NCBI GenBank assembly: GCA_009841335.1
Contig: VXLY01000042.1
Span: 1 to 53,339, forward strand
Direction: 5' to 3'
Length of the DNA: 53,339 nucleotides
Origin: Rhodothermaceae bacterium
GTDB taxonomy: Bacteria > Bacteroidota > Rhodothermia > Rhodothermales > Bin80
This document shows, one piece after another, positions 1 through 53,339 of this stretch (positions are counted from its first letter, which is position 1; the number at the start of each line of letters is the position of its first letter). A model generated the notes under the pieces. The model saw only the letters and a list, made by a program, of their open reading frames with translations. It was not told where the DNA came from and ran no database searches. A program made the translations under genes and the position numbers.

Positions 1-336
1 AATGCCTACAATGGTTTTCGAGACCACCCCGTTCGACCACTCCGGCACCCCTCCGGCTCCGTGTGAACGAGCAGGAAAAGCGGTTTGTTCGTACTGCTTC
101 TCTGGTCATCGTATGTCTGGAGTTTGACCTGTAGGCATGACCACACACAGTATAGATCTATTCCAAACTTCGTTACGTAGTGCGTTTTATGCCTCTCCAG
201 CAATGATTAGGCGTGCGCCTCCTGAGAATACTGCTCACAGCCTTGGAGACTTTGGGCAGTCAATTCTTGAACTATGGTTCTAGAATCCTATCCTCGAACC
301 AAGTGCGATCGGTTCACGATTCCCACACGAATGCAA
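1..336. other. Intergenic stretch downstream of alaS, no gene seen
   Basis: This stretch lies beyond the 3' end of alaS and runs to the window edge. A 65-codon open frame on the minus strand (6-203) has no recognisable motif and a composition rich in Cys, Trp and Arg of the kind produced by chance. I see no tRNA-like cloverleaf and no clear hairpin followed by a T run. Confidence 0.5.
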
Positions 337-3186
337 TTACGCCAACTCAGATGCAGGCAACATATCGTGGACCAATTCATGTATGTTCCGAAGAACTGCG
401 TCCAATTTTTCCGGCTCTCGTCCCCCGGCGGTTGCAAAGTCTGGCTTACCACCCCCGCCACCGCCAATCTGGCGTGCCAATTGGTTAACAATAGCCCCCG
501 CCTTCACACCTTTAGGTAACAAGTCGTCCGTAACAACCGCCACCAGATAAGCTTTCTGTCCTCCTGGATCGCACGTACCCAGCACGCCCACACTGGAAGG
601 GCCAAGCCGGCGGCGAAGCTCCTGTCCCTGTGACCTCAGCATCGCCATATCTGTATCGTCAATGCGCCCGGCAACTACATTGACCCCACTCAATACGGAC
701 ACATTATCCAGCAATCCGTCTACTTGAGCTACAAGACGTGCGTGGCGAAGCTGCTCCAGCTCCTTCTGCAGTGAGCGGTTCGTTTCCAACAGCTCTGCCA
801 CAGATTCTTCAACGGGACGCTTGGCACCCTTGAACTGTCTCCTAGTACGCATAAGCATTTCCCGCTCCTGCGTAACCATATTAACGGCATCAACCCCCGT
901 GATGGCTTCTACACGACGGATGCCTGCGGCAACCGATCCTTCAGATTGAAGGAGAAAGAGCCCGATCTCGCCAGTTGCGCCAACATGTGTACCCCCGCAT
1001 AATTCCACGGAATAATCCGGATCGAACGTGACCACACGGACAAAATCGCCGTACTTCTCGCCAAAGAGTGCCATAGCTCCGCGTGCAAGTGCCTCCTTGT
1101 AAGGCACATTGCCCTCGATTTCTGCAATAATATTTCGCTGTACCTGCTCATTGACACGATCCTGCACACGCCTGAGATCTTCTGGGCTTACCCGTTCGTA
1201 GTGGCTGAAATCAAACCGCAAATGCCCAGCTGCCACGAGCGAGCCTTTTTGCTCTACTCCGGGCCCAAGCGTCTCTCTCAGAGCTGCGTGCATCAGGTGT
1301 GTTGCTGTGTGATGTTTCGCGATTCGCCGCCGGCGCTCTTGGTCCACACTAGCTGTAACCTTGCACTCCAGGCTGGACGGAAACCGTTCAACCTTATGCA
1401 AAATCTGATTTTGCCACGCCTGAGTATCTACAACTGGAATAACCTCACCATCAAAATTGAGGGTACCGGTGTCTCCAACTTGCCCCCCGCTTTCAGCATA
1501 GAATGGGGTCCTGTCCAGTATGATCACCCCCGCATCTTCGTCAGACCCTATAACACGCGCGCCTTCTAGTGTTGTCGCTTCATAACCAATAAATTTTGTC
1601 CTTACGGGTTTATACGACAGCTCTGCCCCAACCGTAGAAGTTCCGCTATTCGTAAGAGAAGCCTCCAAGTAATACTTGTCAGTGCCTTTAGCACTGCGTG
1701 CACGGTGCTTCTGCTCAGCCATCAGTTCTTCAAACCTGGGCATATCCACATGGTGACCGTGTTCACGCGCCATTAACTCCGTTAGGTCAATAGGAAAACC
1801 GTAAGTGTCATGCAACAAAAACGCAATCTCCCCAGGTACGCGGCTCAATCGGGCAATCGAAATGAACGACTGCAGACTATCAGTATCAGGCGTATAGGCT
1901 TTTCTCAACAGATCCTGGATAAACACATCTTCCTTTAAGCCCTCAATACGGTCCTCCCAATTACTTGAAGAGAGTTTGCCTATGTACGTACAAACGGAAT
2001 CAAACAGTTTCAGGCCGCGCCCTAAGGTTCGCAGAAATGCCCGTTCCTCTCCCCGAATGCTCTCGGTCACGAATTCCGACTTCTCCCCCAGGTTCGGCGA
2101 AACTTCTCCAAGTGATTTTATGACCGTCGGGACCAGACGACACAGAAATGGCTCCCTGAGATCAAGCGTAGTATACCCGTAACGAACTGCCCGCCGCAAA
2201 ATTCTACGAATAACGTACCCACGTCCCACATTACCCGGAGTTACTCCGTCCGCAATAGCCACCGCAATGGCACGGATATGATCCACTATAACCCGCATTG
2301 CGACTCGGATACTGTCCGAGTCCAGGGCGGGGTCAATGTCATCGTACCCTCGAATTCCGGCGATCGGCGTCAGTCGGGCCACTTCATTCAATAGCTCGCT
2401 GAACGCATCCGTATCATAGGTGCTGATCTTTCCCTGCAAAATGGCCGCGAGGCGCTCGAGGCCCATACCCGTATCGACGTGGCACTCCGCCAAGGGTACA
2501 AGCCCATGATCTACTTGCGCATCATACTGAATGAATACCAGATTCCACAACTCAATCACTGTGTGGAGATCCTTGTTTACGCATTCGCTCCCGGGCACCT
2601 GGTCACGCTCCTCCTCTGAACGAAGGTCAATGTGGATTTCTGAGCAAGGACCACACGGCCCCGTTTCCCCCATCATCCAGAAGTTATCCTTTGAGTTGCC
2701 ATATAAAACATGTTCTTCGGGTAAATAGCGCGTCCACAGGTCTGCGGCTTCTTTGTCCGAAGCCAAACCCAGGTCAGCATCCCCAGCGTGAACCGTAGCA
2801 TAAAGGCGGTCCGCGGGCAGCCCCCACCGCTCTACAAGGAGTTCCCAAGCCAGGTCAATCGCCTCCTTCTTGAAGTAATCACCAAAACTCCAGTTACCCA
2901 GCATTTCGAAGAAGGTGTGATGATACGTGTCGTGCCCCACTTCTTCAAGATCGTTGTGCTTCCCAGATACTCGAAGGCATTTTTGGGTATCTGCTGCTCG
3001 AACGAATGACCGTGGCTCTTCCCCCAAAAAGATGTCCTTAAACTGGGCCATGCCCGAGTTAATGAACAGCAGCGTGGGATCATCCAAAGGTACCAGAGAG
3101 GCACTAGGGACAATCGTATGCCCCTTTTCTTCAAAGAAATCCAGGAATTCCTTCCTGATCTTGGATATACTGCGACGATTTTCCAT
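337..3186 (-). CDS. alaS: Alanyl-tRNA synthetase
   Basis: Cytoplasmic class II synthetase that charges tRNA-Ala and edits Ser/Gly mischarging. The N-terminal catalytic core has the LFINSGMAQFK block (about residues 40-50) and GNWSFGDYF (97-105). The editing domain carries HHTATHL (about 622-628) and the second zinc/editing block ELCGGTHVG (about 725-733). The C-terminal C-Ala domain ends with a glycine-rich GGGGGGKPDFATAGG. At 949 residues it is roughly 70 longer than the usual 870-880. Most of the excess is an insertion at about residues 398-448, just before the conserved DTYGFPIDLT. The gene stands alone, divergent from the DUF4097 gene at 3370. The ATG at 3186 is supported because MENRRSISKIRKEFLDFFEEKGH is a typical AlaRS start. 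Confidence 0.97.
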   Translation of the reverse strand: MENRRSISKIRKEFLDFFEEKGHTIVPSASLVPLDDPTLLFINSGMAQFKDIFLGEEPRSFVRAADTQKCLRVSGKHNDLEEVGHDTYHHTFFEMLGNWSFGDYFKKEAIDLAWELLVERWGLPADRLYATVHAGDADLGLASDKEAADLWTRYLPEEHVLYGNSKDNFWMMGETGPCGPCSEIHIDLRSEEERDQVPGSECVNKDLHTVIELWNLVFIQYDAQVDHGLVPLAECHVDTGMGLERLAAILQGKISTYDTDAFSELLNEVARLTPIAGIRGYDDIDPALDSDSIRVAMRVIVDHIRAIAVAIADGVTPGNVGRGYVIRRILRRAVRYGYTTLDLREPFLCRLVPTVIKSLGEVSPNLGEKSEFVTESIRGEERAFLRTLGRGLKLFDSVCTYIGKLSSSNWEDRIEGLKEDVFIQDLLRKAYTPDTDSLQSFISIARLSRVPGEIAFLLHDTYGFPIDLTELMAREHGHHVDMPRFEELMAEQKHRARSAKGTDKYYLEASLTNSGTSTVGAELSYKPVRTKFIGYEATTLEGARVIGSDEDAGVIILDRTPFYAESGGQVGDTGTLNFDGEVIPVVDTQAWQNQILHKVERFPSSLECKVTASVDQERRRRIAKHHTATHLMHAALRETLGPGVEQKGSLVAAGHLRFDFSHYERVSPEDLRRVQDRVNEQVQRNIIAEIEGNVPYKEALARGAMALFGEKYGDFVRVVTFDPDYSVELCGGTHVGATGEIGLFLLQSEGSVAAGIRRVEAITGVDAVNMVTQEREMLMRTRRQFKGAKRPVEESVAELLETNRSLQKELEQLRHARLVAQVDGLLDNVSVLSGVNVVAGRIDDTDMAMLRSQGQELRRRLGPSSVGVLGTCDPGGQKAYLVAVVTDDLLPKGVKAGAIVNQLARQIGGGGGGKPDFATAGGREPEKLDAVLRNIHELVHDMLPASELA

Positions 3187-3369
3187 TAAGATGGATCAAG
3201 TCAGATCCCCCATGGAACGATTGATTGACTGATCTTGTGCCTGCACGCACAACGAATCCACAATCCTTCGGGATTTTTGTATTCACTACACGGACTGCAA
3301 CATCGTTTCATTACCGAACGTAGGCAAGTCTAGTCAGTCAATTACCCCCAATCCAATTGAGATATCGCC

Positions 3370-4419
3370 ATGCGCTCATTCCTGAAACCCATTTCCTTTG
3401 CTGTGCTGTTACTCATCGCTGCACCTGTCAGTGCGCAGGACAAGCTTACGCCGATCAGTGAAAAATTTTCTGCCAACCAAGTCGAAAACCTCATGCTCAG
3501 CGTGGTAGATGCTGACGTGACAGTGAACGCGTCCGATGCATCCAGTGTGACTGTTGATGTCACCGTTGACGGCCGCGACCGCGACAAGGCAATGGAGTAC
3601 TATGAACAACAAAATTTCAGCGTGTCCCTCGAAGGTGGAACATTGCATGTCGTCTCGAAACCAGACAAGAACTACAGGGGATCCTCCAATTGGCGCAATT
3701 CGATAGGAATTCAAGTCATGATCAACATGCCAGCTGATGTGCCTTCGAGCATCCGCACCTCCGATGGCGACTTGTCAATTGAGGAATTGACCGCCGGGGC
3801 ACAGATCAGAACCAGTGATGGCGATATAGATATCGGGCAAATCTCAGGAGGAGAAATTGTGATTCGAAATTCAGATGGTAGTATCGCGGCCGATCTGCTC
3901 AACGGACCCTCCGTATCCATCAGAACCAGCGACGGAGACCTCATGCTTGGGGAACTCATCGGAAATATCGTTCGTGCGCAAACCTCCGATGGCGACATAG
4001 TAATCGAAACTGTATCTGGAGAGTTTGAGGCGAGGACATCAGATGGTGATCTCCACATCAGCAACATGACGTCTTCGCGTGCTAAAGCCCAAACCTCGGA
4101 TGGCGACGTCAAGGTTAGCAACGTTACAGGAAGTCTTACCGTCATTTCCAGTGACGGAGATGTAGTACTTGAACTGGTTGATCCAAGTGAAATATCCGTG
4201 TACGTTGGCGATGGCGATGTGCTTGTTGCAATACCCGCCGACATCTCGACCACACTTGATGTGATAGCAAGTGATGGTGATGTGGATATGGATACTTTCT
4301 CGAATTTCTCGGGTAATATCGAGGACTCGAGAGTTACCGGCGACCTCAATGGTGGCGGACCGACGATTAGCGTGCGTACGTCTGATGGAGATGCGGAAAT
4401 GCGAAGTCTCCGGCGCTAA
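3370..4419 (+). CDS. Exported DUF4097-type beta-repeat protein with 11 SDGD-like repeats
   Basis: A 349-residue protein with a Sec signal peptide (MRSFLKPISFAVLL...SAQ, cleavage near residue 24), so periplasmic or surface exposed. From about residue 128 to the end it is built of short beta-strand repeats of roughly 20 residues, each with a core of the form (R/Q)TSDGD followed by alternating hydrophobics. I count 11 versions; two are degenerate (RNSDGS, VGDGDV). This is the pattern of the DUF4097 'putative adhesin' family, predicted to fold as a right-handed beta-solenoid. The acidic SDGD turns line up on one face and could bind calcium or a polymer. The family has no established biochemical role. 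It is monocistronic, facing away from alaS and converging on the RND pump. A perfect 8-bp hairpin lies about 80 bp past the stop. Confidence 0.85.
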   Translation: MRSFLKPISFAVLLLIAAPVSAQDKLTPISEKFSANQVENLMLSVVDADVTVNASDASSVTVDVTVDGRDRDKAMEYYEQQNFSVSLEGGTLHVVSKPDKNYRGSSNWRNSIGIQVMINMPADVPSSIRTSDGDLSIEELTAGAQIRTSDGDIDIGQISGGEIVIRNSDGSIAADLLNGPSVSIRTSDGDLMLGELIGNIVRAQTSDGDIVIETVSGEFEARTSDGDLHISNMTSSRAKAQTSDGDVKVSNVTGSLTVISSDGDVVLELVDPSEISVYVGDGDVLVAIPADISTTLDVIASDGDVDMDTFSNFSGNIEDSRVTGDLNGGGPTISVRTSDGDAEMRSLRR

Positions 4420-4497
4420 AAAATTGCTCATCCGCGCATTTCAGGTGAATAGGCACTGAATCCCGGTCTAATTGCTGCTCAGCTGAAAACGGGACTA

Positions 4498-4516
4498 TCG
4501 AGTGACTTTCACTCGA
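4498..4516. terminator. Perfect 8-bp hairpin between convergent genes
   Basis: TCGAGTGA and TCACTCGA flank a 3-nt CTT loop. The hairpin sits between the ends of the DUF4097 gene (+) and the RND pump (-), so it may stop transcription from either side. Neither strand has a T run after it, so the terminator call is tentative. Confidence 0.3.
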
Positions 4517-4656
4517 ATGACTGGCAATGCTGCGGCCTTAGATGTATTCTGCGTGGTGCGGCTCCTACGATTCCAGAATCGAATCGTCGCTGAACACGGC
4601 CTCCGAGGTGTAATCAGATCACTATGCAGGCACAGATAAAGGCTGCAAACACAGGA

Positions 4657-7600
4657 TCAAGCATTCAGCATTTCCTGTGCAATGCGCCTGGAATTGATTC
4701 GAAGGAAAGCAGCCATCAGTGCGGGTAAGAGCAGTATCAGGATTGCGGTTGTTACCATAATACCAACGCCTAATGATGCCGCAAACGGGATCAGGAATTG
4801 CGCTTGAATTGCAGGCTCCAGGATAAGCGGTACAAATGCCAGAAATGTAGTAACTGACGTTAGCATAATAGGACGGAAGCGGCTCTTAGCTCCTTCAATA
4901 ATTGCCTGCCTCTGCGTACTTCCCTCTCGAATACGCCGATCAATAGAATCCATCATTACTAACGTATCGTTCACAACGACCCCGCTAAGGCCAAAAAAGC
5001 CCAGGAAAGAAACAGCGCTGAGCGGGAGCCCCAGTATCAGGTGACCAAGGATGACGCCAATGAGGCCGAATGGCACGATGGCCATCAAAAGGAATGGTTT
5101 ACGATAGGAACGCAGGGGAATCGCCAACAACGCATATATCCCCAGCATTGCTAGGATAAATCCACGGTTGAGTGCATCCAGAGACTCCAGTTGTTCTTGC
5201 TGTTCTCCTCCAAAGGAATAGGTTAACTCGGGCTCGGAAGCGGTTATGTCTGGAAGGAATGTATGTTCAAGGATCTCATTGGCCCGCGATCCAGAGATCA
5301 CTTCATCATTCACATCTGCTGTAACGGTTACAATTCGTTGCCCATCTTTCCGCCGAATGACTGGGGGGGATGTTCCCATCGTCATCGTGGCGACTTGATG
5401 GATCGGTACCTTCCCCCCTTGTTGCGTCTGAATCAAATATCCTTCGACATCCGTGATTGCTTCCCGCTCACTCTCAGGCAGGCGCGTATAAACCCGAACT
5501 TCTTCTTCGCCTCGTTGCAGTCTTACCGTCTCCACTCCAAAAAAAGCTGACCGTACCTGTTGTGCGAGATCTTCGACGGTGAGCCCCAGTGTTCGTGCTT
5601 CAGGTCGAAGCCCAAGTTGAATCTCCTTGACTCCGGGGGCATGATCCGATCGGATATCAAAGACACCGGCCACACTATACAGGTCGGTCACAACTGAATC
5701 GGCAGCAATAGTCAGACGCTCTGGGTTTGGATGAGATAGAACAACCTCCACAGGATTCCCCAGATTGATGACATCTCCACTGAAAGCAATTCCCCGGACA
5801 TAGGGCAAGATTCCCACCTCTTCCCGCCAAGCCTGCATAATTGTAATGGTAGACATATCCCGTTGCTGTGCATTCAGTAACTTGATTTCAATTCCGGCAA
5901 CATGTGACTGGGGATTCATGGTCGGAGATGAATCGAGTCCTCCTCCTTCAACACGAGGGCCTTGACCTATCGCTACGACCACCCCCGCCAGCAGTGAGGG
6001 GGCACCCTCCGGCCTTTCCTGGTCCAGACGCTCGATCACCCGTCTGCCCGCAGCTTCGAGTTCCAGTGCAACTTCGAGAGTTCTCTCTGCAGGCGTTCCC
6101 TCAGGCATTTCAAGCGTAGCAGTGACAAAATCGCCCTCTACTACCCCGACAAGCGTAGTTGGAAGCACGCCCGCCGGTACTAGCGACACACAGAGTACAA
6201 ATAAACCAATGGTTCCCGATATAATTATTGCGGGATAATCAGTAGCAAAGCGAAGAGCACGATTCAACGGCCCCCGCAGGAATCTGGTCAGTCCATTATC
6301 CACAGAGGTTCGGACACGAGAAAAGAACTTATCCACAAAATTGGATGGCGACCATTCTGGACCTGGTAGGTGAGACAGATGTGCTGGTAGAATGAATATT
6401 GCTTCAATGAGAGAAATCACCAGCATGCCAATCATAATCGCAGGCAATGCAAACCACACTTCTCCAATACCACCTGGAATAAAGAGTAGAGGCGTGAACG
6501 CCGCTATTGAAGTGAGGACTGCGAAGGTTAATGCCGTCTTGATTCTTCGCGTTCCCCGAATCGCAGCGACCGGTCCAGGGAGCCCAGTCATGCGCTGAGA
6601 ATAGATTCGTTCGGCTACAACAATGGCATCGTCCACTATAATGCCGATTGCTAGGACGAATGCGAAAAGTGACTGGGCATTGAGTGGCAGATCAAGCCAA
6701 AGCATAACCGCCAAGGCGCCTACACCAGAGGTGACCAGACCGAAAATAACCCATATTGCAAGCCGGATCTCAAGAAAGAGGGCCAGCGAAATGAATACTA
6801 AGATGAGGCCCAGAAAACCATTCCGAACCAAAAGACCTGCGCGCTCTGCATAGACAGGAGAATCATCGTTCCATACAGTGATCCCGATACCATCGGGAAG
6901 CGAAGGCAGGATCACCTCCTGAACATGCTCATTGACTGTTTCCGAAATCGTTTTAACATTCTCATCTTCTCCTCGAAAGACTTCCACGAAAACTGCCGGC
7001 GTGCCGTGATGGCGGACAATCGTATTGGTTTCCTGGAATCCGTCCCGAATTGTTGCAATGTCTCTAAGGTGCACAACCGAGCCGTCGCTTTCGGCAACAA
7101 TGACGATCTCCTCAAAATCAAGCTTATTGTAATTCTGACCAATAGTCCGTACACGGACCTCGGACTCCCTTGTGTCAATGCTCCCGGCAGAAAGATTGAG
7201 CGAGCTTTGGCGAACAGCATAGGCAATGTCTCCCAGCGTCAACCCGAGCGCTCGCAATGTGACGAGTGACACCTCAATAGAAATCTCATAATCCCTCGTG
7301 CCACTGATTTCAACGAGAGATACATCGGGTAAAGTTTTTAATTCATTTCTAACTTGGTAGGCAAGTTCTTTCAGTGCCTGTTCGGTGGCATCACCGAAAA
7401 GCATCAGTCGAATCACGCTGGTTCGGCTGTCCATTTCCCAAAACTGGGGGCGCTCGGCTGTAGCCGGAAATGACTGAATTTGTCCGACAGCAGCCTGCAC
7501 TTCGTCCATCGCCTCACTTAGATTCGTGCCGGTTCTCCACTGAACTCTCACTGATGCCACCCCGGGAGCAGCCAGAGATCTGATGGACTTGACATCCTCC

Positions 7601-7854
7601 AGTGTCTCAATTTGCTCTTCAATCTTAACAATGATAGATTCTTCGATCTCTTCTGGTGTAGCCCCTGGGTAGGCCATAAAGACCTCAATCATGTTAAAGG
7701 GGACTACTGGCCAGCCCTCCCGCTGAAGACCTCCAAGTGATACAAGGCCCAAGGCGATGATGCCAAACATCAACAAGTTGGGGGCAATCCGATTACTCGC
7801 CATGTAGGCGATTGGCCCTGCCGGCTCACCCGAATAGGGGCCCTCCTGATTCAT
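4657..7854 (-). CDS. RND efflux pump, inner-membrane subunit (AcrB/HAE family)
   Basis: A 1065-residue proton-driven exporter of the resistance-nodulation-division superfamily, of usual AcrB-family length. It shows the duplicated layout: TM1 near residue 28, a large periplasmic porter domain, a TM block at about 330-480, a second TM (about 545-565), a second periplasmic domain and a final TM block (about 880-1055). The TM4 motif GIIVDDAIVVAERI holds the paired aspartates of the proton relay. The early AYPGATPEEIEESIIVKIEEQIETLE block is typical. The adaptor gene lies 171 bp upstream on the same strand, so the two form a transport unit. No TolC-like outer-membrane partner is in the window and the substrate cannot be told from sequence. 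Confidence 0.95.
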   Translation of the reverse strand: MNQEGPYSGEPAGPIAYMASNRIAPNLLMFGIIALGLVSLGGLQREGWPVVPFNMIEVFMAYPGATPEEIEESIIVKIEEQIETLEDVKSIRSLAAPGVASVRVQWRTGTNLSEAMDEVQAAVGQIQSFPATAERPQFWEMDSRTSVIRLMLFGDATEQALKELAYQVRNELKTLPDVSLVEISGTRDYEISIEVSLVTLRALGLTLGDIAYAVRQSSLNLSAGSIDTRESEVRVRTIGQNYNKLDFEEIVIVAESDGSVVHLRDIATIRDGFQETNTIVRHHGTPAVFVEVFRGEDENVKTISETVNEHVQEVILPSLPDGIGITVWNDDSPVYAERAGLLVRNGFLGLILVFISLALFLEIRLAIWVIFGLVTSGVGALAVMLWLDLPLNAQSLFAFVLAIGIIVDDAIVVAERIYSQRMTGLPGPVAAIRGTRRIKTALTFAVLTSIAAFTPLLFIPGGIGEVWFALPAIMIGMLVISLIEAIFILPAHLSHLPGPEWSPSNFVDKFFSRVRTSVDNGLTRFLRGPLNRALRFATDYPAIIISGTIGLFVLCVSLVPAGVLPTTLVGVVEGDFVTATLEMPEGTPAERTLEVALELEAAGRRVIERLDQERPEGAPSLLAGVVVAIGQGPRVEGGGLDSSPTMNPQSHVAGIEIKLLNAQQRDMSTITIMQAWREEVGILPYVRGIAFSGDVINLGNPVEVVLSHPNPERLTIAADSVVTDLYSVAGVFDIRSDHAPGVKEIQLGLRPEARTLGLTVEDLAQQVRSAFFGVETVRLQRGEEEVRVYTRLPESEREAITDVEGYLIQTQQGGKVPIHQVATMTMGTSPPVIRRKDGQRIVTVTADVNDEVISGSRANEILEHTFLPDITASEPELTYSFGGEQQEQLESLDALNRGFILAMLGIYALLAIPLRSYRKPFLLMAIVPFGLIGVILGHLILGLPLSAVSFLGFFGLSGVVVNDTLVMMDSIDRRIREGSTQRQAIIEGAKSRFRPIMLTSVTTFLAFVPLILEPAIQAQFLIPFAASLGVGIMVTTAILILLLPALMAAFLRINSRRIAQEMLNA

Positions 7855-8025
7855 CAGTTCAATCTGATTCTAGGTTCTGAAAGCAACACGTAAGAGATGA
7901 ACTGATCAACTTTAGTCTGAATGCTCATTTTGCCGGGGCACCGTTGATCAGAACTTGGGAATATCTCTTCGCTTTGTGATGGATGAAACACCCAGATCGC
8001 ATGGCCTCAGTAGACTGTAATCCCC

Positions 8026-9219
8026 TTATAATTGGGTCCGAACAGCCATCCCATCAATGGCTGCGCGAACTCCACTTATAACTACTTGTTGTCCTTCCTC
8101 GAGCGGGCCTGTAAGAAAAACTTCATCCTCTGATCGCTGCAGAACTTGCACAGGAACACGGTTCAGTACATCGTTGCTTACGACCCACAACTCAGCGTCT
8201 GGTTTGAGAGCAGATCGCCGTACCCTGAAATATTGGTCTGGGACCATGCCATCTATCTCGACATTCACAAACTTACCGATCAATAGAGGTGGGGCGCTCC
8301 TCGACTGAGTGACATCTTCCGCGTTCAAGGCTAATCCAGCTGTGAACGGACGAGGCACGCGAATGACTACCTCAACCGTGCGCGTCTGCTCTTTCAATGC
8401 TGCCTCCGCACGATCCACATAACCCGCCCACGAATAATGCTGCTCGCCATACTTCGCGTTTACACGAGCTGAAATCCGCCTGCTTTGAGTGCTTGGTCTT
8501 AATCCCCAGAGCCCAGGAATCAGTGCTGCACTTTCGTCTGGAAGCGATACCACAACCTCAACGGTGTCGATACTATACAAGCGTCCTACATTTTGGCCGG
8601 CCGACACGAACTGTCCTACCGCAATTGACTCGCTCAACACCGCGGCCATAAAGGGGCTATAAATGGCGACTCTAGAAAGATGTAATTCGGCTTCAACGAG
8701 TTCAGCCCGATCCCTGTCCAGCGCGGCCTCAGCAGCTGCTATTTGGGGCTCCCACAACGCCAGGGGGCTGGGTTGTCCTGTATTTCCTGCATTTTCCCAC
8801 TTTTCGAACTGTGTCTTCGCAATATCAGATTCTGCCGTCACACGCATTAACTCAACTTCTTGAGCGGCCACGTTGGCACGTGCCCGGTCTACTCTACCCA
8901 AATAATCTGCATCATCAATCCGAAATAAAACCTCACCCGTGGACAGCAGTCCTCCACTCTGAAAGGAAGGATTCACCCATACGACTCTGCCGGAGATTTC
9001 CGCAGTCACGTCCACTTCCGCATACGGGCGTACAGTGCCTCCGCCATATATCGGGATAGGTCCCTCTCCGCTCATAACGGAATCGGTAGTTACAAATGGG
9101 GCACGTGAAGGAACCTCCTGGCGGGCAGTTTCAGGCCTGTTGACCACGAGAATGGCAGCAATGGCAAAACACCCGACAAGGATAATACCGGCGACCAAAA
9201 AGCTACGTCTTCTACCCAT
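8026..9219 (-). CDS. RND efflux periplasmic adaptor subunit (MFP/HlyD family)
   Basis: A 397-residue membrane-fusion protein that links the RND pump to an outer-membrane channel. An N-terminal membrane anchor or signal (RRRSFLVAGIILVGCFAIAAILVVN) is followed by a barrel-sandwich half starting near VDVTAEISGRVVWVNPSFQSGG, an alpha-helical hairpin (about 105-180, RARANVAAQEVELMR...DRAELVEAELHLSRV), the second lipoyl half (VAIYSPFMAAVLSE) and a C-terminal beta-barrel/membrane-proximal domain. A cysteine sits within the anchor (VGCFA), but I read this as a transmembrane segment, not a lipobox. It is the first gene of the adaptor-pump unit. No regulator gene can be recognised upstream. Confidence 0.93.
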   Translation of the reverse strand: MGRRRSFLVAGIILVGCFAIAAILVVNRPETARQEVPSRAPFVTTDSVMSGEGPIPIYGGGTVRPYAEVDVTAEISGRVVWVNPSFQSGGLLSTGEVLFRIDDADYLGRVDRARANVAAQEVELMRVTAESDIAKTQFEKWENAGNTGQPSPLALWEPQIAAAEAALDRDRAELVEAELHLSRVAIYSPFMAAVLSESIAVGQFVSAGQNVGRLYSIDTVEVVVSLPDESAALIPGLWGLRPSTQSRRISARVNAKYGEQHYSWAGYVDRAEAALKEQTRTVEVVIRVPRPFTAGLALNAEDVTQSRSAPPLLIGKFVNVEIDGMVPDQYFRVRRSALKPDAELWVVSNDVLNRVPVQVLQRSEDEVFLTGPLEEGQQVVISGVRAAIDGMAVRTQL

Positions 9220-10797
9220 TGGATCGTGTAAAACTTAAAATCTCTCGATAGTCGCAAAAAAGCTTCCTTTTCTTATGAGGGAACAACTCATATTCGGACG
9301 CCTCCAGTTCGGTAAATATTTTTGCACTGGAATACAGGCATTGGTAAACCAAAGCCCGTCCCAGAATCCCCTTTGAGCTCATAATGGCTGTGATGAATCC
9401 CGATAACATATCATTGAATATACCTGCTGAATCCGCAATCAAAGTGCTGTGAACAGAAATTAACCTTAGATCACAATTCTCGCGCAAAATTTTGTAACTC
9501 AGAGTTTTGCTACGGTCTTCCCGAGAATTTACGAAACCGCCTTACATAAAATAGCTCGCACGACCATGTTTGATTGCTTTGATCGTTTCCAAATCATCGG
9601 TGCTCATGGCCAATTGCGCGAATGACAAAGCGACTTCCTTCCATACCTGCTCTATTTCACACGATCTGCAAAAGAGCACAGATTGGGAAGCTTTGGCAAG
9701 CTCATTGCGAGGCTCCTTGTTGGACATCGGTCGGGACGGGTTGCATGATTTGCGTGGATCAACAGATAATCGCTGATGGCAGATATAAGATGCTCTCCTG
9801 AAGAATTGCGCCTGCGACCCGTTCTAGGGATATGACTGGATTAGAAGGGGAATTGTCCGTCTGTCAATCTTACCTCCACATGTACAGATCACGCACGCCC
9901 TCTGTCCATAGAGGGAATGATTACCATCTGAGCACATGCCGAAGTATCCTGACACGTTTTGTACATCTCCAAGGTAGTCATGAGAAGACCGTATCCATCC
10001 AAAAGAATTGCCGTCGTGAACCCTATAGCCAGGTCACTACATTGCACTTCAAATTCCGGACAGCCAGCTAGGTACCACCAACTTCCATTTTCGCATTTAG
10101 ACTAGCGCCACAGCACCCGACAGAGTATCCAGTAAAATATTCACGCTCCATATTGGGCTTTATTGGTAGCGTCCAGTTTCGCTCCGAATTGGGCAACAGT
10201 ATTTCCAGAGGCCATGTTTTCAAATGATAAATTGAGCTCCTTTTTGAGCAGTAGCATAGAAATACATGCGAATGAGCCTTTGTGGTTTGGGTAAACTTCT
10301 TCTAACCTTATGGTTGGAGCAACTCAGGCTACTAGGTTCCTGGTACAGCGTAATTCAACTCTTTAACTCCATTTTCGCGTGCCGCCAATCTTGCTTTTAT
10401 GCCCACAAGATATGTTTTTCCTGTTCTCGTGGTGAGCTATAATCTCTTCATTTGTAAGTCACCATGCCTAACCGATATCATTCCCACGGTAATATCATTC
10501 GGTTTCGTTAAATTACAGTTGATGGTAAGGCGAAAGAGTACTTTTTGCAGCTACTTAACCCCGTCATTGAAATCTACAGTAAGGAGCTACCCGGATTGGG
10601 GAGTTTTGGGTTTCCTCGCGGCTTTCTCTGATCACGATTGCACTTCCTGTTTGTGTATCTTCGTAAAACAAGGGCATTCAGGGGGCTGCCCATGTCCTGG
10701 TCACCAAATCGCATTGGGCGAGCCCCGAAAACACTCAACTAGGAATCCAGTATAGTATACGGGAGACACGTACCTGCAATCTTTACAGGGGATCACA
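9220..10797. other. 1.6-kb gene-poor stretch upstream of the GPP34-P450 gene
   Basis: No convincing gene is visible. The open frames are short (minus strand 9212-9487 and 9542-9727; plus strand 9832-10071 and 10399-10755), match no family I know, and have low-complexity or Cys/His-rich chance composition. The 91-codon minus-strand frame overlaps the adaptor start by 8 nt, so a short upstream gene cannot be fully excluded. The stretch may be decayed sequence or a long regulatory leader. It contrasts with the otherwise tight gene packing of the window. Confidence 0.5.
10787..10791 (+). promoter_or_regulatory. Shine-Dalgarno AGGGG for the GPP34-P450 gene
   Basis: AGGGG lies 6 nt before the ATG at 10798. 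A clear Shine-Dalgarno is uncommon in Bacteroidota-type genes, and this one supports the chosen start. Confidence 0.5.
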
Positions 10798-12828
10798 ATG
10801 AGCGAAAACGTCACTTTATCTGAGATCAGTTTTGCCGAAGAACTGATTCTTCTCATGTTAGACGAGAAAACTGGCTACCTGGAAGTTGTCCCCGATTGGC
10901 AATTTTCTTGCGTATTGGCGGGAGCTCTGATATCCGAGCTCGCACACAAAGGGCGAATTGATACAGATCTGGAATCACTTTATTTGGTTGATTCCACTCC
11001 AACAGGAGACGAGCTGCTTGATGTTACACTCCGGGATATTGAAAAGTCTGAGAAGGTTCAGGATATCCAATACTGGATTGAGCGAAATGCCCAACGAGTT
11101 GATGACATCATCACGACTTCATTTGATCGCTTGGTAGAGAGGAACATTCTTGTTCATGAACTAGGAGGATTTTTCGGCCTCAGGCGCTCAGTTTCCCGTT
11201 CGGGTACATACCCATCCAGTGATTCGTCCGTTCGTCGAGAAGCAAAAACGCGAATCCTGCACATAATATTGCACAATGATATTCCAGATCCCAGAGATGC
11301 GATTCTCATTGCCTTGGTGCATACACTCGGGGGGTTCAAACTCCTGCTTGAAGAAGAAGACTACGAGGAAGTGTTGGACAGGATCAAATTGGTTTCTAGG
11401 CTGGATGTTGTGGGGCGAAAGGTTGCCGCGGCAGTTGATAGCAGTACATTCCAACCCAGGCGGGCAGCCATAAGGACCAAACCCATTCCGAAGGTTCGAA
11501 TCAGTGATGTTTTAGGGCGGCGCGATTTTATTGACGGGCATGTCGCGAAAGGACTCTACAGGATCTACAACCAGTATGGACCAGTCGCGAAAATGCCTGC
11601 CAAAGTGCAAGGCGTTCGCCTATTTGCAGTGATGGGGGCGGAAGCAAACCAGTGGATCAATAGGAATGCCAGATTTTATTTGCGCTCTAAAGAATACATC
11701 GTAGACTTTGAACACGCGTTCGGTTCTACCAGAACTCTGCCGGGCTCAGACGGTGCCAATCATTACCGAATGCGCAAGGCGGTGAAAGGCAGCTATTCTC
11801 GTTCTGCACTGGCAAACAAATTGTCGGATTTGTACCATCACAGCAGGATATCCATGAGCAAATGGAAAGAGGGTGATGCCTTTCCGATGATTGATGTAAT
11901 TAGAGCGTACATGGCCGATCAGATCGGCCCTCTAGTAATTAGCACTGACTGCACCAACTTCTCCAAGCAACTGCTGGACTATGAACATCGTGCACTTGTC
12001 GTGCACGTTACGAAGGTGTTACCCCGATTCATGATGAGAACGCCTAAGATGAAGCGTTATGGGAAGCTGGTGAAAGAATTGAGTGAGAATGTTATCCTAT
12101 CACACACGCCAGGACAGCGCAAAGGACAACCCATTGATATCGCTGATGCGTTTCTGGAACTCCACAGGAACGATCCTCAGTTTATGTCAGAGACGGACTT
12201 GACTTTTCCTATGGCTGCAGGTATGGTCGCGGCTATTTATGTAGGCGGAGGAATATCTTTTGCACTCTACTGCATGATTCGAAATCCGGAGGTATATGAG
12301 GGTGTCTACAAAGAAGCTGAGAAGCTTTTCGGAAACGGACGCATGCCCAAAGAAGAAGATTTCAATCTCAGCAACACGGATGTTACCCATCGTCTCATTT
12401 TGGAGTCAACTCGAATGTATCCCGTGATACCGTGGCAATTAAGAGCAGTCGTGAATCGATTTGTGATTGAGGGCTACGAAATCCCCCCCGGAACACGACT
12501 GGTTATGTGCCATACCGCAACTCATTATGATGAGACTCTCTTCAAAGATCCGTACAAATTCGATATAGACCGTTACTTGCCGGAACGAGCTGAACACAAA
12601 CAGCCCGGGGCTTATATGCCATATGGTCTTGGTACGCACACATGTCTAGGACGTCGCTACACGGACCTCCTGATGGTTGCAAACATTTTGCTCATTGCGT
12701 ATCACTTTAAGCTGGATCTGCTGCCCAAAGAACGCGAACTCAAGATCAATCCGTTTCCGTCCTGTGCCCCCAGAAAAAACGTTAAACTCGTTATCCGAGG
12801 GATCAGGAATCCGATACCCAGCGCATAA
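10798..12828 (+). CDS. GPP34 (GOLPH3-like) domain - cytochrome P450 fusion protein
   Basis: A 676-residue two-domain protein. Residues about 10-215 match GPP34: FAEELILLMLDEKTGYL, LAGALISELAHKGRID and DSTPTGDELLDVTLRDIEK are the family's hallmark blocks, with a later IPDPRDAILIALVHTLGG. Residues about 235-676 are a complete P450: C-helix HYRMRK, I-helix near 475-490, K-helix ExxR at E536-R539, PERF-like YLPER (593-597) and the heme loop YGLGTHTCLG with ligand Cys616. The first heme-loop residue is Tyr, not Phe. The I-helix reads AAIYVGGG where the family normally has (A/G)Gx(D/E)T, so the acid-alcohol pair for O2 activation appears absent. No signal peptide or N-terminal TM is present; the GPP34 half could supply membrane binding (inference). 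No redox partner gene is nearby. The convergent neighbour is a sterol methyltransferase homologue. Confidence 0.9.
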   Translation: MSENVTLSEISFAEELILLMLDEKTGYLEVVPDWQFSCVLAGALISELAHKGRIDTDLESLYLVDSTPTGDELLDVTLRDIEKSEKVQDIQYWIERNAQRVDDIITTSFDRLVERNILVHELGGFFGLRRSVSRSGTYPSSDSSVRREAKTRILHIILHNDIPDPRDAILIALVHTLGGFKLLLEEEDYEEVLDRIKLVSRLDVVGRKVAAAVDSSTFQPRRAAIRTKPIPKVRISDVLGRRDFIDGHVAKGLYRIYNQYGPVAKMPAKVQGVRLFAVMGAEANQWINRNARFYLRSKEYIVDFEHAFGSTRTLPGSDGANHYRMRKAVKGSYSRSALANKLSDLYHHSRISMSKWKEGDAFPMIDVIRAYMADQIGPLVISTDCTNFSKQLLDYEHRALVVHVTKVLPRFMMRTPKMKRYGKLVKELSENVILSHTPGQRKGQPIDIADAFLELHRNDPQFMSETDLTFPMAAGMVAAIYVGGGISFALYCMIRNPEVYEGVYKEAEKLFGNGRMPKEEDFNLSNTDVTHRLILESTRMYPVIPWQLRAVVNRFVIEGYEIPPGTRLVMCHTATHYDETLFKDPYKFDIDRYLPERAEHKQPGAYMPYGLGTHTCLGRRYTDLLMVANILLIAYHFKLDLLPKERELKINPFPSCAPRKNVKLVIRGIRNPIPSA

Positions 12829-13226
12829 ATTCATTGGGAACCCTACTTCATCTTCAGTTCGCGGACTTCGCTATCAGATCAACGCTGGCAACATCGTGAA
12901 TCCGCAGCAGGATTGCAACTTTGAGAGGTAATGTTTTTGGTACAAAAGTTCGATGGTGGCGGTGAAGCAACCAGATGAACTGCACCTGGATTGCAACGGT
13001 GGCACGGCCAATATCAAACCGGTTCCGAGGGAAGCGACTCAGGAAATGACCAACATGATGGAAAAGTAGTTGTGTGGAATTCAAACGCGGCTCTTGGACT
13101 GGTTTATCCATGAAGGACAAAATGGATGGGCCTTGTACCTGTATACCAAGTCTGACAAACTGTTCAACCTCCGGGCCGCTCACACGTCTAGAATAGCCAA
13201 CGCGACAAGCACGTTATCAACTGAGT
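12829..13226. other. Spacer between convergent P450-fusion and methyltransferase genes
   Basis: About 400 bp with no recognisable gene. In one plus-strand frame, residue runs such as DWFIHEGQNGWALYLY look protein-like but are cut by stop codons. A minus-strand 109-codon frame (12854-13183) has no known motif. It may be a remnant of a decayed gene, but I cannot name one. Confidence 0.4.
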
Positions 13227-14261
13227 CTATTCGGGCTTACGAGCCAAAAAACAATACAGCGGTGTGAAGATACCAGTTTTACCACCCTCGACATAGGCAT
13301 CAGCCGTCCAGTCCATAAATCGGAAGACTTCTGCCGTACCCTTTGGAAAAAACCGGACCATCTCGGCCAGCTTTGCCCCTGCAACCATCGCTCGTCGGCC
13401 CTGTGGAAGCCTGAACAAAACGTTACCCAACATCCCGTGCCGACCCTCCATGGGTTGATACCATGGTGTGGATCCCTCCCCCTCAGACACCCCGCGATCC
13501 ACCCCCTCGATGATTTGGAACCCAGCCGCTTCAAGCGCCTGATTCACTTCCCCAAACGTGGCGATATCCTTCAGTGCAATGCCGCGCTTGAGGTTACGCT
13601 TAATGTCCTTGTGCCGGCTGTCATTGGGATCGAACTTGTCCGTCAGACACATCTCCTGCCCCCAGAACAGAGCTCCTGGTTTCAGTACACGAAATATCTC
13701 TTCAAACGCACTTTGCTTATCCGGGGCATGGCACGTTGACTCGATGGCATATCCCCGGTCGAAAGTATTGTCTTCAATGACACTCATATCCATGAAGCTG
13801 CACGCCAAGTAATCGACCATGTGATCGAGTCCAGCCTCGGCATTCAACTTTTTCGCCTTTTCCAGCTGGATTTTGTTGATGTTAATTCCTACCACGCGAG
13901 CGCCGGACTCACGAACGACACGGCGCATCGGGCCGCCGATTCCACAGCCAATATCAACCACCGCCATGCCCGGCTTGATATCCAGCTTATCAATCATCAA
14001 CCGCTGATGGCGAATCTTAGAGTCCTCCAAGGTCTCGTGCGACGCGAGGGGTGCGAAGTGCAGGGATTCGCCCCAGCTCCACACCATAATCTCGTTGTAG
14101 AGATCGTAGTAGTCTTTGACCAGTAGGGCATGGTCGTAATCTCCCGAATCAACGGCTTCGGGCGTCGCTCGCTCTATCCAACCCTCAAAGTCTTGCACAC
14201 GACGGGCGACATTGGATCCCCGGTACGCATCCTTGAGTCTTTTCGATAGCTTCCATGGCAT
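13227..14261 (-). CDS. Sterol C-24 methyltransferase homologue (ERG6/SMT family)
   Basis: A 344-residue SAM-dependent methyltransferase matching ERG6-type enzymes over its whole length. Visible blocks: the aromatic substrate region YYDLYNEIMVWSWGESLHFA (51-70), SAM motif I VVDIGCGIGGPMR (101-113), the signature YAIESTCHAPDK (171-182), FRVLKPGALF (190-199), and the C-terminal sterol-methyltransferase domain with TPWYQP (265-270) and GGKTGIFTPL...ARKPE (326-344). The last block is nearly the same as I recall for yeast Erg6. Family members add a methyl to C-24 of a sterol side chain; bacterial relatives may act on other isoprenoid lipids. Known sterol producers also need squalene epoxidase and oxidosqualene cyclase, and neither is in the window. 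A strong GGGGG Shine-Dalgarno precedes the ATG. Confidence 0.9.
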   Translation of the reverse strand: MPWKLSKRLKDAYRGSNVARRVQDFEGWIERATPEAVDSGDYDHALLVKDYYDLYNEIMVWSWGESLHFAPLASHETLEDSKIRHQRLMIDKLDIKPGMAVVDIGCGIGGPMRRVVRESGARVVGININKIQLEKAKKLNAEAGLDHMVDYLACSFMDMSVIEDNTFDRGYAIESTCHAPDKQSAFEEIFRVLKPGALFWGQEMCLTDKFDPNDSRHKDIKRNLKRGIALKDIATFGEVNQALEAAGFQIIEGVDRGVSEGEGSTPWYQPMEGRHGMLGNVLFRLPQGRRAMVAGAKLAEMVRFFPKGTAEVFRFMDWTADAYVEGGKTGIFTPLYCFLARKPE

Positions 14262-14736
14262 GGTTTACCCCCTTCCCTCATCTTTTTGGATGGGGAGATA
14301 GAGAACCCCTACTCCAGGTAGATTCCAATTAATTTTTTCCGTTCTCATCCATTCTTGGGAAAAGTTTAAAAATTGAGTCCGAATTGGCTACCCTGATTTA
14401 TCAGACACCGGAAGTGGCTTGATAAGGGACCACCCGAAACGAACCTGCCGCCCTATAATACGGGTTACCTACTCATAATAGCAAAGAGCCATAAAGTATT
14501 GGGCCCGAGAAACAGAAGGAGCAGGTTGAGACAGCACGTGATTGAAGGTTTTGTTCAACACTGGAATGTCATGGCCCAACTGCAGAATCTACCATACAAT
14601 TCACAACCTTGCGGTAGGAACCTCCCAGATTAAAATGCCTGTACGTCCCACTATTAGCTATTGTTGAACGTCCTCAATGTCACGCCACACCATTTACCAT
14701 AATGGACATATCTGTGAGCGTATAGAGAAATGTATG
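14262..14736. other. 475-bp intergenic stretch between thiolase and methyltransferase genes
   Basis: Apart from the Shine-Dalgarno at its left edge, I see no gene, tRNA or convincing terminator. It separates the thiolase from the SMT gene on the same strand and probably holds the SMT promoter. Confidence 0.5.
14266..14272 (-). promoter_or_regulatory. Shine-Dalgarno (A/GGGGG) for the SMT gene
   Basis: On the minus strand a GAAGGGGG run ends about 6 nt before the ATG at 14261. It supports this start over the in-frame alternatives. Confidence 0.5.
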
Positions 14737-15915
14737 CTATAGGCATTCTACCACTACTGCTGTTCCTCCACCCGTACCGTGACAGAGAGCTGCTAGACCC
14801 AGTGATTTTTCTTGGGTCCTGAGTGCGTGCAGGAGCGTCACGACAACCCTGGCCCCTGAACATCCGATTGGGTGCCCCAAGGCAATGGCACCACCATTCA
14901 CGTTTAGTATCCCAGGATCAATTCCAAGATCACGAACAAAAAGAAGCGTACTTAAAGCGAATGCTTCGTTGTTTTCAAATAAATCCATATCCTCCATGCG
15001 CATTCCCGTCACGTCGATGGCGCGTCGGGCTGCCTCGGCAGGAACCTCTATAAACCTATCCCATGTTCCGGCAGCCCATGCACTACCGTGTATACGGGCA
15101 ATCGGCCGCAGACCGTAATCTCTCACAAACTTTCCGCTTGCAAGCAGAAGCGCTGCGGCGCCATCGCTTATTTGGCTGCTGTTGCCTGCGGTCAACAATC
15201 CGTCCTGTACAAAAACGGGACGCAGATCGGTAAGTGTTTCCACAGTTGTGCCCGGGCGAATCCCCTCATCCTGCTCCAGGCTGCCCTTCCTTGTAGGGAT
15301 TGGAGTAATTTCAGCATTGAATTCACCATTTAATGTCGCCCTGTGTGCACGGGAATGAGATTCCGCCGCCACTGCATCCAGCTCCCGGCGGCTTATGCTT
15401 AGCATCTGTGCCAAACGCTCCGCCTGTACTCCCATAGCTTCACCGCTTGTGGGATCTGATAACCCATCCCTGTACAATAGATCTACCACTGCTTCCCCCT
15501 GTCCTGGTAGGTATTTGTACCCCCACCTGGCCTTGCCGGAGAGCGCAAACCTTGTATCCGACATTGATTCCACACCTCCCGCCAGGATTAGATTCGAAGC
15601 ACCCGACCGAATAAACGCTGCCCCTGCAATCAGGCTCATCATGCCAGACGAACATACCATATCAATCCCAACAGCATCAACGGAGTGAGGGATGCCCGCA
15701 AGTTTTGCGGCCTGTCGGGGAACAAGCTGTCCATGACCGCCTCCCAGGACATGGCCCATCAAAATCAAATCCGGTAACGGGTCCGGAACTGAGGACTTAT
15801 CCAGTGCTGACCGAAAAACCGGTGCTGCAATTTCCGCCGGACTCAGCGAGCGGAACGCCCCTCCAAACCGACCAATTGGAGAGCGTTTGGCACTCAGAAT
15901 AAATACATCATTCAT
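14737..15915 (-). CDS. Acetyl-CoA C-acyltransferase (thiolase)
   Basis: A 392-residue thiolase of normal length. All three catalytic elements are present: nucleophile Cys88 in DMVCSSGM, His348 in IALGHPIGCSGAR and acid/base Cys378 in ALCHGTGGG. The positions fall almost exactly where they do in the classical biosynthetic acetoacetyl-CoA thiolase. ENNEAFA (about 313-319) is also present. It either condenses two acetyl-CoA or cleaves 3-ketoacyl-CoA; sequence alone does not separate these. It is the last gene of the gckA-DUF255-thiolase operon, 12 bp after DUF255. Biosynthetic thiolase is also the first step of the mevalonate route, which may matter given the sterol-type gene downstream, but that link is speculative. 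Confidence 0.93.
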   Translation of the reverse strand: MNDVFILSAKRSPIGRFGGAFRSLSPAEIAAPVFRSALDKSSVPDPLPDLILMGHVLGGGHGQLVPRQAAKLAGIPHSVDAVGIDMVCSSGMMSLIAGAAFIRSGASNLILAGGVESMSDTRFALSGKARWGYKYLPGQGEAVVDLLYRDGLSDPTSGEAMGVQAERLAQMLSISRRELDAVAAESHSRAHRATLNGEFNAEITPIPTRKGSLEQDEGIRPGTTVETLTDLRPVFVQDGLLTAGNSSQISDGAAALLLASGKFVRDYGLRPIARIHGSAWAAGTWDRFIEVPAEAARRAIDVTGMRMEDMDLFENNEAFALSTLLFVRDLGIDPGILNVNGGAIALGHPIGCSGARVVVTLLHALRTQEKSLGLAALCHGTGGGTAVVVECL

Positions 15916-15927
15916 CTTGGTCTGCGT

Positions 15928-17934
15928 TTAATCCATAGCGCTTTGTAATCGGGCAATTACTGCTTCGGTGTCCTGGGTCGGCAGATCACATGTTCTTCCG
16001 TGACATACATGTATCGCCGGTTGATTACTGCCCCCGAAGACCGGGCGTGAAAGAATTACGGCATTGGGAGCATACATTCCTCTTAGGGCCGACAACATCT
16101 CCTGTGTTTCAGCGATACTGCGGTTCCCCGAAACAATCACCTCAGTGCTGGGACCCAACGCATAGTCCAAGGCAGACAACGCTGCATTAAAGCCATCAGG
16201 GTACTGCCTCAGTCCTGCCGAATGCGCAGCAATCGCGTCATGCCCGGCGGCTTCCAGTTCGGTCTTACCGGTTATGCGTCCCAAACGTAGCAGGTTCATC
16301 ATCATTACGGCACCACCTGCCGGAAGCGCGCTGTCAAATGATTGCCTGGGGCGCATCAATAGTTCCTCGCTGTCCTGTGCAGTCAGATAAAAGCCCCCTT
16401 TTTCATCTCTGAATTCAGCAAGTACTGTTTGTGTGAGACTCATCGCCCATGAACAGTAGTTCTTTTCGCCAGTAGCTTCATGAAGTGCCAAGAGTCCCAT
16501 GATCATATAAGCATAATCGTCCAGCATGCCGGCGATTGCAGCTTCTCCTTCACGCCACCTATGCAGCAGCCTGCCTGGCTCTGGTACCATGTGTGCTTCA
16601 ATGAACTGTGCGCATTTTACCGCGCGGCCAATTAAATCATCGTCGTTCAATACCGTACCACACCGCGCCAGTGCGGCAATCATCAATCCATTCCAGTCTG
16701 TTAGCACCTTATCATCAAGGAGCGGACGTACACGCCGCGCGCGCAGATCGAACAACTGCCTACTGGCCACTCGTAAACGTGAACTATCCAAAAGATCATC
16801 CCCCGGGGAACGATGAGGGATGTTGTTTCCTGTCCGATCTCGGGTAGCTTCATCAATGTAATTACCCGTTCCCGTTAAGTTGAATGCAGCTATGACAAGC
16901 CTTGCGATCGCTGGATCCAGCACGCTACGCACCTCATCTATACTCCAGACATAATACTTACCTTCGACTCCTTCAGAATCGGCATCCTCTCCAGTACAAT
17001 AGGCGCCTTCGGTATTCTGTAATTCACGGCAAACGTACTCCAGTATACTCCGAACTGTCTGCTCATACTCCTGACGTCCAGTCGCCTGAAATGCCTCAAG
17101 ATAGACCAGTGCCAGGAGTGCCTGATCATACAGCATCTTTTCGAAGTGGGGCAGGAGCCACATCGAATCCGTACTGTAGCGATGGAAACCCCCACCCAAT
17201 TGATCAAACATCCCTCCTCGACGCATCTGCTGGAGCGTATGCTCAACCATCTGAAGTGCACGAGTATTTCCTGTTCGATGCCAATAGCGCAGCAAGAATC
17301 TCAGACGTTCCGGCGACGGAAATTTGGGGGCATGACCAAATCCACCATTGATTGAGTCATATTGTTGTTCATGGTATCCGAATGCTGCATCAAGTACCTG
17401 TGCTGATAGTTCCGCTTCCGCAAGATCAAGTGTAGAAGCATTCCTCAACGCACCCAGAAAGTTGTCCGCAATATTCTCCAGTGCAGACCGATTGTTCTGC
17501 CACATTTCCGCTACATGTGGGATTATCTGCATCATACCATCGCGTCCATAGCGTCCGGTCCTGGGGATGTACGTGGCTACAAAAAATGGACGCATATCCT
17601 GCGTCATCATTATGGAGAGCGGCCACCCGCCATGACCGGTGGCAACCTGACAGGCACTCATATAGATGCTATCCACGTCTGGGCGCTCTTCACGGTCGAC
17701 CTTGATGTTAATGAATGTGTCGTTCAGCAACTGGGCCACTTCTGCATCCTCAAACGACTCGTGCTCCATAACATGGCACCAATGACAGGTAGCATACCCA
17801 ATAGAGAGAAATATTGGTCGATCAGTTGCCCGTGCAGCTGCGAAAGCCGCATCCCCCCAGGGCCACCAGTCAACCGGATTATCCTTGTGCTGGAGAAGAT
17901 ATGGGCTCTTTTCGGAAGCCAATCGGTTGCTCAT
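15928..17934 (-). CDS. Thioredoxin-fold DUF255 / YyaL (SSP411) family protein
   Basis: A 668-residue cytoplasmic protein. The N-terminal thioredoxin-like domain begins [21 protein letters not shown] and carries a CHWCH redox motif (Cys50 and Cys53), followed by [15 protein letters not shown]. The remainder is an alpha/alpha-barrel of six-hairpin glycosidase type ([71 protein letters not shown]). This is the family of mammalian SPATA20 and bacterial YyaL, whose biochemical function is not settled. Its ATG overlaps the gckA stop in an ATGA junction, so the two are translationally coupled. Confidence 0.95.
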
Positions 17935-19244
17935 GATGCTACAAGACCTATGCCTACATCCATCACGTTTGTATGTGTCGGGCCAGTGATTAGAAGTTGA
18001 TTCGTGGCGCTGAGACAGTTATATGCATCATTTGCTTCGAGGGCCACATACGGATCTACTCCGGCCGCTAATGCCATAGTAACCGTATCCGGGGTAACCC
18101 ATCCCCCCGCGGCATCTGTAGGGCCGTCAATCCCATCCGTACCACCAGAAAGCAGAACAGCATCCAAAGATGCCCCCTCAAGCACGCATGCTGCAGCCAG
18201 CGCTAATTCCTGGTTGCGTCCACCCTTTCCACTACCCCGTACGGTAACTGTGGTTTCACCACCCCAAATTATGCATTGACTCGGTTTTAGACGCAAAACA
18301 CGTCGCGCCATGGCTGTTCCCACGTTTCGTGCTTCGCCACATACATCATGATATACCGATACAACCTCGTATCCCATATTCTGAGCGGCGGCTTCAGCCG
18401 CCTTTAACGCGTCAGTATTAGAGGCCAATAGCCGAAAAACAGACTGCTTCAAAAGCTTCGCATTTGGCTTCGGTGTATCTGGCAAACTACCTTCAACTCC
18501 AAGCTGCAGATACTGGCGCACCTCCGTTGGTAGTTGCAAATCCAGTCTCTGGATTATATCTGTAGCGTCCTGCCAAGTGGTTGGATCACCCACCGTGGGC
18601 CCACTCCCAATTACCGAACTATCATCACCGATAACATCCGAGACGGCCAACGTGACCACATGCCCTGGCCACGCAGCTTCTGCAAGGCGCCCGCCCTTTA
18701 TGGCAGATAGATGCTTGCGGATCGTATTCAATTGATGAATGTCCGCGCCGCTCTGTAAAAGCATCTGGTTTACCGCACGGATATCCTGCATAGATAAGCC
18801 CTTGATCGGGGCACTCCACAACGCCGAAGCCCCACCGCTGAGTAATACGATGAGTGTTTCATTCCGCCTGCAATTCTTTGCGACACTCAGAGCACGCTCC
18901 GCCGCGCACTGACTATCAATATTGGGAATGGGGTGTCCACCTTCGGATACGTTGATGGCCTTGGGACGGGCTAATTGATCTGGAAAGGAATCTATATATC
19001 CGTGCGGTACAACCACCTCGCCTTCGAAAGAAGCTTTCGGAAAGCACTGCTCGAGCGCTGCTGCCATAGTCATAGCTGCTTTGCCCGCACCGGCAACACG
19101 ACACGAACCGAAAATGGGCAAATCAGTCGCCTGCTCAAATATTCCATGAGCACTTACGCTGTCTACCGCAGCATCGAATATTCTCTTTGCCACGAAACCA
19201 AACTCTGAGGCCCACAAATCGCTATTTTGAGGCTCATTCATCAT
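17931..19244 (-). CDS. gckA: Glycerate 2-kinase (MOFRL family)
   Basis: A 437-residue kinase converting D-glycerate plus ATP to 2-phosphoglycerate, feeding serine, glyoxylate or sugar-acid catabolism into glycolysis. Blocks: [70 protein letters not shown], and the C-terminal MOFRL core [18 protein letters not shown]...DAYNCL followed by [17 protein letters not shown]. Family members were long labelled hydroxypyruvate reductase (TtuD), but this fold is the kinase. It is the first gene of the gckA-DUF255-thiolase operon. Its ATG lies only 8 bp from the divergent NIPSNAP start, so its promoter must overlap that gene. Confidence 0.94.
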
Positions 19245-19252
19245 TTACTCCT

Positions 19253-20023
19253 ATGCATCGCCGTTCTTTTATGTCAGCCGTCCCATTGGCTGCCGCACTA
19301 CCATTAGTACCCTCAGATATTCCCGGGAAACAACAACAGTATTTTGAACTGATAACGTATCACACGAATGTTGGAGCCAGTAAATCGCGTGTTGCCGATT
19401 TTTATCGGGATGTCGCATTACCTGCTTACGGAAGACTGGGCATCGGACCAATAGGTGTATTTACACCTATGTATGGACCCAACCAGCCATCTCTCTACGT
19501 TATACTCCCCCATCAAAGCATGGACTCTGCCATGCGAAGCAGTACATTGCTCATGGATGATGTAGAATTCCAGCGCTTGGGGACAGATTTCTTGAATGCC
19601 ACACTTGACAGTCCAGCCTATGTACGACGGGAGCATCAACTCATGCGTGCTTTCGTGGATATGCCGCAGATAGCAAAACCCGCCAGCGGACCGGATAGAC
19701 TATTCGAACTGCGAATCTATGAGAGCCACAGCACTATCGCAGGACAGAAAAAAATTGACATGTTCAACGAAGGTGGGGAGATTGCCATTTTCCACAAGAC
19801 TGGGCTTGATCCAGTATTCTTCGGCGAGACACTCTATGGACCTTTAATGCCAAATTTGACCTATATGCTGGGTTTCGAAAGTATGTCTGACCGAGATGCG
19901 GCATGGGCAAGGTTCATTGTTGATCCAGAATGGATCGCACTGCGCGATGATCCCACTTATGCTGACACCGTTTCAAATATTACGGATTTCATTCTTCGTC
20001 CCCTTCCATTTTCACAGATTTGA
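19253..20023 (+). CDS. NIPSNAP-family exported protein
   Basis: A 256-residue protein with two ferredoxin-like dimeric alpha/beta-barrel repeats. The second has the clear NIPSNAP block LFELRIYESHSTIAGQKKI followed by EIAIFHKTGLDPVFFGETL and LTYMLGFESMSDRDAAWARF. The start MHRRSFMSAVPLAAALPLVPS looks like a short twin-arginine-type or Sec signal, so it is probably exported. I chose the ATG at 19253 over an upstream in-frame start at 19187, because that would run into the divergent gckA gene and bury the signal peptide. NIPSNAP proteins have no defined reaction. It is the first gene of a plus-strand series; the amidohydrolase follows after 1 bp. Confidence 0.88.
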   Translation: MHRRSFMSAVPLAAALPLVPSDIPGKQQQYFELITYHTNVGASKSRVADFYRDVALPAYGRLGIGPIGVFTPMYGPNQPSLYVILPHQSMDSAMRSSTLLMDDVEFQRLGTDFLNATLDSPAYVRREHQLMRAFVDMPQIAKPASGPDRLFELRIYESHSTIAGQKKIDMFNEGGEIAIFHKTGLDPVFFGETLYGPLMPNLTYMLGFESMSDRDAAWARFIVDPEWIALRDDPTYADTVSNITDFILRPLPFSQI

Positions 20024-20024
20024 C

Positions 20025-21605
20025 ATGAAGAACCTACAAATTATTGTGATCCTGCTGTTTGCGGCCTTATCACTCCCCTTGCTCACTTACGCGCAGGTTG
20101 CGCCAGCGCCAGATCGCGGTCCTGATGAGGGCGAGGGGCCCTTTGAGCGCCTCATCATCCGGGGAGCTACCGTGATTGACGGGACAGGCTCACCCCCTCG
20201 CAGCCCCATGGACATAGTGATTGAAGGAAACCGCATCGTGCGCGTGACCAGCGTTGGTGCCCCTCGTGTGGACATCAATGAGAATCGCCGACCCGGCGAG
20301 GCAACATTTGAGATTGATGCGCACGGGAAATACGTGATGCCCGGGATTGTAGACTTGCATGCCCATACCGGTGGAATCCCCAAGACCCCTGAGGCGGAAT
20401 ACATCTACAAGCTGTGGCTCGCTCATGGAATCACAACAGTGCGAGGAGTTTCTTTTGGAGGCTTTGAGTGGTCACTGAATGAAAAAGAGCGAAGTGCAAA
20501 AAACTTAATTGCTGCCCCCCACATGGTAAGCTATCATAGGCCAGGCAGCGGCTGGGATCAAGGCCCTGTCACTACCCCGGAAGCTGCGCGCGCCTGGGTA
20601 CGGTTTGCATCCGAATCTGGGGTAGACGGCATTAAGCTTGGCTCCTACCCGCCAGACATCATGTCTGCCTTGTTGGATGAAGCTGCCAAGCACAACCTCG
20701 GATCGACAGCCCACCTGGGACAGATGGGCGTGGCTCAAATGAACGCGCTGGACGCGGCCCGGCTTGGACTAGGAAGCATGACTCACTTCTACGGACTCTT
20801 TGAGGCGTTGTACGACGCACATGATGTGCAACCCTGGCCTGTAGATATGGACTATAACGACGAGCAGTTGCGCTTCGGACAGGTTGCACGTCAGTGGTCG
20901 CTGGTGACCCCAAACAGCGATCAATGGCACGCTGTCATGAATGAATTCCTGGAACTGGACTACTATATCAACCCCACACTGAACATTTATTCGGCCGGAC
21001 GGGATGTAATGAGAGCAAAAAATGCGGACTGGCACGAAAAATATACACTTGGCAGTCTTTGGGAATTCTTTACGCCAAGCCGCACTGATCATGGATCATA
21101 TTTCTTCAACTGGACTACCCATGACGAGGTGGCGTGGAAGAGGTTTTATCAGGTATGGATGCAGTTCCTGAATGAATACAAAAATCTTGGAGGCAAGGTT
21201 ACAGTCGGCAGTGACAGCGGGTATATCTATCAACTCTTTGGGTTTGGAACGATCCTAGAGCTTGAAATGCTGCAAGAAGCTGGATTCCATCCATTAGAAG
21301 TAGTTCGCGCTGCTACCATGCATGGAGCCATGGAGATATATAAACCCCTCCAGAAGCCCATCGACTTTGGAATCATTCGTGCCGGCATGCGCGCAGATCT
21401 ACTTATTGTAGACGAAAATCCATTGGCGAACCTTAAGGTTCTTTACGGAACAGGCGCCATGAAGCTCAACGATGAAACCGGCGAGGTTGAGTATGTAGGA
21501 GGCGTCAAGTATACTATCAAGGACGGTATCCTCTATGATGCCAAGGCCCTCTTGGAGGATGTTGCCAATATGGTTGAGGAACAGCGAAGTACGGAACCGG
21601 AATAG
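20025..21605 (+). CDS. Secreted metal-dependent amidohydrolase
   Basis: A 526-residue hydrolase of the amidohydrolase superfamily (imidazolonepropionase/prolidase-like). It has a Sec signal peptide (MKNLQIIVILLFAALSLPLLTYAQ) and a small beta-sandwich domain with the GATVIDGTGSPPR entry block. The metal site HAH (His112, His114) lies in YVMPGIVDLHAHTGG, followed by HGITTVRG, a late Asp in VTVGSDSGYIYQ, and the closing block GIIRAGMRADLLIVDENPL. It acts in the periplasm or outside the cell, probably on an amide, lactam or peptide; the substrate is unknown. The ATG at 20025 follows the NIPSNAP stop by 1 bp and gives an intact signal peptide, so the longer frame from 19896 is rejected. The neighbouring uptake system might import the product. 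Confidence 0.92.
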   Translation: MKNLQIIVILLFAALSLPLLTYAQVAPAPDRGPDEGEGPFERLIIRGATVIDGTGSPPRSPMDIVIEGNRIVRVTSVGAPRVDINENRRPGEATFEIDAHGKYVMPGIVDLHAHTGGIPKTPEAEYIYKLWLAHGITTVRGVSFGGFEWSLNEKERSAKNLIAAPHMVSYHRPGSGWDQGPVTTPEAARAWVRFASESGVDGIKLGSYPPDIMSALLDEAAKHNLGSTAHLGQMGVAQMNALDAARLGLGSMTHFYGLFEALYDAHDVQPWPVDMDYNDEQLRFGQVARQWSLVTPNSDQWHAVMNEFLELDYYINPTLNIYSAGRDVMRAKNADWHEKYTLGSLWEFFTPSRTDHGSYFFNWTTHDEVAWKRFYQVWMQFLNEYKNLGGKVTVGSDSGYIYQLFGFGTILELEMLQEAGFHPLEVVRAATMHGAMEIYKPLQKPIDFGIIRAGMRADLLIVDENPLANLKVLYGTGAMKLNDETGEVEYVGGVKYTIKDGILYDAKALLEDVANMVEEQRSTEPE

Positions 21606-21654
21606 ACCTTTATCCGTAGCATACGTTCTCGAGTTTTAAAACCTAACTTACCTG

Positions 21655-22170
21655 ATGAAACAAGCATTTGCCCTTTTCCTGATTGCAACCGTGGTGGCAC
21701 TGCCAGCCAGTGCACAGGAGCATGATAATAGCGCTTATCTCACTGCTTTTTCCGGCGATTTTGATGGTGCATCTGAAAAACTGCATTCTCTGGGAGAAGC
21801 CATCCCCGAAGACCTTTTTGACTGGCGCCCTGCGGAAGGAATCCGTTCAGTACTAGAAGTGCTGGATCACGTATCAGATGCCAACTTTGGCATTGCCGCA
21901 GCACTAGGCCATGCATCGGACTACGGATCCAATAAATCCGAAACGAAAGAAGCCGCCCTTGAGCGTTTGATGGCTTCCCAAAATCATGTCCGTGGACTCC
22001 TGGAAACAATGGGAGACGCGGACTTGGGAGAATCTATTCAACTCTTTGGGATGCAGTTGAACGTTTACGGAGCCTTGGCAATCATTGGCGGGCATACCCA
22101 TGAGCATCTGGGACAGATGATCGCCTATGCGCGCTCAAATGGTGTTGCTCCGCCTTGGAGTGGTGGTTGA
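21655..22170 (+). CDS. Exported DinB-like four-helix protein
   Basis: A 171-residue protein with a signal peptide (MKQAFALFLIATVVALPASA). The mature part has the DinB/DUF664 pattern: WRPAEGIRSVLEVLDHVSDANFG with the first metal-binding His, and near the C-terminus IIGGHTHEHLGQMIAYARSNG with further His ligands. Cytoplasmic DinB/YfiT/bacillithiol-transferase relatives are metal-dependent; exported versions are frequent in Bacteroidota and functionally uncharacterised. It sits 49 bp after the amidohydrolase and overlaps the next gene, so it belongs to the same transcript. Confidence 0.88.
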   Translation: MKQAFALFLIATVVALPASAQEHDNSAYLTAFSGDFDGASEKLHSLGEAIPEDLFDWRPAEGIRSVLEVLDHVSDANFGIAAALGHASDYGSNKSETKEAALERLMASQNHVRGLLETMGDADLGESIQLFGMQLNVYGALAIIGGHTHEHLGQMIAYARSNGVAPPWSGG

Positions 22171-23137
22171 TCGAGGAATCGTCTGGATCATTGGCCTGTT
22201 ACTGGTCACGCTGTCTGCCTGTCAGACTAACGTTGAACGGGCCTACCCTTCCCGTCCGCTGACCGTTATCGTGCCATGGAAAGCAGGTGGAGGTACTGAT
22301 ACCGCTACCCGCGCCTTGGCGGCTGTGCTTCAGGATGAGTTGGGGCAACCTGTGAATGTGGTCAATCGAACCGGTGGTGGCGGAATTGTTGGGCATTATG
22401 CCCTTAGTCAAGCCCAGCCGGATGGCTATACGTTGGGTGCTATCACCGTTGAAATTACGATGATGCACTGGACTGGCCTAACACCTCTTGACTACACAGA
22501 CTACTCCCCGATAGCGCTGGTTACGGTCAATCCCAGTGCAATTACGGTGCGCAGTGATGCACCCTGGGACAATGTACATGATCTCATCGCTGCGCTCAGG
22601 GAAAACCCAGGAACCCTAACGGCAAGCGGTACATCACTGGGCGGTATATGGGATTTGTGCCGGATCGGATTTCTAGAAGCCGTGGGCCTTGATCAGTCTG
22701 CCATGCCGTGGGTACCCAGTCAGGGGGCAGCACCTGCCCTGCAGGAGTTGCTCGCAGGCGGAGTGGATGTTGTAACGTCCGCTCTCGCTGAAGCCGATGC
22801 GCTGCGCAGGGCTGGCCGAGTTCGGACACTTGCTCTGATGGCGAATGAACGACTGTCCGTGGCCCCAGATGTCCCCACGCTTAAAGAACTCGGGATTGAC
22901 TATGCGTCCGAAGGTGGCTGGATGGTGCTTGCCGCCCCAGCTAATCTGCCGAACGCACGCTTGGAGCTGCTGCGCGTAGCCGTATGGAATGCATCCCGAC
23001 AACCTGAATTCAGTGTACCCCTCGAACGTGCAGGATTCAGGTTGCAGCATCTCACCGGAGACGCTCTTCAATCATTCCTCCGGGAAGAAGATGATCGTAA
23101 TGGTATACTCTTGAACGAGGCAGGACTTGCCTTATAA
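22127..23137 (+). CDS. tctC: Tripartite tricarboxylate transporter, substrate-binding lipoprotein (TctC)
   Basis: Periplasmic solute-binding protein of the TTT family (Bug/TctC). After the signal the mature protein has the family's opening block YPSRPLTVIVPWKAGGGTDTATRALA, then VNRTGGGGIVGHYALSQAQPDGYTLG and APDVPTLKELGIDY. LVTLSAC before Gln forms a good lipobox, so it is probably anchored to a membrane, whereas most TctC proteins are freely periplasmic. The start is uncertain: ATG 22127 or 22139, or GTG 22160/22163, which would overlap dinB less and give a compact lipoprotein signal. Ligands in the family are carboxylates. It is followed by tctB and tctA in overlapping frames. Confidence 0.92.
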   Translation: MRAQMVLLRLGVVVDRGIVWIIGLLLVTLSACQTNVERAYPSRPLTVIVPWKAGGGTDTATRALAAVLQDELGQPVNVVNRTGGGGIVGHYALSQAQPDGYTLGAITVEITMMHWTGLTPLDYTDYSPIALVTVNPSAITVRSDAPWDNVHDLIAALRENPGTLTASGTSLGGIWDLCRIGFLEAVGLDQSAMPWVPSQGAAPALQELLAGGVDVVTSALAEADALRRAGRVRTLALMANERLSVAPDVPTLKELGIDYASEGGWMVLAAPANLPNARLELLRVAVWNASRQPEFSVPLERAGFRLQHLTGDALQSFLREEDDRNGILLNEAGLAL

Positions 23138-23555
23138 CAGTGTTTACTTGCGAATACCGGGGATAGTATTTCTGATCCTCGCTGCCGCCATATGGTTAGG
23201 CACCCGTAGTTTTCCCTCCCTCCCGGAGGGCTATCCTGGGCCGGAGCTTTTTCCAAATGTGCTAGCATTCTTGCTGGCGCTGGCCGGAATCGGCCTGTTT
23301 TGGCGTCCATCTGCTGAAGTTGACACCACCACACAACGGCTGCGTGGAACAGGTATCACACGCATCTTGGGCGGGCTCTCAGGTGCACTCCTCTTCCTGC
23401 TGATCAACCCCTGGACCAGTATTGGTGCTGCTGCTGGTGTAACCTGCCTAGTATGTGGCGTGGCCATGCGAGCTCGAATCAGAGCGGTCCTGATTACTTC
23501 TGCTGCCACCGGGATCGTGATACACTTGCTCTTTTCTGGACTGCTGGCCCTATAA
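23127..23555 (+). CDS. tctB: Tripartite tricarboxylate transporter small membrane subunit (TctB)
   Basis: A 142-residue membrane protein with four hydrophobic segments (about 10-24, 44-58, 80-108 and 118-140), the size and layout of TctB. The first reads YLRIPGIVFLILAAAIWLGTRSFP. It starts with TTG at 23127, overlapping the tctC stop by 11 bp; another TTG lies at 23148. The stop TAA shares its last base with the tctA ATG (TAATG). It forms the membrane complex with TctA. Confidence 0.88.
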   Translation: MPYNSVYLRIPGIVFLILAAAIWLGTRSFPSLPEGYPGPELFPNVLAFLLALAGIGLFWRPSAEVDTTTQRLRGTGITRILGGLSGALLFLLINPWTSIGAAAGVTCLVCGVAMRARIRAVLITSAATGIVIHLLFSGLLAL

Positions 23556-25033
23556 TGACATTCGTGAGCTGGGAAAGCGTCCTTGCACTGATTGTCGGCG
23601 CGCTATATGGCGCACTCTTCGGAGCAGTGCCCGGATTGACCGCTACACTCGCTGTTGCGCTTTTTATCCCGGTGGCATTCTTTCTCGACGCGACCATTGC
23701 ACTTCCGGCGATTATTGCTATTTCTTCCGTAGCCATATACGCCGGCGATGTAGGTTCAGCGATTGCACGAATTCCGGGCACACCAGCCAGTGCGGCGTAT
23801 GCCGACGAACTTCACAACCTTAGCCGATCGCGAGGCGTGCTATACGGACTCGGAATCAGTGCATTGGGGTCGTCAGTCGGTGGCATACTCGGCACGCTGG
23901 TTCTTGCCGGTGGAGCCTTGGCTCTGGCCACTTTGGCCGCCATGTTTTCGTCGTTTGAGTACTTCTGGATTGCTGTCTTGGGTCTGAGTGCCGGCATCTT
24001 TGCTTCAGGACGTCACCTGCTAAAGGGATTTGCCAGCCTCCTCATTGGCCTCCTGCTCTCAACCGTAGGGGTCGATCCCACGCTGGGTTATCCAAGATTT
24101 CATTTTGGAAACCCGGCTTTTCTCGGGGGACTGGACTACATAGCCGTAATGATCGGGTTGTTCGGATTCTCTGAAGTATTGTACCACATGGGAGCTGGTA
24201 CAAAATCTGCCCCGGCGGCACATGCTTCTATCCATCGCAAAGCACTCAGTAATTTTTACGCAGGCCCGCTGAAATTAATACGCAAGACCCGCAAACTCGT
24301 GATACGATCCTCATTATTTGGAATTTTTGTAGGATTCCTACCGGGCGCAGGCGCGGATATTGGTTCCTGGGTTGCTTGCAGTCTTGAAAAATTGACTGCA
24401 AAACGTAAGAAAAATGAGGAACGCGTCGTTCTGGCTGGCGTGAGCAGCAACAACGCCGCGGTTGCAAGCGCCTGGATTCCGGCACTTTCGCTGGGGCTCC
24501 CCGGAGACACTGTCACTGCCATGGTTCTGGGTGTCTTTATGATGAAAGGAGTGACACCTGGCCCACTCCTGTTTCAAGAACAGATGCCCCTGATCTGGAT
24601 ACTCTTTGGCACCTTTCTGATTGCTAACCTCTTATTGTTGCCCACCGTTGGGCTCCTAACGGCCCGCATAGCAGGCACGGCGCTGCGCCTACCTTTTAAC
24701 CTGCTTTTACCTATAATCGCTGCCGCATGTGTTACTGGCGCCTACGCAATAAACCACAACCCCTTGGACGTGGGCATTATGATATTGATGGGTGCGGTGG
24801 CTCTGATGCTGCGCAGGGGTGGATTTCCGCTAGCCCAAGTGGTCTTGGGTATGGTTTTGGGACCGATCCTTGAGCAGCATTTCATGGTGAGTGCCATCAA
24901 ATCCAATTGGAATCCACTCAGCTTCTTTGAACGCCCCATTGCGCTCGTCTTGATGGGGGCCTGCGTTGCAACGGTGATTCTTGGCATCATTGCACACAAA
25001 CGACGGCTCACTGGCAGAGACAAGGGTAGTTGA
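23555..25033 (+). CDS. tctA: Tripartite tricarboxylate transporter large permease subunit (TctA)
   Basis: A 492-residue, about 12-TM permease that moves carboxylates using the ion gradient with TctC and TctB. Family blocks: ALYGALFGAVPGLTATLAVALFIPVAFFLD at the N-terminus, the small-residue-rich IARIPGTPASAAYADE, the internal repeat VGFLPGAGADIGSWVACSLEK and SLGLPGDTVTAMVLGVFMMKGVTPGP. The GxxPG motifs occur once in each half. I start it at the ATG at 23555, which overlaps the tctB stop by one base; the longer frame from 23453 is a run-through of tctB. It is the last gene of the plus-strand series. Confidence 0.94.
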   Translation: MTFVSWESVLALIVGALYGALFGAVPGLTATLAVALFIPVAFFLDATIALPAIIAISSVAIYAGDVGSAIARIPGTPASAAYADELHNLSRSRGVLYGLGISALGSSVGGILGTLVLAGGALALATLAAMFSSFEYFWIAVLGLSAGIFASGRHLLKGFASLLIGLLLSTVGVDPTLGYPRFHFGNPAFLGGLDYIAVMIGLFGFSEVLYHMGAGTKSAPAAHASIHRKALSNFYAGPLKLIRKTRKLVIRSSLFGIFVGFLPGAGADIGSWVACSLEKLTAKRKKNEERVVLAGVSSNNAAVASAWIPALSLGLPGDTVTAMVLGVFMMKGVTPGPLLFQEQMPLIWILFGTFLIANLLLLPTVGLLTARIAGTALRLPFNLLLPIIAAACVTGAYAINHNPLDVGIMILMGAVALMLRRGGFPLAQVVLGMVLGPILEQHFMVSAIKSNWNPLSFFERPIALVLMGACVATVILGIIAHKRRLTGRDKGS

Positions 25034-25297
25034 CCTGGATCATGAACTATTGTTACCTTGAGCGATGTACTTCTACCTGACCTAGACGATGCTGCAAGCC
25101 ACTACTTCATCAGGCTGTCCCACTGCGATAACTCTGAAACACTTCCCGCGCTTTCGGAGACTATTCGCTATACCAGGTGTATTATTGACTGCGCATTAAT
25201 GCACGAATAGGCCTTTCAGCAATACTTCGTAGAAACGTCTCTGAACAACGCATGTTTTAGTGCTCAACACCATTAGTCTCAACCTTCTCAGTTACAC

Positions 25298-25924
25298 ATG
25301 TCAGTATCAATCTCTTGGAATAGAACGGATAGTGCTCTTGTCGGAAGCGTTAGAGGCAGAATTGACACCAACAACGCTTCCATCTTTGATGGTCTGATCA
25401 AGACTTGGTCTAGACCTGATGAACCGAGTCTAATCTTGGATTTTTCTGGAGTCTCCTTCATATCCAGTGCCGGATTACACAGACTGCTTCTTATAGCACG
25501 CGAGTACGAACTGTCAGGAAGACAATTTGGCTTATGCGAACTTCCCGATCCAATACAGGAATTGATGGAGATTAGTGGGCTCTTCAGGATTATTCAAATC
25601 TTTGACTCCTACGATGCCGCGACCGGTAAACCAAGCCAGTCATCTGGGGGCAAAGATACCGCAGATGATCGTGAAGGCTCAAATGAATCCTTCAACATCA
25701 AACTTATTCATGACAAGTTCAGTGATATAGCTGAATACATAATCCAGAAACATGAGCATGTCACTGGAACATCAATACCGTCAGAAAAACTTGAACAGGC
25801 GCACGCTGAAATTACAGCTGGCCTAAGAGACGTTGATGCCGACATGGAAATAATGCTGCGAGACTATCGCATGAAACTGTTTCACATTGCCGAAGCCAAG
25901 CTCAACAAAGTGCTTGAAGAATAA
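25298..25924 (+). CDS. STAS-domain protein with helical C-terminal extension
   Basis: A 208-residue cytoplasmic protein. Residues 1-110 form a STAS (anti-sigma-factor antagonist) domain: GSVRGRIDTNNA, LILDFSGVSFISSAGLHRLLLIAREYE and LCELPDPIQELMEISGLFRIIQIFDS. Ser57 sits at the position phosphorylated in SpoIIAA-like proteins; the preceding Asp is replaced by Ser. Residues about 111-135 are a polar linker, and about 136-208 a charged helical region likely to be a coiled coil, which standard antagonists lack. No partner kinase, phosphatase or sigma factor is adjacent. It probably acts in a partner-switching pathway encoded elsewhere. Confidence 0.85.
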   Translation: MSVSISWNRTDSALVGSVRGRIDTNNASIFDGLIKTWSRPDEPSLILDFSGVSFISSAGLHRLLLIAREYELSGRQFGLCELPDPIQELMEISGLFRIIQIFDSYDAATGKPSQSSGGKDTADDREGSNESFNIKLIHDKFSDIAEYIIQKHEHVTGTSIPSEKLEQAHAEITAGLRDVDADMEIMLRDYRMKLFHIAEAKLNKVLEE

Positions 25925-25953
25925 GTATTGGTGATGTTGTAATCAACCCTAAC

Positions 25954-25982
25954 GGTTCTATCTAAGTGTCTAGGTTAGAACC
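25954..25982 (+). terminator. Possible terminator hairpin after the STAS gene
   Basis: GGTTCTA (25954-25960) and TAGAACC (25976-25982) form a 7-bp stem with a 15-nt loop, starting 29 nt past the STAS stop and followed by a T-rich stretch (TCTGTTGCTTTCTTG). The loop is long and the stem short, so support is modest. Confidence 0.3.
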
Positions 25983-26147
25983 TCTGTTGCTTTCTTGAAA
26001 AACCGACCAAGCGACTCCCAACCCACAATCACTTCTCTGGGGTTGCCACTTGCGGATCCCCAAAACAATCAGATTAGAACACCAGTAGGAATGCGGCTTT
26101 TTCTTAAACCTGCCCAGGTAAATACCCAGTCGAGCAAGCCTACACAC

Positions 26148-26765
26148 TCACTCCGTTACAGGACGGGATTCCTGAATAGGTGAGCTCAAAGTCTCAGGAT
26201 TAACGGTTTCCTCCGAAGGCTGCTCAGCAGCCACCCCGGCTAGAAATTTTTTCTGGAAAACCAGAATACCAATTACTCCCCCTACAATTCCAATATCTGC
26301 TACGTTAAAGATGGGAAAAAGCGACAAATTCACATCCCCGATCAAGGGCAAAGAAGAAGGTAATCGACCATGCCAAATATCAAAATGAATAAAATCAACC
26401 ACCCGCCCCTGAAAAAATGGCGCGTAGTCAAACACTATGCCGTAGAAGAGTCGGTCAATGATATTCCCCAAAGCACCGCCGAGTATGCATGCGAGACTGA
26501 CCGTGTACGGTAGATAACCAGTCCGTACGCGGAACGTATAGACTGTTATCATGGCGGCGGCCAGGAGCGAAAAAATTGTGATCAGTCCCGCCGGGCCGAA
26601 AGTAATCCCGAAAGCCATTCCAGGATTTTCGGTGTATGTAAACTTGAGCCAGTCACCCAGAAGATCGATCGCCCCAAGGTGACCAATATCCATATTGAGT
26701 CGCACCATCAGCTTTGTCGCCTGATCCAGCACCATAACTCCGGCGACAATCCAAAACAATCGCAT
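26148..26765 (-). CDS. lspA: Lipoprotein signal peptidase (signal peptidase II)
   Basis: A 205-residue inner-membrane aspartic protease that removes signal peptides from diacylglyceryl-modified prolipoproteins. It has four TM segments and all family blocks: DQATKL (14-19), TENPGMAFG (45-53), GGALGNIIDRLFYG (96-109), VVDFIHF (122-128) and FNVADIGI (153-160). The conserved aspartates are D104, D124 and D157. It has a 40-residue C-terminal tail ending in a polar segment (EQPSEETVNPETLSS). It lies 8 bp after the TraR/DksA gene. The many lipoproteins in this window (SusD, VCBS proteins, TctC) would be its substrates. Confidence 0.96.
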   Translation of the reverse strand: MRLFWIVAGVMVLDQATKLMVRLNMDIGHLGAIDLLGDWLKFTYTENPGMAFGITFGPAGLITIFSLLAAAMITVYTFRVRTGYLPYTVSLACILGGALGNIIDRLFYGIVFDYAPFFQGRVVDFIHFDIWHGRLPSSLPLIGDVNLSLFPIFNVADIGIVGGVIGILVFQKKFLAGVAAEQPSEETVNPETLSSPIQESRPVTE

Positions 26766-26773
26766 GCGACAGA

Positions 26774-27202
26774 CTAGCGATTTTGCTTTAGTTTGGCCTC
26801 AATAGAGATCTCCGTATGGGGGACCGCCTCCAGTCGCTCTTTCGATATGGGTTTACCCGTCACCCTGCATACCCCGTATGTTCGGTTCTCAATACGTTCA
26901 AGGGCACGGTCCAGGTAACCGATGTACTTCTGCTGACGAGCCAGCATCAGGTACAACTTTTCGCGCTCCATTGCATCGGTTCCGGCATCCGCCATATGAA
27001 AACTGTAGGCTGAATCACTCTCCGATTGCTCGCGAGAGTCTTTTATCTGGGCCTGCATTCGTTTGACTTCCTCAATCGCATTTGAACGCTTGTCGAGGAG
27101 CAACGCACGGAAATGGGCCAACAAACTGTCATCAAAGGGAGTCTTTGGGCGGCTACCGTCTTCGTTCTCCGATGTTGATTTTGCTGCTTTTTGAACACTC
27201 AT
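26774..27202 (-). CDS. TraR/DksA-family transcription factor with reduced zinc finger
   Basis: A 142-residue DksA-like protein. It has a disordered N-terminus, a coiled-coil region (about 30-105) with the tip block MADAGTDAMEREKLYLMLARQ, and a C-terminal globular part RIENRTYGVCRVTGKPISKERLEAVPHTEISIEAKLKQ. Only one cysteine (C112) remains of the usual four zinc ligands. This reduced finger is typical of the Bacteroidota ileS-linked version as I recall it. Such proteins enter the RNA polymerase secondary channel, often with ppGpp. It lies between ileS (12 bp upstream) and lspA (8 bp downstream), a conserved trio. Confidence 0.92.
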   Translation of the reverse strand: MSVQKAAKSTSENEDGSRPKTPFDDSLLAHFRALLLDKRSNAIEEVKRMQAQIKDSREQSESDSAYSFHMADAGTDAMEREKLYLMLARQQKYIGYLDRALERIENRTYGVCRVTGKPISKERLEAVPHTEISIEAKLKQNR

Positions 27203-27214
27203 AGTAAAAACATT

Positions 27215-30200
27215 CTACTTTTGTACGGGGTCTCCTCCCATCAGACGACTCACGCCGACGGTGAATAACTCCTCACCTATGCTGAATCGTTCGACACGCT
27301 CTCCCGTGGGAGACTGAACCGACTCCAACGTAACTGCCAATGTTTCGTTTCTTACATGCTCTGCAAATCGTTCTATCGCCCTGGACAAATCGTCAGTAGC
27401 ATTGTACTCGACATGTATCCGGTCTGTAACATTAAATTTTGCGGATTTTCTGAGGTTCTGGAGCCTGTTGATACTTTCACGCACCAACCCTTCATGCAGC
27501 AACTCCTCAGTGATCACCGTATCCATTGCAACGGTATATCCCCCCTCCTGACCCACTAGCCAACCTTGGATTCCCTCGGTCACAATCTCTATATCCCCCG
27601 GCTGTATGTCAAGTTCGAATCCATCTCCAGAGATCGTTAATGATTCTTCTGCTGCATATTTCTCGAGCTCCTCTGCCTCCAAAGCTAAAATTGCTTTTTT
27701 TACTTTGGGCATGTGACGTCCAGCTCTACGGCCCAACTGGCGAAAATTTGGACGCGCTTTCCGCCGTACAATGTTATTGGAGGCATCAACATATTCTATG
27801 GTTCTGGCATTCACCTCGTCCAGAATTATTGGCGCAACCGGAGTAACCATGTCTTCCGAACACTTGTTGTCCACGACCACCAATACTCGACCCACCGGTT
27901 GACGAATATTCAGCTTCGCCTGGTTGCGCAATCCCAATACGATTGACGAAACCACCTGGGCCAGCTTCATTCGCGTCTCCAATGAAGAATCTACCAGATT
28001 CTCATCCTTTTCAGGAAACATTGCCAGATGAACCGACTCGACTGCCCCCTCAATACTAATGATAAGCTGCCGATACAACCATTCACTGTAATGTGGAGCA
28101 ATCGGAGCCATGAGACGCGTGAGCGTCTCAAGACAGGTGAGTACTGTATGATACGCTGCCCATTTGTCGGTATCTGAATCAGAAGGGGATTTAGCTTTTG
28201 CACTCCAGAATCGTCTTCTAGACCTGCGGATATACCAATTGGACAGATCCTCTACAAAGTCTTCAACAGCGCGCGCTGCTCTCGTGGGATGATAATCTGT
28301 TAGTGCCCTGTCCACAAATCCAACTGTTGACTGTAGCCGACTCAATATCCACCGGTCCAGTTCTGGTCGTTCGAATATCGGAGGAGCTACTTCTGTACTC
28401 GTATAACCATCAATGTTGGCGTAAGTGGCAAAAAAACTGTAGACATTGGTCAGAGTGCCGAATAGTTTCCGCTCGACCTCCCTAACCCCATTGAGACTGA
28501 ACTTGAGATCCTCCCAGGGCGGTGAATTGCTCATCATATACCATCTTACCCGGTCTGCCCCATGCTCTTTTATCACTTCAAAAGGATCCGGTGCATTGCC
28601 CCGGGTCTTGGACATTTTCTCACCGTTGGCATCCAACAGCAACCCATTCACTACACAATTGCGGAATGAAACATTATCCATAACCAGGGCAGCTATAGCA
28701 TGTAGTGTATAAAACCAGCCTCTCGTCTGGTCTACACCCTCAGCAATGAAATCAGCAGGAAAACTTCTCTCGAACGCCGCTTTGTTTTCAAACGGGTAAT
28801 GCCATTGAGCGAATGGCATGGCCCCCGAATCAAACCACACATCAATGGTCTCAGGTACCCGACGCATCGTCCCTCCGTCTGAACCGATCCATGTGAGCTC
28901 ATCAACAAACGGTCGATGCAAGTCAATATCCTCATCCCTCGCCGGCAGTTGATCCCCGCACCGTTCACGTAGCTCCTGAATAGAACCTATCACCTCAATG
29001 ACATCTGGATCACGGTCAGATACCCATACAGGAAGTGGAGTACCCCAAAAACGCTGACGACTGAGCGCCCAATCTACATTGTTGGACAACCACTCTCCGA
29101 ATCGCCCCTGTCCAATAGACTTGGGTTGCCAGCTGATAGTCTCGTTGAGTTCCACCAACCGATCACGAATTGCCGTTGTGCGGATGAACCAACTTTCCAC
29201 CGGGTAACTCATAAGCGGAGTGCCCTTGCGCCAATCATGCGGATAGTTATGCACATAACTGTCGTGACGGTGGAGGAGCCCACGCCCTCGCAGATCCCGG
29301 ATGATATGTATATCGGCCTCCTTGAACCAAAGCCCGCCCACAAGAGGCATATCCGGAAGAAAATGCCCCCGTAAATCAATGGGGTTCAATACTGGAAATC
29401 CATGAAGTTTTCCGACTGCGTAGTCGTCTGCACCAAAAGCTGGAGCTATATGTACGATTCCCGTGCCATCTTCTGTTGACACAAAATCGGCCGCGACTAT
29501 CCGCCAAGCGTCTTGGCTCTGATCTTTGAAGAAATTGAAGAGCGGCTCGTATCGCTCCCCCACGAGTTCATCCCCGCTCAACGTTCCGGTTATCTCATAA
29601 TCATCGCGTAACATCTCAAGTCGAGCCCGGGCCAAGATGAACTCTGTCTCGGGAAGAGAAGTGCAGCGAACTGAGACATACTCTATGTCCGACCCAACTG
29701 CCAGAGCCGTATTAGAGATGAGCGTCCAAGGGGTCGTTGTCCAGGCAAGTAAGTACGTTCCCGGCCGGTCAAGCGATTTGAATCGGACAGTCACACTGGG
29801 ATCTTGAATCTCTTTATAGCCCAAGCTCACCTCATGTGAGCTCAAAATCGTGCCTGATCCGGGACTGTACCAGTGAATCTTGTGTCCTTTGTAGAGGAGC
29901 CCCTTCTCGAAAATTTTCTTGATCAACCACCATTCGGTTTCAATATATTTCGTTTCGAACGTCACGTAGGGATTATCCAGGTCCACCCAATAACCCATTT
30001 GACGTGTCAGTTCGTCCCACTCCTCCTTATAGATTAGTACACTCTCACGGCACTTCTGATTGAACTTTGCCAAACCGTAGCTCAGAACATCTTCGCGTCC
30101 ATCAAGATTGAGCGCTTTCTCGACTTCAATCTCAACCGGTAATCCATGCGTATCCCAACCCGCCTTACGCTCAACGAGGCATCCTTTCATTGTATGGTAC

Positions 30201-30412
30201 CTGCAGAACACATCCTTGATGGTCCGTGCCATCACATGGTGTATACCAGGATGTCCATTTGCAGTGGGTGGTCCTTCATAAAAGGTATACGTTGGTGCTC
30301 CCTTGCGCGCCTGGACACTTTTCTCGAAGATACGCGCAGACTTCCACCAATCACGGATCTGCCGCTCAATAACCTGGGCGTCAATACGCCGAATTTCCCC
30401 AAAACGCTGCAT
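27215..30412 (-). CDS. ileS: Isoleucyl-tRNA synthetase
   Basis: Class I synthetase charging tRNA-Ile, with CP1 editing of valyl-tRNA. From the ATG at 30412 it has 1065 residues. The HIGH-type motif reads HPGIHH in GPPTANGHPGIHHVMARTIKD (near residue 55). The editing domain contains AWTTTPWTLISNTALAV and GTGIVHIAPAFGADD. The second signature is KMSKT, at about residue 600, where KMSKS or KMSKR is usual. There is no C-terminal Cys4 zinc finger, and length and layout match the IleS2 (eukaryote-like) class. An upstream in-frame TTG (30433) is possible, but the ATG is preceded by AGGGG and is preferred. It heads the ileS-TraR/DksA-lspA operon. Confidence 0.96.
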   Translation of the reverse strand: MQRFGEIRRIDAQVIERQIRDWWKSARIFEKSVQARKGAPTYTFYEGPPTANGHPGIHHVMARTIKDVFCRYHTMKGCLVERKAGWDTHGLPVEIEVEKALNLDGREDVLSYGLAKFNQKCRESVLIYKEEWDELTRQMGYWVDLDNPYVTFETKYIETEWWLIKKIFEKGLLYKGHKIHWYSPGSGTILSSHEVSLGYKEIQDPSVTVRFKSLDRPGTYLLAWTTTPWTLISNTALAVGSDIEYVSVRCTSLPETEFILARARLEMLRDDYEITGTLSGDELVGERYEPLFNFFKDQSQDAWRIVAADFVSTEDGTGIVHIAPAFGADDYAVGKLHGFPVLNPIDLRGHFLPDMPLVGGLWFKEADIHIIRDLRGRGLLHRHDSYVHNYPHDWRKGTPLMSYPVESWFIRTTAIRDRLVELNETISWQPKSIGQGRFGEWLSNNVDWALSRQRFWGTPLPVWVSDRDPDVIEVIGSIQELRERCGDQLPARDEDIDLHRPFVDELTWIGSDGGTMRRVPETIDVWFDSGAMPFAQWHYPFENKAAFERSFPADFIAEGVDQTRGWFYTLHAIAALVMDNVSFRNCVVNGLLLDANGEKMSKTRGNAPDPFEVIKEHGADRVRWYMMSNSPPWEDLKFSLNGVREVERKLFGTLTNVYSFFATYANIDGYTSTEVAPPIFERPELDRWILSRLQSTVGFVDRALTDYHPTRAARAVEDFVEDLSNWYIRRSRRRFWSAKAKSPSDSDTDKWAAYHTVLTCLETLTRLMAPIAPHYSEWLYRQLIISIEGAVESVHLAMFPEKDENLVDSSLETRMKLAQVVSSIVLGLRNQAKLNIRQPVGRVLVVVDNKCSEDMVTPVAPIILDEVNARTIEYVDASNNIVRRKARPNFRQLGRRAGRHMPKVKKAILALEAEELEKYAAEESLTISGDGFELDIQPGDIEIVTEGIQGWLVGQEGGYTVAMDTVITEELLHEGLVRESINRLQNLRKSAKFNVTDRIHVEYNATDDLSRAIERFAEHVRNETLAVTLESVQSPTGERVERFSIGEELFTVGVSRLMGGDPVQK

Positions 30413-30671
30413 GCCCCTAGAGCTTAAAAGCAAGCACGCTGAACGAATCTTTGACGTTCTTGTTCGACCGCCGGACTGCGTGCCTGCCCTATTCCAGACC
30501 GCCTTTTTGTTGGATGCCTGCGATGGAAATCACTGGCGCCAGAGAGTTGCGCCAGCAGTTGCTCTATCTGCACTTGTTTGATTTTTTGCAGCAATGGAGC
30601 AATTACTGCCTCCCGCGAATCCTGAGAGTGCGAGCGGTGCGTGACTGAGAGATACGGTTAATCCTTCCTAC

Positions 30672-31532
30672 TTACCGCGACTGATCTTCATCGAGAGACA
30701 CAACTACTTCTGACATGATTGTGGTAAGCTTTGGCTCTGCGATTCCTGCAGCTTCCAATACTTCTTCAAGCGTAACGGGCTGAAGCGTATCCGGGAAGCA
30801 TTCGTCAGTAATGACACCAATGGCCATCACGCGCAAATCCATGTGTCTTGCAACGGTCACTTCCGGCGTTGTAGACATACCTACCACATCCGCACCTATC
30901 GCACGCAAAAACCTGTATTCCGCCTTTGTTTCCAGGTTGGGACCTAATACAGACACATATACCCCCTCATGCAGCTTGATGGCGTGCTCATCCGCAATCT
31001 GCTTCGCACGAGCCCGCAGCGCTACATCGTATGGTTCACTCATATCTGGGAATCGTGGTCCCCACGCATCCACATTTGGTCCAACAAGCGGATTGACTCC
31101 CTGCAAATTGATGTGATCCGAAAGTAGCATCAGATCGCCGCGGCGATATGCTGGATTCATACCACCACAAGCAGTGGTTATAAGCAGGCATTCAATGCCT
31201 AAGCCTGCCACCACACGGATGGGGAAAGTGGCCTCTCTGGCACTGTACCCTTCGTACACATGCATCCGTCCCTGCATACAAATAACAGAAACCCCCTCCA
31301 GGGTGCCGATAAGCAGACGACCTTGGTGAGACTCGACCGTAGAGACCGGAAAATGCGGAATCGAATCATACGATATGGTATGCTGAACGTCAATTCTTTC
31401 AGCCAATTTGCCCAGACCAGTACCCAGTATCAAGCCAATCTTGAACTTAGAGTCCGTGACCGCGCGCACAGCAGCTATTGCGGCATCTACCCGGGCTACC
31501 TGTGTTTCTGAATCTGGAATATTTGCCTCCAT
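30672..31532 (-). CDS. punA: Purine nucleoside phosphorylase (trimeric, PNP/MTAP type)
   Basis: A 286-residue enzyme for phosphorolysis of inosine and guanosine in purine salvage. Motifs: phosphate-binding ILGTGLGKLAERI (36-48), VESHQGRLLIG, MQGRMHVYEGYS, the long signature TTACGGMNPAYRRGDLMLLSDHINLQG, then LGPNLETKAEYRFLRAIGADVVGMSTTPEV. The late Glu/Asn region (TDECFP) that fixes 6-oxopurine preference is only partly readable by eye. It lies 24 bp after yggS on the same strand and is the last gene before the 260-bp gap ahead of ileS. Confidence 0.95.
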   Translation of the reverse strand: MEANIPDSETQVARVDAAIAAVRAVTDSKFKIGLILGTGLGKLAERIDVQHTISYDSIPHFPVSTVESHQGRLLIGTLEGVSVICMQGRMHVYEGYSAREATFPIRVVAGLGIECLLITTACGGMNPAYRRGDLMLLSDHINLQGVNPLVGPNVDAWGPRFPDMSEPYDVALRARAKQIADEHAIKLHEGVYVSVLGPNLETKAEYRFLRAIGADVVGMSTTPEVTVARHMDLRVMAIGVITDECFPDTLQPVTLEEVLEAAGIAEPKLTTIMSEVVVSLDEDQSR

Positions 31533-31556
31533 CTAATCCAATGAATTGAATACTAA

Positions 31557-32222
31557 CTATCGCCGGGGGCCGAACAGCGCAGAACCAACCCGCACATGTG
31601 TAGCCCCTTCCTCTATTGCGATTTCAAAATCTCCACTCATACCCATCGACAGGTACTGACAGCCCAAATGTACATATCTAGACCGTATACTCCGCAGCAG
31701 ACGAAATTCCTCTCGTACCCTGCGTACATTCGGGGAAGCCAAAGTCATCAATCCAATCAGTCGCAAATGTTCGAGATCGCGCAACTGCGCCATGAAGTCG
31801 TCAACCAATGGCGGGCGCAGACCGAACTTGGAATCCTCTCCTGATACATTTACCTGCACGAAACAGGGCAGTACGCGTTCCGCCAGTTCGGAGTGACGGT
31901 TTAGTGCATTGGCCAGGCGCAAACTGTCCAGTGCATGAAACTCCCGTGCATGCGCCACAACCTGACGTGCCTTGTTGCGCTGCAGGTGCCCAATCATGTG
32001 CCAGTTGGCTGTTGGAAAAAGCGGTGCCTTGGCAATCAGTTCCTGTACTTTGTTTTCTCCAAAATCCGTCAGCCCAGCCTCCAATGCTGCTTCTACAATT
32101 TCAGGAGGCCAGGTCTTGGTAACAGCAATGAGCGTTATCTCTCCAACATCGCGCCCGGCGTGATGACAGGCCCTGGCAATACGTTCTTGAACCTGACTGT
32201 GCCTTTCGGATATCTGATGCAT
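31557..32222 (-). CDS. yggS: PLP-binding protein of the YggS/PLPBP family
   Basis: A 221-residue single-domain protein with the alanine-racemase N-terminal TIM barrel; it maintains pyridoxal-phosphate homeostasis. The PLP lysine is K36 in LIAVTKTWP. Other blocks are DFGENKVQELIAK, WHMIGHLQRNKARQV, VQVNVSGEDSKFGL and LSMGMSGDFEIAIEEGATHVRVGSALFG. The frame can be extended to a TTG at 32243 directly abutting the permease stop; I chose the ATG at 32222, which places the lysine where it is in E. coli YggS. It sits between the ABC exporter genes and PNP. Confidence 0.94.
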   Translation of the reverse strand: MHQISERHSQVQERIARACHHAGRDVGEITLIAVTKTWPPEIVEAALEAGLTDFGENKVQELIAKAPLFPTANWHMIGHLQRNKARQVVAHAREFHALDSLRLANALNRHSELAERVLPCFVQVNVSGEDSKFGLRPPLVDDFMAQLRDLEHLRLIGLMTLASPNVRRVREEFRLLRSIRSRYVHLGCQYLSMGMSGDFEIAIEEGATHVRVGSALFGPRR

Positions 32223-32243
32223 ATTGCCAACCTTGACTGCCAA

Positions 32244-34841
32244 TCAACCTTCTGCACGCAATACGGAGAGCGTCGGTTGCTCATAAATGCTCCTACTGCT
32301 CAAGAAACCAACCGTTACGGTCAAAGCAATGACCACAGTAGTAACCAACAAAATAGACTGACCTGAAATACGCAATGGGATATCAAATGCTGTCACAGAC
32401 AGAACCCATCCGGCTGCCAAAGACAATATGAGACCGGTGGCACTTGACAGAAGGCCCAGTACAGAGTACTCCGTGAGTGCAATGATTAACAATTGCCTTC
32501 TGCTGCCCCCCAGAGTCTTGAGTAGTACACTCTCTTCAATTCGTTGCAGACGTCCAATCAAAAGCGCACCTATCAACACCAATATTCCGGCAGCAAAACA
32601 AAAATAAGCCATAAACTGAATTGCAAAACCAATTCGATCAAGCACTTCCCGAATAATCCTCACGATAGTCTCCAAACTAAGCGCAGTGACACTAGGAAAA
32701 GAGGCTGCTACGGCAACCTGCAACGAGTCAGGTGTCGTACCTTCCCCCCTGCGACTTGAGATTATGTGTGTTTGCGGTGCTTCTTCCAAAACGTTGGTTG
32801 GAAAAACAACAAAAAAATTCGACCGCATCTGCTCCCAATCCACCTCTCGGAAACTGGCAACCCTGGTGGGCACCTGCATTCCCTGGACATCAAAGATAAG
32901 CGTATCTCCAATCTCTGCCAGTAATTCGTTACGCGCAAAATCTTCTTCTATTGAGATCTGGACAAAAGCTGAATCTGGATTATGTACTCCCGTAAACGTA
33001 CCGCTGACAAGTTCCTCGGCGTCCGTGAGCTGTGCGCGATATGTAGACCTGTACTCACGAACTAGCGGCCACGTTATATCACGGCTGGAGTCCTGCACAA
33101 TTTCTTCCACGGTCCGATCACCAACCGTATGCAGGCGCATGTTCACTATCGGAGAACTGTCAACAATTGACCAGCTATGCTCCTCAATCAACTCGGTGAC
33201 TCCCGCTAACTGGTCTTCCTGGATATCAAAGAATATCATATCTGGCCGACCTTCACCGCCGACCCTATCAATCTGACCGGTAATTATGCTTTCGCTGATA
33301 AGCAAAACCATGACAATAAATGTGCCCAGACCTAATGCGATCATCACCAAAACAGTTTGATTGCCCGGTCGATGCAGGTTGGCTAGTCCCTGACGAAGTG
33401 GATAGAACGGTATACGGTTTGTAATACTTTTTGCGAGCAGCATTAACAGTTTAGCAACCAATAAAAGTGCACCCAGAGCAACTGTAATCGCCAATGTATA
33501 ATAGGCACTGGCCACCCAGCTACCAGACTGCAATGCAGCCATTACAATTAAGCCACCCACGATCGCCAAATACGCAAGGAATCGTATGCGCGCGGGAGTG
33601 AGCGGCTCAATACTGGAACGAAGTGCTCGAAGGGGTGAAACACCGCGTACATCCAGGAGAGGAAGAATTGCGAAAATCAATGTCACCGTCAGCCCCACAC
33701 CGAATCCCATCGCCATACTTGACCAGGATATCCGAAATGCAATCTCAAACGGCAGGAAGGAACTCAGTGCATACGGAATCAGCATTTGTGAAAGTGCGCC
33801 GCCAATGCATCCAAGCACACCGGCAATGCACCCGAGCATAAATGCCTGGACGAAATAAACAGCAAAAACTCCTCCACTGCCCGCGCCCAAGCATTGCAGC
33901 ACCGCAATGTTGTTAAAACAGCGTCGAACATGCGCCCTGATTGCTCCTCCCACACCGAGTCCTCCAAGTATCAGCGCGCCAAACCCTGCCAAACCCAGGA
34001 ATTTGCTGAAAAAATCCAGTGCCTCTTCCCAGTTCTCCCGCTCCTCTGCCGCTGTATCGATATTTACTACAAACTCGGAAGAAGAACTGCTTACGGAAGC
34101 ACGCACGTCCTTGGAATCATCATAAGGGATTTCAATGATGATCTTATTTGCTTCAGCCATGGCTTGCTCCAAGGAATCACGTATCTCTTCGGAATCCTCG
34201 TCAGGGGCAAGCTTTACATAGACTTCATAGTTTGCCATTGCCCCAATCCCGACCAACGAAGTGTCCAGCGATTCCAGTGGAACATAAATTGAGGGCATGA
34301 CGATCATGCTGATTTCGGACTCGCCCGGTGCACCCACAAGCGAACCAGTTATAGCATACTTGTGTCTGCCTACCTGGACGGTGTCTCCTACCGCAATCCC
34401 CAACATTCGCATCAGCCCCTGATCAACCAGGGCACCCGACCCATTTCGGAACTGACTGGCTGCCTCTACTGGATCAGTCTTGAGTGACCCGTAAAACGGA
34501 TACTTCCCTTCAGCAGCGTGTATGCCTGACAAACGCGCCTGGCCCTGCGCCGGAAAATAGGCTACTGACAGTATCGAGATTCGCTCTGCCTGTTCAATGC
34601 CTATTGTGTCAATGGCTGCCTTGGTGACATCAGAAAACGGCCGACTGAGTGAGAACCGCATATCTGCGCCAAGAAGCGCTCGTGCCTGTTCATCTACACT
34701 GTACTGCAGGCTATCTGATGTGGAGGACAGGGCCACCAGAAGCGCAACACCGACCACCATTGAGGACAGGAATACCAATAGCCGACGACGACTGCCCCGA
34801 CTTTCCCTCCAGGCCATTCGCAAAGTCCAAGTACCGATCAT
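32244..34841 (-). CDS. ABC transporter permease, FtsX/MacB type (YbbP-like)
   Basis: An 865-residue inner-membrane permease. After TM1 (about 22-42) comes a MacB-type periplasmic domain (45-285), then a first FtsX three-TM block (about 290-400). Two extra TM segments follow (about 425-445 and 450-475), then a TM near 500, a second large periplasmic domain (520-740) and a terminal FtsX block (about 750-860). This ten-TM duplicated plan is that of YbbP-like exporters, not MacB or LolCE. Its ATG overlaps the ATPase stop (ATGA). Substrate unknown; such systems are thought to handle lipids or hydrophobic compounds. Confidence 0.92.
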   Translation of the reverse strand: MIGTWTLRMAWRESRGSRRRLLVFLSSMVVGVALLVALSSTSDSLQYSVDEQARALLGADMRFSLSRPFSDVTKAAIDTIGIEQAERISILSVAYFPAQGQARLSGIHAAEGKYPFYGSLKTDPVEAASQFRNGSGALVDQGLMRMLGIAVGDTVQVGRHKYAITGSLVGAPGESEISMIVMPSIYVPLESLDTSLVGIGAMANYEVYVKLAPDEDSEEIRDSLEQAMAEANKIIIEIPYDDSKDVRASVSSSSSEFVVNIDTAAEERENWEEALDFFSKFLGLAGFGALILGGLGVGGAIRAHVRRCFNNIAVLQCLGAGSGGVFAVYFVQAFMLGCIAGVLGCIGGALSQMLIPYALSSFLPFEIAFRISWSSMAMGFGVGLTVTLIFAILPLLDVRGVSPLRALRSSIEPLTPARIRFLAYLAIVGGLIVMAALQSGSWVASAYYTLAITVALGALLLVAKLLMLLAKSITNRIPFYPLRQGLANLHRPGNQTVLVMIALGLGTFIVMVLLISESIITGQIDRVGGEGRPDMIFFDIQEDQLAGVTELIEEHSWSIVDSSPIVNMRLHTVGDRTVEEIVQDSSRDITWPLVREYRSTYRAQLTDAEELVSGTFTGVHNPDSAFVQISIEEDFARNELLAEIGDTLIFDVQGMQVPTRVASFREVDWEQMRSNFFVVFPTNVLEEAPQTHIISSRRGEGTTPDSLQVAVAASFPSVTALSLETIVRIIREVLDRIGFAIQFMAYFCFAAGILVLIGALLIGRLQRIEESVLLKTLGGSRRQLLIIALTEYSVLGLLSSATGLILSLAAGWVLSVTAFDIPLRISGQSILLVTTVVIALTVTVGFLSSRSIYEQPTLSVLRAEG

Positions 34842-35533
34842 GTCAAAACAGGTACTTCAACCTCACCGTTATAGTCCCGAACAATCCGACCTGCCTCAAG
34901 CTCCAAGATCCGATGGCACAAATGCGCTAATCTTAGATCGTGTGTTACAACAACCAATGCTGTCCCGGCCGTACGATTCAAATCAAGCAGCAGTTCTTCG
35001 ATCCTTATACCTGTAGTTGTATCAAGATTGCCCGTAGGTTCGTCAGCAAAGAGGATAGCTGGACGGTTAATGAATGCCCGGGCGAGTCCGACACGCTGTT
35101 GCTCTCCTCCGCTCATTTGCACGGGATAGTGATGCTCGCGTCCTTTTAACCCAACCTCATGGAGCAATTCCTGAGCACGCTTGCGGACGCTGCCCTGACC
35201 ACTGAGTTCCAGGGGAACCATGACATTCTGCAGCGCAGTTAGCGTCGGGATCAACCTGAACGTCTGAAAAACGAATCCGACCGCATTACGTCTAATTTCT
35301 GCACGCTCATCCTCGGAACATCGGCTTAAATCTTGCCCCGCAAGCTTTACGGTGCCCGAAGAAGGCGAATCCAGGCCTGCACACAATCCAAGTAATGTTG
35401 TCTTTCCACTGCCGGACGGCCCTACCACTGCACATGTATCTCCTGCATCAATGGCAAAGGTGACATTATCTAAGACCGTCAACAACCGGGACCCACTTTG
35501 ATACGTCTTGGTAAGCCCTGTAATTTCGAGCAT
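34838..35533 (-). CDS. ybbA: ABC transporter ATP-binding protein (YbbA/LolD-like)
   Basis: A 231-residue ATPase of the MacB/LolD subfamily. Walker A is GPSGSGKTT (38-46), the Q-loop lies in GFVFQTFRLIPTLTALQNV, the signature is MSGGEQQRVGLARAF (Met in place of the usual Leu), and Walker B is AILFADEPTGNLD, followed by VVVTHDLRLA with the switch His. It drives the permease encoded immediately downstream. It is divergent from the arylesterase, with 9 bp between start codons, which reproduces the tesA/ybbA-ybbP order of Proteobacteria. Confidence 0.95.
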   Translation of the reverse strand: MLEITGLTKTYQSGSRLLTVLDNVTFAIDAGDTCAVVGPSGSGKTTLLGLCAGLDSPSSGTVKLAGQDLSRCSEDERAEIRRNAVGFVFQTFRLIPTLTALQNVMVPLELSGQGSVRKRAQELLHEVGLKGREHHYPVQMSGGEQQRVGLARAFINRPAILFADEPTGNLDTTTGIRIEELLLDLNRTAGTALVVVTHDLRLAHLCHRILELEAGRIVRDYNGEVEVPVLT

Positions 35534-35542
35534 TATAACCCC

Positions 35543-36211
35543 ATGGTCGTGACTGACTTTTTCCCAACCCGGCTCCTATACACGGCTTGCCTACTCTGTG
35601 TTCTGTCGTATGTACGAGTGGCAGTCGCACAGGATTCAGTCAGCCCTGTACGTGTGGTCTTTTTGGGTAACAGTCTTACTTCAGGCTACGGACTGTCCAT
35701 AAAGGAAGCCTACCCTGCGCTCTTGCAGACACGAGTAGATTCGCTGGGGTGGCCCGTGGTCATGGTAAACGCCGGCGTGAGCGGTGATACTTCTTCGGGA
35801 GGTCTCCGAAGACTGGGCTGGCAGCTGCGTATGCCACCCGATGTTCTGATTGTTGCTTTGGGGGGAAATGACGGTCTCCGGGGAATTTTACCTGCACTTA
35901 CAAAATCCAACCTGATACAAATCGTCAACCAGACCAAGGCAGCGAATTCCGAAGCCACCATCATTGTAGCGGGAATGCAGATGCCCCCGAACCTAGGGGC
36001 ACAATTCCAGGAAGAATTCAGAGCAGTCTTTCCGGCAGTGGCAGAAGAGACCGGTGCCGCACTTATCCCCTTCCTGCTGGAAGGGATTGGGGGCATTGCC
36101 AAGCTCAATCAACCAGACGGAATTCACCCCACTGCTGCCGGACAACGAATACTCGCTGATAATGTCTGGGAGATTTTGGCACCCGTCCTGCAGTCACACA
36201 TCGAGCGCTAA
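35543..36211 (+). CDS. tesA: Periplasmic SGNH-family arylesterase / TesA-like thioesterase
   Basis: A 222-residue exported lipase/esterase of the SGNH hydrolase fold. The signal peptide is LLYTACLLCVLSYVRVAVAQ. Block I is VVFLGNSLTSGYGL with nucleophile Ser44 (GNS in place of GDS), block II includes NAGVSGDTSSGGLRRL, block III is ALGGNDGLRG, and block V is DGIHPTAAGQR with the Asp/His of the triad. TesA-like enzymes hydrolyse acyl-CoA, aryl esters and lysophospholipids. The ATG at 35543 gives the signal peptide; a longer frame from 35498 would overlap the ybbA start. Divergent neighbours ybbA-ybbP match the E. coli arrangement. Confidence 0.93.
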   Translation: MVVTDFFPTRLLYTACLLCVLSYVRVAVAQDSVSPVRVVFLGNSLTSGYGLSIKEAYPALLQTRVDSLGWPVVMVNAGVSGDTSSGGLRRLGWQLRMPPDVLIVALGGNDGLRGILPALTKSNLIQIVNQTKAANSEATIIVAGMQMPPNLGAQFQEEFRAVFPAVAEETGAALIPFLLEGIGGIAKLNQPDGIHPTAAGQRILADNVWEILAPVLQSHIER

Positions 36212-36346
36212 CGGCTGATTTTGCGCACCGTTGTCATTGTAGTGGACTTTTTCGCGAGGATCCCGCGCCTTTTGGTATCTAAGCTTCTGTAGCGAGGAGC
36301 TATTCTCTGACCAGTACACCGAATTAACGCAGTCACACAAACGAAT

Positions 36347-36673
36347 TTACTTGCTACCAGGAATCCAGAGGTGGCGTGAGAGATTCACACAACCATCTTC
36401 GTCAAACGTTACCCCCTCCCTCCGAAGCAGGTGTTCCATAATTTCAACCCCTCCAAACTGCTTCGCTCCCGTCAACGCACCATAACGGTTCACAACCCGG
36501 TGACATGGCAAGTGCGACCCCTTCGCTGCCTTGAGCGCCCACCCAACTGTGCGCGCTGCACTCCTGCTTCCCAAGTATTCGGCAATATGCCCATACGTGG
36601 TCACCTTTGAAACTGGAATGATGGCAACCGTATCCCAGACCTGCTGAAAAAAATCCACTCGACTTATAATCAT
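36347..36673 (-). CDS. MGMT-fold protein retaining the active-site Cys (ATL-like)
   Basis: A 108-residue protein consisting only of the O6-alkylguanine-DNA alkyltransferase DNA-binding domain: FFQQVWDTVAIIPVSKVTTYGHIAEYLG, SARTVGWALKAA, then LPCHRVVNRYGALTG. Stand-alone domains of this length are normally alkyltransferase-like (ATL) proteins in which Cys is replaced by Trp or Ala; here the Cys of PCHRV is kept (C57). It could therefore be a minimal active methyltransferase or a damage-sensing ATL. The ATG shares one base with the GWxTD stop (TGATG), so it is the last cistron of the long minus-strand operon. Confidence 0.88.
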   Translation of the reverse strand: MIISRVDFFQQVWDTVAIIPVSKVTTYGHIAEYLGSRSAARTVGWALKAAKGSHLPCHRVVNRYGALTGAKQFGGVEIMEHLLRREGVTFDEDGCVNLSRHLWIPGSK

Positions 36674-38451
36674 CAACGCATCTCCACATTAAGCAGCCTG
36701 GATACTTCCAGGCCTGATACTTCATCTCTGACCCTGACCCTTATTTGAATCTTTCCTGTCCTTCTGCCGATATCGACAGCGACCTCAATTCCTTCCATCC
36801 GGCTCTGCCCCTCATACTCCACACTGGTCGATGAAGTGCGTCGGCGCTCGGGTGCAACTTCGTAGGTCACGGTGTATGAGGTTGCATCTTGAGCACCGTA
36901 GGTAAGATGATATATTTCGAAGTCTAGACCGAACCTCATATCTGGAGTTACCCAGTTATGAGGCCACGGCATCGGAGCTCCACTTTCGGTGTAGACGATG
37001 GGCTTTAGATCACTCATCTCCAAAGCAAAGCCACTCGCATCCAGCGAACGAAGTGAGTCTATTCGTCTGGACGTAACCTGCAAGCGAGGACCCAATTCCT
37101 CAGCGTTGATCCCATACTGATCCCATTGAAGTGCCAAGTGATATAGTCCGGTATCTCCGGTCACCCTAATTGTCTGTACGGGAATCGTTGTCGGCTCATC
37201 AAAAGATGGAATTTGAATACGTATCGCATCAGAACTGCTGTGCCGCAATGTGTGATCAGCCCTCTCCTGCGCCGCGTAGATTTGTACGAAATATACCGGC
37301 TCTGATCCATGCCCCGGAGCAATCAATCCACCGGGTTCAGGGTGCCAATAGATCTCCGTTGTCGTCGTGCCATCGGGTTCAAGAAATCTTGCGTAACGTA
37401 TGCCTAAGGGCAGTGTGCGCAAGGGTGACAGAACATCTGAGGTACTCGGAGGCAGCAATATTTCCTTTTGGTAGGCGGCCTGGTCATCTTCAATTCGTGC
37501 ATTCGTGATCATACCTTGGGCAAAAATATGAGCAGGCTGGCCCAAGTCCTGGTCGAACTCCATGGCTTCGGGACGCTCACCCTGGGTCAACAAATTAGCC
37601 CCTGCAATTATCTTCGCGTTTTCCGTTACGTCGCGGCTCTGCAGGCGCCCTGGCCCCTCGTGCGCGGCCAACCATCTATCAACTTCGTTGAATCTAGACC
37701 CAAAATGATAGTGCTCTAAGGCTAGCTGCCTGTATATGGACCGCATAGCAGCAAGTACCATCCTGGATTTGACCAGTCCGCGCCCTCCCTGCCCCAGACC
37801 AGACCGAAGTGCTATCGGCAATAGGTCGTAGGTGTCACCGAGTCGGTACGGCTTGCCATCTTGAACAAAGAGGAAATAGGCATCGCGGTCAATATTCAAA
37901 TATCTCCAGAATTCATTTTCTGGAAAATCTCCGGGACTCACGGCAACCCCTGGTTGATAAATTGCGTCAATAAGCAATGGATCATCAAAAACAATCCGCG
38001 TAATGCGCTCCGGTGCGCCGTAACGAACATAAATTTCTCCACGTGCATCGTAACCCACCGGACACGTAATACACACGTAGTGCTTCAGCGCATACTCTAC
38101 ACGCCGAACGTGCTCCATCATCCGTTCATTGACCTCAGAGGCGGGTAGCGGATCCTGCGTTCTCCACCAACCTAGAATGGCATCTCGGGTATCTGTAGTT
38201 AAATGGACAGAATCCGATACCAATACCAACTGGGCAACGGTTTCAGGAAGTAATGGAAGAAGCCGCTGTACCTCAATAATCTGGGAACCATCATCCACTA
38301 AGGGGTCGGCTGCCAGAACAGTCTCGTATCGCGCTACGGACTCGGCTATGGCCTCCAGATCTGTCGACTGCGCATGAGCAGCCCGTATAGTCACCAGACA
38401 AGCGGCTAAACAGAGTACCAAGTGCAGTCCCGAAGACCTCTCAATAACCAT
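36673..38451 (-). CDS. Exported GWxTD-domain protein
   Basis: A 592-residue protein with a signal peptide (LHLVLCLAACLVTIRAAHAQ). The region ILGWWRTQDPLPASEVNERMMEHVRRVEYALKHY (92-125) followed by YDARGEIYVRYGAPERI (134-150) is the GWxTD module, although the name-giving GWxTD tetrad is YDARG here. The C-terminal half is beta-rich. The module's role is unknown; it is frequent in Bacteroidota, Acidobacteriota and Gemmatimonadota. A cysteine (C130) near C127 in the module (CITC) may form a disulfide. It lies 9 bp after the CRTAC1-like gene. Confidence 0.82.
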   Translation of the reverse strand: MVIERSSGLHLVLCLAACLVTIRAAHAQSTDLEAIAESVARYETVLAADPLVDDGSQIIEVQRLLPLLPETVAQLVLVSDSVHLTTDTRDAILGWWRTQDPLPASEVNERMMEHVRRVEYALKHYVCITCPVGYDARGEIYVRYGAPERITRIVFDDPLLIDAIYQPGVAVSPGDFPENEFWRYLNIDRDAYFLFVQDGKPYRLGDTYDLLPIALRSGLGQGGRGLVKSRMVLAAMRSIYRQLALEHYHFGSRFNEVDRWLAAHEGPGRLQSRDVTENAKIIAGANLLTQGERPEAMEFDQDLGQPAHIFAQGMITNARIEDDQAAYQKEILLPPSTSDVLSPLRTLPLGIRYARFLEPDGTTTTEIYWHPEPGGLIAPGHGSEPVYFVQIYAAQERADHTLRHSSSDAIRIQIPSFDEPTTIPVQTIRVTGDTGLYHLALQWDQYGINAEELGPRLQVTSRRIDSLRSLDASGFALEMSDLKPIVYTESGAPMPWPHNWVTPDMRFGLDFEIYHLTYGAQDATSYTVTYEVAPERRRTSSTSVEYEGQSRMEGIEVAVDIGRRTGKIQIRVRVRDEVSGLEVSRLLNVEMR

Positions 38452-38460
38452 AGTCCTCGC

Positions 38461-40614
38461 CTAAGTGTCAGGGGCTCCCAGTTGTACGGACCTAAAGGGT
38501 ACCTTCTCAATTGTAGATGTTTCTTCGCGTATGCCAATCAGTTGCCGCATCGGCACGTTCTCAAGCTCCTGTACTATGCCGGTAGCCGGCCATTCGATCG
38601 TTACTAACTCAATTGCCGTAGCCTTGCCGAGACCAATTTCCAAGCGAAGTGGTGACGACCCGAAACTGGCACCCGTTCCGACCGTGCGAAAAAGGGTGTC
38701 CGCGTCTGTAACGATTGATATACGTGCTCCAATGGCACTTCGATTGGATCTTGTTCCCTCAAGAGAAAGCACAACCCATGCATTTGAATGCCCCGGATTC
38801 TCAAAGAGCACATTGCGCGCGAGGTCTCCCTCAAAGGCTCCCCCCATTACTTGATACACATCCTGCGCTCCGTCATGATTTATGTCTCCGAACGCTACAC
38901 CATGTCCTTTCTGCAGATGGCCAAAACCTCCTGCGGCCGTGACTTCTTGAAAGTGAGAGCCCCCAACATTCCGGAACATCCTGTTAGGCATGAGCGCCCT
39001 TAGGTCTGGATCACCAGTTCCCACATAAAAATCCAGCCATCCGTCTCCATCCAGATCTCCATAGTTACACCCCATAGTGTACATAACTTTATTCAGTCCT
39101 GCCGTTTCGGTGACGTCTTCAAAAGTACCATCCTGCCGATTCCTATACAATCGGGGGCGCTCATCTCCACCAGGCAATCCAAGATACTCGGCCGCTATAT
39201 CACCGGCTGTGGCACGCCAACCAGAAACAAACAGGTCCAGCCAGCCATCCTGATCAAAGTCCCAGAACCACGCCGGGAAGCTGTCTATTGGTTCCTGTAC
39301 ACCTGCAATACTGCTTACATCCGTGAACACCTTTCCATTCTCATTACGCAGAAGCAGGTTTGATTCGAGATACCTGCTCACAAACAGATCTGGCCATCCG
39401 TCATTGTCATAATCTCCCCAGACCACGGCCTTCACATAGCCCATAAGCGCGACTCCATATTCGCGCGCGGACTCCACAAAAGTCCCATTCCCCTGATTAA
39501 CAAATAACTCGGTAGGATGCCGCCCTGCTTGTGGATTGGACTCATTTCCAATGAACAGATCCAGATCCCCATCGCGATCAAAATCACTCCAAGCAGCTGT
39601 CTGGGTAGGATGACGGGAATACACTCCAGATTCTATGGTAACGTCTTCAAATTTACCCTGACCGTTATTGCGCAGGAGCGAATTGGGATGACCCTCGCTC
39701 AGCCAAGCTCCACGGAGCACAAACACATCCTGATCACCATCATTATCGTAGTCAGCGTGCACCAAGTTTAGCCCCCCTGTCAAACCGGTCAACCCGGCTG
39801 CATTTGTACGCTCCTCAAAATTGCCGTTTCCGTTATTCTCAAAGTACCGAATCTGATCGCGCAGCCCCCAAGAGGATATCATGAGATCAAGCCACCCGTC
39901 GCCGGACAAATCTTCCAGTACGACGCCTCCGGACAGCCCCATAACATTCACACCCAGGAGCGGAGCCACATCCACAAATCTTGAAATTGATGCCCCATCC
40001 TGGAGCCTATCAACTGGGATCCTCCACCTGGCGTCAACACTATCTGGATGCGTACCCAGCGTCATGTGAGCCAGGTTCGGCAACCACAAAGCATTCAAAT
40101 CCTTTGGATCCTCTTCAAGAATTTCTTCATACCACGGTATAGCCATTTCTGACCCACGTGGCAGCGTATGAACGCCTGCGGAGCCGATCGGGAACAGGCA
40201 TCTGGTGGAACTGTGATCCACCAGGCAGTTTTCTTGTTCTCCAATCCGCAGATGACTGAGCGCTAGATGATCCATAGCAGCCAAACGCCACGACGGAGCA
40301 AATTCATCCGGGGAGGCCCCCAGCAATTGCAGAATCTCTTCAAACACCCCAACTGCTGCTTCGCTATCCCCTGCGCGAAGCAACTCGGTTCCGAGTAAGG
40401 CGCTGTACTGTATACGATCGGGAAGCGCTGTTGGAGGGGTCTGCATGCCCAATGCGGCTGCGCGTGCCACATTTGCATGAGCATTCCGGCGGGGGTTCTG
40501 GTCGGTTTCCGCGGCAATTGCTTCAAGCTCTGCGACCATCTGTGCCGTGCCCTCGGGCTCGGTTGAGCTGCACGCAGCAAATAACAAAAAGGCCAGTGTC
40601 AAAAGACGCAACAT
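38461..40614 (-). CDS. CRTAC1-like FG-GAP/VCBS lipoprotein with ASPIC/UnbV domain
   Basis: A 717-residue lipoprotein (lipobox FAAC with Cys15). After a TPR-like helical segment (about 20-125) it has at least seven FG-GAP/VCBS calcium loops of the form DxDxDG: DLSGDGWLDL, DYDNDGDQDV, DFDRDGDLDL, DYDNDGWPDL, DFDQDGWLDL, DLDGDGWLDF and DINHDGAQDV. These predict a beta-propeller. The C-terminus (about 620-700) is an ASPIC/UnbV domain: NRSAIGARISIVTDAD, GTGASFGSSPLRLEIGLGKA and VTIEWPATGIVQEL. Probably outer-membrane-anchored and surface-exposed; ligand unknown. It starts 4 bp after the stop of the VCBS gene upstream. Confidence 0.9.
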   Translation of the reverse strand: MLRLLTLAFLLFAACSSTEPEGTAQMVAELEAIAAETDQNPRRNAHANVARAAALGMQTPPTALPDRIQYSALLGTELLRAGDSEAAVGVFEEILQLLGASPDEFAPSWRLAAMDHLALSHLRIGEQENCLVDHSSTRCLFPIGSAGVHTLPRGSEMAIPWYEEILEEDPKDLNALWLPNLAHMTLGTHPDSVDARWRIPVDRLQDGASISRFVDVAPLLGVNVMGLSGGVVLEDLSGDGWLDLMISSWGLRDQIRYFENNGNGNFEERTNAAGLTGLTGGLNLVHADYDNDGDQDVFVLRGAWLSEGHPNSLLRNNGQGKFEDVTIESGVYSRHPTQTAAWSDFDRDGDLDLFIGNESNPQAGRHPTELFVNQGNGTFVESAREYGVALMGYVKAVVWGDYDNDGWPDLFVSRYLESNLLLRNENGKVFTDVSSIAGVQEPIDSFPAWFWDFDQDGWLDLFVSGWRATAGDIAAEYLGLPGGDERPRLYRNRQDGTFEDVTETAGLNKVMYTMGCNYGDLDGDGWLDFYVGTGDPDLRALMPNRMFRNVGGSHFQEVTAAGGFGHLQKGHGVAFGDINHDGAQDVYQVMGGAFEGDLARNVLFENPGHSNAWVVLSLEGTRSNRSAIGARISIVTDADTLFRTVGTGASFGSSPLRLEIGLGKATAIELVTIEWPATGIVQELENVPMRQLIGIREETSTIEKVPFRSVQLGAPDT

Positions 40615-40618
40615 GAAT

Positions 40619-43600
40619 CTACTGCATTGTCAGCAACACCTTACTGTCCGCCTCCAATTTCACCGTAGCCGGTTGCCTTCCATCGGGCCAGATCACTTCA
40701 ACGCCAACAGGAGTGCCGCTGAACCCAAGGGTAGTCGTTGTCGCATTCTGCGACGAATACCCCGTTCCTCCAGTTACTAAGCGGGCCGGTCCTCTGCTCC
40801 CATCTGAGTAAACTACACAAAGAATCGCCCCAATAGCGTCCGTGGGAGAAGCAAATTCGACAGAAATGCCCTTCTTATACGACGTTTTACGGTACACAAG
40901 TGTCGCGCCACTATGTTGTGAAAATGCGACTTCATCCTGTCCGTCTCCATCAAAATCTCCAACGGAGACTGCCCGCCCTTCTCCATAGACTTCAAAACCG
41001 GATTGAAGCGCCGGGGTGAATGTGCCATCACCTTGACCTAAAAGCAAGAGCCCTCGACCGGCATCCTGCCTCGGTGTTGACAAAGGGTACGCGAACCAGT
41101 TCTGAGACAAAATGACGTCTTCGTTCCCATCAAGATTCGCATCCACTACGACAGGGCTGATCCCTGCGCTGTATTGCGCTTCGGCAGGCAATGGACGGTG
41201 CTCAAAATGATCTCCTCTGTTAAGCAAGATGCTCGATGCATAGATATCCGTTTCGACGATCCCAGCATTCTCCATTGTTGATGGCATAAGCTGCGCAACC
41301 CCCGTGGTGCTGAAGTCCTGGTGCGAAGTGACACGCATCTGTATTGGAGGGATTGCCGATATCAGATCAGCAAGCATACGTGATGGCCGATAACTGTTCA
41401 TGTCCGGATCCAGAAAGGATTCTAAGATGTCAGTCGTACCGTTAGCGTCAAAATCGCCGTAGTGCAGCCGCACCTTTGTGCTGCGATCATAACGGCTGTT
41501 CCACCCGGCATTTGAAGCAACAATATCGAGTCTGCGATCACCGTCAAAATCACCGATTGACACACCACGCCACAAGCCTTGGAAGGATTGTAGACCGTAT
41601 AATTCAGTCTGATCTGAAAAACCCTCCTCTCCGTTTATCAGTATGCGAATCGGCCCCCATTCCGTGGCGAGCACCATATCCACGCGTCCGTCTCCGTTCA
41701 TATCTCCGAACACACTGCCGCTTACAGCCCCTAATCCACTCAATGATTCTCCAAGTCTGTAAGCTCCTCTTTCGTTTAAATAGATGTGACTGTTTGCGGC
41801 TCTCGGATATGCTCCGGGAATGAAATGCCCCCCTACAAAAAGATCGAGGTCCCCATCCAAATCGATATCCGCCACCGAGAGCGGTCCGGGAACACCTAGA
41901 CCAAAGGGAATCCTTTGATGCTGCAATTCTCTGCCATTCGGTGCAATATCGTAAATGTGAACCCAGGACGAGTCTGGAAAACGCTCGTAGCCGGACTCCC
42001 CCACCATTAGGCGTATACGGCCTGGGCTGATGGGAAGAGCAATCATGCCCGTTGCATCACCTGAAAGTGGATCTAGGATGGAGCGTCCCTGTAGCCTGAA
42101 GGTCTGGCTCCGCCCCGCACCTTCCAGTAATTCGAAACGACCATCTCCATCAACATCTACCGCGGCGAGTGCTGGTCCCCGCCGGCTGAGGCGCCAGGGC
42201 AGTAACGGCTGGAGTTGAAAATCATCAAACTCCTGCTCTGGCCGCGGCTCGGACTGCGAATGTAGTGTATACAAAGGTGCCATGGGGGAATCCGACTGTA
42301 ACTCTGTTGGATGCGTTGCCCCCGATTCTTCAATCACATACAATCGGTTTGCCGTATCCACGTTAACACTCGAGTGTTTCCCCATCGGCCATGAAACTTC
42401 AATCCGGCATGGCGCAGATCTCATTGCAAAAACCGCAATCAGTTGATTGGATGACAGATAACCTCCGCCCAAGGACATTTGCTTGGACTGCTCCGGTAAA
42501 CCCGCACAATGTACACGAATGTCCGCCCCAACCCCACCCGTATTGGGGGGCTCACCTTCCAGCATAACTGCCAACCGATCCTCCTTCCCGGAATTGCGAT
42601 AAACACCTGGGGGCGCATTGAGTCTGTTTGTAACAATGTCCAGATCTCCATCTCCATCCAGATCTCCCAATGCCATTCCATGCGCAACATCGGCGCTTTC
42701 ACCGAACCCCCATCCCCCAGGCATATCCTCAAACGTTAAATCTCCACGGTTACGAAACGCTACATTTTCGAGTGCAAGGGGAGGAAAATGCAGGAGTAGT
42801 CTTCTGGCTGCCTGCCAGGAGGGAGCGGATGCCATGCGGCGCTGCTCTATCACTTGTGCATCCAGATCCTGTACATCATATACATGCCCCGTCGTGATCA
42901 AAATGTCTTCCCAGCCATCTAGATCGACATCTATGAAACTCGTAGCCCAGGACCAGTCAGATGCAGCCACCTGCGCATACCAGGCTAGTTCTGTAAAGGT
43001 GGTGTCTCCGCGACCAACCATGAGTGCATTTTGCATTTCCTGCGGACGGAACGACAGATCACCTGGTGGACCTTCCAATGGAATACGCGTGTTCCGTTGA
43101 CGAAGCCGCCGGGAATAATCGCGACTTAACATGTCAGTCATGAATAAATCAACAATACCGTCACGGTTTACATCTGAAAAATCTACTGACATCGTAGCGT
43201 TACTCGTCTTGCGTAACGCATGATCGGGCGCATGTCGAAAAGCACCATTTCCAATCCCAATCCAGAGTGCATCGGGGCTGTCAAAATCGTTACATACATA
43301 CAGATCTGCTATCCCATCCCCCGTCACATCATAGAATTTGGCCGTAAGGGCCCAATCCTGTGGAGTTGATGTTATTGGCTTTCCTGCCGTATCCAGAAAA
43401 GCCCCCTCGGTCCACGGGACAGGAGCAAAATGCCCCGACCCATCATTGAGATAAAGCCCGTCCGGCTCTGCAAGTTCGCTGCGTATGACTTTGGTTCCGA
43501 CTTGTGTAAACCTGTAATGTGCCTGGAATTCCTTTTTCGGAACCTGTTCCCCCTCCGAAAGGACCGCTTCCCAGGTAATGGCCGCAGGGGGTAGGCTGTC

Positions 43601-44221
43601 GGCCAAGGCAATGCGTTTGTAGCGGGCAATATATGCATCCAAATCTCCGTCACGATCAACATCAGCCAAGGCCGCAGTTGTGCTGGCGTACGAAGAATTC
43701 AGTCCAGACGCATTGGGGACGAGCTCAAACCTGCCCCCTCCCAGATTGCGGTATACTGCCCCTGGACCAAGCGGCATAGTGAGGAGCAGATCCAAATCTT
43801 GATCACCATCCAGATCAGCCATGACCACGCCGGCAGTGGCACGGGTCGCGCTGTCCAGCCCCGCGTGGACAGAAATATTCTCAAACCTCCAATCACCAAG
43901 ATTCTGGTAGAGTACGTCTGGTCCTGACAACCGGGCTACAAATACATCCGGGAGTCCATACCCCGTCACATCCCCAATTGCAATACCGGACCCATGCATC
44001 ATGTGCCGGTTGGCTATAATCGCGTCCTGTGACACTGCATTGACCGCCACGATCCCGGACCGCTGTGAATCAACCTCCGTGAAACCCGTACGCGAACGAC
44101 CCTGCACACTCAACTCCCGATAACGATAACCATCCCCCTGCGTCCAGTTAGTCGTCGGATGAGTACAGCCTGCGATCGTGATAACGGTCACGATTGCCCA
44201 TATTCGATAACCAGCATACAT
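40619..44221 (-). CDS. Giant FG-GAP/VCBS lipoprotein with two propeller-ASPIC modules (copy 2)
   Basis: A 1200-residue lipoprotein (lipobox TIAGC near residue 19). Two halves each have FG-GAP/VCBS propeller blades closed by an ASPIC/UnbV-like domain. First half: DLDGDQDLDLLL, DVDRDGDLDAYI, DVTGDGIADLYVCNDFDSPD, DVNRDGIVDLFMTD, DVDLDGWEDILITTGHVYD and DLDGDGDLDIVTNRLNAP, then ASPIC GVGADIRVHCAG...GGGYLSSNQ. Second half: DIDLDGDLDLFVGG, DMNGDGRVDMVLA, DFDGDRRLDIVASN, DANLDGNEDVILSQNWFA and DFDGDGQDEVAF, then a second ASPIC-like end (DAIGAILCVVYSDGS...VEVIWPDGR). It is a clear paralogue of the gene just upstream. Start is ATG 44221 or an adjacent GTG at 44224, next to the upstream stop. Confidence 0.9.
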   Translation of the reverse strand: MYAGYRIWAIVTVITIAGCTHPTTNWTQGDGYRYRELSVQGRSRTGFTEVDSQRSGIVAVNAVSQDAIIANRHMMHGSGIAIGDVTGYGLPDVFVARLSGPDVLYQNLGDWRFENISVHAGLDSATRATAGVVMADLDGDQDLDLLLTMPLGPGAVYRNLGGGRFELVPNASGLNSSYASTTAALADVDRDGDLDAYIARYKRIALADSLPPAAITWEAVLSEGEQVPKKEFQAHYRFTQVGTKVIRSELAEPDGLYLNDGSGHFAPVPWTEGAFLDTAGKPITSTPQDWALTAKFYDVTGDGIADLYVCNDFDSPDALWIGIGNGAFRHAPDHALRKTSNATMSVDFSDVNRDGIVDLFMTDMLSRDYSRRLRQRNTRIPLEGPPGDLSFRPQEMQNALMVGRGDTTFTELAWYAQVAASDWSWATSFIDVDLDGWEDILITTGHVYDVQDLDAQVIEQRRMASAPSWQAARRLLLHFPPLALENVAFRNRGDLTFEDMPGGWGFGESADVAHGMALGDLDGDGDLDIVTNRLNAPPGVYRNSGKEDRLAVMLEGEPPNTGGVGADIRVHCAGLPEQSKQMSLGGGYLSSNQLIAVFAMRSAPCRIEVSWPMGKHSSVNVDTANRLYVIEESGATHPTELQSDSPMAPLYTLHSQSEPRPEQEFDDFQLQPLLPWRLSRRGPALAAVDVDGDGRFELLEGAGRSQTFRLQGRSILDPLSGDATGMIALPISPGRIRLMVGESGYERFPDSSWVHIYDIAPNGRELQHQRIPFGLGVPGPLSVADIDLDGDLDLFVGGHFIPGAYPRAANSHIYLNERGAYRLGESLSGLGAVSGSVFGDMNGDGRVDMVLATEWGPIRILINGEEGFSDQTELYGLQSFQGLWRGVSIGDFDGDRRLDIVASNAGWNSRYDRSTKVRLHYGDFDANGTTDILESFLDPDMNSYRPSRMLADLISAIPPIQMRVTSHQDFSTTGVAQLMPSTMENAGIVETDIYASSILLNRGDHFEHRPLPAEAQYSAGISPVVVDANLDGNEDVILSQNWFAYPLSTPRQDAGRGLLLLGQGDGTFTPALQSGFEVYGEGRAVSVGDFDGDGQDEVAFSQHSGATLVYRKTSYKKGISVEFASPTDAIGAILCVVYSDGSRGPARLVTGGTGYSSQNATTTTLGFSGTPVGVEVIWPDGRQPATVKLEADSKVLLTMQ

Positions 44222-44225
44222 CACA

Positions 44226-47200
44226 CTATTCCCGTGTGATTAGCATTGACGGTGCACCAGCCGGTACGGCCGTAACGGTAGCCGTACCATCCGGCCAGTT
44301 GACATGTATTTTCACAATCTCGTCGCGCGGAGCCAGAATAGGTTCAGCACTGCTCTGTGACCAATATCCGCTCCCTACAACTATAGGCACTGAGGGCCCA
44401 GGCTTCCATCGCGATATTCCGCGCGTACATTCCCCCCAACTCCAGCCCGATTCGCGCCAAACATACGCAATTCAACACGAAGCCCCTTCTTGGCAGTCCT
44501 ATTCCGGAGGTGCACAACCGGTCCTGCATTCTGGGTAACTGCAAGATCCAGTCGACCGTCACGATCGAAATCCGCTCTTACCGCTGCGCGCTGAGAACCA
44601 TAAATGTAAATACCTGATACCTGCGCCGGTTGGGGGACAAGCTGATGAGATTCATCCGCCAGTAATAGCAGTCCCAGACCACTGTCCAAACGTGGGCTAC
44701 CTGAGGGCACTGCAAAAAAGTTTTGACTCAGAAACAGGTCTGTGCGCCCGTCACCATTAAAATCCCCCGGTACCGGTGCAAAAGCGGGCGACCATTGGGC
44801 TTCATCGGCGAGCGGCACCGCCTCGTAGTGAGATTCCCGATTCAGGAAGACCATTGTCTGCCATTCTGTTACCTCGTGATAATTGGCTTCGCTCAATACA
44901 GGGCCAAAGATATCCATCGCCGAGCGTGTCGCAAATTCCTCGTAGGTCCGAATATGCTGCCGCAGCGTCGGCAAAGCATGCGTGAGTGTGCGAAAATCCC
45001 GTACCAAGCCAAACGCATCTAATTCCGGGATTTGCTGTACTTCCAGAATATCCAGACTGCCATTGTTATCTAGGTCTCCGTAATACGCACGGAGCGGTAC
45101 ATCTTGGGCATATGGATGATTCTGTCCCCAGTTGGTTGCGACCAAATCCATTTTCCCATCCCCGTCAAAATCTGCGGGTGCAACACCATTCCACCACCCC
45201 GAATACTCTTCTAATCCCAAGGCACGAGTCATCCGCACTAGCTGTCCTTCCCCCCGGTTGTGAAATACATGAACGGGCCCCCACATCGTCGCGAGTGCTA
45301 AATCGGTAGTACCATCACCATTGAGATCAGCGGCAGTAGCGCCGGAAACGAGTCCCAGTTTTTCGAACGGTGCACTAAGCGCGTCATCTCGTACAAGCGT
45401 TCCGCCTTCGTACCGATAAATGGCACTGCTCACATTCACCGGATACTGTCCAGGCATGAAATGACCACCTACAAAGAGCTCAAGCCTACCATCACCGGTG
45501 AAATCTCCCAATGTGAGTGGCCCGGGGCTCTCTGGTCCGAAAGTATATGAGACATCGCCGCCGTCCTGCATTGAGACCCGAGTGATCTTCGAATCTTCTG
45601 CGGGATCCTCCGGCGTGCGTTCATAGTTGCTCATTCCTGCTAACACCAAATAGCTGCCCGGGGAAACTACTATACCCCCGTGATCTCCCGAAGAAGGCTC
45701 GCTGAAGCTCCGAATGACCTCAAAGCGCCCGTCGATATTAGACAAGAGCCTAAGCGGCTCGCCCTTGCCTCCCCCCATAATCAGATGCTCAAAGTTGCCA
45801 CCACCCATGTCCGTGACTGCTAGTGAAGGGCCTCTCTGGCTAAGTTTATGTGGCAGAAGCGGTTGTCTGTTGAAGTCTGGATAGCTGGTTTCCTGGTGCT
45901 CCAACCCTATGCTTGACGCTGTGAACATCGTCTCTGTGGCCTGCACCACAGACGGTTCGCTTGCTTCTATTTGAGGCTGGAAGATCCTGTACTCGTTACT
46001 AGGCAGGACCTCCTCTATAGTACTGCGACCTCCAGTTGGCCAGTGCACTTCAATCCGTGCGCCCGGAGTGTAGGCAAACGTGAGCGAAGCGTCACTTGAA
46101 GAGAGGTAATGTCCGCCCGCAAGAATTTCTTGTCGCTGAGTAGGCATGCTGTCGCTAATAACCTTCACTACTGCGCCAACTCCCTGCGGGTTCGGCGCAT
46201 TCCCCTGAAGACGAACGAGAATTCGTTCGCCTTCTGCGTCATTACGAAATACCCCCACGGGAGCGTCCAGGCGGTTTATGATCACATCCTGATCTCCGTC
46301 TTCGTCGAGATCTGCGAAGGCCATCCCATGTGCCACATCAGCGACCACTCCGAGCCCCCAACCGTCCTCAACCCACTCAAACCGGGCATCACCGAGATTG
46401 CGAAACGCAATATTTGGTAGATCCAGATCTGGAAAATCCAACAAAACCTCTCGCCAGGGGCGTCGGGAAGAGCCAGCGGCGATTTGTGCGTCTGCATCCA
46501 TTGCATCGTATGCATGACCCGTAGTGAGGAGCAAATCCTGCAGACCATCCAGGTCTACATCAATAAATGCACTGCTCCATGTCCAGCCCGTCGCGGCAAC
46601 GCCACTCATGCGTGCTACCTCGGAAAAGGTCGTGTCGGCACGATTCAGCAGCAGCATGTTCTGCATCTCCTGCGGACGTGCATGAATGTCTCCCATCATG
46701 ATGACTTCAGGAGGTATTACAAAATGCTGTTTTTGCCGACGCACATAATCCAGACTCAGCATGTCCGCCAGAAATATATCCACGTCACCATCCGCATCTA
46801 TATCTGTGGCGACAACGGACATCGTCGACTGACTGGTTTTCCTCAGGGCCAGTGTAGAGATAGCTCTGAATGTACCTACCGAACTGCCAAGCCAAAAATG
46901 GTCAGGGCTCTCGAAATCATTGCATACATAAAGATCATGGTACCCATCTCCATTAAAGTCCTGGAAGCGGACCGCCAGCGTCCAGTCCCGCGGGGTTTCT
47001 GTCAGCGGACGACCTTCTTCGTCCAGAAAAAGTCCTTCCGTGAAGGATACTTCGGTAAAGCGTCCTGTCCCGTCGTTGAAGAATACGCGATCCGGCTCTG
47101 CCAATTCTACGCGCATCAGGCGATCGCCCTGACGTATGAGTTTGTAATCGTCGGCCCAGTAGTCGTTTACCACAAACGAGTCGGCGACCTGTTTCACGAC

Positions 47201-47863
47201 ACGCTCGAACGCGATTTCATTGGGCGGCCAGATATCTTTGACCGTAGCCTCCTTGTAAAAGCCTGCATATAGATCCAGATCACCATCCTGATCCATGTCT
47301 GCAAGCGCAACCGAGGTTGCGCCTCCAGACTGCGGAAGGTTTGCCTGCGCGGTATAATCCGAAAATTGACCTGCTCCGTCGTTCAGGAATAATTGTACAC
47401 CGCTTCCGAGCGATGTTACAAACAGATCAAGATCACCGTCAGCATCAACATCAACGAACGCCGCTCCGGTTGCACGCGGGTTCACCAAACCCAGATTAGC
47501 CAAAAGGGTGACATCCTCAAATTGCCAATCCCCGTGGTTGCGATAGAGCGCACTCCCATGTTCCATACCTGGCAGAAAAACATCGGGCAGACCGTCTCCA
47601 TCAACATCGCCGGTAGCCACACCCGATCCATTTACAACATGCCGGTTGGTTACGAAAGCCGAGGTACTGATTGCGTTGCTGAATGCAATGGAACTGGATA
47701 CTTCCGTGAACCCTGTACCTTGCCCGATCGGGGAAACCAGGGGACGTACTTCATATCCATCGAAAGGCGTCCACATACGTTCAGGGTCCCGACCGCATCC
47801 GACCAAGACCAGCGCACCAACCAGTACGAAGCACAGGGTACTATCCACAGGCCATCTGAACAT
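44226..47863 (-). CDS. Giant FG-GAP/VCBS lipoprotein (copy 1), reading frame broken near its 3' end
   Basis: Paralogue of the next gene, with the same two propeller-ASPIC modules and a lipoprotein signal (ALVLVGC, Cys23). Calcium loops include DVDGDGLPDVFLPG, DVDADGDLDLFVTS, DMDQDGDLDLYAG, DFNGDGYHDLYVCNDFESPD, DVDLDGLQDLLLTTGHAYD, DLDEDGDQDVIINRLDAP and, later, DFDRDGRLDLAV. As read, the frame stops at 44381 (1160 residues) right after DGSLGPQCL. In the -1 frame the sequence continues PSVPIVVGSGYWSQ...VNWPDGTATV to TAG at 44226-44228, and aligns without gaps to the paralogue's C-terminus. The break is at the GGGCCC run 44394-44399. A joined product would have 1212 residues. Whether it is a real deletion, an error or recoding is open. 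Confidence 0.85.
44394..44399 (-). other. -1 frame-break site (GGGCCC run)
   Basis: On the coding strand the heptamer G GGC CCT sits in the phase X XXY YYZ. A -1 slip gives GGG CCC TCA and restores the lost ASPIC-like C-terminus. Adding one G or one C to the run gives the same protein. Confidence 0.75.
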
Positions 47864-47877
47864 CCAGAACGCCCCGC

Positions 47878-48351
47878 CTACATCACGCCACCCTTGAACT
47901 CGTTCTCAAGGTACTCGGCAATTTCTTCAAAGTATGCTTCCCGTCCGGACATGATTGGTACTTCTACCCAATTACCACCCACTGCAAGCTGTCTTTCACA
48001 CTCGGCTACCATACGTGCGGCAAATGTACTGCCTGTACCTCCTGCGCGGCTGCGCGGACGTGCGTTGACCGAAACGCGCACCCTCACTTGCGAAAACCCG
48101 GCCAGTTGCTCTTCTTCAAGTGCGTTAACTTCTTTCCACGATGTCTCGAGGCGTACGTCCTCAGCCGTATCTACGCGTCGATCTAATCGATATCCGTACC
48201 GTGCAGCGGTTGTGACGATATGATTCCGCGCTGAGGTCCCTAGGTTGAACCGTAGCGTACTACTGGGGGCACGGTCACCCTCAGAACCGGGACCGGAGCA
48301 GGCCCCCAGGAATAATGCAATGCCCAAAGCCAAAATCGATACACGATACAT
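47878..48351 (-). CDS. Small lipoprotein of unknown function
   Basis: A 157-residue lipoprotein (MYRVSILALGIALFLGAC, lipobox LGAC). The mature part is alpha/beta with alternating hydrophobics (LEEEQLAGFSQVRVRVSVNARPRS) and a charged C-terminus (YFEEIAEYLENEF). I do not recognise a family. One Cys (CERQL) remains in the mature part. Placed between the SusCD pair and the VCBS genes, it ends 14 bp before the first VCBS gene and is probably co-transcribed with it from a promoter after the susD terminator. An in-frame TTG at 48354 is an alternative start. Confidence 0.75.
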   Translation of the reverse strand: MYRVSILALGIALFLGACSGPGSEGDRAPSSTLRFNLGTSARNHIVTTAARYGYRLDRRVDTAEDVRLETSWKEVNALEEEQLAGFSQVRVRVSVNARPRSRAGGTGSTFAARMVAECERQLAVGGNWVEVPIMSGREAYFEEIAEYLENEFKGGVM

Positions 48352-48381
48352 CAAATCTACCCGTATTTAGTCATGATTATC

Positions 48382-48389
48382 CAAATATA
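48382..48389 (-). promoter_or_regulatory. Candidate Bacteroidota -7 promoter element TATATTTG
   Basis: The minus strand reads TATATTTG, a perfect match to the Bacteroidota -7 consensus TAnnTTTG, about 30 nt before the lipoprotein ATG at 48351. No TTTG at -33 is visible, because that position falls in the terminator hairpin. Confidence 0.4.
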
Positions 48390-48393
48390 CACA

Positions 48394-48430
48394 CAGGGAG
48401 GTCAGCGCTTCATACGCACTGACCTCCCTG
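48394..48430 (-). terminator. Strong hairpin terminator after susD
   Basis: CAGGGAGGTCAG (48394-48405) and CTGACCTCCCTG (48419-48430) form a perfect 12-bp stem, extended by three further pairs including one G-T, with a loop of about 7 nt. It lies 24 nt past the susD stop. Downstream is only moderately T-rich (TGTGTATATTTGG). It likely ends or attenuates the susCD transcript before the downstream lipoprotein genes. Confidence 0.7.
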
Positions 48431-48453
48431 ACCTTGCTCATTATCAAATATGC

Positions 48454-50103
48454 TTAGCGGGGGCGGGCATTGTCGGAATCCTTCAGATAATCGTCCCGCA
48501 GATAGGCCACCGGAGCACCTCCGGTACCACCAACACCGCCAAACGTATAGCTTTGTAATCCCAGCGTCTCCAGTTCTCTGCCTGGCACCGGGAAATGGAT
48601 GGGGGTACCTGTAACTAGGTCGCCCAGTCCTCTGTCGTCATAATATGCCAAGCCGGCCCAGGTCTGGAACGTCTCTATTCGCCGTTCATGCTTCAGCTTC
48701 GCCCACAAACTGGCCGAATCCATGTGACTCTGCGCATCTGTAGACGAACCGGGGGAATCCGTAGCAGCGGCCGGATTTAGCATTCCCCGACTCACGCGGG
48801 TTTTGTTAATCAGATCAGCAACCACGGATGTGCTGCCATTTGTACGCAAAAGGGCCTCGGCCTTGTACATATCCATCTCTGCCATAATCATGTGGGGCAT
48901 TGCACCATTGGCATTCCCCGAATTGTAGTACTGATAACGCTTATGATTATGCGATGAATAGTGATAAACACCGCGTGCAGCCGGGAATGGCCCATTGTTT
49001 CCCTGGTATTGGAAATCGGAGCCATCGACGGTTAGGTCGGCGGCGTCTCCAACGATCCTGCGATCCGCTGTAGAAATGTCGAAGACCAGGCGTTCTCCGA
49101 GGGGTTTTGCTAGCCATGCAGTGTAACCGCCAGACTCATCCGCCGGCCCAATCGTGCGGTAATCAGCCCTGCTCCAGGTGGTTCCGTTTTGTCCGTAGAA
49201 CTTAAGGCAATCCCATTCCGTATTGCCATCGTCATCACCAATGGGCGAGAAATCTTCAGTAATCCCTGCATCTACGCGACTGATTACTTCACTCCAGTTT
49301 ACCGCGGCACGTTCAGACTCATCGCGAGCAACCTGAACAGTCAACCGCGCAATAAACGAGTTAATCAGTTTAACCATATCGCCTGAAGTTACATCCAAGC
49401 CCCAGATCCAGTCTTCCGACGCCGTAAACGAGAATGAGCCTGCCTGCGCAATCGCACGCGCCCCTTCAAGCATCTCTATAGCCGCCTGGTTCACTTCCAC
49501 GTACGGACGCAATTCCAGTGCATCATTTTCCAGGTCCACCGTCTCATCGACTATGAAAGCCTGATCAAAGATCATGGAGAGTGTTCCATGCATGAGGCCC
49601 TGGTTCATTTTCGCAAATGCCTTCAGGCGTGCTGTGTCATGACCCTCGCGCGTGAAAATGTTGTTATCTACGCTTTCTTCTTCTTCAGCACGCGCGATAG
49701 CCTGCAGGGCGTCGTTTGCATTTGAGATACCCCGGTAGGTGTCAAACCATGGTTCCCTCGTGGAAGAAGCGCGACTATAGGTTGAACTGTTATCCCAGGC
49801 TATGCGAGGCTCACTTGACATGTCTCTCATTCCCCAGTTGGCCCAAGATGAGGAGTTCTCATCTGCCAATGTCGAAAAGAACAGTGCACCATTGCCGCAA
49901 TTCTGGATGCTGAGCCAGTAATCGGCAAACGTACCTTTGACCAGGTTCACAACATCCCCGGGCTGCGCAAAAGCGATCGTCCGGTCAGGAGCGTTATTGT
50001 TTTCAACGGCCAAATCCTGGCAGCCGGCAGCACTAAACGACAGGATGCCGACCAGTGTATAAAAAGCGATTCGCTTCATTTGATCTATGTTTTGAAGTTT
50101 CAT
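48454..50103 (-). CDS. SusD/RagB-family nutrient-binding lipoprotein
   Basis: Surface lipoprotein that caps the SusC transporter and binds the substrate. Its lipobox is SAAGC. A helical TPR-type scaffold follows, with EPWFDTYRGISNANDALQAI (typical SusD block), FAKMNQGLMHGTLSMIFDQAFI and, near the end, IMAEMDMYKAEALLRTNG and LWAKLKHERRIETFQTW. It has about 549 residues from ATG 50103; a later ATG at 50079 gives the compact signal peptide MKRIAFYTLVGILS and may be the true start. It lies 8 bp after susC's stop. The ligand cannot be deduced; no glycoside hydrolase is nearby. Confidence 0.92.
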   Translation of the reverse strand: MKLQNIDQMKRIAFYTLVGILSFSAAGCQDLAVENNNAPDRTIAFAQPGDVVNLVKGTFADYWLSIQNCGNGALFFSTLADENSSSWANWGMRDMSSEPRIAWDNSSTYSRASSTREPWFDTYRGISNANDALQAIARAEEEESVDNNIFTREGHDTARLKAFAKMNQGLMHGTLSMIFDQAFIVDETVDLENDALELRPYVEVNQAAIEMLEGARAIAQAGSFSFTASEDWIWGLDVTSGDMVKLINSFIARLTVQVARDESERAAVNWSEVISRVDAGITEDFSPIGDDDGNTEWDCLKFYGQNGTTWSRADYRTIGPADESGGYTAWLAKPLGERLVFDISTADRRIVGDAADLTVDGSDFQYQGNNGPFPAARGVYHYSSHNHKRYQYYNSGNANGAMPHMIMAEMDMYKAEALLRTNGSTSVVADLINKTRVSRGMLNPAAATDSPGSSTDAQSHMDSASLWAKLKHERRIETFQTWAGLAYYDDRGLGDLVTGTPIHFPVPGRELETLGLQSYTFGGVGGTGGAPVAYLRDDYLKDSDNARPR

Positions 50104-50117
50104 GTTCACTCACCAAA

Positions 50118-53100
50118 CTAAAACTGGAATTCCAGCTTCGCCCGAATCGTGCGAAAGGGTGGATAATTGAAGCTGTCCACACGGTATAACGTCGCATCCG
50201 ACCCGGAACCTACTTCGGGATCAAACCCCGAGTAATCGGAGAATGTCAGTAGGTTGCGGCCGATGATGCTAGCTGAAACGGAATGCAGTACATTGCCAAA
50301 GATGCGTGAGAGTTGCCTACGGTTCAGGGTGTACCCCACCGAAAGCTCGCGCAATTTGATGTAAGTGGCATCTTCTACAAAGTGACTGTTCTTCGCGGTA
50401 GCATCGTAGAGCACTTCGTAATACGTGGTGGACTTCTTCATGTCTTCTTGCTTACTCCCCTGGTCCTGGTCGGCATTGCGACCATCGCGATAGCTCCACT
50501 GCTTTGTGAAATTATAAACATCACCGCCAATTTGAGCGCCCCACAGCATATACAAAGTCAATCCCTTGTACCGGAACGTAGAGTTCAATCCAATGCTGAA
50601 ATCTGGAAGAGCATCAGCGATCTGGACCCGGTCCGTCTCATCGGTTGCATCGTAGTACTTGATTGGGATTCCCCAGCGATAACTGTTCTCGCCTACAGCA
50701 ACTGCCGTACCCCATAGATCATCCTCCCCACCCAAGACACCATCTGCACCCGGACCACTGGTATAGCTGTTTCCCTGACCAACTGCTACAACGTAGCCAT
50801 CGTCGTTCACGTCAAAGTAGCTCGCGTCCGCACCGCGGGGCAGCTCCGAGAGTTCTGTGATGAACTTGTTGCCGTACATTGAACCCAGGATTTCGCCTTC
50901 CCTATAGAAGAACAGGCTCTGTGGTCCACCCAGATATGGATTAGAGTGAAATTCGGTGATCTCCTGACGCGTCCGGTCAAAGATGACGCCGACCTCGAAA
51001 TCCATATCGCGAGAATTGTAGACATTCGCGTTCACACTGGCCTCTACCGTATTTGATGCCAGATTACCTGCATTGCGCCACTGTGTACTGAATCCGTAGT
51101 ATCCCGCGAGTGGAACTCGCAGAAGCAGATCTTCCACTTCGGTATCCGCATACACCAACTCAATAAAAATGCGATCCAGGACTCCCATGTCCAATCCAAT
51201 TTCCGTTTCCGTCTGCAATTCCGGCTTCAGAAACGCATTCCCCAAGGTCGACTTTGACAGCTGACCATTACTGAGTGAGAGTGTCTCATATTGTGCCTGG
51301 AAGCTAGGGCGACCGCCGGCTGTTCCGATTGACGCACGCAGCTTCAACTCGGTTACCGGACTGTTGGCTGGCCAGAAGTCTTCTTCAGAGACACGCCACG
51401 CAGCACTGCCTCGGTAGTATGACTGCCAGCGCTCTTCTGCACCGAACAATGAACTACCATCTCTACGGAAGAATACATCCATAATATATTTGTCCGCGTA
51501 ATCCATCCCGGCCGTTGCGTAGTAGCCTTCAGACCGGACCGTCGAGGAGCCATTGCCAAATACTTTTTCACCCTCTGTCTCCACATTGGAGAGGTCCGAG
51601 ATACCCAGGGTCACAATATCGGTCCCCAATACAAATTCTGAGAATGAATCAAAATCCTCCACCTGTGCTTTGAGCTGCGCACGCGTGGTGAAAGATCCAA
51701 ACCGCTTACGGAAAGAAGCTGTAACATCATAGTTGATCGCCTCGCTGACCGAATTACGCCGTTCAATGCGACCATCATTTAGCGAAGAGGGATCAATAGT
51801 TTCAAATCCGATATCGTAAAACTCCAACTCGTCCCTGTCGGAACGGTCGTAGCTGAAATTACTTTCCAGATCCATCCAGTCAAGTGGACTCCAGCGAGCC
51901 CGGAAATTCCCAAGGATCCGCGATCGGTCCTGATTCATATCAGCATTCTCAATCACGTACAGCGGGTTTTCCTCTACTGCCAGCGGGTCTGCCTGAACCT
52001 TGAGCCCACCAGCTTCATCCTCTGCTGACAGGTTGACCAGTGGGTTTGTGAACATCAAACCAAAGAACGGATTGATGTTTGAATTTGAAGCCAAGGATGA
52101 AGTTACTGCATCATTCTTCGACTGAGAATAGAATCCCGAGGTTGAAAGGGTAAGGGTAGGCCGAATTCGGTGATCCAAGTTAACCCGGACGTTCCTGCGC
52201 TGGAGGCCTGACAGACCCTGAATAGCCCCCTGCTCAACAACATTCGTGAACGAAGCCAGGAAATTTGTCTTGGAGCTATTCTGGCTTACGCCGACATAGT
52301 TGGTCCACGTGTTCCCGGGATTAAAAAACTGGTCAAACGCGTTATAGAGCGTGCCTTGATACGGGTTGTCATAGAAGGCGGCACCATGTGGATTTGTATC
52401 CTGGAGCGTGCCCGGGCCATATCCATTGCTCAAACAGGTAGAGCACTCGTTTTTTGCTCCTGAATCATCTAGGAAATTGCCCGATCCGTCTACCCGCAAA
52501 TCATGAGAAGTATTGGCCTGGAATGACTTGGCCACACCACTCACTCCATATTCGTTGCGAACCGTCACACGGGTCTGGTTCAGCGGAATGGCTCCTCCCC
52601 GCTGGGTTGTTATATTGATTACACCATTCTGGGCACGTGATCCATATAGTGAAGACGCTGCTGCCCCCTTTACGATCTCTACATTTTCAATATCAAGCGC
52701 ATCAATGTCGACCTGGTTAGCTCCGAGAACTACTCCGTCAACAATGTACAGCGGCTGATTACTCCCGGTAATGCTCGTGGCTCCCCGCAGGCGCACGGAA
52801 ATCGCATCCCCCGGCGTGCCACTGCGTGCCTGAACGGCCACCCCGGCGACCTTACCCTGGATTGAAGCAACGGGGTTTGACGCCGGTGCCAAAGTAATCT
52901 CCTCAGAGCCCACCTGGCTCACGGTGAAGGCCAGTTTCTTCCTGGGTGTAGCTTCGGCAACACCGGTAACTACAAATTCGTCCAGTTGCAACAGATCAGC
53001 GGCCAGGACGAAATCTTGAGTCATGATGCCCTCGCCGATTGTGATGGTTCGAACCTCATCTGTATAACCAATGTAGACCGCGCTCAACTCCAATGTTTGT

Positions 53101-53321
53101 CCGAGATTTGCGGCAGGCACTTGGAAGGTGTAGTTTCCATCTATGTCGGTTGATGCACCTATGGTCAGCGACCGAATGAGCACATTTGCCCCGATGAGCG
53201 GCTCACCCGTTTCATCGGTAACTGTACCAGAGATTACACTCTGTGCGCTCACCAGCCCCGGCAAAAGCAACGCACATAACAACGCTGCTGCAACAGAAAA
53301 CGTTTTCATAAGTCTTCCCAT
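50118..53321 (-). CDS. SusC/RagA-family TonB-dependent outer-membrane transporter
   Basis: A 1067-residue TonB-linked outer-membrane receptor. Signal peptide to about residue 26 (SAQ). Carboxypeptidase-regulatory-like domain 28-107 (VISGTVTDETGEPLIGANVLI). TonB box-like LDEFVVTG (113-120). Plug 125-242 with the SusC signatures IQGKVAGVAVQARSGTPG, IRLRG-type VRLRGATSI, PLYIVDGV and EIVKGAAASSLYGSRAQNGVINITT. The 22-strand barrel ends in aromatic FQF. An extracellular loop contains an ECSTC cysteine pair and another contains DVNDDGYV, a possible Ca site. The gene is complete, with its start 18 bp from the window edge; MKTFSV at 53309 is an alternative start. It imports, with SusD, an unidentified oligomer. 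Confidence 0.95.
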   Translation of the reverse strand: MGRLMKTFSVAAALLCALLLPGLVSAQSVISGTVTDETGEPLIGANVLIRSLTIGASTDIDGNYTFQVPAANLGQTLELSAVYIGYTDEVRTITIGEGIMTQDFVLAADLLQLDEFVVTGVAEATPRKKLAFTVSQVGSEEITLAPASNPVASIQGKVAGVAVQARSGTPGDAISVRLRGATSITGSNQPLYIVDGVVLGANQVDIDALDIENVEIVKGAAASSLYGSRAQNGVINITTQRGGAIPLNQTRVTVRNEYGVSGVAKSFQANTSHDLRVDGSGNFLDDSGAKNECSTCLSNGYGPGTLQDTNPHGAAFYDNPYQGTLYNAFDQFFNPGNTWTNYVGVSQNSSKTNFLASFTNVVEQGAIQGLSGLQRRNVRVNLDHRIRPTLTLSTSGFYSQSKNDAVTSSLASNSNINPFFGLMFTNPLVNLSAEDEAGGLKVQADPLAVEENPLYVIENADMNQDRSRILGNFRARWSPLDWMDLESNFSYDRSDRDELEFYDIGFETIDPSSLNDGRIERRNSVSEAINYDVTASFRKRFGSFTTRAQLKAQVEDFDSFSEFVLGTDIVTLGISDLSNVETEGEKVFGNGSSTVRSEGYYATAGMDYADKYIMDVFFRRDGSSLFGAEERWQSYYRGSAAWRVSEEDFWPANSPVTELKLRASIGTAGGRPSFQAQYETLSLSNGQLSKSTLGNAFLKPELQTETEIGLDMGVLDRIFIELVYADTEVEDLLLRVPLAGYYGFSTQWRNAGNLASNTVEASVNANVYNSRDMDFEVGVIFDRTRQEITEFHSNPYLGGPQSLFFYREGEILGSMYGNKFITELSELPRGADASYFDVNDDGYVVAVGQGNSYTSGPGADGVLGGEDDLWGTAVAVGENSYRWGIPIKYYDATDETDRVQIADALPDFSIGLNSTFRYKGLTLYMLWGAQIGGDVYNFTKQWSYRDGRNADQDQGSKQEDMKKSTTYYEVLYDATAKNSHFVEDATYIKLRELSVGYTLNRRQLSRIFGNVLHSVSASIIGRNLLTFSDYSGFDPEVGSGSDATLYRVDSFNYPPFRTIRAKLEFQF

Positions 53322-53339
53322 GATTTGTGAGTGGATTAG

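Follow-up and report, generated by a model that had tools for sequence, protein, structure and literature searches.

A GPP34–cytochrome P450 fusion protein of bacteria that appear mostly sponge-associated and its candidate place in a shared, putatively sterol-modifying gene set

Introduction

GOLPH3-fold domains are common in bacteria and almost uncharacterised. For GOLPH3 itself, W81, R90, R171 and R174 were identified as the ligands of PI4P (PMC13408441). A bacterial GPP34 (GOLPH3-like) domain was described in SCO4440 of Streptomyces, a stand-alone protein whose gene adjoins a carboxypeptidase gene and which is tied to peptidoglycan changes (PMC12402492). An earlier note on this DNA called the bacterial GPP34 proteins uncharacterised; given the mutant phenotype of SCO4440 (PMC12402492), this now needs slight qualification.

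Among cytochromes P450, a natural fusion of a bacterial sterol-type enzyme is represented by the CYP51–ferredoxin of Methylococcus capsulatus (6mcw, 7jj1). CYP51 also stands at the centre of the steroid clusters (CSGs) of Ircinia symbionts (PMC9531527), the core of which is formed by ERG24, a free-standing CYP51 and an oxidosqualene cyclase (PMC9531527). The sterol genes of sponge symbionts are horizontally shared across phyla, often together with a sterol C-methyltransferase gene (SMT) (PMC9531527; PMC10070321), and SMTs of sponge symbionts are proven sterol methyltransferases (PMC10070321).

The protein analysed here is encoded in a 53,339-nucleotide stretch of a Rhodothermaceae genome, hereafter the window, and joins an N-terminal GPP34 domain to a P450. 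It has the fold, the heme cysteine and the ExxR motif in common with CYP51, CYP46A1 and the CYP120-like branch of the P450 superfamily, but is only about 16–20% identical to them, carries the GPP34 domain and, in its main clade, has a tyrosine in place of the I-helix pair. The fusion partner in Methylococcus capsulatus is a redox domain (ferredoxin), whereas here it is a GOLPH3-fold domain and no redox domain was recognised. The GPP34 half shares the Pfam family, the fold and a hydrophobic hairpin tip with GOLPH3 and Vps74; it differs from them in being bacterial, in the loss of the PI4P pocket residues and in its covalent link to an enzyme. It is bacterial like the domain of SCO4440, but SCO4440 is not joined to an enzyme. 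The gene set around the fusion resembles the CSGs in its apparent horizontal sharing and its SMT; according to the main-text descriptions of those clusters (PMC9531527; PMC10070321), it is set apart by gene content, with Rieske (KshA_C), SMT and RND genes present and the cyclase missing in the window genome. The oxidosqualene cyclase that marks a CSG was not found in the set of the window genome. No mention of a GPP34–P450 protein was found in a library of open-access papers; within that library the earlier note's statement that no described protein joins these domains stands, and the novelty is provisional.

Results and Discussion

Domain structure of the fusion protein

The features of the locus are collected in Table 1. 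The uninterrupted 676-codon frame that had been claimed is open throughout, and exactly two Pfam families, GPP34 and p450, were found in the 676-residue protein by hmmscan. GPP34 (PF05719) was matched at residues 13–214 with 116.8 bits (cut-off 29.1, E 1.7e-33), and p450 with 131.9 bits (gathering score 22.8, E 3.7e-38), the best stretch being residues 413–654. The AlphaFold2 model of the whole protein was confident, with a pLDDT of 87.9 and a pTM of 0.79. The GPP34 identity of the N-terminal half is thus borne out by both the Pfam score and the fold match, and the case named as decisive against it, a lack of any GPP34 score in residues 1–215, is excluded.

Table 1. Features of the GPP34–P450 locus in window coordinates.
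Feature	Position	Strand	Evidence or remark
AcrB-type RND permease, 1065 aa	4657..7854	-	Conserved neighbour
HlyD-type membrane-fusion protein of RND pump	8026..9219	-	Conserved neighbour
Possible ribosome-binding site AGGGG	10787..10791	+	Read directly, few bases upstream of ATG
GPP34–P450 fusion ORF, 676 aa, ATG start	10798..12828	+	Open frame, Pfam, homologue alignment
GPP34 (GOLPH3-like) domain, residues 13–214	10834..11439	+	Pfam PF05719; fold matches 9qpq, 3kn1, 2zih
Beta-hairpin, residues 118–128, equivalent to GOLPH3 membrane hairpin	11149..11181	+	Model, profile and homologue alignment
Linker, residues 215–230	11440..11487	+	pLDDT low at 221–224
Cytochrome P450 domain, residues 231–676	11488..12825	+	Pfam, AlphaFold2 model, structural alignment
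I helix, residues 474–485 (AGMVAAIYVGGG)	12217..12252	+	Acid/alcohol pair absent, Tyr481 instead
ExxR motif E536–R539	12403..12414	+	Motif present in sequence
Heme-binding loop YGLGTHTCLG, C616	12622..12651	+	Motif present; loop recognisable in homologues
Sterol C-methyltransferase-like gene (SMT), 344 aa	13227..14261	-	Pfam Sterol_MT_C 58.8 bits, cut-off 21.7; homologue adjoins fusion in many phyla

In the window genome (3.49 Mb, 121 contigs, 97.5% complete), two GPP34 matches and two P450 genes were found, and they coincide: both pairs correspond to two fused ORFs, the first on the window contig and the second on contig C62. Orthologues with 87–88% identity are likewise fused in two other assemblies, and the single frame is kept in 104/104 aligned fusion homologues. 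The dN/dS values of the window gene against its two nearest relatives were 0.04–0.15 for the GPP34 half and 0.16–0.18 for the P450 half; such low values in both halves denote purifying selection, and hence both are maintained. A join created by assembly, which the earlier note had itself raised, or by a frame error is ruled out by the fused C62 paralogue, the fused orthologues, 80 fused loci in other genomes and the purifying selection on both halves. The GPP34–P450 fusion is a genuine single protein, and the observation is confirmed in a stronger form than first reported.

Distribution across phyla

One genome per GTDB species was scanned, and the best 80 of the 342 matched loci, as ranked by match, were kept; the count of fused loci covers these 80 and is silent on the other 262. 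All 80 kept loci, from other genomes, carried an intact fusion of 668–800 aa with a recognisable heme loop. By record title, about 10 phyla were represented among them: Rhodothermota/Bacteroidota, Acidobacteriota, Chloroflexota, Pseudomonadota, Latescibacterota, Gemmatimonadota, Nitrospirota, Nitrospinota, Actinomycetota and Verrucomicrobiota. On the protein tree the phylum labels changed 17 times, against a minimum of 10, and Acidobacteriota, Pseudomonadota and Rhodothermota each had at least three label changes on starred branches. This mixing suggests gene transfer, although the genomes are MAGs and the pattern falls short of proof. No record in the PLSDB plasmid collection had a place covering 80% of the fusion protein.

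Three of the loci are symbiont bins of Aplysina aerophoba by accession (bin80, bin22 and bin75; PMC5649159). Twenty-two loci bear the codes RHO, COS, CAR or APA, which would fit the sponge species of PMC8163846. The carriers mostly appear to be marine-sponge bacteria, the host link of most of the MAGs resting on such isolate codes.

Heme site and I helix of the P450 domain

Residues 226–673 of the model superposed on solved P450 structures with Z values of 34–37. The sterol P450s CYP46A1 and CYP51 headed the structural matches, but the Z values of sterol and non-sterol P450s were close, and the substrate of a P450 cannot be deduced from its fold matches. CYP51 was also the best sequence-profile match, and the CYP51–ferredoxin of Methylococcus capsulatus was among the top matches by both profile and fold. 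The identity of the P450 half was 16–17% to this protein and to human CYP51, and up to 20% to CYP51 of Acanthamoeba. Neither an identity of at least 40% nor the CYP51 signature was found, the I-helix motif being different. The fusion is not a CYP51, in view of this low identity (about 16–20%) and of the separate CYP51-like gene (466–490 aa) in cyclase-bearing relatives. The best NCBIfam matches, all below cut-off, were terpene P450s (pentalenene oxygenase and albaflavenone monooxygenase).

C616, E536 and R539 were invariant in a 39-member alignment, whereas the canonical acid/alcohol pair of the I helix (D/E-T) was not found in the window protein. The motif ASxY-xG, with Tyr at position 481, was present in 97 of 104 proteins, including that of the window (AAIY-VGGG). 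In this main clade Tyr481 was invariant (97/97) and was accompanied by a one-residue deletion at the site of the pair; the other seven proteins, the C62 paralogue among them, had DTT, HTT or near variants there. The description of the window protein as a complete P450 therefore holds for the fold and the heme site, but its oxygen-activation motif is atypical. The Tyr-type and DTT/HTT-type clades were separated with full support on the protein tree. Moreover, the GPP34 and P450 halves diverged in parallel, which is consistent with a single old fusion event.

The acid/alcohol pair is common but not universal in P450 monooxygenases. Some P450s that lack it are peroxygenases or isomerases (CYP152, CYP74, CYP5A1, CYP8A1), while CYP107A1, which also lacks it, is still a monooxygenase. 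Because the heme cysteine and ExxR are kept and the pair is replaced by Tyr481, oxygen activation in the main clade is probably unconventional, or the reaction is one other than monooxygenation. The more radical form of this idea is that the enzyme is a peroxygenase, an isomerase or a dehydratase and not a monooxygenase, or else that it assists the Rieske oxygenase without being catalytic itself. The invariant Tyr481, the deletion and the precedent of the pair-less peroxygenases and isomerases argue for such a change of chemistry; the example of CYP107A1 argues against it, and the invariance of the heme cysteine and ExxR makes the non-catalytic version unlikely. On balance, this more radical form is held to be less likely than not, though far from remote.

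GPP34 domain and possible docking

The first 231 residues, modelled alone, gave significant matches only to human GOLPH3 and yeast Vps74, with TM values by query length of 0.71 (9qpq_B), 0.68 (3kn1) and 0.66 (2zih, Vps74). The profile alignment of the GPP34 half to GOLPH3 (PDB 3kn1) had an E value of 8.7e-15. In this alignment the equivalents of W81, R90, R171 and R174 are V31, A41, D102 and I105 in the window protein. The R171 position is occupied by Asp or Glu in 98/104 homologues and the R90 position by Ala, Val or Ile in 100/104. In 96/104 a Trp is kept at a distance of three residues from the W81 position; it could substitute for W81 only. Since none of the four pocket residues is retained, PI4P binding in the manner of GOLPH3 is rejected for the GPP34–P450 family, as judged from the aligned sequences. 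The hairpin tip, however, is conserved (F125 in 98/104 and W/F126 in 94/104), and may allow peripheral docking to a membrane or to a protein.

The earlier note had taken the GPP34 half as a GOLPH3-like lipid dock that substitutes for the customary N-terminal TM anchor. The first part survives only in that the Phe-Trp/Phe hairpin leaves membrane contact possible; the PI4P pocket is lost and the domain is net acidic, with 24 basic and 40 acidic residues. The second part was not upheld, because soluble P450s of bacteria are not known to carry an anchor of this kind, and no obvious TM stretch was seen in the 676 residues. A lipid-dependent dock as in GOLPH3, bringing the P450 to a membrane marked by phosphoinositides or other lipids, would draw on the GOLPH3 fold, the conserved hairpin tip and the fusion of GPP34 elsewhere to membrane transporters, but the replacement of all four PI4P positions, one of them by acidic residues, and the excess of acidic residues leave it rather unlikely.

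Stand-alone bacterial GPP34s were 52–53% identical to the GPP34s of the fusions, as against about 20–22% for GOLPH3; a recent eukaryotic origin of this half is hence unsupported. Most GPP34 genes in the samples of Gammaproteobacteria and Actinomycetota were stand-alone or had other partners. GPP34 ORFs of 621–635 aa in other Gammaproteobacteria are GPP34–MFS transporter fusions and not further P450 fusions; such transporters were observed in two genomes, G445 and G742 (L140:7607-9511, +; L141:7462-9324, +; L142:6135-8030, -). This architecture points to GPP34 as a module that can be reused in membrane-associated proteins.

Gene neighbourhood

Neighbour families were derived by ORF clustering around the 80 loci, and the counts are lower bounds owing to GC-rich stretches. 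The recurrent neighbours were a Rieske/KshA_C protein (43 loci), an AcrB-type RND permease (38), an SMT (36), a flavin amine-oxidase-like protein (28), HlyD (25), a TolC-like OEP (16) and an MMPL protein with a sterol-sensing domain (14). At the 47 well-flanked loci, which have 7 kb or more on either side, the Rieske gene was present at 31, the SMT at 24, either at 38, both at 17 and neither at 9; at least one member of the cluster (Rieske, SMT or RND efflux set) was found at 44. In G003, a relative, the genes run Rieske–fusion–SMT–HlyD–AcrB on a single strand. In the window the set is rearranged, with RND and HlyD (4657-9219, -), the fusion (+) and the SMT (13227-14261, -), and the Rieske gene, the only KshA-type one in the window genome, lies on contig C93.

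The neighbouring Rieske protein has both the Rieske and the KshA_C domains, and the SMT both the methyltransferase and the Sterol_MT_C domains; the activities of both are predicted ones. The closest solved relatives of the Rieske protein are 3-ketosteroid 9alpha-hydroxylases, the KshA-like label denoting a modest similarity (72.6 bits on the C-terminal domain of a 366-aa representative). Within the order, the SMT is confined to fusion-bearing genomes (13/13). The proposal of the earlier note that the P450 acts on a lipid gains support from these Rieske and SMT neighbours, which point to a sterol substrate.

Several further arrangements were observed. The MMPL gene with a sterol-sensing domain (L098:13309-15786, -) is a conserved neighbour in loci of Chloroflexota and Acidimicrobiia, and seemingly occupies the place of the AcrB-type RND genes of other phyla. 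A NIPSNAP-domain protein of the window (19187-20023, +; listed TTG start) overlaps a downstream amidohydrolase-like ORF and is kept in the two nearest relatives. The DTT-type GPP34–P450 paralogue has an Acyl_transf_3 membrane acyltransferase after it in two genomes of the genus (L128:9866-13119; L132:9121-12603), a context unlike that of the window gene; the DTT-type paralogue of the window genome likewise adjoins an acyltransferase. In the relative G006, a GPP34–P450 has a sulfotransferase on one side and a lycopene-cyclase/FAD-type flavoprotein on the other (L135:8450-12762).

Such acyltransferase, sulfotransferase and flavoprotein neighbours indicate that GPP34–P450s serve more than one lipid context. 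They also favour the idea that the substrate of the whole set is some other terpenoid or a polar lipid, for which the SMT-like and Rieske proteins were recruited, as do the terpene P450s among the sub-cut-off NCBIfam matches. The joint occurrence of Sterol_MT_C and KshA_C in many phyla nevertheless fits sterols best, and an SMT was present in all 7 cyclase-bearing genomes of a sample of 20 fusion carriers; this idea is accordingly held to be unlikely.

Candidate source of the substrate

No squalene or oxidosqualene cyclase was found in the window genome; in its genus, 5 of 10 genomes have one. In the 16 genomes of the window family, every full-length P450 gene is a GPP34 fusion save for the CYP51-like genes of 466–490 aa, which lie on the cyclase contig in four genomes (G005–G008) and occur in a fifth, G009. 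A classical sterol cluster was observed in G006 (L129:7132-14095), with an SMT, a stand-alone CYP51-like P450 and a 1139-aa ORF; the latter has an FAD-oxidase-like N-terminus and a cyclase match, and looks like a squalene epoxidase–cyclase fusion.

In the sample of 20 fusion-bearing genomes from other loci, 7 had a cyclase over the cut-off, and 13 did not; 7 of these 13 had an SMT, and 6 of the 20 had neither gene. The absences come mostly from draft genomes, but four chromosome-titled fusion-bearing records also had no cyclase over the cut-off, and one such record (G117) had an SMT. Among the records lacking a cyclase over the cut-off, G115 had partial cyclase matches below it. Because the window genome has an SMT and a Rieske gene but no cyclase, an imported sterol is the likely substrate, and the simplest reading is that the cluster modifies sterols obtained from the host or from other symbionts.

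Steroid catabolism, in which the P450 and the KshA-like Rieske protein would start or feed 9,10-seco degradation with host sterols as food, is improbable: the Rieske family does resemble 3-ketosteroid 9alpha-hydroxylase and sponge metagenomes reportedly figure prominently in a study of bacterial steroid catabolism (PMC5790920), but the reading is weakened because HsaC, the one catabolic marker covered, was not found over the cut-off in 23 fusion-bearing genomes and had no match at all in the window genome, and the SMT and RND efflux neighbours point to modification and export.

Conclusion

A heme-thiolate P450 that covalently carries a GOLPH3-fold domain would, in the explanation proposed here, belong, as one of several enzymes, to a sterol-modifying set that bacteria, mainly symbionts of sponges, share by horizontal transfer. 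Its partners would be the KshA-type Rieske oxygenase, the sterol C-methyltransferase and the RND efflux system. In the cyclase-less window genome these enzymes would act on sterols from the host or other symbionts, and the pump may move the sterols or their products, RND pumps being common and their cargo not readable from sequence. The P450 would oxidise or otherwise rearrange the sterol by non-canonical oxygen activation, because Tyr481 replaces the acid/alcohol pair, and GPP34 would hold it at the membrane surface or at a partner protein via the hydrophobic hairpin and not via PI4P. We give this explanation as a whole about an even chance (roughly 0.5). The interpretation of the earlier note is upheld in one half: the P450 probably acts on a membrane lipid, with a sterol as the likeliest candidate, but lipid recognition of the GOLPH3 type is lost.

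What is new, provisionally, is a P450 fused to a partner not found described, together with an unusual I helix. A wider claim can be offered only tentatively, namely that a new type of P450, with a GOLPH3 fold and a Tyr I helix, was transferred through about 10 phyla of the sponge microbiome and remodels sterols obtained from the host or other symbionts. If true, the GOLPH3 fold would have a phosphoinositide-independent role in presenting lipid enzymes at bacterial membranes. The joining of this fold to an assayable enzyme makes its role without phosphoinositides testable. Furthermore, the findings point to an undescribed sterol-modification gene set of sponge symbionts. They bear on who makes the unusual sponge sterols that serve as animal biomarkers, and cyclase-less symbionts could still rewrite the sterols of their hosts.
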